Assembly (NCBI RefSeq): GCF_003335675.1
Contig: NZ_QPHL01000014.1
Coordinates: 1-64,000, forward strand
Origin: Winogradskyella sp. KYW1333
GTDB taxonomy: Bacteria; Bacteroidota; Bacteroidia; Flavobacteriales; Flavobacteriaceae
Direction of reading: 5' to 3'
DNA: 64,000 bases
A program made the translations under genes and the position numbers. Shown in pieces: positions 1 to 64,000 of this stretch. Each line of letters opens with the position of its first letter. Positions within the stretch are counted from its first letter, which is position 1. The notes beneath the pieces were generated by a model. That model worked only from the letters and a program-made list of their open reading frames with translations, did no database searches and had not been told where the DNA came from.

Positions 1-28
1 CAACACCAGATGCAACGCAAAAGGGGCG

Positions 29-58
29 CAAATATAAACCCCTTCTACTATATAACAA
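29..58 (-). promoter_or_regulatory. Promoter reading leftward out of the window
   Basis: On the minus strand a TTG (58-56) is followed after 19 bases by TATATTTG (36-29), which matches the Bacteroidota -33/-7 consensus. It would drive a gene lying to the left of the window, divergent from thrS. Confidence 0.55.
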
Positions 59-253
59 GTACTTTGACAACCTTTTTTTTTAAAAAAACCAGCCCAAAAC
101 AAATACCTATCCGTCAAGGTGTTAGAACATCCATTTATTGGCAATAAAAATGGGCGATATTAAACAACTTTTTGAAATGTCTGAAAATAACTAAGTACTA
201 TTACAGCTATTCAAATAAAATAAGAAACCATCAAATAATAAATAATACTTCAC

Positions 254-284
254 TTTGTCTATTATATATATAGGTATATCTTTG
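254..284 (+). promoter_or_regulatory. Promoter of the thrS operon
   Basis: TTTG at 254-257, a 19-base spacer, then TATCTTTG at 277-284: a full match to the Bacteroidota consensus TTTG-N19-TANNTTTG. Transcription should start a few bases downstream, giving a leader of about 20 bases before the thrS ATG at 311. Confidence 0.75.
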
Positions 285-310
285 TAGGCTTAAAATTATA
301 CATTAACATA

Positions 311-2251
311 ATGATTAATATTACTCTTCCTGATGGTTCTGTTAGATCCTATTATAAAGATGTTACCCCCCATAACGTAGCTAAAGATATTAGTGAAGGA
401 TTTGCTCGCAATGTCATATCTGCAAAATTTAATGATACCATTGTCGAAATAACAACTCCACTTAGTGAAGATGGAAATCTCGTTCTCTACACTTGGAGGG
501 AAGATGAGGGTAAAAAAGCATTTTGGCATTCTTCCGCTCATATTCTTGCACAAGCTTTGGAAGAGCTATACCCTCGAATAAAACTTTGGGTTGGACCGGC
601 AATTGAAAATGGCTTTTATTATGATGTAGACCTTGGCAATGAAACTATTTCTGAAAAAGACTTCAATACAATAGAAGCAAAAATGCTGGAGATAGCGAGA
701 GGGAAACACGATTTTAAAATGAGAAGTGTTTCAAAATCTGAAGCTCTTTACTTTTACAAAGGAAAAAATGAATATAAAGTAGAATTAATTGAAAATCTTG
801 AAGATGGCACTATAAGTTTCTGTGATCATTCAACTTTCACGGATTTATGTCGCGGTGGCCATATCCCAAATACTGGAATTATAAAAGCAATAAAAATATT
901 AAGTGTTGCAGGTGCATATTATAAAGGTGATGAAAATGAAAAACAATTAACACGAGTATATGGTATATCATTTCCAAAACAAAAGGAATTAAATGAATAC
1001 TTACACTTACTCGAAGAAGCCAAAAAAAGAGACCACAGAAAACTAGGGAAAGAACTAGAATTATTCACCTTCTCGCAAAAAGTAGGTCAAGGATTACCTC
1101 TATGGTTGCCCAAAGGTGCTGCCCTGCGAGAACGATTAGAAAACTTTTTGAAAGCGGCGCAGAAAAAAGCTGGATATGAAATGGTAGTTACACCACATAT
1201 TGGCAATAAAGATTTATATGTAACATCTGGCCATTTTGCTAAGTATGGTGAAGATAGTTTTCAACCAATTAATACCCCTGCAGAAGGAGAAGAATTCTTA
1301 TTAAAACCAATGAATTGCCCGCATCATTGTGAAATATACAATAGCAGACCATTCTCTTATAAAGAATTACCTATTAGATATGCTGAATTTGGAACTGTAT
1401 ATAGATACGAACAAAGTGGAGAATTGCATGGATTAACTAGAGTTAGAGGATTTACTCAAGATGATGCTCATATTTTCTGCACACCTGACCAACTAGATGC
1501 TGAATTCAAGGAAGTTATAGATTTAGTCTTATATGTTTTCGGATCTCTCGGGTTTGAAAATTTCACAGCACAGGTCTCTTTAAGAGATCCTGAAAATCCA
1601 GATAAATATATAGGTAGTGATGAAAACTGGGATAAGGCAGAAAAAGCAATATTAAATGCTGCTAAAGATAAAGGCCTCAATTATGTGGTCGAAACTGGTG
1701 AAGCTGCATTCTATGGCCCAAAATTAGATTTCATGGTTAAGGATGCTCTTGGGCGTAAATGGCAATTAGGAACTATCCAAGTAGATTACAACCTACCGGA
1801 AAGGTTTGATTTAACTTACAAGGGTTCTGATAATGAGCTTCATAGACCAGTAATGATTCACAGAGCACCATTTGGCAGTATGGAAAGATTTGTTGCTATT
1901 TTACTTGAGCATACGGGTGGTAATTTCCCTTTATGGCTAATGCCAGAACAAGCTATTATTCTCTCTGTAAGCGAGAAATATGAAAAATACGCACAAAAAG
2001 TTTTAAATTTGTTGGAAAATGACGAAATTCGCGCCCTCGCAGATAACAGAAACGAAACTGTGGGTAAGAAGATTCGTGAAGCGGAGATAAATAAATATCC
2101 GTACATGATTATTGTTGGAGAACAAGAAGAAATAAATGAAACTATTACGGTTCGTCAGCATGGAGGCGAAGCTCTTGGCACAATAAGTGTAGAGGACTTT
2201 GTGATAATTGTAAAAGAAAAAGTCTCAAATAGTTTGAGGACCTTTAAATAA
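311..2251 (+). CDS. thrS: Threonyl-tRNA synthetase
   Basis: Charges tRNA-Thr with threonine in the cytoplasm. The 646-residue product has the usual order: an N-terminal TGS domain (about residues 1-62), the editing/SAD domain with an HSSAH zinc-type motif and a later CRGGH, the class II catalytic core (KPMNCPHHC zinc-cysteine region, then the [12 protein letters not shown] motif 2 region), and a C-terminal anticodon-binding domain. Length is normal for bacterial ThrRS. It is the first gene of the classical thrS-infC-rpmI-rplT operon and sits just downstream of a consensus promoter. The ATG at 311 begins a typical TGS start ([10 protein letters not shown]). Confidence 0.97.
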
Positions 2252-2273
2252 GTTTAATTTAAATATATAAGCC

Positions 2274-2828
2274 ATAGCAATACGAAGAAACAGAAGGAGT
2301 TATAATAGACGTGAAGCCCAAGAGGATAAGCATCGCATAAATTCTAAAATTAGAGCAGAAGAAGTTCGTGTGGTTGGAGATAATGTAGAAGTTGGGATTT
2401 ATTCAACCAAACAAGCTTTAACGATAGCTGATGAACAAGGGCTTGACTTGGTCGAAATTTCACCAAACGCAACTCCACCTGTATGCAAGGTTATGGATTA
2501 TAAGAAGTTTCTTTACGAACAAAAGAAACGTGAAAAGGCTTTAAAATCTAAAGCTAGTAAGGTAGTAGTTAAAGAAATACGTTTTGGTCCACAAACTGAC
2601 GATCATGATTACGAGTTTAAAAAGAAACATGCTATCAAATTTTTAACCGATGGTGCTAAACTTAAGGCTTTTGTATTTTTTAAGGGACGTTCTATTGTAT
2701 TTAAAGAACAAGGTCAAATCTTGTTGTTAAGATTAGCTCAGGACCTAGAGGAATATGGTAAAGTTGAACAGATGCCTAAGCTTGAAGGAAAGCGTATGAT
2801 TATGTTCATTGCACCAAAAAAGAAATAA
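2274..2828 (+). CDS. infC: Translation initiation factor IF-3 (probable AUA start)
   Basis: IF-3 binds the 30S subunit and proofreads start-codon selection. The frame is open from the codon after a TAA at 2268-2270. The first in-frame standard start is a GTG at 2370, but IF-3-like sequence clearly begins earlier: the codons from 2277 encode [15 protein letters not shown], then a conserved [17 protein letters not shown] stretch. Starting at ATA 2274 gives 184 residues, the usual IF-3 size, and a gap of only 22 bases after thrS. The GTG start would cut off the conserved N-terminal segment. The infC start in E. coli is a rare AUU that IF-3 itself discriminates against; an AUA here would suit the same feedback. 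The family call is certain; the exact start is an inference. Confidence 0.85.
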
Positions 2829-2885
2829 AAAAGCTGTTTGTGCAGCAAAACAATAATAAGCGAAACGTAATTAAAACTAGGAGAA

Positions 2886-3083
2886 ATGCCTAAAATGAAA
2901 ACAAAATCGAGTGCTAAGAAACGTTTCAAACTAACTGGCACTGGTAAGATTAAAAGAAAGCACGCTTTTAAGAGTCATATTTTGACAAAAAAATCTAAAA
3001 AGCGTAAGCTTGCGTTAACCCATGATACTTTAGTACACAAGGCTGACGAGAATAATGTTAAAACAATGTTACGTTTAAAGTAA
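2886..3083 (+). CDS. rpmI: 50S ribosomal protein L35
   Basis: A 65-residue, strongly basic protein beginning [15 protein letters not shown], the hallmark L35 N-terminus. It is a component of the large ribosomal subunit. It lies between infC and rplT in the standard order, 57 bases after infC, and shares the thrS promoter. Size and sequence are ordinary for the family. Confidence 0.97.
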
Positions 3084-3088
3084 TATTA

Positions 3089-3164
3089 TTTTAACCGGTT
3101 AAAACAAATGTAGAACCCTGGAGTTAGGCAAAAGAATTTAGCAAGTACCAATTATGGTCGCCTA
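3089..3164 (+). promoter_or_regulatory. Possible structured leader before rplT
   Basis: The 102-base gap before rplT contains a perfect 16-base palindrome (3089-3104, core AACCGGTT). It also has a nested hairpin: TAGGC at 3125-3129 can pair with GCCTA at 3160-3164, enclosing ACCA (3147-3150) and TGGT (3155-3158). In other bacteria L20 represses its own operon by binding such mRNA structures. That this is the L20 target here is only an inference. Confidence 0.35.
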
Positions 3165-3185
3165 CTACAAAAAACAATTAATGAA

Positions 3186-3530
3186 ATGCCAAGATCAGTA
3201 AATTCAGTTGCAAAAAGAGCTAGAAGAAAAAAAGTTCTTAAGCAAGCAAAAGGCTATTGGGGAAGACGTAAAAACGTTTGGACAGTAGCAAAAAACGCGG
3301 TCGATAAAGCGATGCAATATTCGTATAGAGACCGCAGAAACAAAAAAAGAACATTCCGTGCGTTATGGATTATGCGTATTAACGCAGGTGCAAGACAACA
3401 TGGGATGAGCTATTCAAAGTTTATGGGAAAATTAAAAGCTAATAACATTGAATTGAATCGTAAGGTTCTTGCAGATTTAGCTATGAATCACCCTGAAGCT
3501 TTTGAAGCAATAGTAAACAAAGTTAAATAG
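3186..3530 (+). CDS. rplT: 50S ribosomal protein L20
   Basis: A 114-residue basic protein with the typical [16 protein letters not shown] start and the RDRRNKKR and [11 protein letters not shown] segments of L20. It helps 23S rRNA folding and large-subunit assembly, and in several bacteria also acts as autoregulator of the infC-rpmI-rplT operon. It is the last gene of the operon, followed 40 bases later by a strong terminator. Confidence 0.97.
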
Positions 3531-3570
3531 GGCGTTCAGCCAAAATTAATAACAACATTTCGCTTAAATA

Positions 3571-3598
3571 AAAACCGACTCGATGAGTCGGTTTTTTT
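3571..3598 (+). terminator. Rho-independent terminator after rplT
   Basis: An 11-base-pair stem (AAAACCGACTC / GAGTCGGTTTT) with a GAT loop is followed by a T run. A-rich sequence on the other side means it could also stop leftward transcription; the leftward yjbQ gene ends at 3604. Confidence 0.9.
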
Positions 3599-3603
3599 GT
3601 GTT

Positions 3604-4023
3604 TTAACCACAAATGGTTACAACTAAATGTCTTGATCCACCATGATTTCTATGCTCACCTAAATAGATTCCTTGCCAGATTCCTAAGTTTAATTCGCCA
3701 CCTGTTATTGGAATTTGAACTGAATGACCAAATAATGACGCCTTTATATGAGCAGGCATATCATCAGACCCTTCATAATTATGCTTGTAATACGGCATAT
3801 TTTCTGGGACCATCTTATTGATGTGAGTTTCAAAATCTTCTCTTACCGTAAAATCAGCATTTTCATTTATTGTAAGACTTGCTGAAGTATGTTTAATAAA
3901 TAAATGGAGTGTACCAATTTTTACTTGCTGAATCTCCTCAAGATGAGTTAGAACTTCATTAGTTATAAGATGAAATCCTCTTGGTTTAGGTGAAAGTTGT
4001 ATTTCCTTTTGAAAAGTGTTCAA
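3604..4023 (-). CDS. yjbQ: YjbQ/UPF0047 family protein
   Basis: The 139-residue product matches the YjbQ family (secondary thiamine-phosphate synthase enzyme; weak thiamine-phosphate synthase activity is known for the E. coli member). Visible hallmarks are the HLFIKHTSASLTINENAD segment, the central HYNYEGSDDMPAH-like region (here KHNYEGSDDMPAHIK), and the C-terminal LGIWQGIYLGEHR stretch. The start is a TTG at 4023: no ATG is available, because an in-frame stop lies five codons upstream. It follows the exported protein gene by 12 bases on the same strand and is probably co-transcribed with it. Physiological role is uncertain. Confidence 0.85.
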   Translation of the reverse strand: MNTFQKEIQLSPKPRGFHLITNEVLTHLEEIQQVKIGTLHLFIKHTSASLTINENADFTVREDFETHINKMVPENMPYYKHNYEGSDDMPAHIKASLFGHSVQIPITGGELNLGIWQGIYLGEHRNHGGSRHLVVTICG

Positions 4024-4035
4024 GCTAATTAGAGA

Positions 4036-5301
4036 TTATGTTTTCTGCTTTTTCTTTTTTGCTGCTGGAAACAGAACATTGTTCAAAATCAATCTATAGC
4101 CTGGCGATGTTGGATGAAGGTCCAATTCTGTCTTTGGGTCTCCTACTCTATGGGTATAATCTTCTGGATCATGGCCTCCATAAAATGTAAAGAAACCTTT
4201 CCCTTTTATACCATGTATATACTTAGCTTCCCCATTGGTTCTATTCTCACCCATAACTAAAACATTAGATTTTATCTGGTCTCTTGTAAAAGATGTTGTC
4301 TGTCCCATAAATCCTTTTACAAGAGCTGTATGGTTTTGAGTTAGCATGGTCGGAATTGGGTCCCATTTTGCAGAATACTCCATTAAAGTAAAATAATCAG
4401 TTTTAAAAGGTATTTGACGTTTCCTGGTCATGTCTATAGAGGAGAACTCATAGACATTTGGACTACGCTCTAACAAATAATCTTTAAATGCAAAGGTCTT
4501 AGTAAAGTCAATTTTATTTTGATAACCAGGATCACTTCCATCACCATCAAACATTGGCTCACAAATATCAATATTCTCAGCGGATAAAGCTATGTCAAAA
4601 CTATCTGTAGCAGAACACATCGCAAACATAAAGCCACCACCTATTACATAATCTCGAATTTTTAATGCGACGTCAAGTTTTGCTTCCGAAACCTTTGAGT
4701 ACCCAAGTTTCCTTGCTAATTCCTCTGCGTCTTTTTTCTCTTTAATATACCATGCTGCTGATCTATAAGTTCTGTAAAACTTGCCATATTGACCCGTAAA
4801 ATCTTCATGATGTAAATGAAGCCAGTCATAAAGTAACAATTCATCTTTTAAAACTTCTTCATCATAAATGGTTTCATAAGGAATTTCTGCATAAGTCAGT
4901 ACCATAGTTACGGCATCATCCCATGGTTGCTTGCCATATGGCGTATATACAGCTATTTTTGGCGCTTTTTCTAATACCACAGTTTCTTGATTAACTGCAG
5001 GACTACTAATTTCATCTAAAATTTGGGAAGCTTCCATATCTGATAGTACTTCAAAGGATACACCTCTTATTTGACATTCACGTCTAATAATATCAGCATC
5101 AGGCAATAAAAAAGAACCTCCTCTATAATTTAACAACCAATTGACCTTTAGCTCTCTTTCTAAGGTCCAATAGGTAACACCATATGCTTTTAAATGGTTT
5201 TCTTGTGATTCTACGTCCATAGGAATCAAGATATATGATGCCCAGGTATTGCTATAAAAGAATGCCGTAAATAGTAATATGAGTAGGCTTTTAATATTCA
5301 T
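4036..5301 (-). CDS. Exported protein of unknown function (Bacteroidota type)
   Basis: The 421-residue protein begins with a signal peptide (hydrophobic residues 4-20, probable cleavage after TWA). A middle segment (GGGFMFAMCSATDSFDIALSA) resembles the nucleophile region of amidotransferase-like or ThuA-like folds, with a Cys in the elbow position. A distinctive acidic stretch (EPMFDGDGSDPG) follows. The C-terminus is lysine-rich. I believe relatives in Flavobacteriaceae are sometimes labelled 'asparagine synthetase B', but I see no glutaminase N-terminal Cys or ATP-pyrophosphatase motif that would justify that. The likely location is the periplasm. It forms a unit with yjbQ. Function unknown. 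Confidence 0.6.
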   Translation of the reverse strand: MNIKSLLILLFTAFFYSNTWASYILIPMDVESQENHLKAYGVTYWTLERELKVNWLLNYRGGSFLLPDADIIRRECQIRGVSFEVLSDMEASQILDEISSPAVNQETVVLEKAPKIAVYTPYGKQPWDDAVTMVLTYAEIPYETIYDEEVLKDELLLYDWLHLHHEDFTGQYGKFYRTYRSAAWYIKEKKDAEELARKLGYSKVSEAKLDVALKIRDYVIGGGFMFAMCSATDSFDIALSAENIDICEPMFDGDGSDPGYQNKIDFTKTFAFKDYLLERSPNVYEFSSIDMTRKRQIPFKTDYFTLMEYSAKWDPIPTMLTQNHTALVKGFMGQTTSFTRDQIKSNVLVMGENRTNGEAKYIHGIKGKGFFTFYGGHDPEDYTHRVGDPKTELDLHPTSPGYRLILNNVLFPAAKKKKQKT

Positions 5302-5364
5302 AGATTATATCGAAAGATACTTAATTTTTAGTCTCAACTAATAAATTTATGTTTCTTTTAAGAG

Positions 5365-6090
5365 CTAAAGGGCATGTTTTAACAACTCATTGTAATATGG
5401 AATGCATTCATTTAATAACGGTATGAGATGACTAGGGAAAGGGCTTTTCTTGGGTTTATATTTAATAAAACCACTAGAATTATGTACGCTATTATACCAA
5501 TATTTTGCCCATATACCATCTTCTAAACGCTTTTGAGGTTGCCACGACAACATGGCTTTATCAAATTTAATACCTGCAAAACCACATAAGCTTTTCAATA
5601 TTTTTTGAGGATCTATCAAGACTTGCTTAGAGTCAATTACTGTAAATGAAATATTATTTTCTCGGAAAAAATTCAATAAATCTAAATGTAACCTATAGCC
5701 TACATCATTTAGTATTGGGTTTGGTATAACCTTATCAAATGATGGTAACATCTCATAAGGATCTCTAGTTAGAATTATGTTCACTGTATTATGCATAAAT
5801 GATTTATCTAATCCTAAGAGATGATGAATCATGTGCTTATAAAACAAAACAGGTTTTTCACTCGCCGTTAATATAGAGGCTACCACTTTTCCACCATCAT
5901 TTTCCATGACCCTAAGAATATCTTCAGAACCTGGATGATATTTTTGAGCCTCTGGATAGTGTCGTAAATAATAAGCATAAAGTGGTTCATCAAAAACCTT
6001 TGTATCGCTACGTTGGGCGAAAGAATACATTAAGGCAGTTGAAATATTGCGTGGTCCTGACCATAAACAAATGCGTTTAGTATTATCCAT
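5365..6090 (-). CDS. Sulfotransferase-like P-loop protein
   Basis: The product is about 241 residues long. Near the N-terminus WSGPRNISTALMYSFAQRSD resembles the PAPS-binding P-loop of sulfotransferases (S/G-P-R-S/N-x-S/T), followed by a conserved FDEPLYAYYLRH. A later ILTRDPYEMLPSF fits the 3'-phosphate-binding R-D-P segment. Only ATG 6090 gives a sensible start, 8 bases inside the end of the upstream aminotransferase gene; a GTG at 6102 would add four residues. The overlap implies translational coupling. Substrate unknown; I infer a joint pathway with the aminotransferase. Confidence 0.6.
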   Translation of the reverse strand: MDNTKRICLWSGPRNISTALMYSFAQRSDTKVFDEPLYAYYLRHYPEAQKYHPGSEDILRVMENDGGKVVASILTASEKPVLFYKHMIHHLLGLDKSFMHNTVNIILTRDPYEMLPSFDKVIPNPILNDVGYRLHLDLLNFFRENNISFTVIDSKQVLIDPQKILKSLCGFAGIKFDKAMLSWQPQKRLEDGIWAKYWYNSVHNSSGFIKYKPKKSPFPSHLIPLLNECIPYYNELLKHAL

Positions 6091-7000
6091 TCTTGACCTC
6101 ACTTTTTATTAGCTGATTATATAGTTCACTTAATTTTTTTGTCATATCACCAAAAACTCCTTTACCAATAGTTCTACCATCAATTTTTATTACAGGTGTT
6201 AGTCCACCAAATGTTCCAGTCACAAATGCTTCATCAGCACCATAAACATCAAATAGGGAAAAATCTTTCTCAACACATTTTATTTCATTTGCATGGCAAA
6301 CGTCAATCACCTTGGTTCTTGTTATCCCATTCATGCAATATTTACTTGTAGAGGTCCAAACTTCATTATTTTTTACCATAAAAAAGTTAGTTGCATTACA
6401 AGTAGAAACAAAACCATTGACATCTAACATCAACGCCTCATCTGCTCCAGCTTCTATTGCTTGTATTAATGCCTGTACTTCATGTAGTTTACTATGGCAA
6501 TTTAATCGTGGATCTAGATAGTCTGGTGAGCCTCTTCTAATTGTACTAGTAAATAATGTAATCCCCTTACTCTTTGATTCAGTGGAGGCTTTTTTAAATT
6601 CAGGTATAATTACAATATTTGGCCCAGATATTGTTAGCCGAGGATCTTGCGAAGGTGTTTTCTTAATCCCTCGTGTGACCATTATTCTGACATGAACACC
6701 ATCTGTCATAGAATTTGCCGATAACACATAACTTACCTTTTCTAATAATTCTTCTTTGGTAAAAGGTAGTTTCATTCCAACAGTTTTAGCAGACTGCCAT
6801 AATCTATTTAAATGATCTTTGGCAAAAACCAACTTACCATCATGTAATCTCAACGCTTCCCAGATACCATCTCCAACTAAATAACCACTGTCAAATACAG
6901 AAATCTTGGCTTCATTTCTGGGTAATAACTCATCATTAATTAATATTAAAATGCTATCATTTCTTGAATCTTCAAGAGCATTATGTGTACCATGTACCAT
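6083..7000 (-). CDS. Class IV (fold-type IV) aminotransferase
   Basis: A 305-residue PLP enzyme of the branched-chain/D-amino-acid aminotransferase/ADC-lyase fold. Typical elements are FDSGYLVGDGIWEALRL (about residues 36-52), the presumed PLP lysine in LNCHSKLHE (about 168-176), the conserved EALMLDVNGFVSTCNATNFF segment and the GITR motif that follows. These do not tell whether the substrate is a branched-chain or a D-amino acid. It overlaps the sulfotransferase-like gene by 8 bases and is the upstream member of that pair. Starts at ATG 7000. Confidence 0.8.
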   Translation of the reverse strand: MVHGTHNALEDSRNDSILILINDELLPRNEAKISVFDSGYLVGDGIWEALRLHDGKLVFAKDHLNRLWQSAKTVGMKLPFTKEELLEKVSYVLSANSMTDGVHVRIMVTRGIKKTPSQDPRLTISGPNIVIIPEFKKASTESKSKGITLFTSTIRRGSPDYLDPRLNCHSKLHEVQALIQAIEAGADEALMLDVNGFVSTCNATNFFMVKNNEVWTSTSKYCMNGITRTKVIDVCHANEIKCVEKDFSLFDVYGADEAFVTGTFGGLTPVIKIDGRTIGKGVFGDMTKKLSELYNQLIKSEVKNG

Positions 7001-7056
7001 AGAAGAAATTTTAAGCAGAAAGATACTTAAAATAAACAGTGTATAAAATGGTGGTT

Positions 7057-8097
7057 TTAAAGTTTTTCTACTTTGGTTTCATCACCAGAAAGAAGGCTAG
7101 CAATAACTTTTGTACTTGGAAATTGTTCCAATATAATTTTAATAAAAACGGTAATAGGAATTGCCATAATTAAACCTGGGATTCCCCATAAAAATCCCCA
7201 TAACATCAACATAACTAAAACGGCAATAATGTTTATGGAGAATGATTTACCCATAAAAATTGGTTCTAGTATGGCGCCAAAAACAACTTGAACCATTGAA
7301 ATTGAAACAATAAAGAAAAATAAGGTACTTGTTGGATCCAATTCCACAAACGCAAAAATAGCTAATAAAATGACTGATATAAAAGACCCGACCATTTGAA
7401 TAAAATTTATAGCAAACGCAAATAATCCCCAAAAAATAGGGAAGCTAATATCAAAAAAAACACACATTAGTCCAGTAAATAAACCAGTCAATGCACTGAC
7501 TAAAAACTTCACTTTAATAAATTTTATTAAGTCTTTTTCAATTTTCATGAAGGCCTTGATAGAAGTATATCTTTGCTTTAAAATGGTATTATTGAGTAGT
7601 TTATGAACATTGATCGATTCTGCTAACCAAAGCACTACAAAAAAGGCTGTCATTAAAATTGTAGTCAAGAACTTTCTTAAAAAACCAAAAGTCGAACCAA
7701 TATTTTCCTTCTGAAAAAATTGAGAAAAAATGTTTTGATCTTCTCCAATTTCAATTCCAAAATTATCTGTTAAGTAAAATAGTAAATCTGCTAATTTCGC
7801 CTCTGCCTTAGGAAAAAAATCTGATTTAGTAGCAAGAATTTCTTTACTAGATAATTGTATTAATTCAACACCTAGTCTTAAGCCACCAGATACCAATAGT
7901 AATACTATAATTATACTTATAAACTTAGGAACATTTCGTCTTCCTAACCAGCGCATCAATGGTAGAAATAACAATGCGATAAACATTGAAAAAATAAGAG
8001 GTATAAAGATAAACGATAGAATCTTGAGCAAATAAAATATGAGCGGTATCGCTATAGTCAACAACAAAATATTTGTTGTTCGTCTTTGATTTAACAT
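7057..8097 (-). CDS. AI-2E family transporter (permease)
   Basis: A 346-residue integral membrane protein with about eight hydrophobic segments and a central hydrophilic loop (residues ~85-140). The C-terminal GLIMAIPITVFIKIILE segment is typical of the PF01594 family (YhhT/PerM/TqsA). Members are variously called autoinducer-2 exporters or Na+/H+ antiporters; the substrate cannot be told from sequence. It lies between dnaB and the aminotransferase on the same strand, 56-71 bases from each. Confidence 0.85.
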   Translation of the reverse strand: MLNQRRTTNILLLTIAIPLIFYLLKILSFIFIPLIFSMFIALLFLPLMRWLGRRNVPKFISIIIVLLLVSGGLRLGVELIQLSSKEILATKSDFFPKAEAKLADLLFYLTDNFGIEIGEDQNIFSQFFQKENIGSTFGFLRKFLTTILMTAFFVVLWLAESINVHKLLNNTILKQRYTSIKAFMKIEKDLIKFIKVKFLVSALTGLFTGLMCVFFDISFPIFWGLFAFAINFIQMVGSFISVILLAIFAFVELDPTSTLFFFIVSISMVQVVFGAILEPIFMGKSFSINIIAVLVMLMLWGFLWGIPGLIMAIPITVFIKIILEQFPSTKVIASLLSGDETKVEKL

Positions 8098-8167
8098 GAG
8101 GCATTACTATTATAAAGTAAGTCTACAAAGATAGATCTTAAATAACTTATTAAATCTAAAAACGCTG

Positions 8168-9703
8168 TTAAAAAGGAACTACATCATCCTCAGGACCATC
8201 AAATGCATCTGATGCAGAAGGATAATTATCTGGCTTAAAAGTATCGTCGTTTGCGGCCGCGTTCATTTTAGAATGAAACTCGCCGACGAAAGGTGTGTCA
8301 AAATCATCAAGATTATCAAACTTACCTAAGTGTCCGATAAACTTCAATCTAATATTATCTAAACCACCATTTCTGTGCTTAGCGACAATTAGCTCCCCTT
8401 GACCTTCGGTAGGAGATCGTTCCTCATCATCCCACTCATCAATTTTATAGTATTCTGGTCTGTAAATAAATGATACGATATCTGCATCTTGCTCAATGGC
8501 ACCAGATTCACGTAAATCTGATAAAAGTGGTCTTTTACTTCCACCACGAGTTTCTACAGCACGTGACAGCTGTGATAATGCGATCACTGGTACATCTAGT
8601 TCTTTTGCTAATGCCTTCAAATTTCTAGATATGGTGGAAATTTCCTGTTCACGGTTACCACCTTTTTGACTTCCTCCAGCCGTCATTAATTGCAAATAAT
8701 CAATAATGATCATTTTAATGCCATACTGAGAAGCTAAACGTCTTGCTTTCGCTCTTAAATCAAAAATTGATAATGACGGTGTATCATCTATAAACAATGG
8801 AGCTTTCTCAAGTGTTTTTACTTTTACATTAAGTTGTTCCCATTCGTGCTTTTCTAACTTACCTGTTCTTAATTTTTCTGATGATAATCCTGTTTCACTA
8901 GATATTAATCTGGTAATTAACTGAACCGAAGACATCTCCAATGAAAAGAAAGCAACAGGTATATTACTATTAACGGCAATATTTCTTGCCATTGTAAGCG
9001 TCAAGGCAGTTTTACCCATACCTGGACGTGCTGCAATAATTACTAAATCACTTGGTTGCCATCCTGAGGTGAGTTTATCTAGTTTATCAAATCCAGATGG
9101 AATACCACTTAATCCTTCTTTGTTAGAAATCTCTTCAATTTTCTTCTTAGCTTGAATTACTAAACTTTGAGCAGTTTCGGTAGATTTTTTAACATTACCC
9201 TGCGTAACCTCGTATAGCTTAGCTTCTGCATTGTCTAAAAGATCAAAAACATCCTTAGTTTCATCATATGCTTCCTCAATAATTTCACTAGAAATTTTAA
9301 TCAAACTTCGCTGAATATATTTCTGTAATATTATTCTAGCATGAAACTCAATATGAGCAGAAGAAGATACTCTTTGGGTAAGTGAAATGAGGTAAAAATC
9401 ACCTCCTACCAAATCTAGTTTTTCATCTTTTTTTAACTGACTAGAAACGGTTAATAAATCAACTGGTTCACTATTTTCAAATAATCTGAAAATAGCTTCA
9501 AAAATATATTTATGGGCATCTTTATAAAAGGCATCCGGACTCAAAATATCAATAACCTCGTCTACACCTTTTTTATCAATCATCATAGCGCCAAGTACAA
9601 CTTCCTCTAAATCAATAGCTTGAGGTGGTATTTTACCTTTTTCTAAACTTATGATTGTACTTTTATCTACTTTAAAACCTTTTATTGGACTCGGTTGCTT
9701 CAT
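8168..9703 (-). CDS. dnaB: Replicative DNA helicase DnaB
   Basis: Hexameric helicase that unwinds DNA at the replication fork. With the start at ATG 9703 (MKQPSPIKGFKVDK) the product is 511 residues. An upstream in-frame start at 9751 would run through the -7 promoter element. The N-terminal domain (EEVVLGAMMIDKKGVDEV) is followed by a linker and the RecA-like domain, with Walker A in RPGMGKTALT, Walker B in IIIDYLQLM, and an RESGAIEQDADIV segment. The C-terminus is acidic. A TACATTTG box at 9717-9710 lies only 7 bases before the ATG, suggesting a very short or leaderless transcript. Confidence 0.95.
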   Translation of the reverse strand: MKQPSPIKGFKVDKSTIISLEKGKIPPQAIDLEEVVLGAMMIDKKGVDEVIDILSPDAFYKDAHKYIFEAIFRLFENSEPVDLLTVSSQLKKDEKLDLVGGDFYLISLTQRVSSSAHIEFHARIILQKYIQRSLIKISSEIIEEAYDETKDVFDLLDNAEAKLYEVTQGNVKKSTETAQSLVIQAKKKIEEISNKEGLSGIPSGFDKLDKLTSGWQPSDLVIIAARPGMGKTALTLTMARNIAVNSNIPVAFFSLEMSSVQLITRLISSETGLSSEKLRTGKLEKHEWEQLNVKVKTLEKAPLFIDDTPSLSIFDLRAKARRLASQYGIKMIIIDYLQLMTAGGSQKGGNREQEISTISRNLKALAKELDVPVIALSQLSRAVETRGGSKRPLLSDLRESGAIEQDADIVSFIYRPEYYKIDEWDDEERSPTEGQGELIVAKHRNGGLDNIRLKFIGHLGKFDNLDDFDTPFVGEFHSKMNAAANDDTFKPDNYPSASDAFDGPEDDVVPF

Positions 9704-9709
9704 ATTACA

Positions 9710-9717
9710 CAAATGTA
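9710..9717 (-). promoter_or_regulatory. -7 element upstream of dnaB
   Basis: TACATTTG on the minus strand, ending 7 bases before the dnaB ATG. No convincing -33 TTTG lies at the standard spacing, so support is from the -7 box only. Confidence 0.4.
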
Positions 9718-9817
9718 ACCAAATAGTATCGACGAAATGTAAATTTAACATTTGTCAATCTCAACACTTCGTTAACAATCTCATTGTTAATAACTCAAAA
9801 ATATTGTTAATATGTAT

Positions 9818-9848
9818 AAAAAAAACTGAAGTGTAAAACTTCAGTTTT
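9818..9848 (-). terminator. Terminator after accA
   Basis: An 11-base-pair stem (AAAACTGAAGT / ACTTCAGTTTT, 9822-9848) has a 5-base loop and, on the minus strand, a run of T residues (plus-strand A run at 9818-9825). It lies just after the accA stop at 9873. Confidence 0.85.
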
Positions 9849-9872
9849 CTTTATAGCCTATGTTTGCTGAAT

Positions 9873-10826
9873 TTAGTCTTTGTAGACTCCCATATCAGCA
9901 TATTTATCCATACGTTGTTTAACTAATTCCTTTGGTGATAAGTTTTTAAGTTCTTCATAAGACTTGACTATAGCATCTTTAACTGCCAAAAATGTTTTCT
10001 CTTTATCTGTATGAGCACCACCTAGCGGTTCTTTGACAATTTGATCTACAAGTTTCATTCTTTTCATATCCTTAGCAGTAAGTTTTAAAGCTTCTGCTGC
10101 TTGCTCCTTATATTCCCAACTTCTCCATAAAATTGACGAACAAGATTCAGGAGAGATTACAGAATACCAAGTATTTTCTAACATTAGTACTTTATCTCCT
10201 ACGCCTATACCTAAAGCTCCTCCAGATGCTCCTTCACCAATTATTACGGTAATGATCGGTACTTTTAAGCGCGTCATTTCCAAGATATTTCTTGCAATAG
10301 CCTCACCTTGCCCTCTTTCTTCAGCTTCTAATCCTGGATACGCACCAGGAGTGTCGATTAAAGTCACAACTGGTATACCGAATTTTTCAGCAGATTTCAT
10401 TAAACGCAATGCCTTACGATATCCTTCTGGATTAGACATTCCAAAATTTCTATATTGTCTTGTTTTGGTATTAAATCCTTTTTGTTGCCCAATAAACATA
10501 TAAGACTGGTCTCCAATTTTACCAAGACCACCAATCATCGCCTTATCATCTTTAACATTTCTATCACCATGCAGTTCTAAAAAAGATTCTCCGCATAAAG
10601 CTTTAATATGATCTAAAGTATATGGTCTATTTGGATGACGTGATAATTGAACGCGTTGCCAAGCTGTTAGGTTTTTGTATATTTCCTTTTTAGTTTCTGC
10701 AAGTTTATTTTCAATTTGCTTGCAGGTTTCCGTTACATCAACATCACTCTCTTGTCCAATAATTTGACATTTATCGAGTTGTTCTTCTAATTCTTTTATT
10801 GGTAATTCAAACTCTAAGTATTCCAT
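9873..10826 (-). CDS. accA: Acetyl-CoA carboxylase carboxyltransferase subunit alpha
   Basis: Transfers the carboxyl group from biotin to acetyl-CoA, making malonyl-CoA for fatty acid synthesis, together with AccD. The 317 residues show the AccA pattern: [16 protein letters not shown]-terminus, the [18 protein letters not shown] segment, [24 protein letters not shown], and [31 protein letters not shown] with the oxyanion-hole glycines. Length is normal. A TATATTTG box at 10870-10863 lies 37 bases before the ATG; there is no good -33 element. It has its own terminator. Confidence 0.97.
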
Positions 10827-10876
10827 ACAATTTGAAATTAGTTTTATTAGTTAGTTAGGGTACAAATATAAAAACT

Positions 10877-11785
10877 TTAATTGGTAATATTATTTGTTTT
10901 TTGCCTCCCACTTTTATAATTTTTAAAGAGCGCATCGAGTAATACCGTTACCAATATTAGAATTGCACCAATATAAAATTGCGGTGACATTTTTTCGGTT
11001 TCTGGAAATAATATCAAGGCTATTGCTATACCATACACAGGTTCAAGATTATAACTTAAAATTACCGTAAATGGACTTATATAGCGCATAACTTCAACAG
11101 CACCAATAAATGCATAAGCCGTACAAACTGAAGCTAAAATAAAAATGTAAATCCAATCCATTGATGATAATACAAAAAACTGCTTATTAAAGGCTGTTCC
11201 TGTTGCTAGTATAAATATGGTTAAGAATACAACACCACTAATAAACTCATAAAACGAAATTATAGTAGAATTATGACGTTCGATAAACCGACCATTTATC
11301 ACAGCGAATAAAGTAGAAAACAACGCAGATAACAGTCCAAGAATAATGCCGTTAATATAGTTGATTTCGCTACTGGTAATAAGAAAAACACCAACTACTA
11401 CCAATAGACCAAAGACAATCTCATAGCCTAAAATGCGACGTTTAAAAAATATGGGTTCAATAAATGAAGCAAAAAATGCACCTGAGGAAAACATGGCTAA
11501 AGCTATTGATACATTTGCTTGATTAATAGACTCAAAAAATGTAACCCAATGCAAGGCAATTATAACACCAGCAATTGAAAATAAAAGGAAGGACTTCTTA
11601 GTAATTCTGAGTTTTAACTTAACTAGTTTTATAAACAAAAACATAAGTATACCTGCAATTGCCATTCTATACCAAACAAGTTGAAGCGAACCAATAGTAA
11701 TAAGCTCTCCAAGTATAGCCGTAAAACCAGCAATGAAAACCAGAAAATGTAAATGAAGGTAGTTCTTAAATTTAGCGTTTGGCAT
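10877..11785 (-). CDS. EamA/DMT-superfamily permease
   Basis: A 302-residue protein with about ten transmembrane segments and the two-fold EamA repeat typical of drug/metabolite transporters. The first repeat ends near SEINYING. A basic tail (KNYKSGRQK) follows the last helix. Substrate unknown; relatives export amino acids or other metabolites. Its ATG at 11785 lies inside the 3' end of the upstream LptF/LptG gene (14-base overlap), so the two are co-transcribed. Confidence 0.8.
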   Translation of the reverse strand: MPNAKFKNYLHLHFLVFIAGFTAILGELITIGSLQLVWYRMAIAGILMFLFIKLVKLKLRITKKSFLLFSIAGVIIALHWVTFFESINQANVSIALAMFSSGAFFASFIEPIFFKRRILGYEIVFGLLVVVGVFLITSSEINYINGIILGLLSALFSTLFAVINGRFIERHNSTIISFYEFISGVVFLTIFILATGTAFNKQFFVLSSMDWIYIFILASVCTAYAFIGAVEVMRYISPFTVILSYNLEPVYGIAIALILFPETEKMSPQFYIGAILILVTVLLDALFKNYKSGRQKTNNITN

Positions 11786-12848
11786 TTTGCAGAAGGTATA
11801 TTGCTAAAATACCAAATATAAAATTAGGGAACCAAACCGCTATAATAGCGGGAAAATTAGATTGCTCCGCCATTACGCCAAATATCTTATCAAAGAACAC
11901 ATATACCATGGCTATAGCGATACCAAATGCCAAATTAACACCCATACCTCCCCTTCTTTTGATCGATGAAACTGCAACCGCAATAATTGTTAGTATAAAT
12001 ATTGATACCGGCAAGCTCCATTTCTTAAGTTTTACAACTTCGTATCTACCGATATTCGATGAACCGCGTCTTTTCTCCGCCTCAATAAAATTCAGTAGCT
12101 CAAAATAAGATTTGGTTTCTGCAGCATATTCAACAGGAGCAAGATCTTCAATTTCAAAAGGCATTTTCATGTTTTGCCTTCGGGATGTTTCAATGGTTTC
12201 CACTCCGTTATTGTAGCTTCTTTTTACATAACTTGTGAGCCTATAGCTTGAGTCTTCTTCAACATACCGAATATTATCGGCAAATATTTTATACTTAAGT
12301 TCATTGCCTTCGAAATGTTCATAGGTGAAATTCATTCCAATATTACGCTTTGGCAAGAAGCTACTTATGTATATGTAATCATTGTCATTAATCTGACGAT
12401 AGACATCTCTAGTTTTTTGTATTTGCTTATTCTTTTTTAAGTATTTGTATTTAAATTCATTAAATCCTTGACTAGCAATTGGTGCCAGATACATTCCCAA
12501 AAACAATGCAAATGTGGCAACTATAGTAGAACCAATTATATACGGTCTTAAAAATCTAGAAAATGAAACTCCAGAACTTAAAAAAGCCACAATTTCAGTG
12601 TTATTTGCAAGCTTAGAAGTAAACCAGATAACACTTAAGAATAAAAAGAGTGGAAATAATAAGTTAGCAAAATAAACTGTGAAATTCATATAATACACGG
12701 CGACATCGCCAAAGGGTGCTTTATTTTCTAGAATCCGGCCTATTTTTTCGGCTAAATCCACTGTAATACCAATAGGTATGAACAACAAAAGCATCATTAG
12801 GAATGTAAAAATGTAGCGTTTCAATATGTACCAATCTAAAATTTTCAC
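11772..12848 (-). CDS. LptF/LptG family permease
   Basis: A 358-residue YjgP/YjgQ-family membrane protein, part of the LptB2FG complex that extracts lipopolysaccharide from the inner membrane. It has the MKILDWYILKRYIFTF start, two N-terminal helix pairs, a large periplasmic region (residues ~120-255) and three C-terminal helices. Sequence alone does not tell LptF from LptG. It begins 2 bases after the tgt stop; I recall this tgt-lpt neighbourhood in other Bacteroidota. Confidence 0.85.
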   Translation of the reverse strand: MKILDWYILKRYIFTFLMMLLLFIPIGITVDLAEKIGRILENKAPFGDVAVYYMNFTVYFANLLFPLFLFLSVIWFTSKLANNTEIVAFLSSGVSFSRFLRPYIIGSTIVATFALFLGMYLAPIASQGFNEFKYKYLKKNKQIQKTRDVYRQINDNDYIYISSFLPKRNIGMNFTYEHFEGNELKYKIFADNIRYVEEDSSYRLTSYVKRSYNNGVETIETSRRQNMKMPFEIEDLAPVEYAAETKSYFELLNFIEAEKRRGSSNIGRYEVVKLKKWSLPVSIFILTIIAVAVSSIKRRGGMGVNLAFGIAIAMVYVFFDKIFGVMAEQSNFPAIIAVWFPNFIFGILAIYLLQNAKR

Positions 12849-12850
12849 TT

Positions 12851-13981
12851 TTATAATCGCTTATCCATTTGTTTAACCATTTGACTTTTCCAGATGCTGA
12901 AATCACCTTCGATAATATGTTTTCTTGCCTCTCTCACCAACCACAAATAAAAACCTAAATTATGAATTGTTGCAATTTGCTTACCTAGTAATTCATTTAC
13001 TGTAAACAAATGTCTTAGATAAGCCTTACTATACTCTAGGTCAACAAAAGTGATTCCCATTTCATCAATTGGCGAAAAATCATCCTCCCACTTTTTGTTT
13101 TTAATATTAATAGTACCATGCGAAGTAAACAGCATTCCGTTACGCGCATTCCTTGTTGGCATTACACAATCAAACATATCTACACCTAACGCAATATTTT
13201 CTAATATATTGATTGGTGTGCCAACACCCATTAAATATCTAGGCTTATCCTCTGGTAAAATATCGCACACAACTTCAGTCATTGCATACATTTCCTCTGC
13301 AGGCTCACCTACAGATAAACCTCCAATTGCATTTCCTTCTGCGCCGACATTTGCTATATATTCAGCAGATTGTTTTCTCAAGTCTGTATAAGTACTTCCT
13401 TGTACTATGGGAAAAAATGTTTGACTGTAATCGTATTTTAATGGTGTACTTTTAAGATGTGTCAGGCAACGTTCTAACCAACGATGCGTCATATGCATAG
13501 ATCGCTTTGCATAGTTATAGTCGCATGGATAAGGTGTACACTCATCGAACGCCATAATAATATCAGCACCTATACTTCGTTGAATTTCCATTACATTTTC
13601 TGGAGTGAAAATATGATAACTACCATCAATATGAGATTTAAATTTTACACCCTCCTCCTTAATCTTTCTATTTGCAGAAAGAGAATACACTTGATAACCA
13701 CCAGAATCAGTTAAAATGTTTCTATCCCAATTCATAAACTTATGAAGACCTCCAGCCTGCTCTAATATAGAAGTCTGAGGTCTTAAATATAAATGGTAAG
13801 TATTACCTAAAATAATATCTGGATTTATATCGTTTTTCAGTTCTCGTTGATGTACTCCCTTTACTGAAGCAACAGTCCCAACAGGCATAAAAATTGGTGT
13901 TTCTATTTGTCCATGGTCAGTATTGATTAGGCCTGCTCTAGCCTTAGATTGTTGATCTTTTAATAATAAACTAAACTTCAT
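12851..13981 (-). CDS. tgt: tRNA-guanine transglycosylase, lacking the zinc cysteines
   Basis: Exchanges guanine-34 for preQ1 in queuosine tRNAs. The 376-residue product keeps the catalytic parts: LTDSGGYQVYSL (Asp92), GGLSVGEP, and MFDCVMPTRNARNG (probable nucleophile Asp271). The CxCxxC zinc motif that normally precedes the YSRAYLRHL segment is absent: the three positions are Gly309, Thr311 and Asp314, while the fourth ligand His340 (TIHNL) remains. The rest of the C-terminal subdomain is conserved, so this looks like a zinc-free variant, not a broken gene. A TATATTTG box lies at 14009-14002. Confidence 0.92.
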   Translation of the reverse strand: MKFSLLLKDQQSKARAGLINTDHGQIETPIFMPVGTVASVKGVHQRELKNDINPDIILGNTYHLYLRPQTSILEQAGGLHKFMNWDRNILTDSGGYQVYSLSANRKIKEEGVKFKSHIDGSYHIFTPENVMEIQRSIGADIIMAFDECTPYPCDYNYAKRSMHMTHRWLERCLTHLKSTPLKYDYSQTFFPIVQGSTYTDLRKQSAEYIANVGAEGNAIGGLSVGEPAEEMYAMTEVVCDILPEDKPRYLMGVGTPINILENIALGVDMFDCVMPTRNARNGMLFTSHGTINIKNKKWEDDFSPIDEMGITFVDLEYSKAYLRHLFTVNELLGKQIATIHNLGFYLWLVREARKHIIEGDFSIWKSQMVKQMDKRL

Positions 13982-14094
13982 TAAAAATCCTTGTATGGTG
14001 GCAAATATAAATAACTCATATACATTCCACTCTTAATTAAATTTAAAATTGTTAGCAAATCTTCAAAATCGTTAATAAGTGACCCAAAAGTGTT

Positions 14095-14125
14095 TTTGTA
14101 AGGCTTATGTAAAAGGTTATTTTTG
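14095..14125 (+). promoter_or_regulatory. Promoter of the split transketolase operon
   Basis: TTTG at 14095-14098, 19-base spacer, then TATTTTTG at 14118-14125: a full Bacteroidota consensus. Leader to the ATG at 14150 is about 18 bases. Confidence 0.75.
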
Positions 14126-14149
14126 TGCGATTAATTTAAGCAATATAAT

Positions 14150-14995
14150 ATGCCAAACATTAAAGCATTAAATGATTTAACTACTCAAGTTCGTAGAGAT
14201 ATTTTACGAATGGTACATAAGGTAAATTCAGGACATCCAGGTGGTTCGCTTGGTTGCGCCGAATTCTTTGTAGCCCTTTACCAAGAAATAATGGAGACCA
14301 AGGATGGTTTTGATATGGATGGTATAGGAGAGGATTTGTTCTTTTTATCAAATGGCCATATATCTCCTGTTTACTACAGCGTTCTTGCTAGGTCTGGTTA
14401 TTTTGATGTAGACGAATTAAATACTTTTAGGTTGATAGATAGTCGTCTTCAAGGACACCCAACTACTCACGAAGGATTGCCAGGTGTAAGAATTGCATCA
14501 GGATCGTTAGGACAAGGAATGTCTGTAGCAATTGGTGCTGCAGAAGCTAAAAAACTTAACAATGATGATAATTTGGTTTTTAGTCTGCACGGTGATGGTG
14601 AATTACAGGAGGGTCAAAATTGGGAGGCAATTATGTATGCCTCTGGAAATAAAATTGATAATCTAATATCAACTATTGATGTGAACGGTCAACAAATTGA
14701 TGGATCAACAGACAATGTATTGCCATTAGGAGATTTGAAGAGAAAATTTGAAGCATTTGGTTGGTCTGTTGTTGAAATTAAAGAAGGTAACAATATTGTA
14801 GCGATCCTTGATGGTATGACAATTGCAAAGTCATTAACAGGCAAGGGTAAACCTGTCTGTGTATTATTACAAACAGTAATGGGTAATGGTGTAGATTTTA
14901 TGATGCATACTCATGCTTGGCATGGTAAAGCACCGAATGACGAGCAATTAGCCACTGGATTGGCTCAGAATGCCGAAACTCTAGGAGATTATTAA
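14150..14995 (+). CDS. Transketolase, N-terminal (TPP-binding) subunit
   Basis: The 281-residue product equals the N-terminal third of ordinary transketolase: HxxSGHPGGSLG-type start (here HKVNSGHPGGSLGC), substrate loop HPTTHEGLPGVRIASGSLGQG, and TPP-binding GDGELQEGQNWEA followed by DVNGQQIDG. With the next gene it makes a heterodimeric transketolase, transferring C2 units in the pentose phosphate pathway. Two-gene transketolases are common in Bacteroidota and archaea. The stop is 20 bases before the second subunit gene. Confidence 0.93.
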   Translation: MPNIKALNDLTTQVRRDILRMVHKVNSGHPGGSLGCAEFFVALYQEIMETKDGFDMDGIGEDLFFLSNGHISPVYYSVLARSGYFDVDELNTFRLIDSRLQGHPTTHEGLPGVRIASGSLGQGMSVAIGAAEAKKLNNDDNLVFSLHGDGELQEGQNWEAIMYASGNKIDNLISTIDVNGQQIDGSTDNVLPLGDLKRKFEAFGWSVVEIKEGNNIVAILDGMTIAKSLTGKGKPVCVLLQTVMGNGVDFMMHTHAWHGKAPNDEQLATGLAQNAETLGDY

Positions 14996-15015
14996 TCATC
15001 AATCAAAAGTAAATA

Positions 15016-15969
15016 ATGAAAACATATATTAATACAGGAAATAAAGATACAAGGTCAGGATTCGGAGCCGGATTGACAGAATTAGGTAAATCTAATGAAA
15101 ATGTGGTTGCACTATGTGCAGATTTGACAGGATCCTTAAAAATGGATGAGTTTAAAGCAAACCATCCTGAGCGATTCTTCCAAGTTGGTATTGCAGAAGC
15201 TAATATGATAGGGATTGCTGCGGGAATGACTATTGGAGGCAAGATTCCTTTTACTGGTACATTCGCAAATTTCTCAACAGGCCGCGTCTATGATCAAATA
15301 AGACAAAGCATTGCATATTCTGGTAAAAATGTAAAAATTTGTGCTTCTCATGCAGGAATTACACTAGGTGAAGATGGCGCGACACACCAAATATTAGAAG
15401 ACATTGGGCTTATGAAAATGTTGCCTGGAATGACTGTAATTAATACATGTGATTTTAATCAAACAAAAGCTGCAACCTTAGCTATAGCAAAATATGATGG
15501 CCCAGTTTATTTAAGATTTGGGAGGCCAAAAGTCCCAAACTTTACACCTGAGAATGGAACCTTTGAAATTGGAAAGGCCGTTAAACTGACTGAAGGTAAT
15601 GATATTACTATAGTAGCTACAGGTCATTTAGTTTGGGAAGCATTAGAAGCTACCAAATCTTTAAATGAAGCTGGAATTTCTGCTGAAGTAATAAACATAC
15701 ATACAATTAAACCACTTGACGAAAAGGCAATTATAGAATCCGTTGAAAAAACGGGTTGTATTATTACTGCTGAAGAGCACAACTATTTAGGTGGGTTGGG
15801 TGAGAGTGTTTCAAGAGTATTAGCAAAACACAGACCAACACCTCAAGAATTTGTAGCTACAAATGATACTTTTGGTGAATCCGGAACTCCTACGCAACTA
15901 ATGAATAAGTATGGTCTTAATAGTGAGGCTATAGAAAAAGCTGCAAAAAGAGTACTTACTAGAAAATAA
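15016..15969 (+). CDS. Transketolase, C-terminal (pyrimidine-binding) subunit
   Basis: The 317-residue product corresponds to the central and C-terminal domains of transketolase. The QVGIAEANMIGIAAGMTIGG segment carries the conserved catalytic Glu that activates TPP. SHAGITLGEDGATHQ follows, then a C-terminal domain with GHLVWEALEA and GLGESVSRVLA. It works with the product of the preceding gene as one enzyme; together they span the length of a single-chain transketolase. Confidence 0.93.
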   Translation: MKTYINTGNKDTRSGFGAGLTELGKSNENVVALCADLTGSLKMDEFKANHPERFFQVGIAEANMIGIAAGMTIGGKIPFTGTFANFSTGRVYDQIRQSIAYSGKNVKICASHAGITLGEDGATHQILEDIGLMKMLPGMTVINTCDFNQTKAATLAIAKYDGPVYLRFGRPKVPNFTPENGTFEIGKAVKLTEGNDITIVATGHLVWEALEATKSLNEAGISAEVINIHTIKPLDEKAIIESVEKTGCIITAEEHNYLGGLGESVSRVLAKHRPTPQEFVATNDTFGESGTPTQLMNKYGLNSEAIEKAAKRVLTRK

Positions 15970-16023
15970 GTTCATTTTGGCAACGTTTTTGATATTACAT
16001 AACTTATCTTAAAAACGAATATT

Positions 16024-16623
16024 ATGAAAAATTTGAAAAAAGCAGTATTCCTATCTGCATTATTGACTTTTATTGGTTTATCCGTTAACGCACAAAACGG
16101 AAGTGCCTTCGGATTTAAAGGTGGTCTAAATTACAGTGCTAATGGAGATTATTTTGAATCTATTGGTGAAAATGCAAAGAATCCTGATAGAAATGTCGGA
16201 TATCATCTCGGTATTTTTTGGAAATTAGGTAATGACCTTTATTTTAGACCAGAGCTAGTATATACAGCTACAAAAAGTGATTATGATAGTAGCGAATTTT
16301 CTATAAAAAAATTAGATGCACCATTACTTGTTGGTATTAAAGTACTTGGACCATTAAGTATTTTTGCAGGACCCTCTTTGCAATATATTTTAGACACTGA
16401 ATTTGATGGCATCAATATTGACGAAGTTGAAGATGATTTTACTGTAGGATTAAACTTTGGAATTGGTTTTAACTTAAATAAAATTGGTATTGATCTGCGT
16501 TATGAAAGAGGTTTCAATAATAATGAAGCAGCATTTATTGATGAAAATCTTGGGAATGGTATTGTAAGTAGAATTGACACTAGACCAGATCAATTAATAC
16601 TAAGTTTGTCCATAGCTCTGTAA
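16024..16623 (+). CDS. Outer-membrane beta-barrel protein (porin-like, OMP_b-brl_2 type)
   Basis: A 199-residue protein with a clear signal peptide (MKNLKKAVFLSALLTFIGLSVNAQ, cleavage after NAQ). A series of amphipathic beta-strands follows, starting at GFKGGLNYSANGDYF and ending with the aromatic/hydrophobic LILSLSIAL, as in the small Bacteroidota PorT-like barrels. Function not identifiable. It follows the transketolase genes by 54 bases and ends at a bidirectional terminator. Confidence 0.75.
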   Translation: MKNLKKAVFLSALLTFIGLSVNAQNGSAFGFKGGLNYSANGDYFESIGENAKNPDRNVGYHLGIFWKLGNDLYFRPELVYTATKSDYDSSEFSIKKLDAPLLVGIKVLGPLSIFAGPSLQYILDTEFDGINIDEVEDDFTVGLNFGIGFNLNKIGIDLRYERGFNNNEAAFIDENLGNGIVSRIDTRPDQLILSLSIAL

Positions 16624-16645
16624 GAAGAAACAATAATAAAAAAAG

Positions 16646-16678
16646 AAAAGCCACTCATAATGAGTGGCTTTTTATTTT
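16646..16678. terminator. Bidirectional terminator
   Basis: A 12-base-pair stem (AAAAGCCACTCA / TGAGTGGCTTTT) with a TAA loop, an A-rich left flank and a T-rich right flank. It separates the rightward barrel gene from the leftward FKBP lipoprotein gene. Confidence 0.9.
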
Positions 16679-16692
16679 GTCTTTTTAAGATA

Positions 16693-17745
16693 TTATCCTT
16701 CGTCTTCGTCTTCATTGTAATTAGTAGTTACCTCTGCATCCAAATGGTCAAAAATCCCATTATTATTTGTGTCCACCAAAGTAACTGTTTCTAATGTTAT
16801 TACACCATCTTCTTCTTCCCTACTTAATTCATATTCATTTTCTCCAAATTCAGGTTCCATTTCTCCCATGTTAGTATCTATAACGTAAGTATTAGGCAAT
16901 AATTCATTTATCGTAAGTACTCCATCTGCATCATCATCTAAATCAATATAATCTGGCGCGGCATCATCATCAGTGTTATCATCAAAAGGATCTAGACTAC
17001 CATCATAATCTTCAATATACGAAGGAATACCATCACCATCATGATCATTTACTTGAGTTTGTAATAATTCAAATTTGAAAATTAAGTTGGAGTATGTAGG
17101 AATACCTGTTCTTGGGAATGAAAAATACCCTAGGCCAGATGGAATAAACATCATACCCATACCGTAATTATCATAACTTACAATATTGTCATTACCAATT
17201 GAAAAGCTTGTAGACACATTAAATTCTGGCATAATTCGTTGCCACCCTGTTATAGCTCCTGTACCAAAAGCAATACCATATAAATCCAAGTCTATAGGTG
17301 TACTTACTTGATCAAAAGTATTTCCACCATCAACTAAATAGCCCTCATATCTTACTCTAACCTTGTCTGTAAATTCTGGAGAATCACCTCCTCCTTGATT
17401 TAAGGTGAGATAGTAATATTCATATTCAACATCCACGTATGTTGTAGTCTTTATAATAACATCCTCAATTAACAATTTATGACCTGCTGGCACATCTTCA
17501 TCCTCAAGCAACTCGGTAATTACAATTTCTTCAATCGTATGATTTGTACCCGTTTCAAAAAATTCTGAATTATAATAATGAGAATTTAAATAATTCAAAA
17601 GCGAATCTTTATCCTTGGCTTGTTGTTCTGTTCTATCTTCTTCGATAAATTCATTTTGAATAGGATCATCTTCGTCTTCACAGGCAACAAAAACCGAGAC
17701 CATTACGAATAAAAAAAGGATTAATTTTAGAGATTTAAATTTCAT
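16693..17745 (-). CDS. FKBP-type peptidyl-prolyl isomerase-like lipoprotein with acidic calcium-binding-like repeats
   Basis: A 350-residue lipoprotein: signal sequence ending in the lipobox VFVAC (Cys21), then an acidic linker. Residues ~125-235 form an FKBP domain (DKVRVRYEGYLVDGGNTFD, FIPSGLGYF, LIFKFELLQ). Next comes an Asp-rich region (~236-285, DHDGDGIPSY, DNTDDDAAPDYIDLDDDADG) like thrombospondin type 3 repeats, then a very acidic C-terminus. Some FKBP active-site aromatics are replaced, so it may be a chaperone and not an active isomerase. Related in build to GldI-type gliding lipoproteins, but not assignable to GldI. A TAGTTTTG box lies at 17790-17783. Confidence 0.75.
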   Translation of the reverse strand: MKFKSLKLILFLFVMVSVFVACEDEDDPIQNEFIEEDRTEQQAKDKDSLLNYLNSHYYNSEFFETGTNHTIEEIVITELLEDEDVPAGHKLLIEDVIIKTTTYVDVEYEYYYLTLNQGGGDSPEFTDKVRVRYEGYLVDGGNTFDQVSTPIDLDLYGIAFGTGAITGWQRIMPEFNVSTSFSIGNDNIVSYDNYGMGMMFIPSGLGYFSFPRTGIPTYSNLIFKFELLQTQVNDHDGDGIPSYIEDYDGSLDPFDDNTDDDAAPDYIDLDDDADGVLTINELLPNTYVIDTNMGEMEPEFGENEYELSREEEDGVITLETVTLVDTNNNGIFDHLDAEVTTNYNEDEDEG

Positions 17746-17880
17746 AGAATACTAATTATCCTGGTTTTGAAATACCACAAATCAAAACTAAGGTTCATAA
17801 TTGCTTTAATAACTGGCGCAAGATACAATTTTATAATATTTTTGCATCATAACATTAACGTTGTTTTTAGTTAAAAAAAT

Positions 17881-18249
17881 ATGCGTATCGATAAATATTT
17901 ATGGTCTGTTAGATATTATAAAACTCGAAGTATCGCAACACAGGCGTGTAAAAAAGGACACGTTAAAGTAAATGGCAGCGTTGTAAAGGCTTCTAGAGAA
18001 ATCTACGCAACGGATAAAATTGAATTACGTAGAGACCAAGTTAATTATCAATTAATTGTAAATGATTTGCCACCAAATAGAGTTGGTGCCAAACTTGTGG
18101 ATATTTACAGAACTGACACTACACCTAAAGAAGCACTTGAAGCTAAGGAAATGCTAAAGTACAGCAAAGATTACTATAGAAAAAAAGGAACTGGTCGTCC
18201 TACTAAAAAAGACAGACGAGACATTGATGATTTCTATGAAAGTGAATAA
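17881..18249 (+). CDS. S4-domain RNA-binding protein (Hsp15/HslR-like)
   Basis: 122 residues starting MRIDKYLWSVRYYKTRSIA, the typical opening of an S4 RNA-binding domain of the Hsp15 type, with CKKGHVKVNG in the loop. The C-terminal half is basic and ends in TGRPTKKDRRDIDDF. In E. coli Hsp15 recycles stalled 50S subunits carrying a nascent chain. A TATTTTTG box lies at 17837-17844. Its 3' end overlaps the start of the methyltransferase gene. Confidence 0.85.
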   Translation: MRIDKYLWSVRYYKTRSIATQACKKGHVKVNGSVVKASREIYATDKIELRRDQVNYQLIVNDLPPNRVGAKLVDIYRTDTTPKEALEAKEMLKYSKDYYRKKGTGRPTKKDRRDIDDFYESE

Positions 18250-18841
18250 TTTAGACAAACAATACTGGGAGAATAGATATAAGGAAAATCAGACCGGTTG
18301 GAATATTGGTTACATCTCTACACCTATTAAATTATACATTAACCAATTAACAGATAAGTCAATAAGAATTTTAATACCAGGTGCTGGAAATAGCTACGAG
18401 GCTGAATACCTATGGCTTAACGGATTCAAAAATGTATTTGTTCTTGATATTGCAGAGCAACCACTATTTAATATAAAGAAAAGAATACCAGAATTTCCAG
18501 ATAATCAATTATTACACAATGATTTTTTTAAATTGGGTGATTCTTATGATTTAATTATTGAACAAACATTTTTCTGTGCGCTTCATCCTAGTTTAAGAGA
18601 AGCTTATGTAAAATCGATTTACAGTCTTCTAAGACCAAAAGGAAAATTATCCGGATTACTTTTTGATTTTGACTTAACCGATTCTGGTCCTCCCTTTGGT
18701 GGCAGTAAAACAGAATATTTTAATTTGTTTAATAACCATTTTAATATTAGAACCTTGGAACCATCAATTAATTCCATAAAAGAAAGGCAGGGTAAAGAAC
18801 TGTTTTTTATCTTTGAAAAAAAAGCCAATGCCATTAGTTAA
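18236..18841 (+). CDS. TPMT-family SAM-dependent methyltransferase
   Basis: About 201 residues from ATG 18236. The N-terminal YWENRYKENQTGWNIG is the thiopurine S-methyltransferase signature. The SAM-binding ILIPGAGNSYEAEYL, acidic VFVLDIAE, and EQTFFCALHPSLREAY motifs follow. Bacterial relatives methylate thiol, selenium or tellurium compounds; the substrate here is unknown. Its start overlaps the S4-domain gene by 14 bases and its end overlaps the phosphoribosyltransferase gene by 14 bases, so the three genes form a tightly coupled unit. Confidence 0.8.
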   Translation: MKVNNLDKQYWENRYKENQTGWNIGYISTPIKLYINQLTDKSIRILIPGAGNSYEAEYLWLNGFKNVFVLDIAEQPLFNIKKRIPEFPDNQLLHNDFFKLGDSYDLIIEQTFFCALHPSLREAYVKSIYSLLRPKGKLSGLLFDFDLTDSGPPFGGSKTEYFNLFNNHFNIRTLEPSINSIKERQGKELFFIFEKKANAIS

Positions 18842-19331
18842 AAATACCATATTAACTCATACAGAGATCGAGCATAAAATTAAAAGAATTGCCTATCAAA
18901 TTTATGAAAGTAATGCAAACGAGTCTGAACTAGTTATTGCAGGGGTTGAAAGTAATGGGTATTTATTAGCAAGGAAAATTAAAACTCAATTAGACAAAAT
19001 ATCTGATATTAAATCAATTCTTTGTAAAGTTACTATTGATAAGTCAAATCCATTAAATCAAATAAATACTTCATTGGAACCTAAAGACTACACGAACAAA
19101 TCGATTGTTTTAATTGATGATGTTTTAAATTCAGGTAGCACTTTAATTTATGGTATTAAACACTTCCTAGACGTCCCTTTAGAACAATTTAAAACTGCAG
19201 TTTTAGTTAATAGAAATCATAAAAAATTTCCAGTAAAGGCAGATTTTAAAGGTATATCTCTCTCTACTTCATTATTTGAACACGTGCATGTAAATCTCAG
19301 TAAAAAGCCATACGAAGCTTACTTAGATTAA
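18828..19331 (+). CDS. Phosphoribosyltransferase-domain protein (PyrR-like)
   Basis: A 167-residue protein from ATG 18828; the alternative TTG at 18813 lies further inside the upstream gene. The PRPP-binding motif VLIDDVLNSGSTLIYGI is clear, preceded by LVIAGVESNGYLLARKI, as in type I phosphoribosyltransferases, and the overall pattern resembles PyrR. It might be a pyrimidine attenuator protein or a uracil phosphoribosyltransferase-like enzyme; no pyr gene adjoins it. Its 3' end overlaps convergent aroK by 9 bases. Confidence 0.75.
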   Translation: MPLVKNTILTHTEIEHKIKRIAYQIYESNANESELVIAGVESNGYLLARKIKTQLDKISDIKSILCKVTIDKSNPLNQINTSLEPKDYTNKSIVLIDDVLNSGSTLIYGIKHFLDVPLEQFKTAVLVNRNHKKFPVKADFKGISLSTSLFEHVHVNLSKKPYEAYLD

Positions 19332-19844
19332 GGCAAGCAATATTGTTTCTGTAATATCTTTAACTGTTTTTTCTTCTGCTTCAAGAATATGATTAGCCTT
19401 AGAGTAATATTGAACTCGTTCAAATAAGTGTTTACCAACAAATTCTTGAAGTTTTTCTATATTTTCTAAATGGCTTATTAAAGGCCTATTATCCTTTTGG
19501 TTAAACAGCCTTTTACTTAAATAAGGAATTGATAATTTAAGATAAAACGAAATTACATTTTCATCATTTTCAATTAATTCAAGGTTATAAGAATAACATG
19601 GTGTACCTCCACCTAAAGCAAGAACGACTTTGTTTTCTTGAGATAAAATTTCTTTCAAGTATTGGCTTTCAATTTTTCTAAAGTAAATTTCTCCCTTATC
19701 ACTAAATATAGTAGCAATTGTTCTGTTTTCTTTTTTAATTATGTAGTTATCTAAATCAATAAAATCATAGTCTAATACAGATGCCAATTGTTTTCCAATT
19801 GTAGATTTACCAGAACCCATATATCCCATTAAAACTATAATCAT
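19323..19844 (-). CDS. aroK: Shikimate kinase
   Basis: Phosphorylates shikimate at the 3-position in aromatic amino acid synthesis. The 173 residues show Walker A GYMGSGKST (7-15), the FIDLDNYI shikimate-binding Asp region, GEIYFRKIE, the ALGGGTPCY substrate loop, and the lid arginines in KDNRPLI. Length is normal. It is convergent with the phosphoribosyltransferase gene, with overlapping 3' ends and no visible terminator between them. Confidence 0.93.
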   Translation of the reverse strand: MIIVLMGYMGSGKSTIGKQLASVLDYDFIDLDNYIIKKENRTIATIFSDKGEIYFRKIESQYLKEILSQENKVVLALGGGTPCYSYNLELIENDENVISFYLKLSIPYLSKRLFNQKDNRPLISHLENIEKLQEFVGKHLFERVQYYSKANHILEAEEKTVKDITETILLALI

Positions 19845-19918
19845 TGCGCTTATAAATTGATAATTAAACTACTTGTATTTTACTTAACAAAAAAACAAAA
19901 ATTAAAGTTAAAAATGTA

Positions 19919-19948
19919 TTGTTTTATTAATTAATCATTTTATATTTG
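19919..19948 (+). promoter_or_regulatory. Promoter of tRNA-Lys
   Basis: TTG at 19919-19921, a 19-base spacer, then TATATTTG at 19941-19948. The tRNA begins 25 bases downstream. Confidence 0.65.
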
Positions 19949-19972
19949 CACCCTCGTAAGAGAAAAATTAAT

Positions 19973-20045
19973 GACCGGGTAGCTCAGTTGGTAGAGCATC
20001 TCCCTTTTAAGGAGAGGGTCCTGGGTTCGAGCCCCAGCCCGGTCA
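19973..20045 (+). tRNA. tRNA-Lys (anticodon UUU)
   Basis: A 73-base cloverleaf: acceptor GACCGGG/CCCGGTC with discriminator A, D-arm GCTCAGTTGGTAGAGC, anticodon stem TCTCC/GGAGA with loop CTTTTAA (anticodon TTT at 20006-20008), and T-arm with GGTTCGAGCC. CCA is not encoded. Confidence 0.97.
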
Positions 20046-20047
20046 CA

Positions 20048-20077
20048 AAGTTAAGCCTAAAGCTTAACTTTTTTTTT
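20048..20077 (+). terminator. Terminator after tRNA-Lys
   Basis: A 9-base-pair stem (AAGTTAAGC / GCTTAACTT) with a CTAAA loop and a T run follows the tRNA by two bases. The hairpin implies that tRNA-Leu is at least partly transcribed separately. Confidence 0.85.
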
Positions 20078-20097
20078 ATATTTACTTTACATTATTT

Positions 20098-20183
20098 GCG
20101 CACGTGGCGGAATTGGTAGACGCGCTGGCTTGAGGGGCCAGTGACCGTTTTAGGTCGTGGAAGTTCGAGTCTTCTCGTGCGCA
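20098..20183 (+). tRNA. tRNA-Leu (anticodon GAG)
   Basis: An 86-base class II tRNA: acceptor GCGCACG/CGTGCGC with discriminator A, anticodon stem CTGGC/GCCAG with loop TTGAGGG (anticodon GAG at 20132-20134), a long variable arm, and a T-arm with GTTCGAGTC. It reads CUU/CUC codons. Confidence 0.97.
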
Positions 20184-20238
20184 CTTCTCTAAAATCCTTA
20201 TTAAATTTTACACTTTGTTAACTAACAGCCTAAATTTC

Positions 20239-20250
20239 TGGTAGCTACCA
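20239..20250. promoter_or_regulatory. 12-base palindrome upstream of the CarH-like gene
   Basis: A perfect palindrome TGGTAGCTACCA lies 84 bases before the regulator ATG and upstream of the -7 box at 20305. It is a candidate operator for the autoregulated carH-crt operon; nothing beyond symmetry and position supports this. Confidence 0.3.
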
Positions 20251-20304
20251 TCTTTTTTTTACTTAATTTTTGTTAATTCTCACTCACGGTAAGAGTTATT
20301 AATG

Positions 20305-20312
20305 TATTTTTG
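20305..20312 (+). promoter_or_regulatory. -7 element of the carH-crt operon
   Basis: TATTTTTG, 21 bases before the ATG at 20334. The nearest TTTG (20269-20272) is 32 bases upstream, too far for the standard spacing. The weak -33 would suit a regulated promoter. Confidence 0.45.
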
Positions 20313-20333
20313 TTTAAACATTTTTGATAAAAA

Positions 20334-21236
20334 ATGAACAATATTAAGAATAGATTTAGTATTAAGGATCTTGAAAATCTTACCGGTATTAAGGCACATA
20401 CTATTAGGATATGGGAAAAGCGATATAATCTACTTAAGCCCAAACGCACTGAAACAAATATTAGGTATTATGATTTAGCAAGTTTTCAAAAATTGTTAAA
20501 TGTCAGTTATTTGAATAACAATGGTTACAAAATATCTAAAATTGCTACGATAGACGAATATAAAATTCCTCCTTTAGTAAGGGAAATTGCATCTCAAAGC
20601 AATATAGAAAATCATGCAATTAATTCCTTCAAATTATCAATGCTGAATTTTGATCAGACTTTATTTTATAATACTTATGAGTCTTTATTAAAAGAAAAGG
20701 CATTCGACGAAATTTTTTATGAAATCTTCATACCCTTATTAACAGAAATAGGGTTACTCTGGCAAACAGATACTATCACACCTGCTCATGAGCATTTCTT
20801 AACATCATTGCTACGTCAAAAAATATTGATCAATACTGAAAAGGTACAATCTCAACAAATAAATAATTCAAAAAAGGCTTTTGTACTTTATTTGCCTGAA
20901 AACGAGATACATGAACTAGGACTTATGTTTATCAATCATGAGTTGGTAAATAGGGGTTATCAATCTATCTTTTTAGGTTTTAGCGTTCCAATGGATAGTT
21001 TATTGGACCTTCAGAATTATTACGAAGAAATAATTTACATCTCATACTTCACGGTAAAACCAGAAAAAGCGGATATAAATAATTATATAAAAGATTTTGA
21101 AAAACTTCTAATTAATAATGGAAGTAATACGAAACTTTGGATTTTAGGTCAAATGCTTAACGCCTTAGATTTGGAAAACCTTCCAGAAGGCGTTACAGCA
21201 TTTAAGAATATTAAATCATTAACAGACAATCTTTAG
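20334..21236 (+). CDS. MerR-family, B12-binding light-dependent repressor (CarH-like)
   Basis: A 300-residue regulator. Residues 6-75 form a MerR-type winged helix (FSIKDLENLTGIKAHTIRIWE, then YYDLASFQKLL). Residues ~100-165 match the helical B12-capping domain with the W-x9-EH signature (Trp143, Glu153, His154). A cobalamin-binding domain with E-x-H-x-x-G follows (His193, the presumed cobalt ligand). In CarH, adenosylcobalamin bound in the dark makes a tetramer that represses carotenoid genes, and light breaks it. The C-terminal GG loop of the B12 fold is not obvious (GQ instead). The gene is 7 bases upstream of crtI and heads the operon, so it probably controls crtI, crtB, crtZ and itself. 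B12 binding is not proven by sequence. Confidence 0.85.
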   Translation: MNNIKNRFSIKDLENLTGIKAHTIRIWEKRYNLLKPKRTETNIRYYDLASFQKLLNVSYLNNNGYKISKIATIDEYKIPPLVREIASQSNIENHAINSFKLSMLNFDQTLFYNTYESLLKEKAFDEIFYEIFIPLLTEIGLLWQTDTITPAHEHFLTSLLRQKILINTEKVQSQQINNSKKAFVLYLPENEIHELGLMFINHELVNRGYQSIFLGFSVPMDSLLDLQNYYEEIIYISYFTVKPEKADINNYIKDFEKLLINNGSNTKLWILGQMLNALDLENLPEGVTAFKNIKSLTDNL

Positions 21237-21243
21237 ATAATAA

Positions 21244-22704
21244 ATGGGTAAGACAATTTCAATAATTGGCTCTGGTTTCTCGGCTCTATCTGCAGCATGC
21301 TATTTGGCACAAGGAGGACATGATGTGTCTATTTATGAAAAAAATAGTACCGTTGGAGGAAGAGCAAGACAATTAGAGAAAGATGGATTTGTGTTTGATA
21401 TTGGCCCAAGTTGGTATTGGATGCCGGATATTTTCGAGAAATTCTTCAATGATTTTGGAAAATCTACAGGTGATTATTATCAACTCGATAAATTGAGTCC
21501 GGCTTATAAGATTTTCTTTTCAGATGAAGTAATAACTATTGGTGACCATATGGATCAAATTTGTGAGGAATTTGAGCGTATAGAACCTGGTAGCTCTAAA
21601 CCCTTAAGGAAATTTATTTTACAAGCACAAGAACATTATGATATCGCCATAAATAAAGTTGTTCTAAAACCTGGTATTTCGCCATTTGAACTTGTTACTA
21701 AAGAAACAGTCACTCGTGTGGATCGTTTTTTCAAAACAATAAGTTCAGAGGTTCGTAAGAATTTCAAAAATCCCAAACTCATTTCAACACTTGAATTTCC
21801 TGTACTCTTTTTAGGAGCAAAGCCAAGTCAGACACCCTCATTCTACAGTTTTATGAATTTTGCGGATTTTGGTCTTGGTACTTGGCATCCTAAGGGTGGA
21901 ATGTATGAAATCATAAAAGCTATTAAGGCCCTTGCCGAAAGTTTGGGTGTCACAATAAATACGAATTGCAATGTTGAATTGATAAATGTTGAAAATGACA
22001 AAGTTTCTGGTATTATAGTTAATGGCGAAAATATTAAATCTGATGTAGTATTAAGCGGTGCCGATTATCACCATTCAGAAACATTACTAGATCAAAAATA
22101 CAGACAGTACAGTGAGGCTTATTGGGAAAAACGCACATTTGCACCATCCTCCCTTCTATTCTATGTTGGTTTTGATAAAAAGCTTAATAATATAGAGCAT
22201 CATAATCTATTTTTTGATACTAATTTTGAAACACATGCCGAGAATATATATGATGACCCTCAATGGCCAGAAAACCCGCTGTTTTATGTCAATTTCCCGT
22301 CGGTTACTGATAAAACTATGGCACCTGATGGATGTGAAACTGGCTTTTTCTTAATCCCAATAGCACCTGGGTTAGAAGACACACCTGAATTAAGGGAACA
22401 GTATTTCGACATTATTATAAGTCGTTTTGAAAATCTAACAAACCAAAAGGTTCAGAGTAGCATACTATTTAAAGAATCATTCTGTGTTAATGATTTTGTA
22501 AGTGAATACAATTCTTACAAGGGCAATGCCTACGGTATGGCTAATACCTTGATGCAAACTGCCTTTTTAAGACCAAAATTAAAGAGTAAAAAAGTTGATA
22601 GCCTATACTTTACAGGACAATTAACCGTACCAGGACCAGGAGTACCACCATCACTTATATCAGGTAAGCTAGTAGCCGAGTTAATAAATAAAAAAGAAAA
22701 ATAG
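21244..22704 (+). CDS. crtI: Phytoene desaturase
   Basis: A 486-residue FAD-dependent oxidoreductase converting phytoene to lycopene. The N-terminal dinucleotide-binding motif IIGSGFSALSAACYLAQGG is followed by the conserved GGRARQLEKDGFVFDIGPSWYWMP. The C-terminal FAD segment (SLYFTGQLTVPGPGVPPSLISGKLVAELI) carries the carotenoid desaturase signature. It lies between the CarH-like regulator and crtB. The related protein at 35283-36758 differs clearly and is assigned to a later desaturation. Confidence 0.92.
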   Translation: MGKTISIIGSGFSALSAACYLAQGGHDVSIYEKNSTVGGRARQLEKDGFVFDIGPSWYWMPDIFEKFFNDFGKSTGDYYQLDKLSPAYKIFFSDEVITIGDHMDQICEEFERIEPGSSKPLRKFILQAQEHYDIAINKVVLKPGISPFELVTKETVTRVDRFFKTISSEVRKNFKNPKLISTLEFPVLFLGAKPSQTPSFYSFMNFADFGLGTWHPKGGMYEIIKAIKALAESLGVTINTNCNVELINVENDKVSGIIVNGENIKSDVVLSGADYHHSETLLDQKYRQYSEAYWEKRTFAPSSLLFYVGFDKKLNNIEHHNLFFDTNFETHAENIYDDPQWPENPLFYVNFPSVTDKTMAPDGCETGFFLIPIAPGLEDTPELREQYFDIIISRFENLTNQKVQSSILFKESFCVNDFVSEYNSYKGNAYGMANTLMQTAFLRPKLKSKKVDSLYFTGQLTVPGPGVPPSLISGKLVAELINKKEK

Positions 22705-22753
22705 TTCAATATTTGAAAAGGATTTTATAAATTCAAAGGCACAAACGTAAATC

Positions 22754-23593
22754 ATGAAATCAATTTTTGACAATGTATCAAAGGAATGCAGTAAAATGGT
22801 TACCAACGCCTACAGTACTTCATTCTCAATGGCTACCAAAATGTTATCTGACAATATTAGACAAGACATTTATAATATTTATGGATTTGTTCGTTTTGCT
22901 GACGAAATTGTTGATACATTTCATGATTATGACAAAGAAAAGTTATTCGAAAGGTTTGCTCAGGATTTGGAAAATGCGTTAAAAGATAAAATCAGCCTCA
23001 ATCCAATATTAAACTCATTTCAAGAGACATATCATAAATACAACATTGACAAACATTTGGTTGATGCATTTATGCACAGTATGGAACTAGATCTCTATAA
23101 AAAAGATTATTTAACAGAACAAGAATATCGTGATTATATTTATGGGTCAGCTGATGTTGTTGGTTTGATGTGCCTAAAGGTTTTTGTTAAAGGAGATAAT
23201 GAGAAGTACAACAAATTAAAAGATTCTGCAATGAGCTTGGGGTCTGCATTCCAAAAAGTTAATTTCTTAAGAGACCTTAAAGCGGATTTTGAAGATTTAA
23301 GCAGAACTTATTTTCCAAACACAGATTTAAACCAATTAGACGAGAAATCTAAGAAGGCAATAATAGATGATATAGAAAGTGATTTCACCAAAGGTCTAGA
23401 AGGCATAAAACGACTACCCTTAGAGGCTAGATTTGGTGTGTTTATGGCTTACAGATATTACAATAAACTACTGCAGAAATTAAAAAACACTCCAGCACTA
23501 GAAATTAAGTCTACTAGAATAAGAGTACCAAACTATAAAAAGATTGAATTACTTACTCGTAGTTACGTAAAATATCAATTAAATTTAATCTAA
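22754..23593 (+). CDS. crtB: Phytoene synthase
   Basis: Condenses two GGPP into phytoene, the first committed carotenoid step. The 279 residues carry the two Asp-rich motifs of squalene/phytoene synthases: FADEIVDTFHD (near residue 55) and VNFLRDLKADFEDL (near 175), the second within the typical GSAFQKVNFLRD context. The YGSADVVGLMCL segment is also conserved. It follows crtI by 49 bases and is followed by crtZ after 12 bases. Confidence 0.94.
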   Translation: MKSIFDNVSKECSKMVTNAYSTSFSMATKMLSDNIRQDIYNIYGFVRFADEIVDTFHDYDKEKLFERFAQDLENALKDKISLNPILNSFQETYHKYNIDKHLVDAFMHSMELDLYKKDYLTEQEYRDYIYGSADVVGLMCLKVFVKGDNEKYNKLKDSAMSLGSAFQKVNFLRDLKADFEDLSRTYFPNTDLNQLDEKSKKAIIDDIESDFTKGLEGIKRLPLEARFGVFMAYRYYNKLLQKLKNTPALEIKSTRIRVPNYKKIELLTRSYVKYQLNLI

Positions 23594-23605
23594 AATTTAA
23601 TATAC

Positions 23606-24052
23606 ATGCAAATTGTTTTCTGGATATTAATCTTTTTAGGAACATTTTTTATAATGGAATTTAATGCATGGTTTACGCATAAATATATTATGCATGGATT
23701 TTTGTGGAATTTGCATAAGGACCACCATCATAAAGATCATGACAGTTGGTTTGAACGAAATGATGTCTTTTTTATGTTTTATGCCGTTGTAAGTATGACT
23801 TGCTTTTATTTATGGAGCGAGGAACAGTTATGGTATTGCTTACCGATTGGTGTTGGTATAATGGCCTATGGGTTAGCATATTTCATTGTTCATGACATTT
23901 TTATACATCAACGATTTAAGTGGTTTAGAAATATTGATAATAAATATGCTAGAGGCGTTAGACGTGCACATAAAATTCATCACAAGCATCTAGGTAAGGG
24001 AAATGGTGAAAACTTTGGGATGCTTATTATACCAAAAAAATATTTTAAATAA
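23606..24052 (+). CDS. crtZ: Beta-carotene hydroxylase
   Basis: A 148-residue membrane-bound di-iron hydroxylase adding the 3-OH group to beta-ionone rings. Its histidine boxes are visible: HKYIMHGFLWNLHKDHHHKDH near the N-terminus, HDIFIHQRF near residue 95, and RRAHKIHHKHLGKGNGENFG near 120-140. Three or four hydrophobic segments surround them. It is the last gene of the carH-crtI-crtB-crtZ operon. Only 3 bases separate its stop from the convergent thioredoxin gene, with no terminator visible. Confidence 0.93.
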   Translation: MQIVFWILIFLGTFFIMEFNAWFTHKYIMHGFLWNLHKDHHHKDHDSWFERNDVFFMFYAVVSMTCFYLWSEEQLWYCLPIGVGIMAYGLAYFIVHDIFIHQRFKWFRNIDNKYARGVRRAHKIHHKHLGKGNGENFGMLIIPKKYFK

Positions 24053-24055
24053 TAT

Positions 24056-24619
24056 TTATTCTTTGAGCAACTTATTTAGTTGTTCTTTTACTGTTTCACT
24101 ATACCAATTAATCGCTCCTTTTTCGTCAACAATGATTTCGCCGTTTTTATCTATTATAAAAGTTCGTGGAATAGATCTGGTAACTAGTTCTTCAGGAATT
24201 TCATTTACAGGATTAAAAACTTTGAAGGAATAACTATTTCTATCTTTAAATTTCTCAACAGTGATTAAGTCATCATTGGTTATATACAAAAATACAACTG
24301 ACTCATTATACTCATTATAGAGTTGATCTAAACTTTTCATTTCTGCGATGCACGGAGGACACCAAGTTGCCCAAAAATTTATGAATACAACCTTTCCTTT
24401 TAAGTCCAATAGATTTAATTGATCTCCAGTATCTGAAATCAATCTCCAGTTTTGATAAGTAATCTTGCGTCTGTTCGCCTTTTCAATCATAGTTGATTGA
24501 TTGATAAAACTCAATCCTTTATGCAAAACAATTTGTATCTGTTGCCTTATCTTAGGAATCAGTAATAGTGCAATTACACTAACGAATAAAATATTTCTTT
24601 TGGTGAGTTTGTTCTTCAT
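24056..24619 (-). CDS. TlpA/ResA-type membrane-anchored thioredoxin
   Basis: A 187-residue protein with a single N-terminal membrane anchor (residues 8-25) and a periplasmic thioredoxin domain. The KGKVVFINFWATWCPPC motif holds the CPPC active site (about residues 86-89), with the cis-proline region at SIPRTFIIDKNGEI. Such proteins reduce disulfides in cytochrome c maturation or in envelope proteins. The gene follows a broken regulator remnant by about 10 bases and is probably read through from the aconitase side or from an unseen promoter. Confidence 0.85.
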   Translation of the reverse strand: MKNKLTKRNILFVSVIALLLIPKIRQQIQIVLHKGLSFINQSTMIEKANRRKITYQNWRLISDTGDQLNLLDLKGKVVFINFWATWCPPCIAEMKSLDQLYNEYNESVVFLYITNDDLITVEKFKDRNSYSFKVFNPVNEIPEELVTRSIPRTFIIDKNGEIIVDEKGAINWYSETVKEQLNKLLKE

Positions 24620-24628
24620 GCTTTAAAT

Positions 24629-24815
24629 TTAAACAGAACTTTTATAAATTCTCATTTGTTTAAAATTGAAATTAATAAAACGTTCTTCTTTTAGTTCATT
24701 CATAAGTATATTCAAGGCAGGTCTAGAAAAACCAATCAATGGAGCTATATCTTTTTATGTATATGGGTAATTGATTATGTGTACGCCATATTTTTAATTC
24801 CCTAAAACAAGCATA
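24629..24815 (-). pseudogene. Remnant of a helix-turn-helix regulator (Crp/Fnr-like C-terminus)
   Basis: Reading minus from 24815, the frame gives ...FRELKIWRTHNQLPIYIK. After one extra A in the A5 run (plus 24752-24756) it shifts to DIAPLIGFSRPALNILMNEL and KEERFINFNFKQMRIYKSSV, stopping at 24631-24629. The second half is a good winged-HTH recognition helix, as in Crp/Fnr regulators (xDIAxLIGFSRxxxxxxxxEL). Removing one base joins the halves into one sensible peptide of about 60 residues. The N-terminal sensor domain is absent: the fragment begins right at the aconitase terminator. Family assignment is by eye. Confidence 0.6.
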
Positions 24816-24843
24816 AAAAAACTCTCAGCAATACTGAGAGTTT
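24815..24843 (-). terminator. Terminator after aconitase
   Basis: A 10-base-pair stem (24819-24828 / 24834-24843, core ACTCTCAG) with a CAATA loop and, on the minus strand, a T run (plus A run 24815-24820). It lies 28 bases after the aconitase stop. Confidence 0.85.
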
Positions 24844-24870
24844 ATATTTATGTAAATTTAAATAGTATAT

Positions 24871-27138
24871 TTAAGCGTTTTGCTTTTTAATTAAATTTAA
24901 AGCAGAACCTTCTTTATACCATTCAATTTGAGCGTTATTATATGTATGATTTAATGCAATAACATCTTTACTACCATCTGCATGAACTACCTCTAGGTTT
25001 ATTTGCTTTTCTGGAGCAAATTCATTTAAATCTAGGAAATTGAAAGTATCATCTTCCTGGATTAAATCATAGTCGGCCTCATTAGCAAAAGTCAAACCTA
25101 ACATACCTTGTTTCTTAAGATTTGTTTCGTGGATACGTGCAAATGATTTTACAATTACAGCTGCAACACCTAGATGTCTTGGTTGCATTGCTGCATGTTC
25201 TCTAGACGAACCTTCACCATAATTGTGATCACCAACTACTACAGACCATATTTCATTTTTCTTATAATTACGCTGCGTATCAGGAACTCCGCCATATTCA
25301 CCAGTCAATTGATTTTTTACAAAGTTGGTTTTCTTATTAAAAGCGTTTACCGCTCCAATTAATGTATTATTTGCGATATTATCTAAATGTCCTCTGAAAC
25401 GTAACCATGGGCCTGCCATTGAAATATGATCCGTCGTACACTTTCCAAAAGCCTTTATTAACAATTTTGCACCAGTAATTGATTCTCCGATTGGTGTAAA
25501 TGGGGTTAACAATTGTAACCTTTCTGAAGTAGGGTTAACATTAATTTCTACACCACTACCATCAGTTACTGGTTCTAAGTAACCATTTTCCTTTACATCA
25601 AATCCTTTAGGAGGTAATTCCCATCCTGTTGGTTCATCTAGCATCACCTCTTCACCATTTTCATTGATCAGCTTATCTTTCATTGGATTAAAATCTAATC
25701 GTCCTGCAATTGCAATTGCTGCAGTAAGCTCTGGTGACGCTACAAACGCGTGTGTATTTGGATTACCATCTGCACGTTTAGCGAAATTTCTATTGAAAGA
25801 ATGTACTATGCTATTTTTTGGTGCATTTTTAGGATCACTATATCTCGCCCACTGTCCAATACATGGCCCACATGCGTTCGTAAATATCTTAGCGTCTAAT
25901 TTTTCAAATACATCTAAAATACCGTCACGCTCGGCTGTATATCTCACCTGTTCTGAACCTGGATTAATTCCAAATTCTGCTTTAGTTTTTAGTCCTTTAT
26001 CTAATGCTTGTTGCGCTATTGACGAAGCTCTAGATAAATCCTCATAGGAAGAGTTTGTACAAGATCCTATTAATCCCCATTCTACCTTTATTGGCCAATC
26101 ATTACTTTTAGCCTTGTCTGTCATATCAGATCCAACAGCCGTTGAAAGGTCTGGTGTAAATGGACCATTTAATAAAGGTCCTAATTCTGAGAGATTTATA
26201 TCAATAACCTGATCAAAATACTGCTCTGGATTTGCATAGACTTCAGCATCTGCCGTCAAATAATCTTTTATTTTATTAGCTTCATCTGCCACATCTGATC
26301 TGTCAGTTGCTCTTAAGTAACGTTCCATAGAAACGTCATAGCCAAAAGTAGATGTTGTCGCACCTATTTCTGCTCCCATATTACAAATAGTACCTTTTCC
26401 TGTACAAGACATTGACAAAGCACCTGGACCAAAATATTCTACGATTGCCCCTGTCCCACCTTTTACAGTTAGTATTTCTGCAACTTTAAGTATTACGTCC
26501 TTTGGTGCTGTCCAACCAGATAACTTACCGGTTAATCTAACACCAATAAGTTTTGGAAACTTTAATTCCCAAGCCATACCAGCCATTACATCTACTGCAT
26601 CTGCACCACCAACTCCAATAGCTACCATTCCTAAACCACCAGCATTTACCGTGTGAGAATCTGTACCTATCATCATACCACCTGGAAAAGCATAATTTTC
26701 TAAAACTACTTGATGGATAATACCAGCACCTGGTTTCCAGAATCCTATTCCATACTTGTTTGATACAGATTCTAAAAAGTTAAATACTTCACTACTTGTA
26801 TTGTTGGCATGTTTTAAATCTGTCGCTGCACCATCCTTTGCTTGTATTAAGTGATCACAATGAACAGTTGTAGGCACAGCAACCTTTGGCTTACCAGCTT
26901 GCATAAACTGAAGCAAAGCCATTTGCGCTGTTGCATCCTGACATGCTACACGGTCTGGAGCAAAATCAACATAATCTTTACCACGAGTAAACGCAGTTGA
27001 AGGTTTCCCATCCCACAAGTGAGAATATAATATCTTTTCTGAAAGAGTTAATGGTTTACCAACAATATCTCTAGCAGCATCTACTCGCTCAGTCATATTG
27101 GTATAAACCTTTTTAATCATATCAATGTCAAAAGCCAT
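24871..27138 (-). CDS. Aconitate hydratase (mitochondrial-type)
   Basis: A 755-residue 4Fe-4S enzyme interconverting citrate and isocitrate in the TCA cycle. The cluster cysteines are seen in [12 protein letters not shown] and [11 protein letters not shown], with substrate and swivel motifs [13 protein letters not shown] and [17 protein letters not shown]. Length and sequence resemble the mitochondrial ACO2 type more than the E. coli AcnB type, so I give no acnA/acnB symbol. A TAATTTTG box at 27185-27178 may be its -7 element. It is followed by a terminator. Confidence 0.94.
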
Positions 27139-27395
27139 ATAGTATATTTAAAGGTTGATAATTCATTTTTAGCAGCACAAAATTACGAATTTTACCGTAT
27201 TTTTAAAAGTATGTAACAAAATTGCATTTTTACTAAATATAATTCATAATTAAATAAAAATAATAGGGATATATTAAGTTATATACAATGAAATTGTTAT
27301 TGTTATAATAATTTAACAAAAATAGCTATTTAGAATAAGTTTGAATAAGATTCAATAGACAAAACCCACAATTAATTGAACAATTTTCTGAGATC

Positions 27396-28349
27396 TTAAA
27401 ACAGGCTTTCAATTATTTTTTCATCAGTTATTCCTTCGGCTTCTGCTTTATAATTTTTGATTATACGGTGCCTTAAAATACCTGTTGCCACAGATTGAAC
27501 ATTTTCAATATCCGGTGATAATTTACCAGTTGTAGCCGCGTGAGTTTTAGCTGCTAAAATTAAGTTTTGAGATGCTCTAGGACCTGCACCCCAATCAACA
27601 AACTCATTTACAATAGAAGCTGCAGTCTCCGTATTAGGTCTTGTTTTTGAGACTAAAGATACCGCGTATTCTATAACATTATCAGCAACTGGAATGCGTC
27701 TTATCACTTGCTGGAAGTCTATGATTTCTCGAGCAGTGAATAACGAATCAACTGTTTGTTGAATATCAGTAGTTGTAGTTTTTACCACCTCAACTTCTTC
27801 ATTAAATGATGGATACTTTAAATTAATCGCGAACATAAAACGATCTAATTGAGCTTCGGGCAACGGATAGGTTCCTTCTTGTTCTATTGGGTTTTGTGTT
27901 GCTAATACAAAATAAGGTAAATTCAGTTGATATCTGTGTCCTGCCACTGTCACCGCACGTTCTTGCATGGCTTCAAGCAAAGCTGCTTGTGTTTTAGGAG
28001 GAGTTCTATTTATTTCATCCGCTAGAATAATATTTGCGAAAATCGGACCCTTGATGAATTTAAAATGTCTATTCTCATCTAATATTTCACTACCAAGAAT
28101 ATCACTCGGCATTAGATCTGGAGTGAATTGTATACGCTTAAAATCTAATCCTAAGGCTTGGGCAATTGTATTCACCATTAATGTTTTTGCCAATCCCGGA
28201 ACTCCAATAAGAAGAGAGTGACCTCCAGAAAAAATTGAAATTAATATCTGATCTACAACATCTTCTTGCCCTATAATTGCCTTAGCAATCTCTTTTTTTA
28301 GAGCACTATACTTTTTTACGAAGTTTTCGATTAATGTAACATCAGACAT
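27396..28349 (-). CDS. MoxR-family AAA+ ATPase
   Basis: 317 residues with Walker A GVPGLAKT, Walker B ILADEINRTPPKTQAALLEAMQE, sensor 1 ATQNPIEQEGTYPLPEAQLDRF and a C-terminal lid (GPRASQNLILAAK). MoxR ATPases act as chaperones that mature or activate partner proteins, often beside VWA-domain genes. None is present here. Instead the gene starts 4 bases after the SurA-like gene stop, so it is probably the last gene of the chaperone operon. Substrate unknown. Confidence 0.9.
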   Translation of the reverse strand: MSDVTLIENFVKKYSALKKEIAKAIIGQEDVVDQILISIFSGGHSLLIGVPGLAKTLMVNTIAQALGLDFKRIQFTPDLMPSDILGSEILDENRHFKFIKGPIFANIILADEINRTPPKTQAALLEAMQERAVTVAGHRYQLNLPYFVLATQNPIEQEGTYPLPEAQLDRFMFAINLKYPSFNEEVEVVKTTTTDIQQTVDSLFTAREIIDFQQVIRRIPVADNVIEYAVSLVSKTRPNTETAASIVNEFVDWGAGPRASQNLILAAKTHAATTGKLSPDIENVQSVATGILRHRIIKNYKAEAEGITDEKIIESLF

Positions 28350-28353
28350 AAAC

Positions 28354-29760
28354 TTATTCTTTTAACCAGTTACTCTGAAAATCACAACCTCTATACTCAC
28401 CATTAATTTTGATATAGGTATTTCGTATGGTCTCTCTTTGCCAAACTTCAATAGCTTTTACTTGTTTGTCTTGTAGTGCGAGATCTTTAATTTTAAGATA
28501 GTCTCTTGCAAAGTCAGCTTTGTGATCATCAATTCTGTCTGTGACAGTCATTATTTTAAACTTTATTCTGTTAATCCTGTCCTCATCCTGAATCACTGGG
28601 CTAATTTCATCATCTTTTAAACCTTGTACTTGAGAATACAATTCTGGCTCCATCCTTGTTAATTCAAAATTAAAATCTTGAGTAGTAGGATTAGTTAATT
28701 GACCTCCTTCAAATTTGGTTTCTTTTTCATCACTAAACTCTCTTGCTGCATCAGCAAAAGTAACGAGACCATTACTTATTTTTTCTCTTACATCTTTTAT
28801 TTCATCTTTTGCTTTTTGAATGGCATCTTCAGTTAATTCCGGTCTTAAAAGGATATGCCTTACTTCATATTCTTGTCCTCTCACCTTTTCAAGATAAATG
28901 ATATGAAATCCGAAATCAGTTTCAAATGGTTCTGAAATTTCTCCCTCTTGAAGATTAAAAGCTACGTCTCTAAATTCCTTAACCATTCTAGGACGTTTAC
29001 GATTCATTGTTGGTAACAAACCTCCATTGTTTTTAGATCCACTATCTTCTGAATAAAATAAAGCTTTGGTTGTAAAACTTGCACCATTCTCCTCTACGTC
29101 TTTCTTAAACCCGTTTAGCCTATCAATTACAGCTTGTTTTGCCTCTTCAGTTACCTCAGGAATTACGACAATCTGCGCTAGTTTTAACTCCGTACCAAAC
29201 GTTGGTATTTCTTCTTCTGGAATTTCATTAAAAAAGGTTCTCACCTCTTCTGGAGTAATCTCAATATCGCGTATCACTTTATCCTGCATTTCTTTGGCTA
29301 AGTATGCATTTTTGTTAATCTCATACATCTCCTCTCGTAATGCTTCTTCTGAGTCTTTTTTGTAAAAGTTCAAAAGACCATTCATATCTCCTTTAGTCTG
29401 AGCCAATATACCTTCAATTTGCTGGTCAACTAATGATTGTATATAGAGCTCGTTTACTATAATACTATCTTGAATCGCTTGGTGCGCATATAATTTACTT
29501 TCTAAAAGACTACCAAAAAGTTCACATCTAGTAACCCCTTCTAAATCTGCTCCTTGTGCTTTAAGCTGAGCAATTTCTCTATCTAAATCAGATTCTAATA
29601 CAATGAATTCTCCAACTACCGCTGCAACACCATCTGCTTTAATCCGCGTTTTATTAAGTATTGTATCCTTTTTAACCTTTGGTTTTTCGTCCTCAATAAT
29701 TTCTTGGGCAAAACTTAAATTGAAACAAAATAAGCATACTAGGACTAGTGCTTTATTCAT
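28354..29760 (-). CDS. SurA-like periplasmic chaperone / parvulin peptidyl-prolyl isomerase
   Basis: 468 residues from ATG 29760; the longer frame to 29811 would place 17 non-signal residues before the signal peptide MNKALVLVCLFCFNLSFAQ. A SurA-N-like helical domain (VAAVVGEFIVLESDLDREI) is followed by two parvulin regions (about residues 170-270 and 275-375, the latter with YEVRHILLRPELTEDAIQKAKDEI and FADAAREFSDE). It assists folding of outer-membrane proteins in the periplasm. Its start overlaps the preceding lipoprotein gene by 8 bases. Confidence 0.88.
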   Translation of the reverse strand: MNKALVLVCLFCFNLSFAQEIIEDEKPKVKKDTILNKTRIKADGVAAVVGEFIVLESDLDREIAQLKAQGADLEGVTRCELFGSLLESKLYAHQAIQDSIIVNELYIQSLVDQQIEGILAQTKGDMNGLLNFYKKDSEEALREEMYEINKNAYLAKEMQDKVIRDIEITPEEVRTFFNEIPEEEIPTFGTELKLAQIVVIPEVTEEAKQAVIDRLNGFKKDVEENGASFTTKALFYSEDSGSKNNGGLLPTMNRKRPRMVKEFRDVAFNLQEGEISEPFETDFGFHIIYLEKVRGQEYEVRHILLRPELTEDAIQKAKDEIKDVREKISNGLVTFADAAREFSDEKETKFEGGQLTNPTTQDFNFELTRMEPELYSQVQGLKDDEISPVIQDEDRINRIKFKIMTVTDRIDDHKADFARDYLKIKDLALQDKQVKAIEVWQRETIRNTYIKINGEYRGCDFQSNWLKE

Positions 29761-30604
29761 AAATTTCAAACTGTTTATTTTTAATGGCATCTTTTGTAAT
29801 ATCTTTTTCAAGTTGCTTTATTAGCTCTAATTTCCGCTTGTTTATAACGATTTGTTCTATAGAACTACTAACGTATTCGAGTGGTGCATAATTATTCTGA
29901 ATTCTTACATCTTTCACCTGCATCAAATATAGGTTTATTGAATCTTTGAGTTGTATAAAATTAGATTTTTTTAACAGTTGGTTTTTATTTTGAGAATTTA
30001 CAACAGGTACTTTATCTGCTACCTGAGAATACTTAACCCACATTGAATCATTTAAGGAATAAGCTTTAAACTGAACTGATATTGAATCTAAGTAACGTTT
30101 ATCATCATTATTGAAACGTTTAAACCTTTTTCTTATGGTATCTAAATCGATAGGGTTTTGTGGAAGACTTAAGTATCTAAGCTGAAGCAAATCATCGTTT
30201 AACTTAAATGATTCTTTATTGGCTTCATAAAACAATTCTGCTTCTTGTTTTGGAACAATAGTATCTATATTCTTTTTTACTAATGCATCGAGATAGGCTT
30301 TAGTATATAAATCCGTTTTGTATTGATCTACTAATTTGGTAAACGACTGTTGTTTTGATTTGTTTAAATTTAACATGGCACCATCCATCAATAATAATTG
30401 GGAAGCCCATCTATTAATATATTGATTAACAATCAAAGCGCTATCCGCACTCGATGCACCTTCTGGAACCAAATCCGTTATATCATTCTTATAAAGATAA
30501 ACATCATTTACACGAGCAACTGCACCTTCTTCATCGGCCTTCTTAAAAAAGTCACAACCAACAAACAAAAACAAAACAATGATTATTAACGAAAAGTGTT
30601 TCAA
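29753..30604 (-). CDS. Lipoprotein resembling the SurA N-terminal chaperone domain
   Basis: A 283-residue lipoprotein (lipobox LFVGC, Cys17). The VARVNDVYLYKNDITDLVPEG segment resembles the opening of SurA/PrsA chaperone modules. The rest is helical and charged, with no recognisable parvulin active site, so it is probably a chaperone without isomerase activity. It sits between two PPIase genes (8 bases after one, overlapping the next by 8 bases), so the three products probably act together at the outer membrane. Confidence 0.65.
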   Translation of the reverse strand: MKHFSLIIIVLFLFVGCDFFKKADEEGAVARVNDVYLYKNDITDLVPEGASSADSALIVNQYINRWASQLLLMDGAMLNLNKSKQQSFTKLVDQYKTDLYTKAYLDALVKKNIDTIVPKQEAELFYEANKESFKLNDDLLQLRYLSLPQNPIDLDTIRKRFKRFNNDDKRYLDSISVQFKAYSLNDSMWVKYSQVADKVPVVNSQNKNQLLKKSNFIQLKDSINLYLMQVKDVRIQNNYAPLEYVSSSIEQIVINKRKLELIKQLEKDITKDAIKNKQFEIYE

Positions 30605-30612
30605 GTCAATAT

Positions 30613-32556
30613 TTAATTATTAATAAGCTGTTTTACAGCATTTAATGCGTCTTTATTTACTTCAATGCTGAAACGATCATAAAGTGACTTAACCCAATTG
30701 GTTTCAATTTCATTTTGGTAATCATTAATCACCATTCCCTTTGCTTCTTTTAAAGTTTTTGTACCTGCTGGTAAAATCTCATTTACATTTATAACATGAA
30801 ATGCCTCATTATGGTTATAAACTCCAGAAACTCCTTTCTTAGCATTAAAATCTGAAGGAAGACGTTTGTCATTTGTATTGTAAACTCCTTTTGTAAATAT
30901 GACATTTTGTTCTTTATCGTTATTAAGAGCATTTTCAATTTCTTCTTGAGATTTTCCGCGCTTAATTAATTTAAAAAATTTAGTAGCAATATCTAAATCA
31001 GCAGAGGAAGCCATTACAAAATCAACACGCTCTTGCCATTGGTATTTAGTCTTGTTTCTTTCATAATAGTTTTCTAACCCAACCGTATCCTTTGCCGCTT
31101 TGTTCCATATTTCTTTTTCCATTAAATCGAAAAGTAGAAGCCCATCCCTGTACTCTTTTACAATATTTGCAAATTCTTGATTCTCCATTTCAAGATTATC
31201 TTCTCTATACTTAAGAATAGATGACTCAAAAAACGATTCGTATTCCTTTTCTACTACTTCAGAAGCAGGTCTAGCTTTATTGGCATAGGTACGCTGTACA
31301 GCCATCATATGGCGGCCAAATTCATTATAGGTAAAATCCCTTTGATTAATGGAGAAAATAATCTCATCCTTTTCAAATGAATCTGGTAATCTCCATGAAC
31401 GAGAGAAATAATCATCCGTAATGAGTGATTCAAAATAAGATTTGGCTTCTTCATTAGATCCAATATTATATCTCCCTTTTAACTCCTCCACCATGGCTTG
31501 GTTAATCAATTTAGAGCGAGAGTCTCTCTTAACCCTTGCCTCCAGAGTAGGTTTTAATTTATCATAAGAGTTTATTGGCTTTAAAGAAATTCGTTTTACA
31601 ATATGCCATCCATAGTCCGTTAAGAAAGGTTCGCTAAATTCTCCATCATTTAGTAACCCAAATGCCTCGTCTTCAAACTTAACCGAACTTAATTGTCCGC
31701 TTTTAAATGGTGATAGCGTTCCTCCGTTCTTTGCAGAACTCTTATCATCAGAGAATTGTTTTGCTAAAGCATCAAAACTCTCTCCTTGTGAGAGTTTCTT
31801 ATAAATCTCATTAATACGTTCTTCTGGCACTAATAATGAGTCCTTTTGATTAAGCCCAACCATTATATGCGCTGCGGTAATCGTGCCTCTGGAAGGTCTT
31901 TTATCATTCACCTTAACTACATGATAGCCAAATTGCGTTCTAAAAGGCTCTGACACTTCACCAACAGGTGTATTATAAGCTACTGATTCAAAATCGTAAA
32001 CCATTTTAAACGCTGAGAAATAACCTAAGTCTTCAACGAAAATTGTTATACCATCATGAGCATCAGCTTTTACTTTGTCAAATCCTTCGTTCAATACACG
32101 TTTGCGTAAGGAAGAAATTTTATCATAAACGCTTGTTGTATCCTTTACTGATTCGTCTAAGCGAACCAATACATGAGATGCATTAATATCAAATGAATTA
32201 CGTCCATATGCCTCTTTTACCAAATCCTCAGTGACCTTGTTTTCTGAAAGGTAATTTTTAGTAAGCTGTTTTTTATAACTTAAAAATTCTCTTTGATATT
32301 TAGGATCTTCATCCAATTTCAATCGCTTTGCTTCCTTTAGCTTTAATTGATATTCGGTAAAAAGTTTTAGATAACTATCTAAATCCTTTTGACTTTCGTT
32401 CTTAACAAGATCCAAATTTTTATTGTACACCCTCAAAAATTCAGAAACCATAATAGTTTCTCCATCTACAGTTAGTAAAACTGCATCCTGATCTTGCGCA
32501 TTTGTTAATTGAACTACTAATAGAAATAAGAGTAAAAATTTAAACTTAGTTGTCAT
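30613..32556 (-). CDS. Large periplasmic peptidyl-prolyl isomerase with two parvulin domains
   Basis: A 647-residue exported protein (signal MTTKFKFLLLFLLVVQLTNAQ). Two parvulin/PpiC domains are visible: about residues 120-220 (INASHVLVRLDES, AHDGITIFVEDLGYFSAF, VGEVSEPFRTQFGYHVVKV) and 225-325 (ITAAHIMVGLN, FSDDKSSAKNGGTLSPFKSG, FSEPFLTDYGWHIVK). A long helical C-terminal part contains another SurA-N-like region. It is the first gene of the trio plus moxR, behind a consensus promoter. Likely role: outer-membrane and type IX cargo folding. Confidence 0.88.
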   Translation of the reverse strand: MTTKFKFLLLFLLVVQLTNAQDQDAVLLTVDGETIMVSEFLRVYNKNLDLVKNESQKDLDSYLKLFTEYQLKLKEAKRLKLDEDPKYQREFLSYKKQLTKNYLSENKVTEDLVKEAYGRNSFDINASHVLVRLDESVKDTTSVYDKISSLRKRVLNEGFDKVKADAHDGITIFVEDLGYFSAFKMVYDFESVAYNTPVGEVSEPFRTQFGYHVVKVNDKRPSRGTITAAHIMVGLNQKDSLLVPEERINEIYKKLSQGESFDALAKQFSDDKSSAKNGGTLSPFKSGQLSSVKFEDEAFGLLNDGEFSEPFLTDYGWHIVKRISLKPINSYDKLKPTLEARVKRDSRSKLINQAMVEELKGRYNIGSNEEAKSYFESLITDDYFSRSWRLPDSFEKDEIIFSINQRDFTYNEFGRHMMAVQRTYANKARPASEVVEKEYESFFESSILKYREDNLEMENQEFANIVKEYRDGLLLFDLMEKEIWNKAAKDTVGLENYYERNKTKYQWQERVDFVMASSADLDIATKFFKLIKRGKSQEEIENALNNDKEQNVIFTKGVYNTNDKRLPSDFNAKKGVSGVYNHNEAFHVINVNEILPAGTKTLKEAKGMVINDYQNEIETNWVKSLYDRFSIEVNKDALNAVKQLINN

Positions 32557-32604
32557 AGATTTTTTCTTTTAAAATCAATTACTTTTTATCATCATGAAGA
32601 TGAG

Positions 32605-32634
32605 CAAAAATAATATAATTAGTGCATTTTACAA
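32605..32634 (-). promoter_or_regulatory. Promoter of the PPIase/moxR operon
   Basis: On the minus strand TTG (32634-32632), 19 bases, then TATTTTTG (32612-32605). Leader of about 40 bases to the ATG at 32556. Confidence 0.6.
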
Positions 32635-32825
32635 GTTATTGTTAAGCTATAAATAACCTTAAATCTAACGCACTGAATGAAATACTATTATTTAATATTT
32701 CTTCTAAGAAAATCTTAATTATTATTAACACTTGAATTTAATCTTTTACTTATAACAGGACAACGACTTTTAATACCATATCAAACACTTTTTTATACAT
32801 TTGACTTGGTTAATGTTCTATTTTT

Positions 32826-33287
32826 ATGAAATACACAACTGAAATTATAATTCATAAATCCTTAGCTGAGGTTATTCACAAAATGAACTCTACAGAAAAT
32901 ATGTTGCATTGGCAAGAAGGCCTAGTGAGTACTGAGCACTTATCTGGTACACCAGGTGAATTTGGTGCTAAAATGAAATTGAATTATGATTTTGGCAATA
33001 GAAAAATGGCACTAATAGAAACGATTACTAAAAGTAATTTTCCTAACGAATTCCATGCGACTTATAACACAGAGGGCATTTGTAATATTCAACAAAACTT
33101 TTTTGAGAGTATTACTGAAGGAGAGACAAAATGGATTTCTAAAAACGAATTTCAGCCTACAACCTTTGCAATGCATGCAATGTTGTTATTTATGCCTAGA
33201 GCATTTAAAAAACAGACCAAAAAATTTATGAATAATTTTAAATATTTTGTTGAAAAAGGCAAATCTGTTGGAAATGCGAAAACTTAA
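32826..33287 (+). CDS. SRPBCC (START-like) domain protein
   Basis: A 153-residue protein with the helix-grip pattern of polyketide-cyclase/START-like proteins: TEIIIHKSLAEVIHKMNSTENMLHWQEGL at the N-terminus, a TKWISKNEFQPT strand, and a C-terminal helix FKKQTKKFMNNFKYFVE. Such folds bind lipophilic ligands. Ligand unknown; a link to the adjacent carotenoid genes is conceivable but unsupported. TACATTTG at 32796-32803 is a likely -7 element. Confidence 0.75.
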   Translation: MKYTTEIIIHKSLAEVIHKMNSTENMLHWQEGLVSTEHLSGTPGEFGAKMKLNYDFGNRKMALIETITKSNFPNEFHATYNTEGICNIQQNFFESITEGETKWISKNEFQPTTFAMHAMLLFMPRAFKKQTKKFMNNFKYFVEKGKSVGNAKT

Positions 33288-33510
33288 GTTGATTTGGGAT
33301 TTTAGAGGTCCTACTAACAAACATACCGCAGAACATCATTTAATTCACCTTAAAGAGTATATCAATTTGAATAAATTAGATATTGAAAAAACAGGTATTG
33401 AAACCTTAAATGAAATGCACAGTTTGGTATATTTGGTTGTCGAAGAATCTAAAATGCAGTCAATTAGAGATACATTAAAACCGCATAGAGGTCAAATCTT
33501 CCCTTCTTAA
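33274..33510 (+). CDS. Small conserved-looking protein of unknown function
   Basis: About 78 residues from ATG 33274 (MRKLKLIWDFRGPTNKHTAEHHLIHLKEYI). It overlaps the SRPBCC gene end by 14 bases, which implies translational coupling. It is mixed alpha/beta with His residues in HTAEHHLIHL and ends RDTLKPHRGQIFPS. No family recognised. Its 3' end overlaps the convergent crtY gene by 4 bases. Confidence 0.6.
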   Translation: MRKLKLIWDFRGPTNKHTAEHHLIHLKEYINLNKLDIEKTGIETLNEMHSLVYLVVEESKMQSIRDTLKPHRGQIFPS

Positions 33511-34646
33511 AAGATTCTCCTTAATAAGGCAATAGTGAATTTTTTGGGTGGCACAGAAGAAATAATTTTTAAGTCGTCTAAAATGTTGGTCTCTTCATCT
33601 AAAAATCTCAAAATAGTTTTGGTTTTTGCTTTTTTAAATAATGAAGCAAACAATTTTGAACCCTCACCATTATTTTTTGCTAAAACATCTAAAAACAGTA
33701 CGTCATAAAACCAAAATTTTGAACTTTTATGAAACTTGGACAAATCATCATTCTGTTTCAAATATTGAACTAAAGACCTTGTTTTTTTAGTCGTATTTTT
33801 GAATGTATAGCCGGTACTTGCCTTAGTCCAACCACCAGCGGTACCAATATTCAAAATATTCTTTGAGTTTAATTTTGAGAATTTATATGATGTCATTGGA
33901 ATTGATCCCTTTTCCTTTTCTATAATCTCGTATTCTTTTATTCCTTTATTTTCTAAGTATTTTTTTATTGATTCTTCATATTCATTTAATGGCAAAAGTG
34001 TTTCTGAGAATAGGGTATATTCAAACAGTGCAATATTTTTCTCAATAGGTAATACATACATAAATCGAGTATTGCCTTTTTGAGCAACAGTAAAATCCAT
34101 AAAAGTTGCTACAGAATCATCAAACTCATTTGACTCTGTTTTAATAAACCAACCTACAAAATGCTGCTGTAGAACCGGATACCTATCTTGTACTTTATAC
34201 AAATCTGAATCTGGTATACTGTTAAAGACTTTGGCGCCTGAATATGACCTGTCCATTGTTTTGACCCGTACAACATTACTATGTTCCTCAACTTCAATAA
34301 CGTTATCTTTAACAAATGATATATTTGACTTTAGTTTAATCTTTTCCCATAAAAACTCATAGAATTTTTCACTTCTAATCATTTTATAATTATAGTCATC
34401 TAAATTGACGGTTTTCGAGAATTCTTTACTACCAAACAAAATATTTGGCCAACTTTTTCGAATCAAATTGTCCCATTCTCCTTCATCTTTCTCCCAATAA
34501 CACCACGTTCTATCATTGCCTTTATTATCTTGCTTATCAATGATTAAGATAGACTTATCGTCAAAAAAAGTATCTTGAGACAAACGATATGCAAGCATTA
34601 ATCCAGATGCACCTGCTCCTAATATTATGAAATCTTGATTAGTCAT
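33507..34646 (-). CDS. crtY: Lycopene beta-cyclase
   Basis: A 379-residue FAD/NAD-dependent cyclase forming the beta-ionone ring. The N-terminal dinucleotide motif FIILGAGASGLMLAYRL is followed by a WCYWEKDEGEWD segment, the FMDFTVAQKGNTRFMYVLP strand pair typical of CrtY, and the C-terminal NIGTAGGWTKASTGYTF motif. It belongs to the CrtY class, not the heterodimeric CrtYcd type. Its ATG directly abuts the cruF stop codon. It is the last gene of the crtD-cruF-crtY operon. Confidence 0.9.
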   Translation of the reverse strand: MTNQDFIILGAGASGLMLAYRLSQDTFFDDKSILIIDKQDNKGNDRTWCYWEKDEGEWDNLIRKSWPNILFGSKEFSKTVNLDDYNYKMIRSEKFYEFLWEKIKLKSNISFVKDNVIEVEEHSNVVRVKTMDRSYSGAKVFNSIPDSDLYKVQDRYPVLQQHFVGWFIKTESNEFDDSVATFMDFTVAQKGNTRFMYVLPIEKNIALFEYTLFSETLLPLNEYEESIKKYLENKGIKEYEIIEKEKGSIPMTSYKFSKLNSKNILNIGTAGGWTKASTGYTFKNTTKKTRSLVQYLKQNDDLSKFHKSSKFWFYDVLFLDVLAKNNGEGSKLFASLFKKAKTKTILRFLDEETNILDDLKIISSVPPKKFTIALLRRIF

Positions 34647-35282
34647 TTAAAAGAATAAAAACATTGTAAAAAATACAACAATAGAAATGAATACATGTAT
34701 TGAGATTATTTTGCTAGTATTCACTTTAAAATACTGATAACCTAAGTGTGCAACAAATGCTGTACATAACCAGCCAAAATAATTTTGTAATGGTACATGA
34801 CCATTTTCAAATTCCCAGTAATCAAAACGTGGTGCTGAAACTTCAATTACAAGATCTAATCCTGTCATTAATAACGCACCAATTAAAGAGGTTGCTATAA
34901 TATTCTTAAAAAATAATCTAGCAATATCTGCCGTAGACATAGTTAGCAAAGCCCAGTTAACACAAATAATAATTGGTACTCCAATAAACTTCTGACCAAG
35001 ATTTTCACCATAACTGTAATTTCCAAATATTAACCCATAATTAACACCTAGAGCCTCCACAATAAACCCTAATGAAAATGGAATTGCAACAGCAATAACT
35101 ATATGCCATTTAAAATTATCAATATTTACCAAAATGATTATGAACGTCAATAGCAAATTGATAGGTGACATACTCAAAAACCAATCTGAATAATCAGGAG
35201 ATAAAATCCCGGTCATTCCAGATATTGAAAACAGCCATATAATGAAAATAGAAAAGTATTTAATAAATTTTTTATCAACCAT
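34647..35282 (-). CDS. cruF: Carotenoid 1',2'-hydratase (CruF-like, DUF422)
   Basis: A 211-residue membrane protein with six or seven hydrophobic segments. Conserved charged motifs of the DUF422/CruF family are visible: EALGVNYGLIFGNYSYGENLG, KFIGVPIIICVNW, LDLVIEVSAPRFDYWEFENGHVPLQNYFGW. CruF hydrates the uncyclised psi end of gamma-carotene or lycopene, giving the 1'-OH of myxol- and saproxanthin-type carotenoids. It abuts crtD upstream and crtY downstream with no spacer (TAA followed at once by ATG at both junctions). Confidence 0.82.
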   Translation of the reverse strand: MVDKKFIKYFSIFIIWLFSISGMTGILSPDYSDWFLSMSPINLLLTFIIILVNIDNFKWHIVIAVAIPFSLGFIVEALGVNYGLIFGNYSYGENLGQKFIGVPIIICVNWALLTMSTADIARLFFKNIIATSLIGALLMTGLDLVIEVSAPRFDYWEFENGHVPLQNYFGWLCTAFVAHLGYQYFKVNTSKIISIHVFISIVVFFTMFLFF

Positions 35283-36758
35283 TTAGTTAGTTTTTTGAAT
35301 TAAATCTGAAACAATTCTACCGGATAGCAGGCATAAGGGTATACCTCCACCAGGATGTACACTTCCACCACAGAAATACAAATTCTTAATGGATCTTTTG
35401 AAATTCGGGTGTCTCAAAAAGGAGGCAAACTTACTATTACTTGCAGCACCGTATAACGCACCTTGATAACTCTGAGTGTTAGATTCAATTTTTCTTGGAT
35501 CTAATATGCTTTCAAATTCAATAAGTTCTTTGACACGTACTTTTAGCAACCTACTAATTTTGGAGATGATATTAGTTCGAGATTTTTCTATAATTTCATC
35601 CCAATTTTGCCCTGTATTACTAGGGACATTTATCATAACAAACCAATTTTCACATCCTTTAGGTGCATCACTTTTTTCTTCCTTGGAGGTTACATTAATA
35701 TAGACGGTCGGATCGTCATAAACATCTTTTTTATTGAAGATAAAATCAAACTCAGATTTGTAATCCTCTGAAAAGAATATATTATGAAGGTCTAATTCTG
35801 GAAATTCCTTCTTAATTCCCCAATAAAAAATTAGAGCAGAACTGCTTCGAGGCTGATTCAATATTTTCTCAGGTGCCTTATGTTTTTTAAGTAATTGTCT
35901 ATATGTTGGTACAACATCAGAATTAGAAACGACAATATCAGCTTTAATAATTTCATTGTCAATTCTAATGCCTTTAGCGCTTCTTTTTTCAGTAATTATT
36001 TCATCTACTTTTTTGTTAAAATGAAATTTAACCCCAATATCATTGGCAAGTTGATATAAACTTTGTGTTATAGAATGCATACCACCCTTTGGGAAAAAAA
36101 TACCGAAATATTGTTCTAAATGAGGAATCATAGACATAATCCCAGGAGTTTTGTAGGGAGAAGATCCATTATATGTTGCAAATCTATTGAAGAATTTTAC
36201 TAACCGGTCATCTTCAAAAACCTTCGAGTTATATGCATTGAGACTCACATTAATATCGAGGGCATTTACCTTTATTATTGCTTTTAAAGTTTCTGTACTA
36301 AGGTATGTTGTGAATTTATGTAATGATTTTTCAAGAAAAAGAGTTGATGTTAAATCGTACTTGCGCTTACTTCTTTTTAAATATTCAACTATTGCTTCAC
36401 TATCTACATTGAAGGTTTTTGATGCCTCTTCTGCAAATTTATTAATATCTGCAAGTGCTGAAAATGTTGTCTCATCTTCGAAAAAATAATTACAAACTAC
36501 AGATTTTCTTTCGTACTGAAAGTAATTTTCAATTGGCTTATTGGCTACCTTAAACAACTCATCAATAAACTGAGGCATTGTAAATAATGAAGGTCCCATA
36601 TCAAATCGGTAACCCTCAGCACTGAAGGCTGTTAATTTACCACCTGGATATTCATTTGCTTCATAGACTGATACAAGATGGCCTTTAGATCGCAAGCGAA
36701 TTGCTGATGCTAATCCAGCAACACCCGCTCCAATAATTACAATTTTCTTTTTTTTCAT
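35283..36758 (-). CDS. crtD: Carotenoid 3',4'-desaturase (CrtD-like)
   Basis: A 491-residue CrtI-family FAD oxidoreductase from ATG 36758 (MKKKKIVIIGAGVAGLASAIRLRSKGH), followed by PGGKLTAFSAEGYRFDMGPSLFTMP. The C-terminal SIKNLYFCGGSVHPGGGIPLCLLSGRIV is the carotenoid desaturase signature. The alternative TTG start at 36770 would overlap the -7 box. It shares its operon with cruF and crtY, and another CrtI lies in the first crt locus, so a 3',4'-desaturase role (as in saproxanthin/myxol synthesis) is the best inference. A second phytoene-desaturase function cannot be excluded. Confidence 0.8.
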   Translation of the reverse strand: MKKKKIVIIGAGVAGLASAIRLRSKGHLVSVYEANEYPGGKLTAFSAEGYRFDMGPSLFTMPQFIDELFKVANKPIENYFQYERKSVVCNYFFEDETTFSALADINKFAEEASKTFNVDSEAIVEYLKRSKRKYDLTSTLFLEKSLHKFTTYLSTETLKAIIKVNALDINVSLNAYNSKVFEDDRLVKFFNRFATYNGSSPYKTPGIMSMIPHLEQYFGIFFPKGGMHSITQSLYQLANDIGVKFHFNKKVDEIITEKRSAKGIRIDNEIIKADIVVSNSDVVPTYRQLLKKHKAPEKILNQPRSSSALIFYWGIKKEFPELDLHNIFFSEDYKSEFDFIFNKKDVYDDPTVYINVTSKEEKSDAPKGCENWFVMINVPSNTGQNWDEIIEKSRTNIISKISRLLKVRVKELIEFESILDPRKIESNTQSYQGALYGAASNSKFASFLRHPNFKRSIKNLYFCGGSVHPGGGIPLCLLSGRIVSDLIQKTN

Positions 36759-36767
36759 AGGTTTTTG

Positions 36768-36775
36768 CAAAGATA
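36768..36775 (-). promoter_or_regulatory. -7 element of the crtD operon
   Basis: TATCTTTG on the minus strand, ending 9 bases before ATG 36758, so the leader would be only a few bases. No good -33 TTTG at the usual spacing. Confidence 0.45.
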
Positions 36776-36837
36776 AGTGCTAGGCTATTTTGCTAATATA
36801 GTTATTAACATAATTATAAGGGAATATAATTTAAACC

Positions 36838-36868
36838 ATAAAAAAAACAGCATCAACGTGATGCTGTT
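36838..36868 (-). terminator. Terminator after guaB
   Basis: A 10-base-pair stem (AACAGCATCA / TGATGCTGTT, 36846-36868) with an ACG loop. On the minus strand it runs into a T stretch (plus A run around 36840-36847). Confidence 0.88.
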
Positions 36869-36890
36869 ATATGTCTAAATTATGTATTTA

Positions 36891-38363
36891 CTATCTAGAA
36901 TAATTTGGTGCTTCTTTGGTAATAGTCACATCATGTGGATGACTCTCATTTATACCACTAGCTGTAATTTTTACAAATCGACCAATTTCTTTTAATGTCT
37001 CAATATCTTTAGCACCGCAATAACCCATACCTGCTCTTAAACCACCAACAAATTGGTGTATACTTTCAAAGAGTTCACCTTTATAAGGTACACGACCAAC
37101 AATTCCTTCTGGCACCAACTTTTTTATATCATCTTCTACGTCTTGAAAATAACGGTCTTTACTACCTTGCTTCATAGCTTCAACAGAACCCATTCCTCTA
37201 TAAGACTTGAACTTACGCCCTTCGTAAATAATTGTTTCACCTGGACTTTCTTTTGTTCCAGCCAATAATGATCCTAACATCACTGTATCAGCACCAGCAG
37301 CAATGGCTTTAGGTATATCACCAGTATATCTAATTCCACCATCAGCAATAACAGGTACACCAGAGCCTTTTATGGCATGTGCTACTTCAAGAACAGCTGA
37401 GAATTGCGGAAATCCTACACCTGCCACAACACGTGTGGTACAGATAGAACCAGGTCCAATACCAACTTTAACAGCATCAGCTCCAGCTTCAACCAAATAT
37501 TTTGCGGCGTCACCTGTAGCAATATTTCCAACAATCACTTCTAGTCTCGGAAATTTCTTTTTTATTTCTTTTAAAACTAGAACAACACCTTTGGTATGTC
37601 CATGGGCCGTGTCAATAACAACAGCATCAACACCAGCTTTAACCAATGCTTCGGCTCTTTCAACAGCATCACCAGTAACACCTATTGCAGCTGCAACACG
37701 CAATCTACCATAGGTGTCTTTATTTGCAATTGGTTTCTGGGTGACTTTAGTTATATCTCTAAATGTAATTAATCCACCCAATTTATAATTGCCGTCAACA
37801 ATGAGTAGTTTTTCTATTTTATTAGCTTGCAAAATGGCTTCAGCATCTTTTAAAGAAGTACCAACTGGTGCCGTAACGAGATTTTCACCAGTCATAACGT
37901 CAACAATTGGTTTATCATTCTTATGTTCGAAACGCAAATCTCTGTTCGTTACAATTCCTCTTAGTGTTCCATTTTTATCAACAATTGGAATACCACCAAT
38001 ACTATGCTCACGCATTGCATTTTTTGCATCTATTACTTTTGCAGTCATAGGTAATGTAACAGGATCTATTATCATCCCACTTTCAGCACGTTTTACACGT
38101 CTTACCTTAGCTGATTGATCTGCAATGGTCATGTTTTTATGTAATACACCTATACCTCCTTCTTGAGCCATAGCAATTGCCATCTTGCTCTCAGTAACAG
38201 TATCCATGGCTGCTGAAACAACAGGAATATTGATAGTGATATTCCGTGTGAATTTTGACTGAATATTAACTTCGCGAGGTAGTACTTGAGAAAAAGCTGG
38301 GACTAAAAGTACGTCGTCATAGGTAAGACCTTCACCTAAGATTTTGTTTTCGTGTGCTGTCAT
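36891..38363 (-). CDS. guaB: IMP dehydrogenase
   Basis: Oxidises IMP to XMP in guanine nucleotide synthesis. 490 residues from ATG 38363 ([29 protein letters not shown]); the longer frame to 38423 runs through the -7 box. It has a (beta/alpha)8 barrel interrupted by two CBS domains (about residues 95-205), the catalytic loop [17 protein letters not shown] with the active Cys, [12 protein letters not shown], and the mobile flap [18 protein letters not shown] at 38396-38389 is the probable -7 element. Confidence 0.97.
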
Positions 38364-38522
38364 GTTGCAATTAAAGTATAATTGCGTGCAAATATAAGTG
38401 TTTTTTAGGTTACTTAATGTCAACTAAAGGTTAAATGAATATACACTCACATTAAATGCATCATTTTAATTATCTGTAAATCAGTTATTAGTAAATTTTA
38501 TTTTTATTTATTCTAAATAAAC

Positions 38523-38553
38523 TTTGATAAAACGAAATTCAGTCTTAAATTTG
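38523..38553 (+). promoter_or_regulatory. Promoter of the TonB-dependent receptor gene
   Basis: TTTG (38523-38526), 19 bases, then TAAATTTG (38546-38553): a full Bacteroidota consensus, 39 bases before the ATG. No Fur-like palindrome was evident. Confidence 0.75.
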
Positions 38554-38592
38554 CACTCTGAACATATTCTTATTTTTAATCAGTCTAAATAA

Positions 38593-40824
38593 ATGAAAGT
38601 AAAATTAGCCCTGTCGCTGCTTGGTTTAGTATCAATAATAAAACTAGAAGCTCAAGAAAATCAAACAAAATCACAACTAGATTCAATTCAAAAACTTGAT
38701 GAAGTTATATTGAATGCAAATACCATTTTTGGGAACAAGTACATTGCTCGACACAGAACCGGTTCTGCTTACTACATATCTCCCGAAGAACTCAAAAAAT
38801 TCAATTATACAGATATTAATAGAGTATTAAGAAGTATTCCTGGTGTCACTTTTTATGAAGAAGATGGTTTTGGCTTAAGACCAAACATAAGTTTAAGAGG
38901 TACGTCACCAGAAAGAAGTGCAAAAATTTCTGTAATGGAAGATGGTGTTTTAATTGCTCCTGCACCATACAGTGCACCTTCAGCATATTATTTCCCGTCA
39001 GTTGCTAGAATGCAAGCTGTAGAGATTCTTAAGGGTAGTAGTCAAGTGCAATACGGCCCATTTACAACAGGAGGTGCCATAAATATGATCTCCACTCAAA
39101 TTCCAAATTCCTTTAACGGTCAAATAAGAGCAAATTACGGGAGTTTCAACACAAGCCAATTACATGCTCGCGTTGGGGATAGTAAACCTTCTATTGGTTA
39201 TATGGTTGAGTATCTTAACTACAATTCTGACGGATTTAAAAACTTAACTGATGGCAGTAATACTGGCTTTGACATAAATGAGGTTGTAGCAAAATTTAGG
39301 GTAAATTCTAAAGCAGAAGCTAATATAAAACAAGCATTGGAAGTAAAATTTCAATACTCTGACGAGGTCTCTAACGAAACTTATTTAGGTCTTACCGAAT
39401 CAGATTTTGCCGATAACGCATATAACAGATATGCCTCATCGCAAGAGGATCAAATGAATGCAGAGCATATACAGCTTATGCTCACACACACATTAAACTT
39501 TACAAAGAACTTTAGAATAACCACAAATGGATATTATAACAAATTCAACAGAAACTGGTATAAGCTAGATGATGTTGTATTTAATGGCGATAAACAAAAG
39601 ATTGCTAATGTGATATCAGACCCTATGGAATTCTCAAATCATATGGATATTTTGAGAGGAAACATAAATTCAGATAATGATGCACTCTTGGTTAAAGCAA
39701 ATAATAGAGCTTATTATTCTAAAGGCATCCAAACAAAATTGGATTATCACTGGTACGGGGAAAATACCTTTCATGATATTGAAATAGGTTTAAGATATCA
39801 TTATGATGAAGAAGATCGTTTTCAATGGGAAGATGGTTACAACATAGTCAATGGTAATATGTCTTTAACCTCTCTTGGTGAAAGAGGAGTACAAGGTAAC
39901 AGAATTAGTAGTGCTAATGCCTTCGCTAGCTTTATTATGTATAAGCTCAAATTCAATGATTTTACTCTTACTCCTGGCCTGAGATATGAAAATATAATAC
40001 TTCAACGTGATGACTTTGGCAGTGATGACCAATTTAGAACTGGAATAGAGCTTTCTTCTAGAGAAAACAAAATAGATATTTTTATTCCGGGTATTGGTTT
40101 CAATTATGCTTTTACAAATGAATTATCATTGTTTGGTGGTGTACATAAAGGATTTTCACCACCAAGTAATCAACCTGGTCAAAAATCTGAAGAAAGTATA
40201 AACTATGAATTAGGATCTAGATTTATGTTTGGAGAGTTACGCGGTGAATTAATTGGTTTCTTTAATGATTATAGCAATTTATTAGGGAGTGATTTGGCAG
40301 CTACTGGTGGTACTGGTTCATTAGAACAGTTTAATGCTGGAGAAGTTGCTGTTAGTGGTATAGAACTACTGTTGAATTACAATTTTTTAACCGATAATGA
40401 TACTTTCAATCTTCCTATAACATTTGGCTATACTTTCACAAATACTGAGTTCTTAAATAGTTTTGATAGTAATAATGATATTTGGGGTGAAGTAAATCAA
40501 GGAGATCAATTGCCCTACATACCAGAGCATCAATTTAATGTAATGATTTCATTAGAACACTCAAAATATGAATTGAATTTGAGTGGCCGATATAATGGTG
40601 AATTTAGAACGCTTGCAGGCACTGGAGATATTCCAATCGACCAATTAGTTGCATCAAATTTCATTATAGATTTTTCAGCAAAATATCATTTCACAAATAA
40701 ACTAAGTCTAACAGGAAACATTATAAATATGTTAGATGAAACATACGCTGTTTCTAGAGTACCTGCAGGATTAAGACCTGGTCATCCTTTTGGAGCAAAT
40801 CTAGGATTAGAGTTTAGTTTTTAA
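38593..40824 (+). CDS. TonB-dependent outer-membrane receptor (FecA-like)
   Basis: A 743-residue outer-membrane transporter. A signal peptide (about residues 1-20) is followed by the plug domain (~50-165), whose SIPGVTFYEEDGFGLRPNISLRGTSPERSAK and VEILKGSSQVQYGPFTTGGAINMIST segments strongly resemble FecA-type ferric-siderophore receptors. A 22-strand barrel follows, ending in the aromatic ANLGLEFSF. A likely role is uptake of ferric citrate or a similar chelate. No carboxypeptidase-like SusC extension and no SusD partner are present, so it is not a glycan locus. Confidence 0.85.
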   Translation: MKVKLALSLLGLVSIIKLEAQENQTKSQLDSIQKLDEVILNANTIFGNKYIARHRTGSAYYISPEELKKFNYTDINRVLRSIPGVTFYEEDGFGLRPNISLRGTSPERSAKISVMEDGVLIAPAPYSAPSAYYFPSVARMQAVEILKGSSQVQYGPFTTGGAINMISTQIPNSFNGQIRANYGSFNTSQLHARVGDSKPSIGYMVEYLNYNSDGFKNLTDGSNTGFDINEVVAKFRVNSKAEANIKQALEVKFQYSDEVSNETYLGLTESDFADNAYNRYASSQEDQMNAEHIQLMLTHTLNFTKNFRITTNGYYNKFNRNWYKLDDVVFNGDKQKIANVISDPMEFSNHMDILRGNINSDNDALLVKANNRAYYSKGIQTKLDYHWYGENTFHDIEIGLRYHYDEEDRFQWEDGYNIVNGNMSLTSLGERGVQGNRISSANAFASFIMYKLKFNDFTLTPGLRYENIILQRDDFGSDDQFRTGIELSSRENKIDIFIPGIGFNYAFTNELSLFGGVHKGFSPPSNQPGQKSEESINYELGSRFMFGELRGELIGFFNDYSNLLGSDLAATGGTGSLEQFNAGEVAVSGIELLLNYNFLTDNDTFNLPITFGYTFTNTEFLNSFDSNNDIWGEVNQGDQLPYIPEHQFNVMISLEHSKYELNLSGRYNGEFRTLAGTGDIPIDQLVASNFIIDFSAKYHFTNKLSLTGNIINMLDETYAVSRVPAGLRPGHPFGANLGLEFSF

Positions 40825-40848
40825 AAAATATAAATTGGTTAATTGGCG

Positions 40849-40882
40849 AAAGGCGTTACTTGACAAAATAAGTAGCGCTTTT
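40849..40882 (+). terminator. Terminator after the TonB receptor
   Basis: An imperfect 13-base-pair stem (AAAGGCGTTACTT / AAGTAGCGCTTTT, with G-T pairs) and an 8-base loop. The T tract is short. It lies between convergent genes. Confidence 0.65.
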
Positions 40883-40886
40883 CTAT

Positions 40887-41774
40887 TTAATGATAATTAG
40901 CAAATATCTTTGTTGCTTCATTATATGCACTTTCAAAGCTCATGGCATTAAGATTGTGTGCTTTTTTTTGAGTGAAATAAGAAAGCATTTTTTCAGTTGG
41001 CATATTTCCCGTTAATTCATCCTTTGCCATTGGACATCCTCCAAAACCTTGAATAGCCCCATCAAAGCGTTTACAACCAGACTTATAAGCCGCATCAATC
41101 TTTTCAAACCATGTTGAAGGTGTTGTGTGTAAATGGGCACCGAATTCTATATCAGGATAACTTGGTATTAAATTTGAAAACAAGTAAGTGATATTCTCCT
41201 CATCCGAGCTACCAATTGTATCACTCAATGATAGAATCTTTACACCCATTTTCGAAAGGCGTTCGGTCCACTCACCCACGATATCAACATTCCATGGATC
41301 TCCATATGGATTACCAAATCCCATTGATATATATACCACAACTTCTTTATTGGATTTATCAGCAATCTCCAAGATTTCATTCAATGTAACCACAGATTGT
41401 GCAATGGTCTTATGAGTATTACGCATTTGAAAATTTTCAGAAATCGAAAACGGAAATCCCAAATAATCAATTTCAGAAAATTTTGAAGCATCATTTGCTC
41501 CACGCGTATTGGCTATAATCGCCAACAATTTACTCTTAGTTTTACTGAGATCTAACTGCGATAATACTTGTGCAGTATCTACCATCTGAGGTATTGCTTT
41601 AGGAGAAACAAAACTCCCGAAATCTATCGTATCAAAACCAACACGTAATAATGACTGAATATACTGTACCTTTTTCTCAGTGGGTATAAAATCCTTAATG
41701 CCTTGCATAGCATCTCTGGGACATTCAATGAGTTTAACGTGCTTATTCATTGGCCAAATATAAGGTTTAGACAT
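40887..41774 (-). CDS. Hydroxymethylglutaryl-CoA lyase-like protein
   Basis: A 295-residue TIM-barrel enzyme of the HMGL family. It shows KLIECPRDAMQGIKDFIPTEKKVQYIQ at the N-terminus, FGSFVSPKAIPQMVD, LSDTIGSSDEENI, the metal-ligand GAHLHTTP, and the signature FDGAIQGFGGCPMAKDELTGNMPTE with the active Cys. It cleaves HMG-CoA to acetoacetate and acetyl-CoA in leucine degradation. ATG 41774 is used, but ATG 41750 (MNKHVKLIE) fits the family start equally well. It follows the LysE gene by 19 bases on the same strand. Confidence 0.88.
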   Translation of the reverse strand: MSKPYIWPMNKHVKLIECPRDAMQGIKDFIPTEKKVQYIQSLLRVGFDTIDFGSFVSPKAIPQMVDTAQVLSQLDLSKTKSKLLAIIANTRGANDASKFSEIDYLGFPFSISENFQMRNTHKTIAQSVVTLNEILEIADKSNKEVVVYISMGFGNPYGDPWNVDIVGEWTERLSKMGVKILSLSDTIGSSDEENITYLFSNLIPSYPDIEFGAHLHTTPSTWFEKIDAAYKSGCKRFDGAIQGFGGCPMAKDELTGNMPTEKMLSYFTQKKAHNLNAMSFESAYNEATKIFANYH

Positions 41775-41793
41775 TCCAATTCATAACTATAAC

Positions 41794-42411
41794 TTATATA
41801 AGAATGAATATGGCAATTCCAACAAAAACAACAATTTGAAGCCATTTAAAAACCTTACCTGAGTTCTTATGACTCAATGTGTAAGTCTTAATTTCACTAG
41901 CTAATAATGCAATAGTAGAAAAAATAACAAAGGATACTAACATGAAGATTCCGCCAAGTATATAAAACTGAATCACGGTACTCAAGGAATCACTGAATAG
42001 AAAACCAGGAAAGAATGCTAGAAAAAATATGGTAACCTTTGGATTAAGCACATTCATAAAAAAACCTTGTACAAAAAGAGCCTTTAAACTTTTCTTAGGC
42101 GCTCCATTAGCTTCAAGATCCACCTCTGAATCTGATTTATAAACCATAAAAGCTAAATACAATAGATAAATAACTCCAAAAATTTTTATTGCTAAGAAAA
42201 TATTTTCATTTGCCTTAATAATAGCAGATACACCAAAGGCCAATAAGGTTGTGTGTATTATACATCCAGTAATTAAACCACAAACGGTTGCCAAACCATA
42301 TGACTTGCCATTAGAGATACTCTGTACCAGCACATAAATATTATCTGGACCTGGAGAGATTGCCAGAGCAGATGTGGCTAGTGCAAAAGAAAAAAGTACT
42401 TCTATATTCAA
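41794..42411 (-). CDS. LysE-family translocator
   Basis: A 205-residue membrane protein with six hydrophobic segments and the LysE/RhtB N-terminal motif ISPGPDNIYVLVQSISNGKSYGL (residues ~20-42). FMNVLNPKVTIFFLAFFPGF in the middle is also characteristic. Exports amino acids or related metabolites; the exact substrate is unknown. Probably co-transcribed with the HMG-CoA lyase-like gene just downstream. Confidence 0.88.
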   Translation of the reverse strand: MNIEVLFSFALATSALAISPGPDNIYVLVQSISNGKSYGLATVCGLITGCIIHTTLLAFGVSAIIKANENIFLAIKIFGVIYLLYLAFMVYKSDSEVDLEANGAPKKSLKALFVQGFFMNVLNPKVTIFFLAFFPGFLFSDSLSTVIQFYILGGIFMLVSFVIFSTIALLASEIKTYTLSHKNSGKVFKWLQIVVFVGIAIFILI

Positions 42412-42607
42412 AACAAAACTTTGCTCTAAAATACATTAAATGAAAATATTTTTAATTAACCATAATATTTAATAAGAGAAGATTAAATCAAGTCAGAGTT
42501 TTTAATTAGATAAACAGTTAAAGAATTAAGCCAATTATCGAATTTAAATGGATAATTGTCCGTAATTTCTTATTTTAGGTCGCTTTGAAAATTAAAAACC
42601 AAACCAA

Positions 42608-44347
42608 ATGAACCAAAAATTCTTTCGCCAATTCACCTTATTTTTCGTGCTTTTTTTTATTGGAATCTCATCTAGTTATTCTCAAAATGATGAATGTGGA
42701 TTTGAATTCACAGAAGAAAATCAAAACTATTATAATTCCATAAAGGAGCAAATTAAACAATTAGAAACTGAGTTTCTACAAAACCAATTTACTGGTAGAA
42801 GTTCTACAGTTGTAAGTTCTGTTCCTGTTAAGGCACATATTATTAGACAATCTGATGGGACTGGAGGTTTAACTGATATGGAATTAAATGATGCAATGGC
42901 TACCATGAATTCAATTTATATAAATGCAGGGATAGAGTTCTTTTTATGTGATGGAATAAATTATATCAATAGTGATGATTATTATACTTATGAACAAGCT
43001 GAAGAGTCGTTAATGACCTCAGTTCATAACGTCAACGGTGTGATAAATATATATTTTACAAACTCAATAACAAGCAGTTCTGGAGGTAGTCTTTGTGGCT
43101 ATGCTTATTTCCCAGGTGGTCCAGAGACTATTTTAATGGCAAATAGTTGTACGACCAATGGTAGTACTTTATCTCATGAAATGGGACATTTCTTTGCATT
43201 ATCGCATACCCACGGAAATAGCAATGTCTTTAACTCTACTCAAGAGCTCGTAAATGGTTCTAATTGCGAAAGTACTGGTGACTTCATATGTGATACTCCT
43301 GCCGATCCAAAATTGGGAGTGAACAATGTTAATGTAGATTGCAATTATACTGATACTACTAGTCAAGATGCTAATGGAGAGATTTATCAGCCAGATCCAT
43401 TAAACTTTATGTCTTATTCTCGTAAAAGATGTAGATCATTATTTTCACCGCAACAATATGCCAGAATTAACGCTATTTATCAAGTTTCTAGAGAAAGTAT
43501 GGCATGCCCAAGTTTTAGTACTGATTTTATTGCTGATGAAACCGAAACTTGTGGAACAGACCTCACAGTTAGTTTTACTGATAATAGCGTTGGAGCTACG
43601 TCTTGGTCGTGGGATGTAGATGGTGATGACATTGTAGATTATAACACCCAAAATGTAACACATACTTATAATGGTGTTGGCTCTTATGATGTAGCATTAA
43701 CAGTATCAAACGGTTCAAACAATATAAGTAAAGTTAAAGCACAATACATCAATGTTGGAGCCCAAGAAATTAGTACAACGACTATTGAGTTGAGCCTAAC
43801 ACTGGACGATTGGCCAGCTGAAACATCATGGAACTTTTTAGATGGAGACGGAAATGTATTGTATTCTGGAGGACCTTACGTCGAAGGCGTTGATGATTTT
43901 ACAACAAAAACGGAAATGTTTACAATCAACCCTGATTTATGCTACAAGTTTGAAATAAATGATAGCTATGGAGATGGAATTTGCTGTGCTTCAGGGAATG
44001 GAAATTATGAATTAAGGTCTGATGATAATACCTTATTGGCAAGTGGTGGTAATTTTAGCAGCGGTACTACAAATAGTTTCTTTAATGGTGTACTTAGCGT
44101 CAATAAATTTAGTAATGAGGAGATTAACCTGTACCCAAATCCAGCTTCAAATTCCTTCACTGTAAAATCGAGAATACGTCCTGATAATTATGAAATCTTT
44201 AATGCACTTGGTCAGAAAATAAAAACTTTAAAAGTAAATTCAAATCAAGATTTAAACATAAATGTTGAAAATTTAAAGGAAGGTATTTACTTTATCAAAC
44301 TTACAAGAGACAATTCTAGTCAGGTCTTATCATTTATTAAAGATTAA
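42608..44347 (+). CDS. Secreted M43-family metalloprotease with PKD and T9SS sorting domains
   Basis: A 579-residue secreted protein: signal peptide (residues 1-26), then a catalytic domain with the metzincin zinc motif HEMGHFFALSH (His190, Glu191, His194, His200) and a Met-turn in LNFMSYSRKRC. A PKD domain (about 300-375: VSFTDNSVGATSWSWDVDGD) is followed by a beta-sandwich (~395-490), and finally a type A T9SS C-terminal domain (YPNPASNSFTVKS ... NLKEGIYFIKL). It should be exported by the type IX system and attached or released outside. Substrate unknown. No consensus promoter seen upstream. Confidence 0.9.
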   Translation: MNQKFFRQFTLFFVLFFIGISSSYSQNDECGFEFTEENQNYYNSIKEQIKQLETEFLQNQFTGRSSTVVSSVPVKAHIIRQSDGTGGLTDMELNDAMATMNSIYINAGIEFFLCDGINYINSDDYYTYEQAEESLMTSVHNVNGVINIYFTNSITSSSGGSLCGYAYFPGGPETILMANSCTTNGSTLSHEMGHFFALSHTHGNSNVFNSTQELVNGSNCESTGDFICDTPADPKLGVNNVNVDCNYTDTTSQDANGEIYQPDPLNFMSYSRKRCRSLFSPQQYARINAIYQVSRESMACPSFSTDFIADETETCGTDLTVSFTDNSVGATSWSWDVDGDDIVDYNTQNVTHTYNGVGSYDVALTVSNGSNNISKVKAQYINVGAQEISTTTIELSLTLDDWPAETSWNFLDGDGNVLYSGGPYVEGVDDFTTKTEMFTINPDLCYKFEINDSYGDGICCASGNGNYELRSDDNTLLASGGNFSSGTTNSFFNGVLSVNKFSNEEINLYPNPASNSFTVKSRIRPDNYEIFNALGQKIKTLKVNSNQDLNINVENLKEGIYFIKLTRDNSSQVLSFIKD

Positions 44348-44365
44348 CAGACTATTTGAAATATA

Positions 44366-44392
44366 AAAAGGCGCATTTACTGCGCCTTTTTT
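44366..44392. terminator. Bidirectional terminator overlapping the pyrD stop codon
   Basis: A 10-base-pair stem (AAAAGGCGCA / TGCGCCTTTT) with loop TTTAC. The pyrD stop (44377-44379, minus) lies in the loop, and the right arm encodes the last pyrD residues. T-rich flanks on both strands suit convergent transcripts. Confidence 0.88.
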
Positions 44393-45399
44393 ATTATTGC
44401 TTTGTTAATATCCTTAATAAGTTTTGGTCCTTCATAAACGAACCCAGTGTATAGTTGAACCAGATCTGCACCGGCATCAAGTTTATCTAAAGCATCGTTC
44501 GCAGAATAAATACCTCCTACTCCAATAATAGGGAATGATTTATTACTTTTTTTAGCTAAAAATCTGATTACTTCAGTAGATCGTTTTGTTAAGGGTTTAC
44601 CACTCAATCCTCCAGTTTCTGATTTATTCGCACATGTAAGCCCTTCACGTGAGATTGTGGTATTGGTTGCAATTACACCATCTATCTTAGTAGTTTTAAC
44701 AATATCAATGATGTCCATTAATTGTTCATCCGTTAGATCTGGAGCAATTTTTAGAAGTATTGGTTTAGATTTCGTCTTGCCAAAATTTAAGACCTGCAAA
44801 GCTTTTAAAAGGTTTGTTAAGGGTTCCTTATCTTGCAACGCCCTTAGATTTGGCGTATTTGGTGAGCTTACGTTAACAACAAAATAATCTACATAATTAA
44901 ACAAAGCCTCAAAGCAAATCTCATAATCTTTAATTGCAATTTCGTTAGGCGTAATCTTGTTCTTGCCAATATTACCTCCAATTAATACACCCTTGTTCTT
45001 TTTAAGCCTTATCACTGCCTCTTCTACACCACCATTATTAAAACCCATTCTATTTATAATTGCTGAGTCAGACTTTAATCTGAATAAACGCTTTTTTGGA
45101 TTTCCAGGTTGTGGTCTAGGTGTTAGAGTACCTATTTCAATAAATCCAAAACCAAAATTTGATAATTCATTAAACAATTTAGCGTCCTTATCAAAACCTG
45201 CTGCTAATCCAACAGGGTTTTTAAATTTGAGCCCAAACAATTCACGCTCCAATATTGGGTTTTCAATCTGATATAAGCTTCTAAACAAACTTTTGACACC
45301 TGGTATTTTTGATAAATTCCGAATTAGTGAAAATGTAAAATAATGTACTTTTTCTGGATCGAATAAAAATAAAACAGGTCTAATTATAGTTTTATACAT
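44377..45399 (-). CDS. pyrD: Dihydroorotate dehydrogenase (quinone), class 2
   Basis: A 340-residue FMN enzyme oxidising dihydroorotate to orotate with quinone, at the inner membrane. The N-terminal amphipathic extension ([22 protein letters not shown]) marks class 2. The core has [37 protein letters not shown] (catalytic Ser region), [13 protein letters not shown], and [27 protein letters not shown]. Length is typical. Confidence 0.96.
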
Positions 45400-45547
45400 G
45401 TAGTGCTAATTTGCTGTACAAAAATAACATTCTTATTAGTTTTTATTGACTCAAGAACATATTAATTAAATCAGAATAAACTGTCATTTGTCATTAAATT
45501 ATACCGTTGTAATTCTTAACTTTAACATATAACTAATAAACACAATC

Positions 45548-46378
45548 ATGAAAAAAATTATTATTCCAGTCGATTTTTCTATCCATTCAGAATATGCCTT
45601 AGAAACAGGTGCTGCACTAGCGAAAAAACATAATGCAGAATTAATTATAATGCATATGCTAGAACTTTCTGAATCACTTATATCATCATCCAGTAATGCA
45701 AGAAATGAAGAAACTGCATTTATGCTAATGTTGGCCAATAAAAGGTTTGAAGAGTTTTTAGATAAGCCATATTTAGAAGGAGTCCATGTGACACCATTGA
45801 TTAAACATCACAAAGTTTTAAAAGAAGTTTCAGATGTTGCCAATTATGAAAAGGCAGATTTAGTTGTAATAGGTTCTCGCGGACATAGTGAGCATGATGG
45901 TATTTTTACCGGTTCTAACACCGAAAAGGTAGTCCGTTATAGCGAGATTCCTGTTTTGGTAGTAAAATCTAAACCTGAATCGATAGAATTTAAAAATATA
46001 GTTATGGCTACCGATTTTATGGAAGAAAGTATTTCTGCTGTAGAAACTGGTCTTGAATTATTAAACCAACTATCAGAAAATGTAATTCTACTGCACGTTA
46101 ATTTACCTAATTTAAGTTTTATGAGTTCTGATGAAATTGACGAAAGAGTATCTGAATTTATGAAACAATCTCAACTTGATGACAAAAAGTTTAATATTGA
46201 TTTTATAGCCGATCATAATGTTGAAGATGGAGTATTAAGTTATGCTAGACGAATTAATGCTGATGCAGTTGCGATGATTACTCATGGCAGAAAGGGCTTA
46301 AGTCATTTCTTTGGCGGTAGTATCTCAGAAGATCTTGTAAATCACGCGAAACGACCAGTAGTAACCTTCAGGAAGTAA
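45548..46378 (+). CDS. Universal stress protein (tandem UspA domains)
   Basis: A 276-residue protein with two UspA-like domains. The first (1-140) starts MKKIIIPVDFSIHSEYALETGA and ends with the ATP-loop-like GSRGHSEHDGIFTGSNTEKVVRYSEIPVLVV. The second (150-276) contains IVMATDFMEESISAVETG and MITHGRKGLSHFFGGSISEDLVNHAKRPVV. A likely cytoplasmic stress or starvation protein. It stands alone, with its own terminator. Confidence 0.9.
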   Translation: MKKIIIPVDFSIHSEYALETGAALAKKHNAELIIMHMLELSESLISSSSNARNEETAFMLMLANKRFEEFLDKPYLEGVHVTPLIKHHKVLKEVSDVANYEKADLVVIGSRGHSEHDGIFTGSNTEKVVRYSEIPVLVVKSKPESIEFKNIVMATDFMEESISAVETGLELLNQLSENVILLHVNLPNLSFMSSDEIDERVSEFMKQSQLDDKKFNIDFIADHNVEDGVLSYARRINADAVAMITHGRKGLSHFFGGSISEDLVNHAKRPVVTFRK

Positions 46379-46384
46379 TAAATT

Positions 46385-46412
46385 AAAAGCCTTGAATTTC
46401 AAGGCTTTTTTT
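46385..46412 (+). terminator. Terminator after the universal stress protein gene
   Basis: A 10-base-pair stem (AAAAGCCTTG / CAAGGCTTTT) with an AATTT loop and a T run, 6 bases after the stop codon. Confidence 0.9.
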
Positions 46413-46482
46413 AGTTATGGCTATTTAATTTTTTAATCGTATGAAAAATTTATAAATCTTCATAATTCTATATTTAAAAAAA

Positions 46483-47154
46483 TCATTGTTTGTTAAAATC
46501 AGTGCTCGATTGGTTAATGTATTTACCAACAACAATTGCTGTCAATATTACTAAATAGAATTGTCCTATTAACCCAATAAACATAGAAGCTTTTTGAGCT
46601 AAATCTGTTATTGGCAAAATATCACCGTATCCTATTGTCATTAATGTTATATAAGCAAAGTACATTAATTGTTCAGATTTGCTAGGACTAATAGCAGAAG
46701 TTTCAATACCTGAAAACGAACCAGGGTTAAGAATTTCTATTGTTAAACATAAAAAAAAAGATAGTAGTCCTAAAGAAATATAACCGCTTATTAAACCCAG
46801 AATAACATTTTTACTAACAACTTGCGCCTTCCAGACTTGGCGCATTATTTCTAGCGTTACCAACGCATAAAAAATAAAATAAAGTCCTAGCCTGATATTA
46901 TTTAAACTATTTTCTTCTTCTAAATATTCAAAAACAACAAAACCCAACGCTAATATCGCGAGAGCAAACAAGATTCTTGTTAAGTTTTTAGATTTTGAAA
47001 CAAGTAACAAACCAAAACATAAATTTAGCAATAGTAATGTAGGTAAAATAAAATTTTCGAACCATACAGAGGGTATAAATAAAGATCCAAATAACACTGC
47101 AAGTTGAGTTATAAGAAATAATTCAAATCTGTATGGATAAAATTTATTAAGCAT
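46483..47154 (-). CDS. Potassium channel-like protein (single pore domain)
   Basis: A 223-residue membrane protein: four or five N-terminal hydrophobic segments, then a pore unit (residues ~120-215). The selectivity filter TIGYGD (173-178) is in YFAYITLMTIGYGDILP, followed by a last helix LIGQFYLVILTAIVVGKYI. No cytoplasmic RCK/TrkA-N domain is present. It starts 6 bases after the RND pump stop and is almost certainly co-transcribed with the efflux genes, an unexpected partnership. Confidence 0.8.
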   Translation of the reverse strand: MLNKFYPYRFELFLITQLAVLFGSLFIPSVWFENFILPTLLLLNLCFGLLLVSKSKNLTRILFALAILALGFVVFEYLEEENSLNNIRLGLYFIFYALVTLEIMRQVWKAQVVSKNVILGLISGYISLGLLSFFLCLTIEILNPGSFSGIETSAISPSKSEQLMYFAYITLMTIGYGDILPITDLAQKASMFIGLIGQFYLVILTAIVVGKYINQSSTDFNKQ

Positions 47155-47160
47155 TACCTT

Positions 47161-50100
47161 TTAAGCTTCCAATATGGCGTCATCAAACTTATAATCCTTA
47201 TAATTAACCTTGAATAAAATACTATAAAGAGATGGTATAAAAAGTAAAGTTATAACAGTACCAAACAATAATCCAATCATTATACTAACGGCCATTCCTT
47301 CCCACATTTCCCCTCCACTAAGATAAAGAGGAATAAGACCAAGTACAGTAGTAAATGTAGCCAGCAATATTGGTCTAAAACGTTGCAAGCATGCAGCTAT
47401 AATTGCGTCTTGAATAGGACGTTTAATTTCAGTCTCTTCAATTTGAATACGGTCAATAAGTACGATGGCATTATTTATAACTATTCCTGCTAATGATATA
47501 ACTCCCAGAAATGGCATAAAACCAAATGGTTCCTGAAAAATGAGCAAGCCAATTACAACTCCGATAATACCTAATGGTATTGTAGCAGCGACCATAATGG
47601 TTTTCCTTACTGAGTTAAACATAATTATCAAAAGAAGAATAATTATAAATCCTGATAATGGTAAATAATTAATAACGGCACCCATGTTCTCTGCCGTATT
47701 CTCTGCATCACCACCAAATTTATAAGTATATCCTTCAGGCCAATTATCAGATACTTCAATCATGTAAGGATCCATTTCTTTCATTATTGCAGAGGAGTTT
47801 CCTGTCGCGCTCAATTCACTACTAACATTTATAGTTCTATCAATATCTAATCGTTTGATCTTAGCATATTGCCATTGTGGTTCAATACTTGCTACCTGCA
47901 AAAGAGGAACACTTTTACCTGTATTTTGAGCGTAGATATTCAATGTTTCTATAGAAGCCAAAGTTTGTTGTTGACTTTCATTACTACGCATTAAAATTGG
48001 AATTGATTTATCATTCTCACGATATTCTCCAGTTTGAAAACCATCTAATACTGTTTGTAATGATGTTGCAACATCAGCACTTGTTACACCTGCCAACTGT
48101 GCTTTATTTTGATCTATATTAACAGCAAATTTCTTTGTCTTTGGACCCCAATCATCTTTAATATTTTTTGTACCTCTCACGGTACTTAATTTTTGCTTGG
48201 TCTGCTCCGCCAATTGTGCTAATACATCAGGATCATCTCCTGAAATTTTAATCTCAATTGGTGTACCACCACCACCAGAACCTAACAATCCTACTTTAAT
48301 ATCAGCATTTGGAAAATTATAATAACAGTAACTATTCAGTTTTTCAACCATTTCATTATTGTATGTGAAATCTGACGTATTTACCAAAATATGAGCATAA
48401 CTAGGATCTGGTTCATCTGGTGAATAACCCAAATCATATGATTCTGGACCTTTACCAATATATGCGGACCAATCTGTGATACCATTAGATCTGGTTTCAT
48501 TGACAACAAGGTCGGAAAGCATATAGCTTTCTATTTGTTTTATCACATCTTCAGTAGCTTCAATTCTATTTCCTTGTGGTAAATTTATGTCAATAGTTAC
48601 CATATTTCGGTCACTATCCGGGAAAAATATAAATGGAATAAATCCAAATCCTTTTAAAGACAAGAAAAAGAGCAAGACTATTATTACTATTACTAAGCGT
48701 TTAAATGATAGTGCGAACAATATTAGATCCTTATAATAGAGCTTTAAATTATTGATTACTTTATCAATTAAACTATCCTTTTTTTCTGCTTTAGGTGTAA
48801 TTTTTAAGAATAGAAAACAAAGTAGCGTAATTACCGTTAAGGCCAATATCCAAGAAGACAATAGAGCTAAAGATATAACTACGAAAATAGGGCCAACAAT
48901 ATCTCCCATGGTAGATTCTGCCATATAAAAGGCTAAAAATGCGGCTGAAGTCGTTAAAGTAGATATCAATAACGGAGTAAATAATTCTCCACAGGCATCA
49001 ATTGCTGCAGTTTTTGCATCAACACCATTTTCCATTTTTACCATTATTGTTTCTGCAACAACAATGGCATTATCTACCATCATACCTAAGGCCATAATTA
49101 AAGCCGCTAGGGTTACCTGATTAAGTCCCATATCGATAACGCCCATAAGCATCAATGTCATGATGGTTACCATTGGGATAAGACTAGCAATTATACCACC
49201 TGTTCTTAACCCTAAGAATATAAGCATCACTACAAGAACAATTACGATAGCTTGTATTAAATTTACGATAAAAGCACCAATTTTCAAGTCAATATAGGAA
49301 TCTAATGACGACAACCTTTTAAGTTCTAACCCTACAGGTAATATCCTTTCCCATTTCCCAACAATCTTATCTATATCTGCACCTAACTGAATGACATTTG
49401 CCCCTTCTTTAAGACTTATGTGCATGGATATTGCTTCCTGTCCATTAACCGTGACTAACTGACTTGGAGGATCAATATAATCTTGTCTAACACTCGTGAT
49501 ATCACCTAAATAAACTAATTGTGTGCCATCACCAACTGGAATTAAAGTTTCTTTGATATCCTCAATAGAATTAAAATTCCCTGTTGGTTCTAATATGATA
49601 CGTTCATTACCTAAATTTATCTGCCCACCTGAACTCAAAATATTTGTAGAGCTAATAATATTTTGAAGTTTCGAGGCAGATAATCCGTACTCTTTTAATC
49701 TGTCGTTATCAAATTCAATAAAAATACGTTCGTCTTGTACTCCACCTAATTCAACCTTCGCTGCTAAATCTAATTTTATTAAATCATCCTTTATATCATC
49801 TACATATTCCTTTGCCTCTGCATATGTAAATCCATCAATAACAAGACCAACGGCTATACCAAATACCTCACCAATGCCATCATCATCAAGATTTGGATTT
49901 ACACCAGATGGCAATCCTTTAATTTGAGATAATTTTCGCCTTAACCTATCCCAAACCGGTTGTAAGTCCTGTGGCTCAACTTGTTCTTTTAATTCAACTG
50001 AAACAACAGATAGACCAGATCTAGAAGTACTACTTACCTCTTTTAATTCTGGAAGTTCTTGTACTACTTTTTCTACCTTATCAGTTACTAATTGTTCCAC

Positions 50101-50274
50101 ACGTTCTGGACTAGAGCCAGGAAAGGAAGAAACTATTGTAGCAACTCTTACGGTATATGGTGGCATACTATCTCGTGGAAGAGATTTATACATTACAATA
50201 CCTAAAAGAATAATTGTTGATAGTACAGTAAAAGTTATGCGATTTCTGTTTATTGAAAATGAAGCTAAATTCAT
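47161..50274 (-). CDS. RND efflux pump, inner-membrane permease
   Basis: A 1037-residue AcrB-type transporter with 12 transmembrane segments and two large periplasmic loops. Typical are NRITFTVLSTIILLGIVMY at helix 1, the FPGSSPERVEQLVTDKVE porter segment, and tandem repeats. The proton-relay sites differ from AcrB: helix 4 has GMMVDNAIVV (Asp-Asn where AcrB has Asp407-Asp408) and helix 10 has GIVINNAIVL (Asn where AcrB has Lys940). It forms a tripartite pump with the adaptor gene (9 bases upstream) and the TolC fusion protein. Substrates unknown. Confidence 0.9.
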   Translation of the reverse strand: MNLASFSINRNRITFTVLSTIILLGIVMYKSLPRDSMPPYTVRVATIVSSFPGSSPERVEQLVTDKVEKVVQELPELKEVSSTSRSGLSVVSVELKEQVEPQDLQPVWDRLRRKLSQIKGLPSGVNPNLDDDGIGEVFGIAVGLVIDGFTYAEAKEYVDDIKDDLIKLDLAAKVELGGVQDERIFIEFDNDRLKEYGLSASKLQNIISSTNILSSGGQINLGNERIILEPTGNFNSIEDIKETLIPVGDGTQLVYLGDITSVRQDYIDPPSQLVTVNGQEAISMHISLKEGANVIQLGADIDKIVGKWERILPVGLELKRLSSLDSYIDLKIGAFIVNLIQAIVIVLVVMLIFLGLRTGGIIASLIPMVTIMTLMLMGVIDMGLNQVTLAALIMALGMMVDNAIVVAETIMVKMENGVDAKTAAIDACGELFTPLLISTLTTSAAFLAFYMAESTMGDIVGPIFVVISLALLSSWILALTVITLLCFLFLKITPKAEKKDSLIDKVINNLKLYYKDLILFALSFKRLVIVIIVLLFFLSLKGFGFIPFIFFPDSDRNMVTIDINLPQGNRIEATEDVIKQIESYMLSDLVVNETRSNGITDWSAYIGKGPESYDLGYSPDEPDPSYAHILVNTSDFTYNNEMVEKLNSYCYYNFPNADIKVGLLGSGGGGTPIEIKISGDDPDVLAQLAEQTKQKLSTVRGTKNIKDDWGPKTKKFAVNIDQNKAQLAGVTSADVATSLQTVLDGFQTGEYRENDKSIPILMRSNESQQQTLASIETLNIYAQNTGKSVPLLQVASIEPQWQYAKIKRLDIDRTINVSSELSATGNSSAIMKEMDPYMIEVSDNWPEGYTYKFGGDAENTAENMGAVINYLPLSGFIIILLLIIMFNSVRKTIMVAATIPLGIIGVVIGLLIFQEPFGFMPFLGVISLAGIVINNAIVLIDRIQIEETEIKRPIQDAIIAACLQRFRPILLATFTTVLGLIPLYLSGGEMWEGMAVSIMIGLLFGTVITLLFIPSLYSILFKVNYKDYKFDDAILEA

Positions 50275-50283
50275 TGATACTTA

Positions 50284-51372
50284 TTAATTAAGTTTAACTT
50301 CTTGTCCATCAAGGAGCGTTTGTAATCCTGCAGTAGCAATCTTTTGTCCAATTTGTAATCCAGATACCACTTCAAATCCTTCAGGAGTCAAATTACCAAT
50401 GGTTATTGGTTGTTTGTTTACGGTTGTCATTTCATCAGATTCCTCAATTATAAAAACAAATCTACCATTACCATCTTCACCGACTGCATTAGCTGGGACA
50501 ACCATTGTTTTTTTGTCTAGTGATTCAGAAACAAACTCAAAATTAACCGATGCTGCCATACCACTCTTGATGCGATCATCTCTATCTGTAACCATTACAG
50601 TTACAGGATAAGTCGACGTATTTTGATCAACTGCAGGTGCCACTTCTGTAACAACTGCATTGAAGTTTTCTTCTGGAATTGCTGTAAAAGATACCCTTAC
50701 CTTCATGTCCTTCTTAACTGCATTGATCACAGATTCTGGTAAACCTAATGAAATCTCAATGGCACTACCCGCATTTAACACACCTATGGTTTGTCCTGGT
50801 GAGACATTTTCATCTACTTCTGCACTAACAGAAGCGATGACACCATCTTCTGGCGCATACAAGTATCCAAATCTTATTTGATCTTGCTGAATTGCAACAC
50901 TACGTTTAGAAGATTCAAAGCTTGCAACAGCAGTTCTATAGGAGTTTTTTGCATCCTCATAATCGCTTAAAGATGAACTTCCTTTTTCATAGAGTGTTCT
51001 TACCCTGTTTAAAGCTAGTTTGGCAGTATTCATTTGAGACTCTGAACTATTTTTAGACTCTATTGCAGACTCATAATTTAATCTAGCAGAAACGTTATCC
51101 AAAGTTCCAAGCAAATCATTTTTTCTTACTTTTTGGCCTAATTTCATGTCTAGTTTTGTAACAATCCCACTACTTCTAAAACTAAGATTTATAATTTTTT
51201 CCGTTTTTGCGGTTCCACTAAAACTTCTAGATTTATCACCTCCAACATAACCGACTTCACTATATCTAACTGGCCTTAATACAACCTCTTCTTTAACTTC
51301 ATTTTCTCCACAACTTAGTAGAAAACAAAATATAAAAAGGCTACTAACTTTAAAAATACGATTGATTATCAT
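50284..51372 (-). CDS. RND efflux periplasmic adaptor (membrane fusion lipoprotein)
   Basis: A 362-residue lipoprotein (lipobox FLLSC, Cys21). It has the HlyD/AcrA pattern: a first half-lipoyl segment with GIVTKLDMKLGQKVRKNDLLGTLD, an alpha-hairpin (~95-165), the second half-lipoyl GYLYAPEDGVIASVSAEVDENVSPGQ, and beta-barrel and membrane-proximal domains ending QIGQKIATAGLQTLLDGQEVKLN. It bridges the RND pump and the outer-membrane component. It starts 21 bases after the TolC fusion gene stop. Confidence 0.92.
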   Translation of the reverse strand: MIINRIFKVSSLFIFCFLLSCGENEVKEEVVLRPVRYSEVGYVGGDKSRSFSGTAKTEKIINLSFRSSGIVTKLDMKLGQKVRKNDLLGTLDNVSARLNYESAIESKNSSESQMNTAKLALNRVRTLYEKGSSSLSDYEDAKNSYRTAVASFESSKRSVAIQQDQIRFGYLYAPEDGVIASVSAEVDENVSPGQTIGVLNAGSAIEISLGLPESVINAVKKDMKVRVSFTAIPEENFNAVVTEVAPAVDQNTSTYPVTVMVTDRDDRIKSGMAASVNFEFVSESLDKKTMVVPANAVGEDGNGRFVFIIEESDEMTTVNKQPITIGNLTPEGFEVVSGLQIGQKIATAGLQTLLDGQEVKLN

Positions 51373-51393
51373 TGTTCTTTTCTTAATTTTTAC

Positions 51394-53736
51394 TTAGTCT
51401 TCGTTATTATTTAAAAATTCCAAAAATCGTTGAGCAAATGCCTCACGTTCAGATTGATCTTGCAACAAAAAGAAAAGCCCAAGTGAACGCTCGAGTTGCA
51501 TGGCACTCTGTAAATAGTTGTAAGTTGCATTTGCACTAGCCAATTGTGCTTGCAAATAGTTATTTTGGGCATCTAATAATTGTACAATATTAACTGCACC
51601 ATTGGCATAAGAAGTCTGAGTTAAATCAAGCGCTTCTTTTGCTGTATCTTCAAAAAGTTTGGATAACTCTATATTTGAAATTTGATTAACGAGTTCTATA
51701 ACAGAATCATTGATATTCTTTTCAATATTAAGTTCAATATTTTCTTTAGAAATTTCCAGTTGTTCCTTTTGAATCGAAGCAATTTGTTGGTTTAAATTTT
51801 GTTTGTTCTGATTAAATATTGGTATTGAGACATTTAATCCCAAGTTATAATAGCCTTCCGGTATTGAAGGAAAACCAGTTGGAAAATCTACGCCAGCACC
51901 CGATCTTGAAAACTCATAGTAGTATTGGCCTTGAAGGGCTACAGTAGGCAAAAATCGGCCCGCTCCATATAGACGTTCACTTCTTTCTGTGGCTTCAATA
52001 TTGTATTGCAATGCCTTAAGTTCAGGTGCATTATATATTGCTTCTTGAACTAAAAAATCCACGAATGGTTTTCTTAAGGTTGGGTCATCTAAAAACTGTC
52101 CCAGTTGCTCATAATTATAATTACTGAAAATTCCCTTTTTCAACTCAGCTTCATCAACGTCAATATCTGTATCAATAGGGTTATTTAGTAGCTGATTCAA
52201 GGTATAATAGCCTTGTTCTAACTGATTTATTGCTTCTATCAGTTGTTGCGTGTTTTGAGCCATTTCTGAGCGAAATCTCAACACATCAGATTTACCAGAC
52301 TGTCCAGCTTCATAATTTTCAGTAGCTATCCTTAGGTTATATTTTGTTAGTTCAAGATTCTTACTTTGAATAGCCAAATTTGACTTTAAAATTAAAGTGG
52401 TAAAATAGGCCGTCGCTACGTTTAAAATGACATTCAATGCTTCACTGTTATAATTTTCTTTCTGTGCTTCGCGCAAAGATTTCTGAATGCTAATATTGGC
52501 ATTTGCTGATTCAGAGAATACAGTTTGTTGCAAAGTGACGTTACTAGAAGTAGTAATCTCTGGATTTTGACCATTACTTACAGTTGCTAATTCTGGATCT
52601 ACATAAGAACCTGTGGCACCTGCAGAAACATTCGGTAAATAATCACTTTTTGCAATTTGTACATCCTTTTCTGTAAGGGTAATATCTCTACTCAAGGTTT
52701 GCAAATCCAAGTTCTTGGCAATTGCTTCTTGCAAAACACCTACAAGGTTATAGTTTTTCTCAGCAACTTTGAGCTTAGGATCACCAATAAAAGTAGTTGT
52801 AGCTATTAAACTATATTTAATTGGTAAATCGATTTTTTGTGCAGTATTGTAATTAATTGTAAGACTAAGTTTAGAATCTATTTTGGTACCCACACCAGAA
52901 AGTTCATCACCAGTAACAATAGATTCTATGGTCAAGGCAATTTTTCTAAAAAACTGATTCAGGCCTGACTGATCATAGTTACTTGCTAAGATTCCATTCT
53001 TTACATCCTTTTCTGGATTAGCAGAAAACGAAGGAATTTTTCGTTCAATTAATTCTTTCGCCAAATTTGCAATCTCTTCATCTGACAAATAAAATCCTCC
53101 AGCGAGATAAAGACCACCTAATCCATCTAACTGTAAAATAATATCATTTAATGACGTGAAAGGAAGTAATTTTATTTCTATACCTAACTCCTCACCTATC
53201 TTTATAAAAGTATCTTCAATTCTTAAATCGTCTACAAATGGTTGTTCAACTGCTATTCCAATCTTTTCGGGTTTTGCTAATTCCTTAAATACACTTAAAT
53301 CCTTTTTAAAAGAATGAGTTGTAGTAATTGAAATGAAATTTGGTATCTCATTTAGTGTTTCTTCATTGGCTATCAATTCTTCACTTAAAGTTCCAAAAAC
53401 AATGGTTGGTTTGGGAAACGAACTGTTCCTTGTTATAATTAAGTTGTTGATTTTTCCAAATGCTACAATTATATCCGCGTCATTATTAATTAGTTGATTA
53501 TAATTAATTATTGCCTGATCTGTACTAAAGTTATTTACAAGCCTATATTCCGTTGGAAATTCCATAATTGCATCTTCACCAACTACTGCAGAAATCTCAC
53601 TTGAAAGATCATCCAAAAGAGCTTCGATTTCAACAGAAGATTTTTCCAACAGGTAACCAATTTTGTATGTCTTTGATTGTGAATATGCATTTATGGTCAC
53701 AAAAAATGCAAATAAAATAACGAAGTAATTACGCAT
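51394..53736 (-). CDS. Outer-membrane efflux protein fused to an N-terminal substrate-binding-protein-like domain
   Basis: 780 residues, far longer than ordinary TolC-family proteins (about 430-490). After a signal peptide (1-19), residues ~24-310 resemble the ABC_sub_bind periplasmic binding fold: KIGYLLE, NNDADIIVAFGKINNLI, PKPTIVFGTLSEEL, EKIGIAVEQPFVDDL, SNYDQSGLNQFFRKIALTIESI, and the C-terminal LSLTINYNTAQKIDLPIKYS. Residues ~329-775 are a normal OEP/TolC barrel with coiled-coil repeats (NLVGVLQEAIAKN ... SYANGAVNIVQLLDAQNNYLQAQ). It is the first gene of the operon, before adaptor, RND pump and channel. No ABC ATPase or permease is nearby. Confidence 0.85.
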   Translation of the reverse strand: MRNYFVILFAFFVTINAYSQSKTYKIGYLLEKSSVEIEALLDDLSSEISAVVGEDAIMEFPTEYRLVNNFSTDQAIINYNQLINNDADIIVAFGKINNLIITRNSSFPKPTIVFGTLSEELIANEETLNEIPNFISITTTHSFKKDLSVFKELAKPEKIGIAVEQPFVDDLRIEDTFIKIGEELGIEIKLLPFTSLNDIILQLDGLGGLYLAGGFYLSDEEIANLAKELIERKIPSFSANPEKDVKNGILASNYDQSGLNQFFRKIALTIESIVTGDELSGVGTKIDSKLSLTINYNTAQKIDLPIKYSLIATTTFIGDPKLKVAEKNYNLVGVLQEAIAKNLDLQTLSRDITLTEKDVQIAKSDYLPNVSAGATGSYVDPELATVSNGQNPEITTSSNVTLQQTVFSESANANISIQKSLREAQKENYNSEALNVILNVATAYFTTLILKSNLAIQSKNLELTKYNLRIATENYEAGQSGKSDVLRFRSEMAQNTQQLIEAINQLEQGYYTLNQLLNNPIDTDIDVDEAELKKGIFSNYNYEQLGQFLDDPTLRKPFVDFLVQEAIYNAPELKALQYNIEATERSERLYGAGRFLPTVALQGQYYYEFSRSGAGVDFPTGFPSIPEGYYNLGLNVSIPIFNQNKQNLNQQIASIQKEQLEISKENIELNIEKNINDSVIELVNQISNIELSKLFEDTAKEALDLTQTSYANGAVNIVQLLDAQNNYLQAQLASANATYNYLQSAMQLERSLGLFFLLQDQSEREAFAQRFLEFLNNNED

Positions 53737-53865
53737 TGGTTGATTATTTGGCGATAAAAAATTAAAAGTAAAAAAATTTATCTAGTAAATAATTAATTAT
53801 TAACAAATTTAATTCTCTTTAATCTTTATTAGGTTTTGTTATTATTTTTGATAAAAACAATAAAC

Positions 53866-55098
53866 ATGCAACATATTATAAAGCGATTTATAAGTTACAT
53901 AACGATAGATACAGAATCAGATCCAAATTCTAACACAACACCAAGTACAAAAAAGCAATGGGATTTAGCAAACAAACTTATTGAGGAGTTAAAAGCCATT
54001 GGTATGAGCGATATAACTATAGATGAAAATGCCTATATCATGGCTACCCTGCCAAGCAACGTAGATTTTGACGTACCTACCATTGGTTTTATTTCGCATT
54101 TTGATACTTCACCAGACTTTACAGGAGCTAATGTTAAACCACAAATAATTGAAAACTACGATGGTAAAGACATTGTTCTCAATAAAGAACAGGACATTAT
54201 TTTATCCCCAAGTTATTTCGAAGATTTATTATTATATAAAGGTAAAACTCTGATAACAACAGATGGCACAACACTTCTTGGAGCTGACGATAAAGCAGGA
54301 ATCACGGAAATAGTCACCGCAATGGAGTATCTTATAAACAATCCACATATTAAACATGGTAAAATTAGGGTTGGATTTACTCCTGATGAAGAAATAGGGA
54401 GAGGCGCTCATAAATTTGACGTTGATAAATTTGGTGCGGATTGGGCTTATACTATGGATGGTAGCCAGATTGGAGAATTAGAATACGAAAATTTTAATGC
54501 TGCTGGTGCAGTTATAAAGGCTAAAGGAAAAATTGTTCATCCAGGATATGCAAAAGGAAAAATGATAAATTCAATGTATTATGCTACTGAATTTATAAAT
54601 TCATTACCAAGATTAGAAACACCAGAACATACTGAAGGATACCAAGGCTTTTTTCATTTGACAAAAATTGAAGGAAAGGTTGAAGAAACATCACTTCAAT
54701 ATATAATCAGGGATCATGACAAAGAAAAGTTTGAAGCGCGTAAATCTTTAATGGAGAAAATAGTGAACGATTTAAACAAAAAATTTGAATCTGACATTTT
54801 TTCAATTGAATTAAAAGATCAGTACTTTAATATGAAAGAAAAAGTAGAACCAGTGATGCATATTGTAGATATTGCTGAAGAAGCAATGAAATCCTTAGGC
54901 ATTAAACCTTTAATAAAACCTATTAGAGGTGGAACCGACGGTTCTCAACTATCCTATATGGGATTACCATGCCCAAACATATTTGCAGGAGGACACAATT
55001 TTCATGGACGTTATGAATATGTGCCAGTAGAAAGTATTCAGAAGGCGGTTGAAGTTATTTGTAAAATAGCTGAATTAACAGCCACAAAATATAGCTAA
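53866..55098 (+). CDS. pepT: Peptidase T (tripeptidase)
   Basis: A cytoplasmic M20-family zinc aminotripeptidase, 410 residues from ATG 53866; the in-frame TTG at 53836 overlaps the -7 box TATTTTTG at 53843-53850. Visible motifs are [18 protein letters not shown], the metal ligands HFDTSPD and GADDKAG, catalytic [14 protein letters not shown], the [17 protein letters not shown] region, and the late [30 protein letters not shown] ligand segment. Length is normal. Confidence 0.95.
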
Positions 55099-55107
55099 AG
55101 AATAATT

Positions 55108-55713
55108 CTCAAAACGAAAAAAATCTATTCAGTTGAAGAATACATTGAGGAAAACTCTCATTATGGTGAAGAACTTAAATTAATTAGATCTATTATTAGC
55201 AAAACAGAGCTGGTTGAAACAATTAAGTGGAGTGCACCTACTTATACACTAAATAGAAAGAATGTGGTTGGTTTTAGCGCCTCTAAAAACCACTTTGGTC
55301 TTTGGTTTTTTAATGGTGTGTTTTTAAAGGACAAACATAATCTATTAATAAATGCTCAAGAGAATAATACTATAGCATTAAGGCAAATGCGCTTTACGCA
55401 TAAAGATCAAATCAATGAAGCTACTTTATTAGAGTACATTAAAGAAGCAACTGAAAATCAGCTCTTGGGAAAAGAAATTAAACCTACCTGAAATACAAAA
55501 CCAGTAAAAGTACCAGCAAAATTAGAACATGTTTTTAGAGACAATAAAGATGTTAGCAATGCATTTAAAGCATTAACTCTTAGGAAACAACGCCAGTATT
55601 GCGATTATATCTCAAGCGCAAAACGGGAGGTCACCAAACTTTCACGTATTGAAAAAATATTACCGTTGATTTTAAAGGGTGTAGGCCTTAATGACAAATA
55701 CAAAAACTGCTAA
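55108..55713 (+). pseudogene. Broken YdeI/OmdA-type DUF1801 protein gene
   Basis: The frame after the pepT stop encodes a full-length DUF1801/YdeI-like protein of about 200 residues: KTKKIYSVEEYIEENSHYGE, IKWSAPTYTLNRKNVVGF, NHFGLWFFNGVFLKD, LRQMRFTHKDQINE, then after the break a C-terminal half with KALTLRKQRQYCDYISSAKR and GVGLNDKYKNC. It has two lesions: no ATG/GTG/TTG at the expected start (CTC at 55108-55110) and an in-frame TGA at 55489-55491. Everything else remains open in the same frame to TAA 55711-55713, so the decay looks recent. The only standard in-frame start before the TGA (GTG 55264) would yield 75 residues of the middle. Confidence 0.75.
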
Positions 55714-55718
55714 TAAAA

Positions 55719-55746
55719 AAACCCGCTGTAAAAGCGGGGTTTTTTA
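55719..55746. terminator. Terminator between the DUF1801 remnant and yajC
   Basis: A GC-rich hairpin (ACCCGCT ... AGCGGGGT, one bulged G) with a GTAAA-type loop, an A run on its left and a T run on its right. It can serve both the rightward remnant/pepT transcript and the leftward yajC operon. Confidence 0.85.
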
Positions 55747-55764
55747 TATCTTAATTACAAACTG

Positions 55765-56058
55765 TTATTTCTTAGCAACAGCAGTTGTATTTAGTTTTTT
55801 ACTCATTTCCATAGAAATCGCAGAGCGATCAAACTTAATCTTACCTGCAAGTGTTTCTATAACACAGCTATTGTCTTTATCGTTCAGATCAACAACTTTA
55901 CCATGCATGCCACTTTTGGTAATAACACGATCACCGCGTTTTAATTCGCTCGCAAATTTCTTTTCTTGTTTTGCACGTTTCATTTGTGGCGCAATCATAA
56001 AGAAATACATCACAGCAAAAATTGCAATAAATGGTAAAAAAGATCCTAATCCTTCCAT
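55765..56058 (-). CDS. yajC: Preprotein translocase subunit YajC
   Basis: A 97-residue protein with one N-terminal membrane helix (residues ~5-22, LPFIAIFAVMYFFMIAPQMKRAKQEKKF). A small domain follows, beginning with the conserved LKRGDRVITKSGMHGKVVDL motif. It is an auxiliary subunit of the SecDF-YajC complex that assists protein export. It follows the DUF1573 gene by 10 bases. Confidence 0.94.
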   Translation of the reverse strand: MEGLGSFLPFIAIFAVMYFFMIAPQMKRAKQEKKFASELKRGDRVITKSGMHGKVVDLNDKDNSCVIETLAGKIKFDRSAISMEMSKKLNTTAVAKK

Positions 56059-56068
56059 TAATAAATAT

Positions 56069-56614
56069 TTAGTCGTGGTTATGGCCTTCGTGTCCAGGTT
56101 GAGTCGATGTCTTAGTTGTAGATAAAGGATTGATGCTTGCTTTTCCAGCTGCTTGAACTGGTGCGTTTGGATCCTTTTGAACCATCGCAGTAATTTTTAC
56201 AATTTCTTTACCTTTTTCTGTGTTTGTAGTCATTGTTAACGACTTAGAAACTTTTCCATTTCCCTTACCATTGAACTTTACAGTAAATTGACCTGATTCT
56301 CCTGGTGCAACTTCTTTTGTCCAGTTATTTGGTACTGTACATCCACAAGTGCTTTTAATATTACTTACAACCAACATTGAGTTACCAGTATTTGTATAAT
56401 TGAATACGGTCTCTACAGGAGTACCATCCATAATAGTACCAAAGTCGTGTGTAGTTTTGTCTAATGCAATTACAGGGAAATTACCTGCGTTAGCATCTCT
56501 TTTTGCCGCTACGGCAACGTTTTCTGATTTTACTTTACTTGCTGCATCTTCTTTACAAGATGTAAAGACTACCATACATAATGCGCTAAGTCCTAAGATT
56601 ACTTTTTTCATCAC
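56069..56614 (-). CDS. DUF1573 lipoprotein
   Basis: A 181-residue lipoprotein (lipobox VFTSC, Cys20). Residues ~52-145 are a DUF1573 Ig-like domain: THDFGTIMDGTPVETVFNYTNTG, STCGCTVPNW-like (here SNIKSTCGCTVPNNW), and APGESGQFTVKFNGKGNGK. The tail is His-containing (PGHEGHNHD). Function unknown; the domain is very common in Bacteroidota envelope proteins. Between nusB and yajC on the same strand, as I recall from other flavobacteria. Confidence 0.85.
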   Translation of the reverse strand: MMKKVILGLSALCMVVFTSCKEDAASKVKSENVAVAAKRDANAGNFPVIALDKTTHDFGTIMDGTPVETVFNYTNTGNSMLVVSNIKSTCGCTVPNNWTKEVAPGESGQFTVKFNGKGNGKVSKSLTMTTNTEKGKEIVKITAMVQKDPNAPVQAAGKASINPLSTTKTSTQPGHEGHNHD

Positions 56615-56720
56615 TTTATTATTTAAATTTATGATTCTTTGTGGGTTGCGAAGTTAATAATTATTTCAACCAATTAAAATTTTTAAAGGTGCTTCTGGAT
56701 TTTTTGTAAGAATATACGCT

Positions 56721-57656
56721 TTACCTCAAACCACGCCCAGACTTTGGATGCAAATTGTTTGTTTGATATTCTTTAACGATTTTATCTAAAATACCATTGA
56801 TAAATAAACTACTTTTTGGTGTAGAATATTCTTTTGCAATCTCTAAATATTCATTAATAGTTACTTTCTGAGGAATTGAAGGGAATTTCTGAAATTCGCA
56901 AATCGCCATTTTAAGAAGCACACCGTCTAAACTTGCTAACCGCTCTGAATCCCAATTCGTGGTCTTCTTGGCAATTTCTTCACTAAAACTAGATGTATTC
57001 AATAATGTTTTTCTCAGTAGGTCTGTTGCAAATTTTTTATCGTCCATATCCTTGTAAAGCTCAGGTAATAAAGCCGTTTCAGAAGCATTGAGTTTTAATT
57101 TTCTAAATATTTTAATCAAGGATGTATTGACTACAGGTAAGTCATCTACCCAAGTCAAACGCTTATCTTCAAAATAGTCGTAAAGCTTATCGTTTGGAGC
57201 AATAATTTCTGAATATATGTCTAATACAAACTGCTTATCATTATTAAAATCATTGCCAGAATATTCACTGTAAATCTTACTTTTCAGAATTAACTTAAAA
57301 AGTATATCCACATATTCTGAATCCAAATCCCAAAAGTCTAATTTCTTTTTAGTTATAGTTTGTTGCAATAATGTATTGCCACTAATTAATTCTAAGAATT
57401 GGTTATTGGCAAAATTAGAACTGTTTTCCACGCCATCTTCTGTGGCTAAATGTATGTTCTGAAGTTTTTTGTGATAATCCTTGCTCTTCTTGTGTATTGC
57501 TGTGAGCAGAGCTAAAATTGATAAATACAAGTCGTACATGCTATCTATACTATGAAGTAAAAACTTTTCATCTTTTGTAAGATCATCACTTTCAGTACCA
57601 TTAAAAGCGTACAATGATTGCATTACTTTAATTCTGATGTGTCTTCTGTTTAGCAT
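56721..57656 (-). CDS. nusB: Transcription antitermination factor NusB (long form)
   Basis: A 311-residue protein, about twice the size of E. coli NusB. It begins MLNRRHIRIKVMQSLYAF, the NusB opening. The canonical NusB helical fold is completed in the C-terminal half (WDSERLASLDGVLLKMAICEFQKFPSIPQKVTINEYLEIAKEYSTPKSSLFINGILDKI). The extra ~150 residues in the middle are typical of Bacteroidota. It takes part in rRNA antitermination with NusE. TATTTTTG at 57722-57715 is a possible -7 element but overlaps the upstream terminator. Confidence 0.93.
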   Translation of the reverse strand: MLNRRHIRIKVMQSLYAFNGTESDDLTKDEKFLLHSIDSMYDLYLSILALLTAIHKKSKDYHKKLQNIHLATEDGVENSSNFANNQFLELISGNTLLQQTITKKKLDFWDLDSEYVDILFKLILKSKIYSEYSGNDFNNDKQFVLDIYSEIIAPNDKLYDYFEDKRLTWVDDLPVVNTSLIKIFRKLKLNASETALLPELYKDMDDKKFATDLLRKTLLNTSSFSEEIAKKTTNWDSERLASLDGVLLKMAICEFQKFPSIPQKVTINEYLEIAKEYSTPKSSLFINGILDKIVKEYQTNNLHPKSGRGLR

Positions 57657-57680
57657 GTTTAAGAACTTCTTATATGGTGT

Positions 57681-57714
57681 TTAAAAAAGGTGAACCATCT
57701 TGTGATTCACCTTG
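57681..57714 (-). terminator. Terminator after the leucine dehydrogenase gene
   Basis: On the minus strand a hairpin (AAGGTGAATCA / TGGTTCACCTT, one G-T pair) is followed by a T run. It lies 32 bases after the dehydrogenase stop and before nusB. Confidence 0.8.
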
Positions 57715-57745
57715 CAAAAATACTATTATTTAATTCTGAAAAAAA

Positions 57746-58849
57746 TTATTTAGAATTTTCTCGTTTTCTAGTTTCAATACGCTCACTTGCTATTTTGTAA
57801 GCCGCTTCAAAAGTGGTAAGATTATTTGCTTTAGCACTATCTAAAATCTCAAGAGTGGTATTATAAATATTCTCGGTTTTTCTTATTATTTCTTGCTTGT
57901 CATAGTCTTCTAACTCCGCATAAACATTTATAATTCCACCTGCATTAATTAAAAAATCAGGAGCATATACAATACCTCTATCTTGTAATATTCTGCCGTG
58001 TTTAGTTTCTTCGACCAGTTGATTATTTGCCGCACCTGCAATAATATCTGCCTTTAATCTATAAATAGTTTCGTCATTAACAGTAGCTCCAAGCGCACAT
58101 GGTGCATAGATATCCATTTCTTCGTTATACAAATCATCACCTTCATAAATAGAAGCGTGATATTTATTACTTACAAATTCTAATTGCTCCTTATTTATGT
58201 CAGTAATATATACATCTGCACCTTCATTAACCAAATGTTCAACCAAAGCTTCGCCTACACTACCTATACCTTGAACAAATACTTTTTTGTCTTCGAGTAT
58301 ATTAGAACCGTACTTAAATTGAGCTGCCGCCTTCATTCCCATAAATACGCCATAGGCAGTTATTGGAGATGGGCTACCAGCACCACCTTTACTTTCAGAT
58401 ATTCCAGTAACATAAGGTGTAACTTCCCTTACAATATCCATATCCTCAGTATGCATTCCTACATCTTCTGCTGTAATGTATTTGCCATTTAGTGAATGTA
58501 CAAACTCACCAAATCGTTTCATTAATTCAGGTGTTTTTTGTATTTTGGAATCACCAATAATAACTGCCTTTCCACCACCTAGGTTCAATCCTGTAATTGC
58601 AGATTTAAATGTCATGCCACGGGAGAGACGTAACACATCATTTAATGCTTCCCACTCATTCTTATATGGTAACATTCTGGTACCACCTAATGCAGGTCCT
58701 AAAACGGTATTATGAATACCAATTATAGCTTTTAAACCAGTATCTTTGTCATTGCAAAAGACAATTTGCTCGTGATTATCAAAAGATGCTTGACCAAAAA
58801 CCGGATCGACTTTTGACAAATCTTTCGAGTCCATAACTGCTGAAGTCAT
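57746..58849 (-). CDS. Glu/Leu/Phe/Val-family amino acid dehydrogenase (leucine dehydrogenase type)
   Basis: A 367-residue NAD-dependent oxidative deaminase. Conserved features are GIHNTVLGPALGGTRMLPY, the catalytic-lysine segments LSRGMTFKSAITGLNLGGGKAVI, KYITAEDVGMHTEDMDIV, the Rossmann motif VFVQGIGSVGEALVEHL, and PCALGATVN. These fit leucine/valine dehydrogenase better than glutamate dehydrogenase. It feeds branched-chain amino acid catabolism and could connect with the HMG-CoA lyase-like enzyme. It has its own promoter and terminator. Confidence 0.92.
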   Translation of the reverse strand: MTSAVMDSKDLSKVDPVFGQASFDNHEQIVFCNDKDTGLKAIIGIHNTVLGPALGGTRMLPYKNEWEALNDVLRLSRGMTFKSAITGLNLGGGKAVIIGDSKIQKTPELMKRFGEFVHSLNGKYITAEDVGMHTEDMDIVREVTPYVTGISESKGGAGSPSPITAYGVFMGMKAAAQFKYGSNILEDKKVFVQGIGSVGEALVEHLVNEGADVYITDINKEQLEFVSNKYHASIYEGDDLYNEEMDIYAPCALGATVNDETIYRLKADIIAGAANNQLVEETKHGRILQDRGIVYAPDFLINAGGIINVYAELEDYDKQEIIRKTENIYNTTLEILDSAKANNLTTFEAAYKIASERIETRKRENSK

Positions 58850-58891
58850 ATTGAGATTTTAGGATATTAAAAATTGTTTAAAAACAACGTG

Positions 58892-58923
58892 CAAATTTAA
58901 ATCAATACTAGAGGATTAGCAAA
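58892..58923 (-). promoter_or_regulatory. Promoter of the leucine dehydrogenase gene
   Basis: On the minus strand TTTG (58923-58920), 20 bases, then TAAATTTG (58899-58892); leader about 36 bases to ATG 58849. It is divergent from the ABC transporter gene, whose -7 box TACTTTTG lies at 58953-58960. Confidence 0.6.
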
Positions 58924-58976
58924 ATATTAACGATTAAATAGGATTATCGTAATACTTTTGACCGACCAAATGCAAC

Positions 58977-60734
58977 ATGAAAGCACTAAAGCATCTTAAT
59001 AAGTATTTTTTTAAGTACAGATATCGATTAATCATTGGTATAAGTATTACCATTCTAGCTAAAATTTTTGCACTCTTTACGCCTAGATTAGTAGGCGCTT
59101 CAATTAACGTAGTTTCTGATAGATTTTATGGTAAAATATCTTATGAAGTTTTTAAGTCTGAATTGATAACAAATATTCTTTTTTTAGTTGGTGCAGCAGT
59201 TATTGCAGGAATCTTCACGTTTCTAATGCGTCAAACCATTATTAATGTATCGAGATATATTGAGTATGATTTGAAGAACGAAATATATCAGCATTATCAA
59301 GTGCTTTCTCTCAACTTTTACAAGTCAAATAGAACAGGTGATTTAATGAATCGTATAAGTGAAGATGTCGGTAAAGTACGCATGTATGTTGGGCCAGCTA
59401 TTATGTACACCATGAATACTATTACCTTGTTTTGTGTGGCATTAATATATATGGTTAGTACCGCGCCTAAATTAACAATGTACACGCTACTACCCTTACC
59501 GATATTATCATTTTCAATATATAAATTGAGTCGGCTTATAAACAAGAGAAGTACAATTGTACAAGAATCTTTGTCTACACTTTCAACCTATTCTCAAGAA
59601 ACTTTTAGCGGTATATCAGTAATTAAATCTTATGGGATCGAAACCAGAACGAATACTGAATTTGAAGGGCTTTCTTCAGAAAACAGACAAAAACAAATCA
59701 ATTTAACCAAGGTACAAGCTTTGTTTTTCCCTTTGATGATCTTATTAATTGGCCTTAGTAATTTAATAGTAATCTATATTGGAGGATTGCAATATATGAA
59801 TGGTGAAATAGAAAATATTGGTACTATTGCAGAATTTATTATTTACGTAAATATGCTCACTTGGCCTGTTGCAACCGTTGGATGGGTAACCTCATTAGTA
59901 CAGCAAGCCGAAGCCTCTCAAGAACGTATCAATGAGTTTTTGAAAACCGAACCAGATATAAAGAATTTTGCAGATACACCAACAGCTATTAAAGGTGATA
60001 TTGAATTTAAAAATGTCTCATTTGTTTATCCAGATACAAATATTGAAGCACTTAAAGGAATTAGTTTTAAGATTGATTCTGGTAAAACTTTAGCTATACT
60101 GGGTAAAACAGGTTCTGGTAAATCCACCATATTAGACTTAATAGGTAGATTATATGATGTTGATAATGGCAATATTATAATTGATGGCAAATCAATAAAA
60201 GAAGTCCACCTCAATAGCCTAAGAGAAAGTATTGGGTGCGTACCACAAGACGCATTTTTATTTTCAGATACTATAAAAAATAATATTAAGTTCGGTAAAG
60301 AGGATGCCACAGATGAAGAAGTGATTGAAGCTGCAAAAAATGCACGAGTTCATCGAAACATAATAGGATTTAAAAAAGGTTACGATACCATACTTGGGGA
60401 ACGTGGTATAACCTTATCTGGTGGACAAAAACAAAGGGTTTCCATAGCGAGAGCAATTATTAAAAAACCAGATATATTATTATTTGATGATTGTCTTTCT
60501 GCGGTAGATACCGAGACTGAAGAAAAAATTCTCAAAAATTTGGTAAAACTGACTAAGGACAAAACTACTATAATTGTTAGCCATAGAGTTTCTTCTGCTA
60601 AAAATGCGGATACCATTATCGTATTAGAACATGGTAAGGTTATTCAGAAAGGAAACCATGAATCCTTAGTAAACACAGACGGCTATTATAAGGAGCTCTA
60701 CACAAAACAACTCTCCGAAAAAGAAATGCATTAA
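58977..60734 (+). CDS. ABC exporter half-transporter (permease fused to ATPase)
   Basis: A 585-residue type IV ABC exporter. The first ~320 residues carry six transmembrane helices of the ABC_membrane type. The C-terminal ATPase has Walker A GKTGSGKST, Q-loop CVPQDAFLF, signature LSGGQKQR, Walker B DILLFDD and the H-loop SHR. It works as a dimer, exporting lipids, drugs or peptides; substrate unknown. MsbA-like in outline, but not assignable to MsbA. It starts at ATG 58977, just behind a TACTTTTG box. Confidence 0.9.
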   Translation: MKALKHLNKYFFKYRYRLIIGISITILAKIFALFTPRLVGASINVVSDRFYGKISYEVFKSELITNILFLVGAAVIAGIFTFLMRQTIINVSRYIEYDLKNEIYQHYQVLSLNFYKSNRTGDLMNRISEDVGKVRMYVGPAIMYTMNTITLFCVALIYMVSTAPKLTMYTLLPLPILSFSIYKLSRLINKRSTIVQESLSTLSTYSQETFSGISVIKSYGIETRTNTEFEGLSSENRQKQINLTKVQALFFPLMILLIGLSNLIVIYIGGLQYMNGEIENIGTIAEFIIYVNMLTWPVATVGWVTSLVQQAEASQERINEFLKTEPDIKNFADTPTAIKGDIEFKNVSFVYPDTNIEALKGISFKIDSGKTLAILGKTGSGKSTILDLIGRLYDVDNGNIIIDGKSIKEVHLNSLRESIGCVPQDAFLFSDTIKNNIKFGKEDATDEEVIEAAKNARVHRNIIGFKKGYDTILGERGITLSGGQKQRVSIARAIIKKPDILLFDDCLSAVDTETEEKILKNLVKLTKDKTTIIVSHRVSSAKNADTIIVLEHGKVIQKGNHESLVNTDGYYKELYTKQLSEKEMH

Positions 60735-60792
60735 ATTATTTGTTAGTTTACATTTTTTTTAGATTTTTGGATAGAATTTAAACAAACGATAT

Positions 60793-61185
60793 ATGAGTGA
60801 TTATGGAATGATGGACAAAGAAGAAATATTCTCTAAAGTGCTACGCGCTGGTAGACGTACATATTTCTTTGATGTAAGAGCTACTAAAGCTGGAGACTAT
60901 TATTTAACAGTTACGGAAAGTAAAAAATTCACTAATGATGATGGTTCATTTCATTATAAAAAACACAAAATCTATCTCTACAAGGAAGACTTTGCTGAGT
61001 TTAGAGATATTTTAGGTGAAATGACGGATTACATCATTAATGAAAAAGGGGAAGAAGTAATTAGCGAAAGACACCAAAAAGATTACAAAAGAGAAGATGA
61101 CTTCGTTCAGCAGGAAGCCAAAACTCCTCTAGATACTGAACCAACTACCGAAAGTTTTACAGATATCAGTTTTGACGATATATAG
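60793..61185 (+). CDS. Pur-alpha-like nucleic-acid-binding protein (DUF3276)
   Basis: A 130-residue protein whose residues ~8-85 (EEIFSKVLRAGRRTYFFDVRATKAGDYYLTVTESKK ... HKIYLYKEDFAEF) form the Bacteroidota PUR repeat. It is known to bind single-stranded DNA/RNA as a dimer of a Whirly-like fold. An acidic, flexible C-terminal tail follows. It is followed directly by a strong terminator. Cellular role uncertain. Confidence 0.88.
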   Translation: MSDYGMMDKEEIFSKVLRAGRRTYFFDVRATKAGDYYLTVTESKKFTNDDGSFHYKKHKIYLYKEDFAEFRDILGEMTDYIINEKGEEVISERHQKDYKREDDFVQQEAKTPLDTEPTTESFTDISFDDI

Positions 61186-61210
61186 TAGACACTTTTGTTA
61201 AATTAAAATA

Positions 61211-61241
61211 AAAAACCGTTACGTTGCGTAACGGTTTTTTT
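61211..61241 (+). terminator. Terminator after the DUF3276 gene
   Basis: A long perfect stem (AAAAACCGTTACG / CGTAACGGTTTTT) with a TTG loop and extra T residues. Confidence 0.92.
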
Positions 61242-61271
61242 ATTTTTATAACCTAACTAACTTAAATTATT

Positions 61272-63782
61272 ATGCTACGAAGTATTTTATTGTTCTTCTT
61301 AACTACTACCCTACTTTTCTCACAGTCCCAGACCGATTCATCTTACTATTTACCACAAAATGTCACATACAACCCTAGTATACCAACACCTCAGAGTATA
61401 GTTGGTCATAATATTGGAGAATGGCACATAACGCACGATAAATTGGTACAATATATGTATGCCCTTGCTGATGCCTCAAATAGAATAACTATTGAAAATA
61501 GAGGGGAGACTTTTGAAGGCAGGCCGTTACTCTTACTTACAATAACATCTCCAAAAAATCATAGCAATATTGAGCAGATACAACAAGAGCATTTAAATGC
61601 AACTGAATCTAACAATACAGATACCCAAAACAGACCAATAGTTGTTTACCAAGGGTTTTCGATACATGGTAATGAACCTAGTGGTTCAAATGCATCACTT
61701 TTAGCAGGATATTATTTGGCCGCAGCAGAAGGTCCAGAAATAAATGAGTTACTTGACAATGTGGTTATATTATTTGACCCATCTTATAACCCTGATGGAT
61801 TACAACGCTTTGCTTATTGGGCAAATACAAATAGGAATATGAATCTAAATCCAGACCCAAATGATAGAGAATATTCTGAAGTTTGGCCTGGTGGACGTAC
61901 CAATCATTATTGGTTTGATATGAACAGAGATTGGCTACCAGTGCAGTTACCAGAGTCTAGAGCACGTATCAATACATTTCACAACTGGTTACCAAACATT
62001 TTAACAGATCACCATGAAATGGGTACAAACGCTACTTTTTTCTTTCAACCTGGTATACCATCTAGAACACATCCTTTAACACCAAAATTAAATCAAGAGT
62101 TAACTAAGGAGATTGGCACCTATCACGCTAAAGCATTAGATAATATTGGTTCCTTATACTACTCTGAAGAAAGTTTTGATGACTTTTATTATGGTAAAGG
62201 TTCTACTTTCCCAGATATTAATGGTAGTATAGGAATTCTATTTGAACAGGCAAGTTCCCGAGGGCATGTGCAAGAGAGCGATAATGGTATTCTTACATTT
62301 CCGTTTACGATTCGCAATCAATTCACTACAGCATTGTCAACTTTAGAGGCAGCTAAGAATATGCGAAAGGACATTTTGCAATATCAACACAACTTTTACA
62401 AAAACGCTAGGAATGAAGCCAAAAAGCAAGGTAACAAGGCCATTGTTTTTGGAAATTTTAAAGATGCGGCTAGAACATATCATTTAGCAGAAATTCTAAA
62501 AAGACATAAAATCAAATTTCATAATTTGAAAACTGATTTTTCTGAAGACGGTAAATCATTCAAAAAAGGTAATGCGTTTATAGTACCTAAAAATCAAAAA
62601 AACACAAGGTTGATAAATGCTATGTTTGAGAAACGCACCACATTTCAAGATAGTTTATTTTACGATATATCGGCATGGACCTTTCCACTTGCGTTCAATT
62701 TAGATTATGCCGAGACTACAACTGCAAATGCAGGTGATGTTGTAACTGACTTTAAATTAAACACAGGTGGTGTAACTTCAAAAAGTGAATATGCTTATTT
62801 GTTTGAATGGCATGAATATTACACGCCTAAACTGCTTAACGCCTTACTTAAAAAAGAAATTAGAGCTAAAGTTGGTATGAAGCGATTTAATGCAAATGGT
62901 AAGTTCTATGATTATGGCACAATATTAATTCCAGCTAAAAATCAAAATATTAGTACTTCAGAACTGTATACAACTTTAAATGATTTAGCACAAGAAAGCC
63001 ATATAACTATTGATGCAGTATCAACTGGTCAGAACAAAGGTGTAGATCTTGGTAGCCGCAACTTTAGGACAGTAGAGGTGCCAAAAGTTGCTTTATTAGT
63101 TGGTGATGGAATGACCTCTTATGATGCAGGTGAAATTTGGCATTTGTTAGATACACGATATGATATTGTTGCAACAAAAGTCGATACCAGAAATTTAGGT
63201 AGAGTTGATTTGAATAGATATAATACCATTATTATGGTAAATTCTAACTCAGGGTTAAGTGAAAGTAACACCAAAAAAATGAAGTCTTGGATTGAAAATG
63301 GCGGCACACTTGTAGCATATCGAAATGCACTTCGCTGGATCAATAGTAAGGAATTAATGAAAATTAATTTCAAAAAACGAAATAATTTGAAAGCGAAGAC
63401 TATCAGTTTTGAGCAACGTAGTGATTTTAGAGGTGCTCAAGTCATTGGTGGTGCCATCTTTAACACAAGTATTGATAGATCGCATCCGATTAATTTTGGA
63501 GTGACAAGTGATGAATTGCCAATGTTTAGAAACACAACATTGTTTATCAATGCAGATAAAAACAGTTATAACAATCCTATTCAATACACTAAAACCCCTT
63601 TGCTAAGTGGTTATATTTCTGAAGAAAATCTAGATAGTTTAAGCCTGAGCGTACCTTTAAAAATTGGCAGATTAGGGCGTGGAAAAATTATTGGTTTCAC
63701 GGATAATACAAACTTTAGAGCATTTTGGTATGGTACTAATAGGCTTCTAATGAATGCCATTTTCTTTAGGGATGAGATGTAA
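61272..63782 (+). CDS. Secreted M14-family zinc carboxypeptidase with C-terminal amidotransferase-like domain
   Basis: An 836-residue exported protein (signal residues 1-18). The M14 domain (about 50-370) has the zinc motif HGNE (His132, Glu135) in FSIHGNEPSGSNASL, the substrate region FDMNRDWLP, the third ligand region TDHHEMGT, and a catalytic Glu in GILFEQASSRGH. Around residues 600-700 (VPKVALLVGDGMTSYDAGEIWHLLD ... SWIENGGTLVAYRNA) lies a Rossmann-like class I glutamine-amidotransferase-type fold without a clear Cys. No T9SS domain is seen, so it is likely periplasmic. Substrate unknown. Confidence 0.88.
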   Translation: MLRSILLFFLTTTLLFSQSQTDSSYYLPQNVTYNPSIPTPQSIVGHNIGEWHITHDKLVQYMYALADASNRITIENRGETFEGRPLLLLTITSPKNHSNIEQIQQEHLNATESNNTDTQNRPIVVYQGFSIHGNEPSGSNASLLAGYYLAAAEGPEINELLDNVVILFDPSYNPDGLQRFAYWANTNRNMNLNPDPNDREYSEVWPGGRTNHYWFDMNRDWLPVQLPESRARINTFHNWLPNILTDHHEMGTNATFFFQPGIPSRTHPLTPKLNQELTKEIGTYHAKALDNIGSLYYSEESFDDFYYGKGSTFPDINGSIGILFEQASSRGHVQESDNGILTFPFTIRNQFTTALSTLEAAKNMRKDILQYQHNFYKNARNEAKKQGNKAIVFGNFKDAARTYHLAEILKRHKIKFHNLKTDFSEDGKSFKKGNAFIVPKNQKNTRLINAMFEKRTTFQDSLFYDISAWTFPLAFNLDYAETTTANAGDVVTDFKLNTGGVTSKSEYAYLFEWHEYYTPKLLNALLKKEIRAKVGMKRFNANGKFYDYGTILIPAKNQNISTSELYTTLNDLAQESHITIDAVSTGQNKGVDLGSRNFRTVEVPKVALLVGDGMTSYDAGEIWHLLDTRYDIVATKVDTRNLGRVDLNRYNTIIMVNSNSGLSESNTKKMKSWIENGGTLVAYRNALRWINSKELMKINFKKRNNLKAKTISFEQRSDFRGAQVIGGAIFNTSIDRSHPINFGVTSDELPMFRNTTLFINADKNSYNNPIQYTKTPLLSGYISEENLDSLSLSVPLKIGRLGRGKIIGFTDNTNFRAFWYGTNRLLMNAIFFRDEM

Positions 63783-63812
63783 GGATACATTTATGCTTTA
63801 GGAATAATATGT

Positions 63813-64000
63813 CTAAGATACTTGAGCTCCATTTTTAACCTTGGTTTCAGGATGCAAAAGAAAAACATCATTTTCCTTCACTGCTCCCATAACTAAGCAC
63901 TCGCTCATGAAATTTGCAATTTGTTTTGTTGGAAAATTGACAACAGCTACAATCTGTCTATTAAGTAAATTTTCTTTTTTGTAAAGAGTTGTGATTTGTG
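63813..64000 (-). CDS. CsaA-like tRNA-binding protein, 3' part (runs off the window)
   Basis: The minus strand from the right edge to the TAG at 63815-63813 encodes ITTLYKKENLLNRQIVAVVNFPTKQIANFMSECLVMGA followed by a short C-terminus ending KVKNGAQVS. This is the C-terminal half of the CsaA / tRNA-binding (EMAP/Trbp111-like OB fold) family, where VNFPxxQI and a late E-x-L-V-x-G-A are conserved. The N-terminal half lies beyond 64000. CsaA proteins bind tRNA and have chaperone-like activity. Confidence 0.8.
   Translation of the reverse strand, partial: QITTLYKKENLLNRQIVAVVNFPTKQIANFMSECLVMGAVKENDVFLLHPETKVKNGAQVS

Follow-up and report, generated by a model that had tools for sequence, protein, structure and literature searches.

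A TolC-type efflux channel joined to a domain derived from nutrient-binding proteins in the marine bacterium Winogradskyella sp. KYW1333

The window analysed here, a stretch of 64,000 nucleotides from the marine bacterium Winogradskyella sp. KYW1333 (contig NZ_QPHL01000014.1), contains on its minus strand a single open reading frame of 780 amino acids, with an ATG start and free of internal stops, in which a signal sequence, a domain of the periplasmic binding-protein type and a TolC-family outer-membrane channel follow one another (Table 1). This is the order of parts that the initial annotation of this DNA had proposed. The signal sequence lacks a lipobox, because no cysteine is present in residues 1-20. 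The gene is followed 21 bp further on by that of a periplasmic adaptor, which is separated by 9 bp from an RND permease gene, and 6 bp lie between the latter and an ion-channel-like gene; the flanks of this operon resemble, judged by translation, a peptidase and a universal-stress protein. On the best reading, the fusion protein serves a tripartite RND efflux pump as its outer-membrane factor and has partners of its own. Its N-terminal domain is not a displaced importer subunit: the operon carries no gene for an ABC importer permease or ATPase, having the adaptor, RND and ion-channel-like genes instead, and the genome has no PF04392 match at E <= 0.001. The earlier statement that ABC importer genes are absent nearby thus holds for the operon.

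Table 1 Location of the fusion gene, its parts and its neighbours in the window, and of DUF6268 genes in other loci
Feature	Location	Strand	Basis
Fusion gene, 780 aa	51394..53736	-	Single open reading frame
Signal sequence, residues 1-20	53677..53736	-	Read from the sequence; putative cleavage site
ABC_sub_bind/TrpX-type (class I) periplasmic binding-protein domain, residues 24-312	52801..53667	-	Profile matches to 3lkv/6hni/3lft; AF2 model with fold match Z 22.8; PF04392 matches in some relatives
Linker, residues 313-328	52753..52800	-	Gap separating both domain matches
TolC-family outer-membrane channel, two OEP repeats, residues 329-753	51478..52752	-	Pfam OEP; TIGR01844; PDB TolC matches
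Periplasmic adaptor (MFP/HlyD), 362 aa, lipobox-like LLSC near N-terminus	50284..51372	-	TIGR01730 RND_mfp, 223.7 bits vs cut-off 94.9; Pfam HlyD_D23
RND permease (ACR_tran), 1037 aa	47161..50274	-	PF00873, E 2.5e-162
Ion-channel-like gene, 223 aa, TIGYGD filter motif	46483..47154	-	Pfam Ion_trans_2, E 4.7e-9
DUF6268 genes	L057 4470-5381; L058 8505-9446; L059 3346-4314; L060 6817-7740; L064 11066-11977		Pfam in four, own profile in five

The channel half was readily recognized. Pfam OEP (PF02321) matched two stretches with 207.1 bits against a cut-off of 22 (E 2.6e-61), and TIGR01844 spanned the same half with a score under its own cut-off. The channel half also matched TolC structures in the PDB, with Foldseek returning 7ng8 at E 6.3e-14 and TMt 0.67 from a model whose beta part is of low confidence. 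This full-length model, of low mean confidence (pLDDT 69.7, pTM 0.48) and poor in its beta-strand regions, matched TolC and, separately, 3lft. Both the two OEP repeats and the TolC structure matches bear out the earlier proposal of a TolC-family channel behind the binding-protein domain.

The N-terminal half of the window protein had no Pfam match of its own, PF04392 included, and NCBIfam likewise names no N-terminal domain; scanned as a separate domain, it gave just a chance-level match to DUF577 (0.24). Its relatives were more informative. PF04392 matched three of the six N-terminal domains in A2, an alignment of six relatives used as a profile, at E <= 10 (best 1.9e-15), and seven of the 25 rows of alignment A3 at E <= 0.01, including row L074, which has no OEP. 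Relative to the PF04392 cut-off of 25.9, a fusion from Sulfuricurvum scored above it at 38.6 and locus L072 slightly below it at 25.4. Searched against the PDB, the A2 profile matched 3lkv (E 5.2e-8), and a wider profile matched 3lkv (5.7e-13), 6hni (1.6e-6) and 3lft (8.8e-6). An AlphaFold model of residues 21-319, built on a 23-row alignment, reached a pLDDT of 84.4 and a pTM of 0.81, and CD0873 (6hnj/6hni), 3lkv and 3lft ranked at the top of its Foldseek matches. In VIA-align it superposed on 3lkv with Z 22.8 and an rmsd of 3.6 over 283 of 296 residues, with 6hni (Z 22.3) and 3lft (Z 21.5) close behind and 281-283 residues covered across the three. The class I two-lobe fold of the TrpX type is thus present in the N-terminal domain, and the segment INYNTAQKIDLPIKYS lies at residues 294-309 of the fusion protein. 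Since these three structures are the top matches of a confident model, the initial annotation was right in calling an ABC_sub_bind-like two-lobe fold in the N-terminal 290 or so residues, on which direct Pfam searches are silent and the relatives' profiles and the model agree. The solved structures are described as holding phenylalanine (3lkv), tyrosine (6hni) and tryptophan (3lft) (PMC6816091).

We confirmed that an outer-membrane efflux channel and a domain derived from nutrient-binding proteins are combined in one protein. That two genes had been joined by an assembly error, which was raised with the first description of the gene, is almost certainly wrong: we found nothing in its favour, and the same fused frame occurs in independent genomes of many genera, named ones among them, as well as on a named complete plasmid of Sulfuricurvum. 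Among 60 relatives, the full-length fused frame was present in the window genome and six others, five of the same genus (G010, G017, G035, G026 and G007) and one of another family (G038). An ORF scan detected the fused gene, 776-814 aa long, in 29 of the 31 loci from Flavobacteriaceae; L083 lies outside that count, yet has an open frame of 801. In Tenacibaculum sp. SG-28 (L100 7956-10287) the fusion gene is broken into several frames beside open adaptor and RND genes, through either decay or sequencing error. A domain-profile search of the order gave 12 matches in 395 genomes, eight of them strong, and one of the phylum, in which the best five candidates per genome were scored, gave 19 in 395 genomes, 18 of them strong, with G621, which has no OEP fusion, among them; the weak matches of these searches (G241, G311, G331 and G117) had E-values of 2.4e-5 to 5e-4. 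Named genera with the fusion include Winogradskyella, Psychroserpens, Aquimarina, Tenacibaculum, Hyunsoonleella and Hanstruepera.

The fusion is present in three phyla. The protein on the plasmid of Sulfuricurvum kujiense is 24% identical across 96% of the query, with PF04392 and OEP both above their cut-offs. Its locus on pSULKU01 (L137 7896-15152) comprises a TetR regulator, the fusion channel, an HlyD adaptor, an RbbA-type ABC exporter and an ABC permease, so that the exporter stands in place of the RND permease and the same channel type is served by another energy source. Cetobacterium somerae (Fusobacteriota) has two plasmid-borne fusions, L138 7446-9626 (726 aa) and L139 7194-9365 (723 aa); the N-terminal domain of L138 aligned with the family profile at an hhalign probability of 95 (E 3.3e-8) with part of the binding-protein fold missing. 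Two candidates were rejected as fusions: L074 5212-8046 (G621), which matched the profile with two PF04392 copies and is the sole A3 row without OEP, and the Desulfuromonas locus L106, a tandem binding-protein frame without OEP as judged by translation. The L074 frame seems to be fused to a permease, a permease family that was listed once being taken as that of L074. As in L074, two or three ABC_sub_bind copies also occur in open frames of 950 aa (L165) and 1271 aa (L167) from other genomes of the phylum.

The channel part is a discrete family, linked strictly to the N-terminal domain in the genomes searched. A search with the barrel alone, scoring the best four candidates per genome in 395 genomes of the phylum, returned 18 matches of at least 421 bits, the next reaching 161 bits. 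Open frames of 793-1013 aa, fused and also in the domain-profile list, accounted for 17 of the 18, and the remaining match (G773) starts 136 bases from a contig end, where the locus is cut. In a tree, 27 fused barrels were separated from 13 stand-alone channels by one branch with support 100/99; as the stand-alone channels were sampled from the same order, the tree fits one origin within the sample only. In the sample tested, the binding-protein domain was apparently acquired once in this channel lineage.

Much of this linkage extends to the pump genes. With phmmer, both an adaptor and an RND gene were detected beside the fusion in 51 of 52 fused loci (the window, L026, L055-L073 and L075-L105, excluding second fetches L021-L025 and the non-fusion L074), which upholds the link of the channel to these genes noted from the window. 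The exception is L071 (G589), a fused locus with no matching adaptor or RND gene within the 15 kb read; Sulfuricurvum has its ABC exporter. RND permeases of at least 59% identity occurred in exactly 7 of the 60 relatives, the same ones that carry the fusion, and the next best reached 434 bits and 28% identity. Across the phylum, with the best two candidates per genome scored, RND matches of at least 898 bits were found in 13 of 395 genomes, of which 12 have the fusion and the thirteenth (G773) is cut by a contig start. In four genomes of family f50, the RND permease that accompanies the fusion scores 560-571 bits (31%), hardly closer than the RNDs of up to 517 bits in G731, which has no fusion match; the RND link is therefore strict only for the nearer relatives. 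Next to the fusion operon, a DUF6268 gene, possibly encoding an outer-membrane barrel, was observed in five loci outside the window's family (Table 1).

The N-terminal domain is under purifying selection, with dN/dS of 0.04-0.15 in 12 of 13 pairs (which share sequences), the thirteenth pair (L085/L102) being identical; for the channel, dN/dS was at most 0.07 in pairs with estimable dS. The residues reported to bind the ligand of Streptococcus suis TrpX are T108, A127, T129, D152 and N233 (PMC9382623). Placed on the fused rows through a HMMER alignment to 3lkv, across very distant sequences, the corresponding positions were not conserved: in the 25 rows, among which L074 was kept despite its exclusion from the fused counts, Asp was never found at the D152 position, Ala at the A127 position in five and Thr at the T108 position in two.

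Conservation of the loops lining the cleft, which like those opposite were assigned from strand topology rather than coordinates, was 0.683 against a mean of 0.689 in 23 Flavobacteriaceae fusions and 0.427 against 0.482 in 20 fusions from across the phylum. In 16 stand-alone ABC_sub_bind controls it was 0.768 against 0.696, a value reached by 0.3% of random sets. The controls were canonical PF04392 proteins picked by score, with overall conservation similar to that of the fusions; 17 of 32 rows, single-domain and near full length, were chosen, to the exclusion of multi-domain rows, partial rows and the weak row L180, and 16 were used as L188 was empty. The result was stable to one-residue shifts and to removal of Gly/Pro columns. 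Four of the eight cleft loops exceeded the mean by +0.05 to +0.09 in Flavobacteriaceae, so a lineage-specific ligand is possible, and together with the topology-based loops and the canonical control this means that the cleft test weakens the idea of a ligand without excluding it. The loops of the opposite face were more conserved in the phylum set (0.569 against 0.482). This excess weakened at shift -1 (p 0.07), and the control showed the same at shift +1 (p 0.01); being sensitive to the loop borders and shared by the control, it is of little value as a sign of a docking face.

As far as these alignments go, the pocket of the N-terminal domain no longer looks fit for a shared nutrient. The initial annotation had envisaged ligand capture by the domain, coupled to gating or loading of the duct. 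Our data do not support this, in that the TrpX ligand residues are not conserved, the cleft shows no excess conservation, unlike the control, and one Cetobacterium copy lacks part of the fold. Ligand-dependent regulation of the channel nonetheless keeps some probability.

The TolC fold has its N-terminus on the outer side of the duct, at the level of the equatorial ring. Three N-terminal domains attached there would ring the channel, in the gap between the peptidoglycan and the outer membrane, and loading of the duct from this position is unlikely. We propose that the domain is a repurposed one of the TrpX/ABC_sub_bind type that would have lost the conserved ligand pocket of its family, and that three copies may surround the TolC trimer near the equatorial ring, at the place where the lipoprotein YbjP binds in Escherichia coli. 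The domains would then be a built-in accessory that could orient, anchor or stabilise both the channel and the contact it makes with its own adaptor, and could thereby favour the adaptor and transporter that belong to it. We would give an even chance to such a role, perhaps YbjP-like, at this predicted placement. An accessory role explains the strict link to one channel family and a fixed domain with a variable pocket. It also accounts for the shorter Cetobacterium domain and for the pairing with an ABC exporter in Sulfuricurvum, a partner that fits a role on the channel side. The description of the YbjP complex with TolC is consistent with an N-terminal position outside the duct (PMC13082787), yet the same report has YbjP dispensable for efflux under laboratory conditions, which counts against the accessory reading.

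Other roles have to be weighed against this one. A channel that responds to a ligand, in which the N-terminal domain binds a lineage-specific small molecule and its closing alters how the TolC duct opens or assembles, is a less probable contender, at about half the weight of the accessory role. It would account for the intact two-lobe fold, the purifying selection and the mild conservation of some cleft loops in Flavobacteriaceae, and binding proteins that switch ligands would be expected to vary in the cleft across the phylum as well. The cleft, however, shows no excess conservation even inside one family, where the control differs, the known TrpX ligand residues are not kept, and the Cetobacterium copy does without part of the fold. 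A bolder version, in which these proteins would form a class of TolC-type channels that are regulated on their outer side by three attached binding-protein domains and answer to a different periplasmic ligand in each lineage, and hence a ligand-gated efflux duct driven by RND or ABC transporters, we regard as rather improbable.

Hand-over of a pump substrate is less probable still. Periplasmic metal chaperones of the CusF/SilB type serve related pumps, and a domain that takes the substrate in the periplasm and passes it to the adaptor or transporter in their manner would agree with the co-occurrence of the nearer RND relatives with the fusion; the attachment near the middle of the channel is, however, away from the entry sites of RND and adaptor, the same channel type is paired with an ABC exporter in Sulfuricurvum, and the pocket is not conserved. 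We rate somewhat higher, if still as improbable, an anchor in the envelope, with the domain binding peptidoglycan or another outer-membrane protein and so fixing the pump in the wall. The DUF6268 genes that adjoin the operon in L057-L060 and L064 could encode such a partner, but a search with our own profile found them in only 5 of 61 loci, a set that includes second fetches of some genomes. Contact of the TolC equatorial ring with peptidoglycan, which would suit an anchor, has been proposed (PMC13082787).

Both halves of the protein belong to known families, and the combination can be recognized in databases, as the protein from Sulfuricurvum exceeds both Pfam cut-offs. With the TolC family of outer-membrane factors (PF02321; AcrAB-TolC) the fusion shares two OEP repeats, a TolC-like helical core and an operon with adaptor and RND, but it has about 300 extra residues N-terminal to the channel, and its channels form a family of their own, far from the stand-alone channels sampled. 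Its class I two-lobe fold is shared over nearly the full length with the ABC_sub_bind/TrpX proteins (3lft SP1069, 3lkv VC_1101, 6hni CD0873; Z 21.5-22.8), from which it differs in being joined to a channel, in the lack of an ABC importer in the operon and in its unconserved ligand residues. E. coli TolC-YbjP is described as having an extra periplasmic domain near the equatorial ring at 3:3 with TolC (PMC13082787; PMC13095208), the arrangement that we infer for the fusion; YbjP is a separate, smaller lipoprotein, whereas the fused domain is covalent and has no lipobox. Bucl8 of Burkholderia, encoded in an efflux operon, is likewise an outer-membrane factor that carries an extra region, but this region is reported to be extracellular and collagen-like (PMC7682875) and is not a binding-protein fold. 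The open-licence literature searched yielded no published description of a TolC/binding-protein fusion, and the architecture seems to be undescribed.

Together the fusions make up a widely distributed subclass of efflux channels that has its own pump genes and is annotated, in the records seen, just as 'TolC family protein' or 'ABC transporter substrate binding protein'. They show how an export machine has taken over a nutrient-binding fold, and offer a natural system for the role of accessory domains outside TolC, a question raised by the recent YbjP structures.

The ion-channel-like gene with the TIGYGD motif of K+ channels is a frequent fourth gene of the operon in Flavobacteriaceae. Among loci L075-L105 it was not found in L076, L095 and L100; in 26 of the 31 no more than about 1 kb separated it from the RND gene, and in L098 and L099 a piece of it starts about 2 kb from the RND gene, at the end of the locus. 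Further genes can stand between the RND and ion-channel genes, as seen for one with an adenylate/guanylate cyclase domain in L055 (11569-12648) and one of the PsiE family in L093 (14665-15099).
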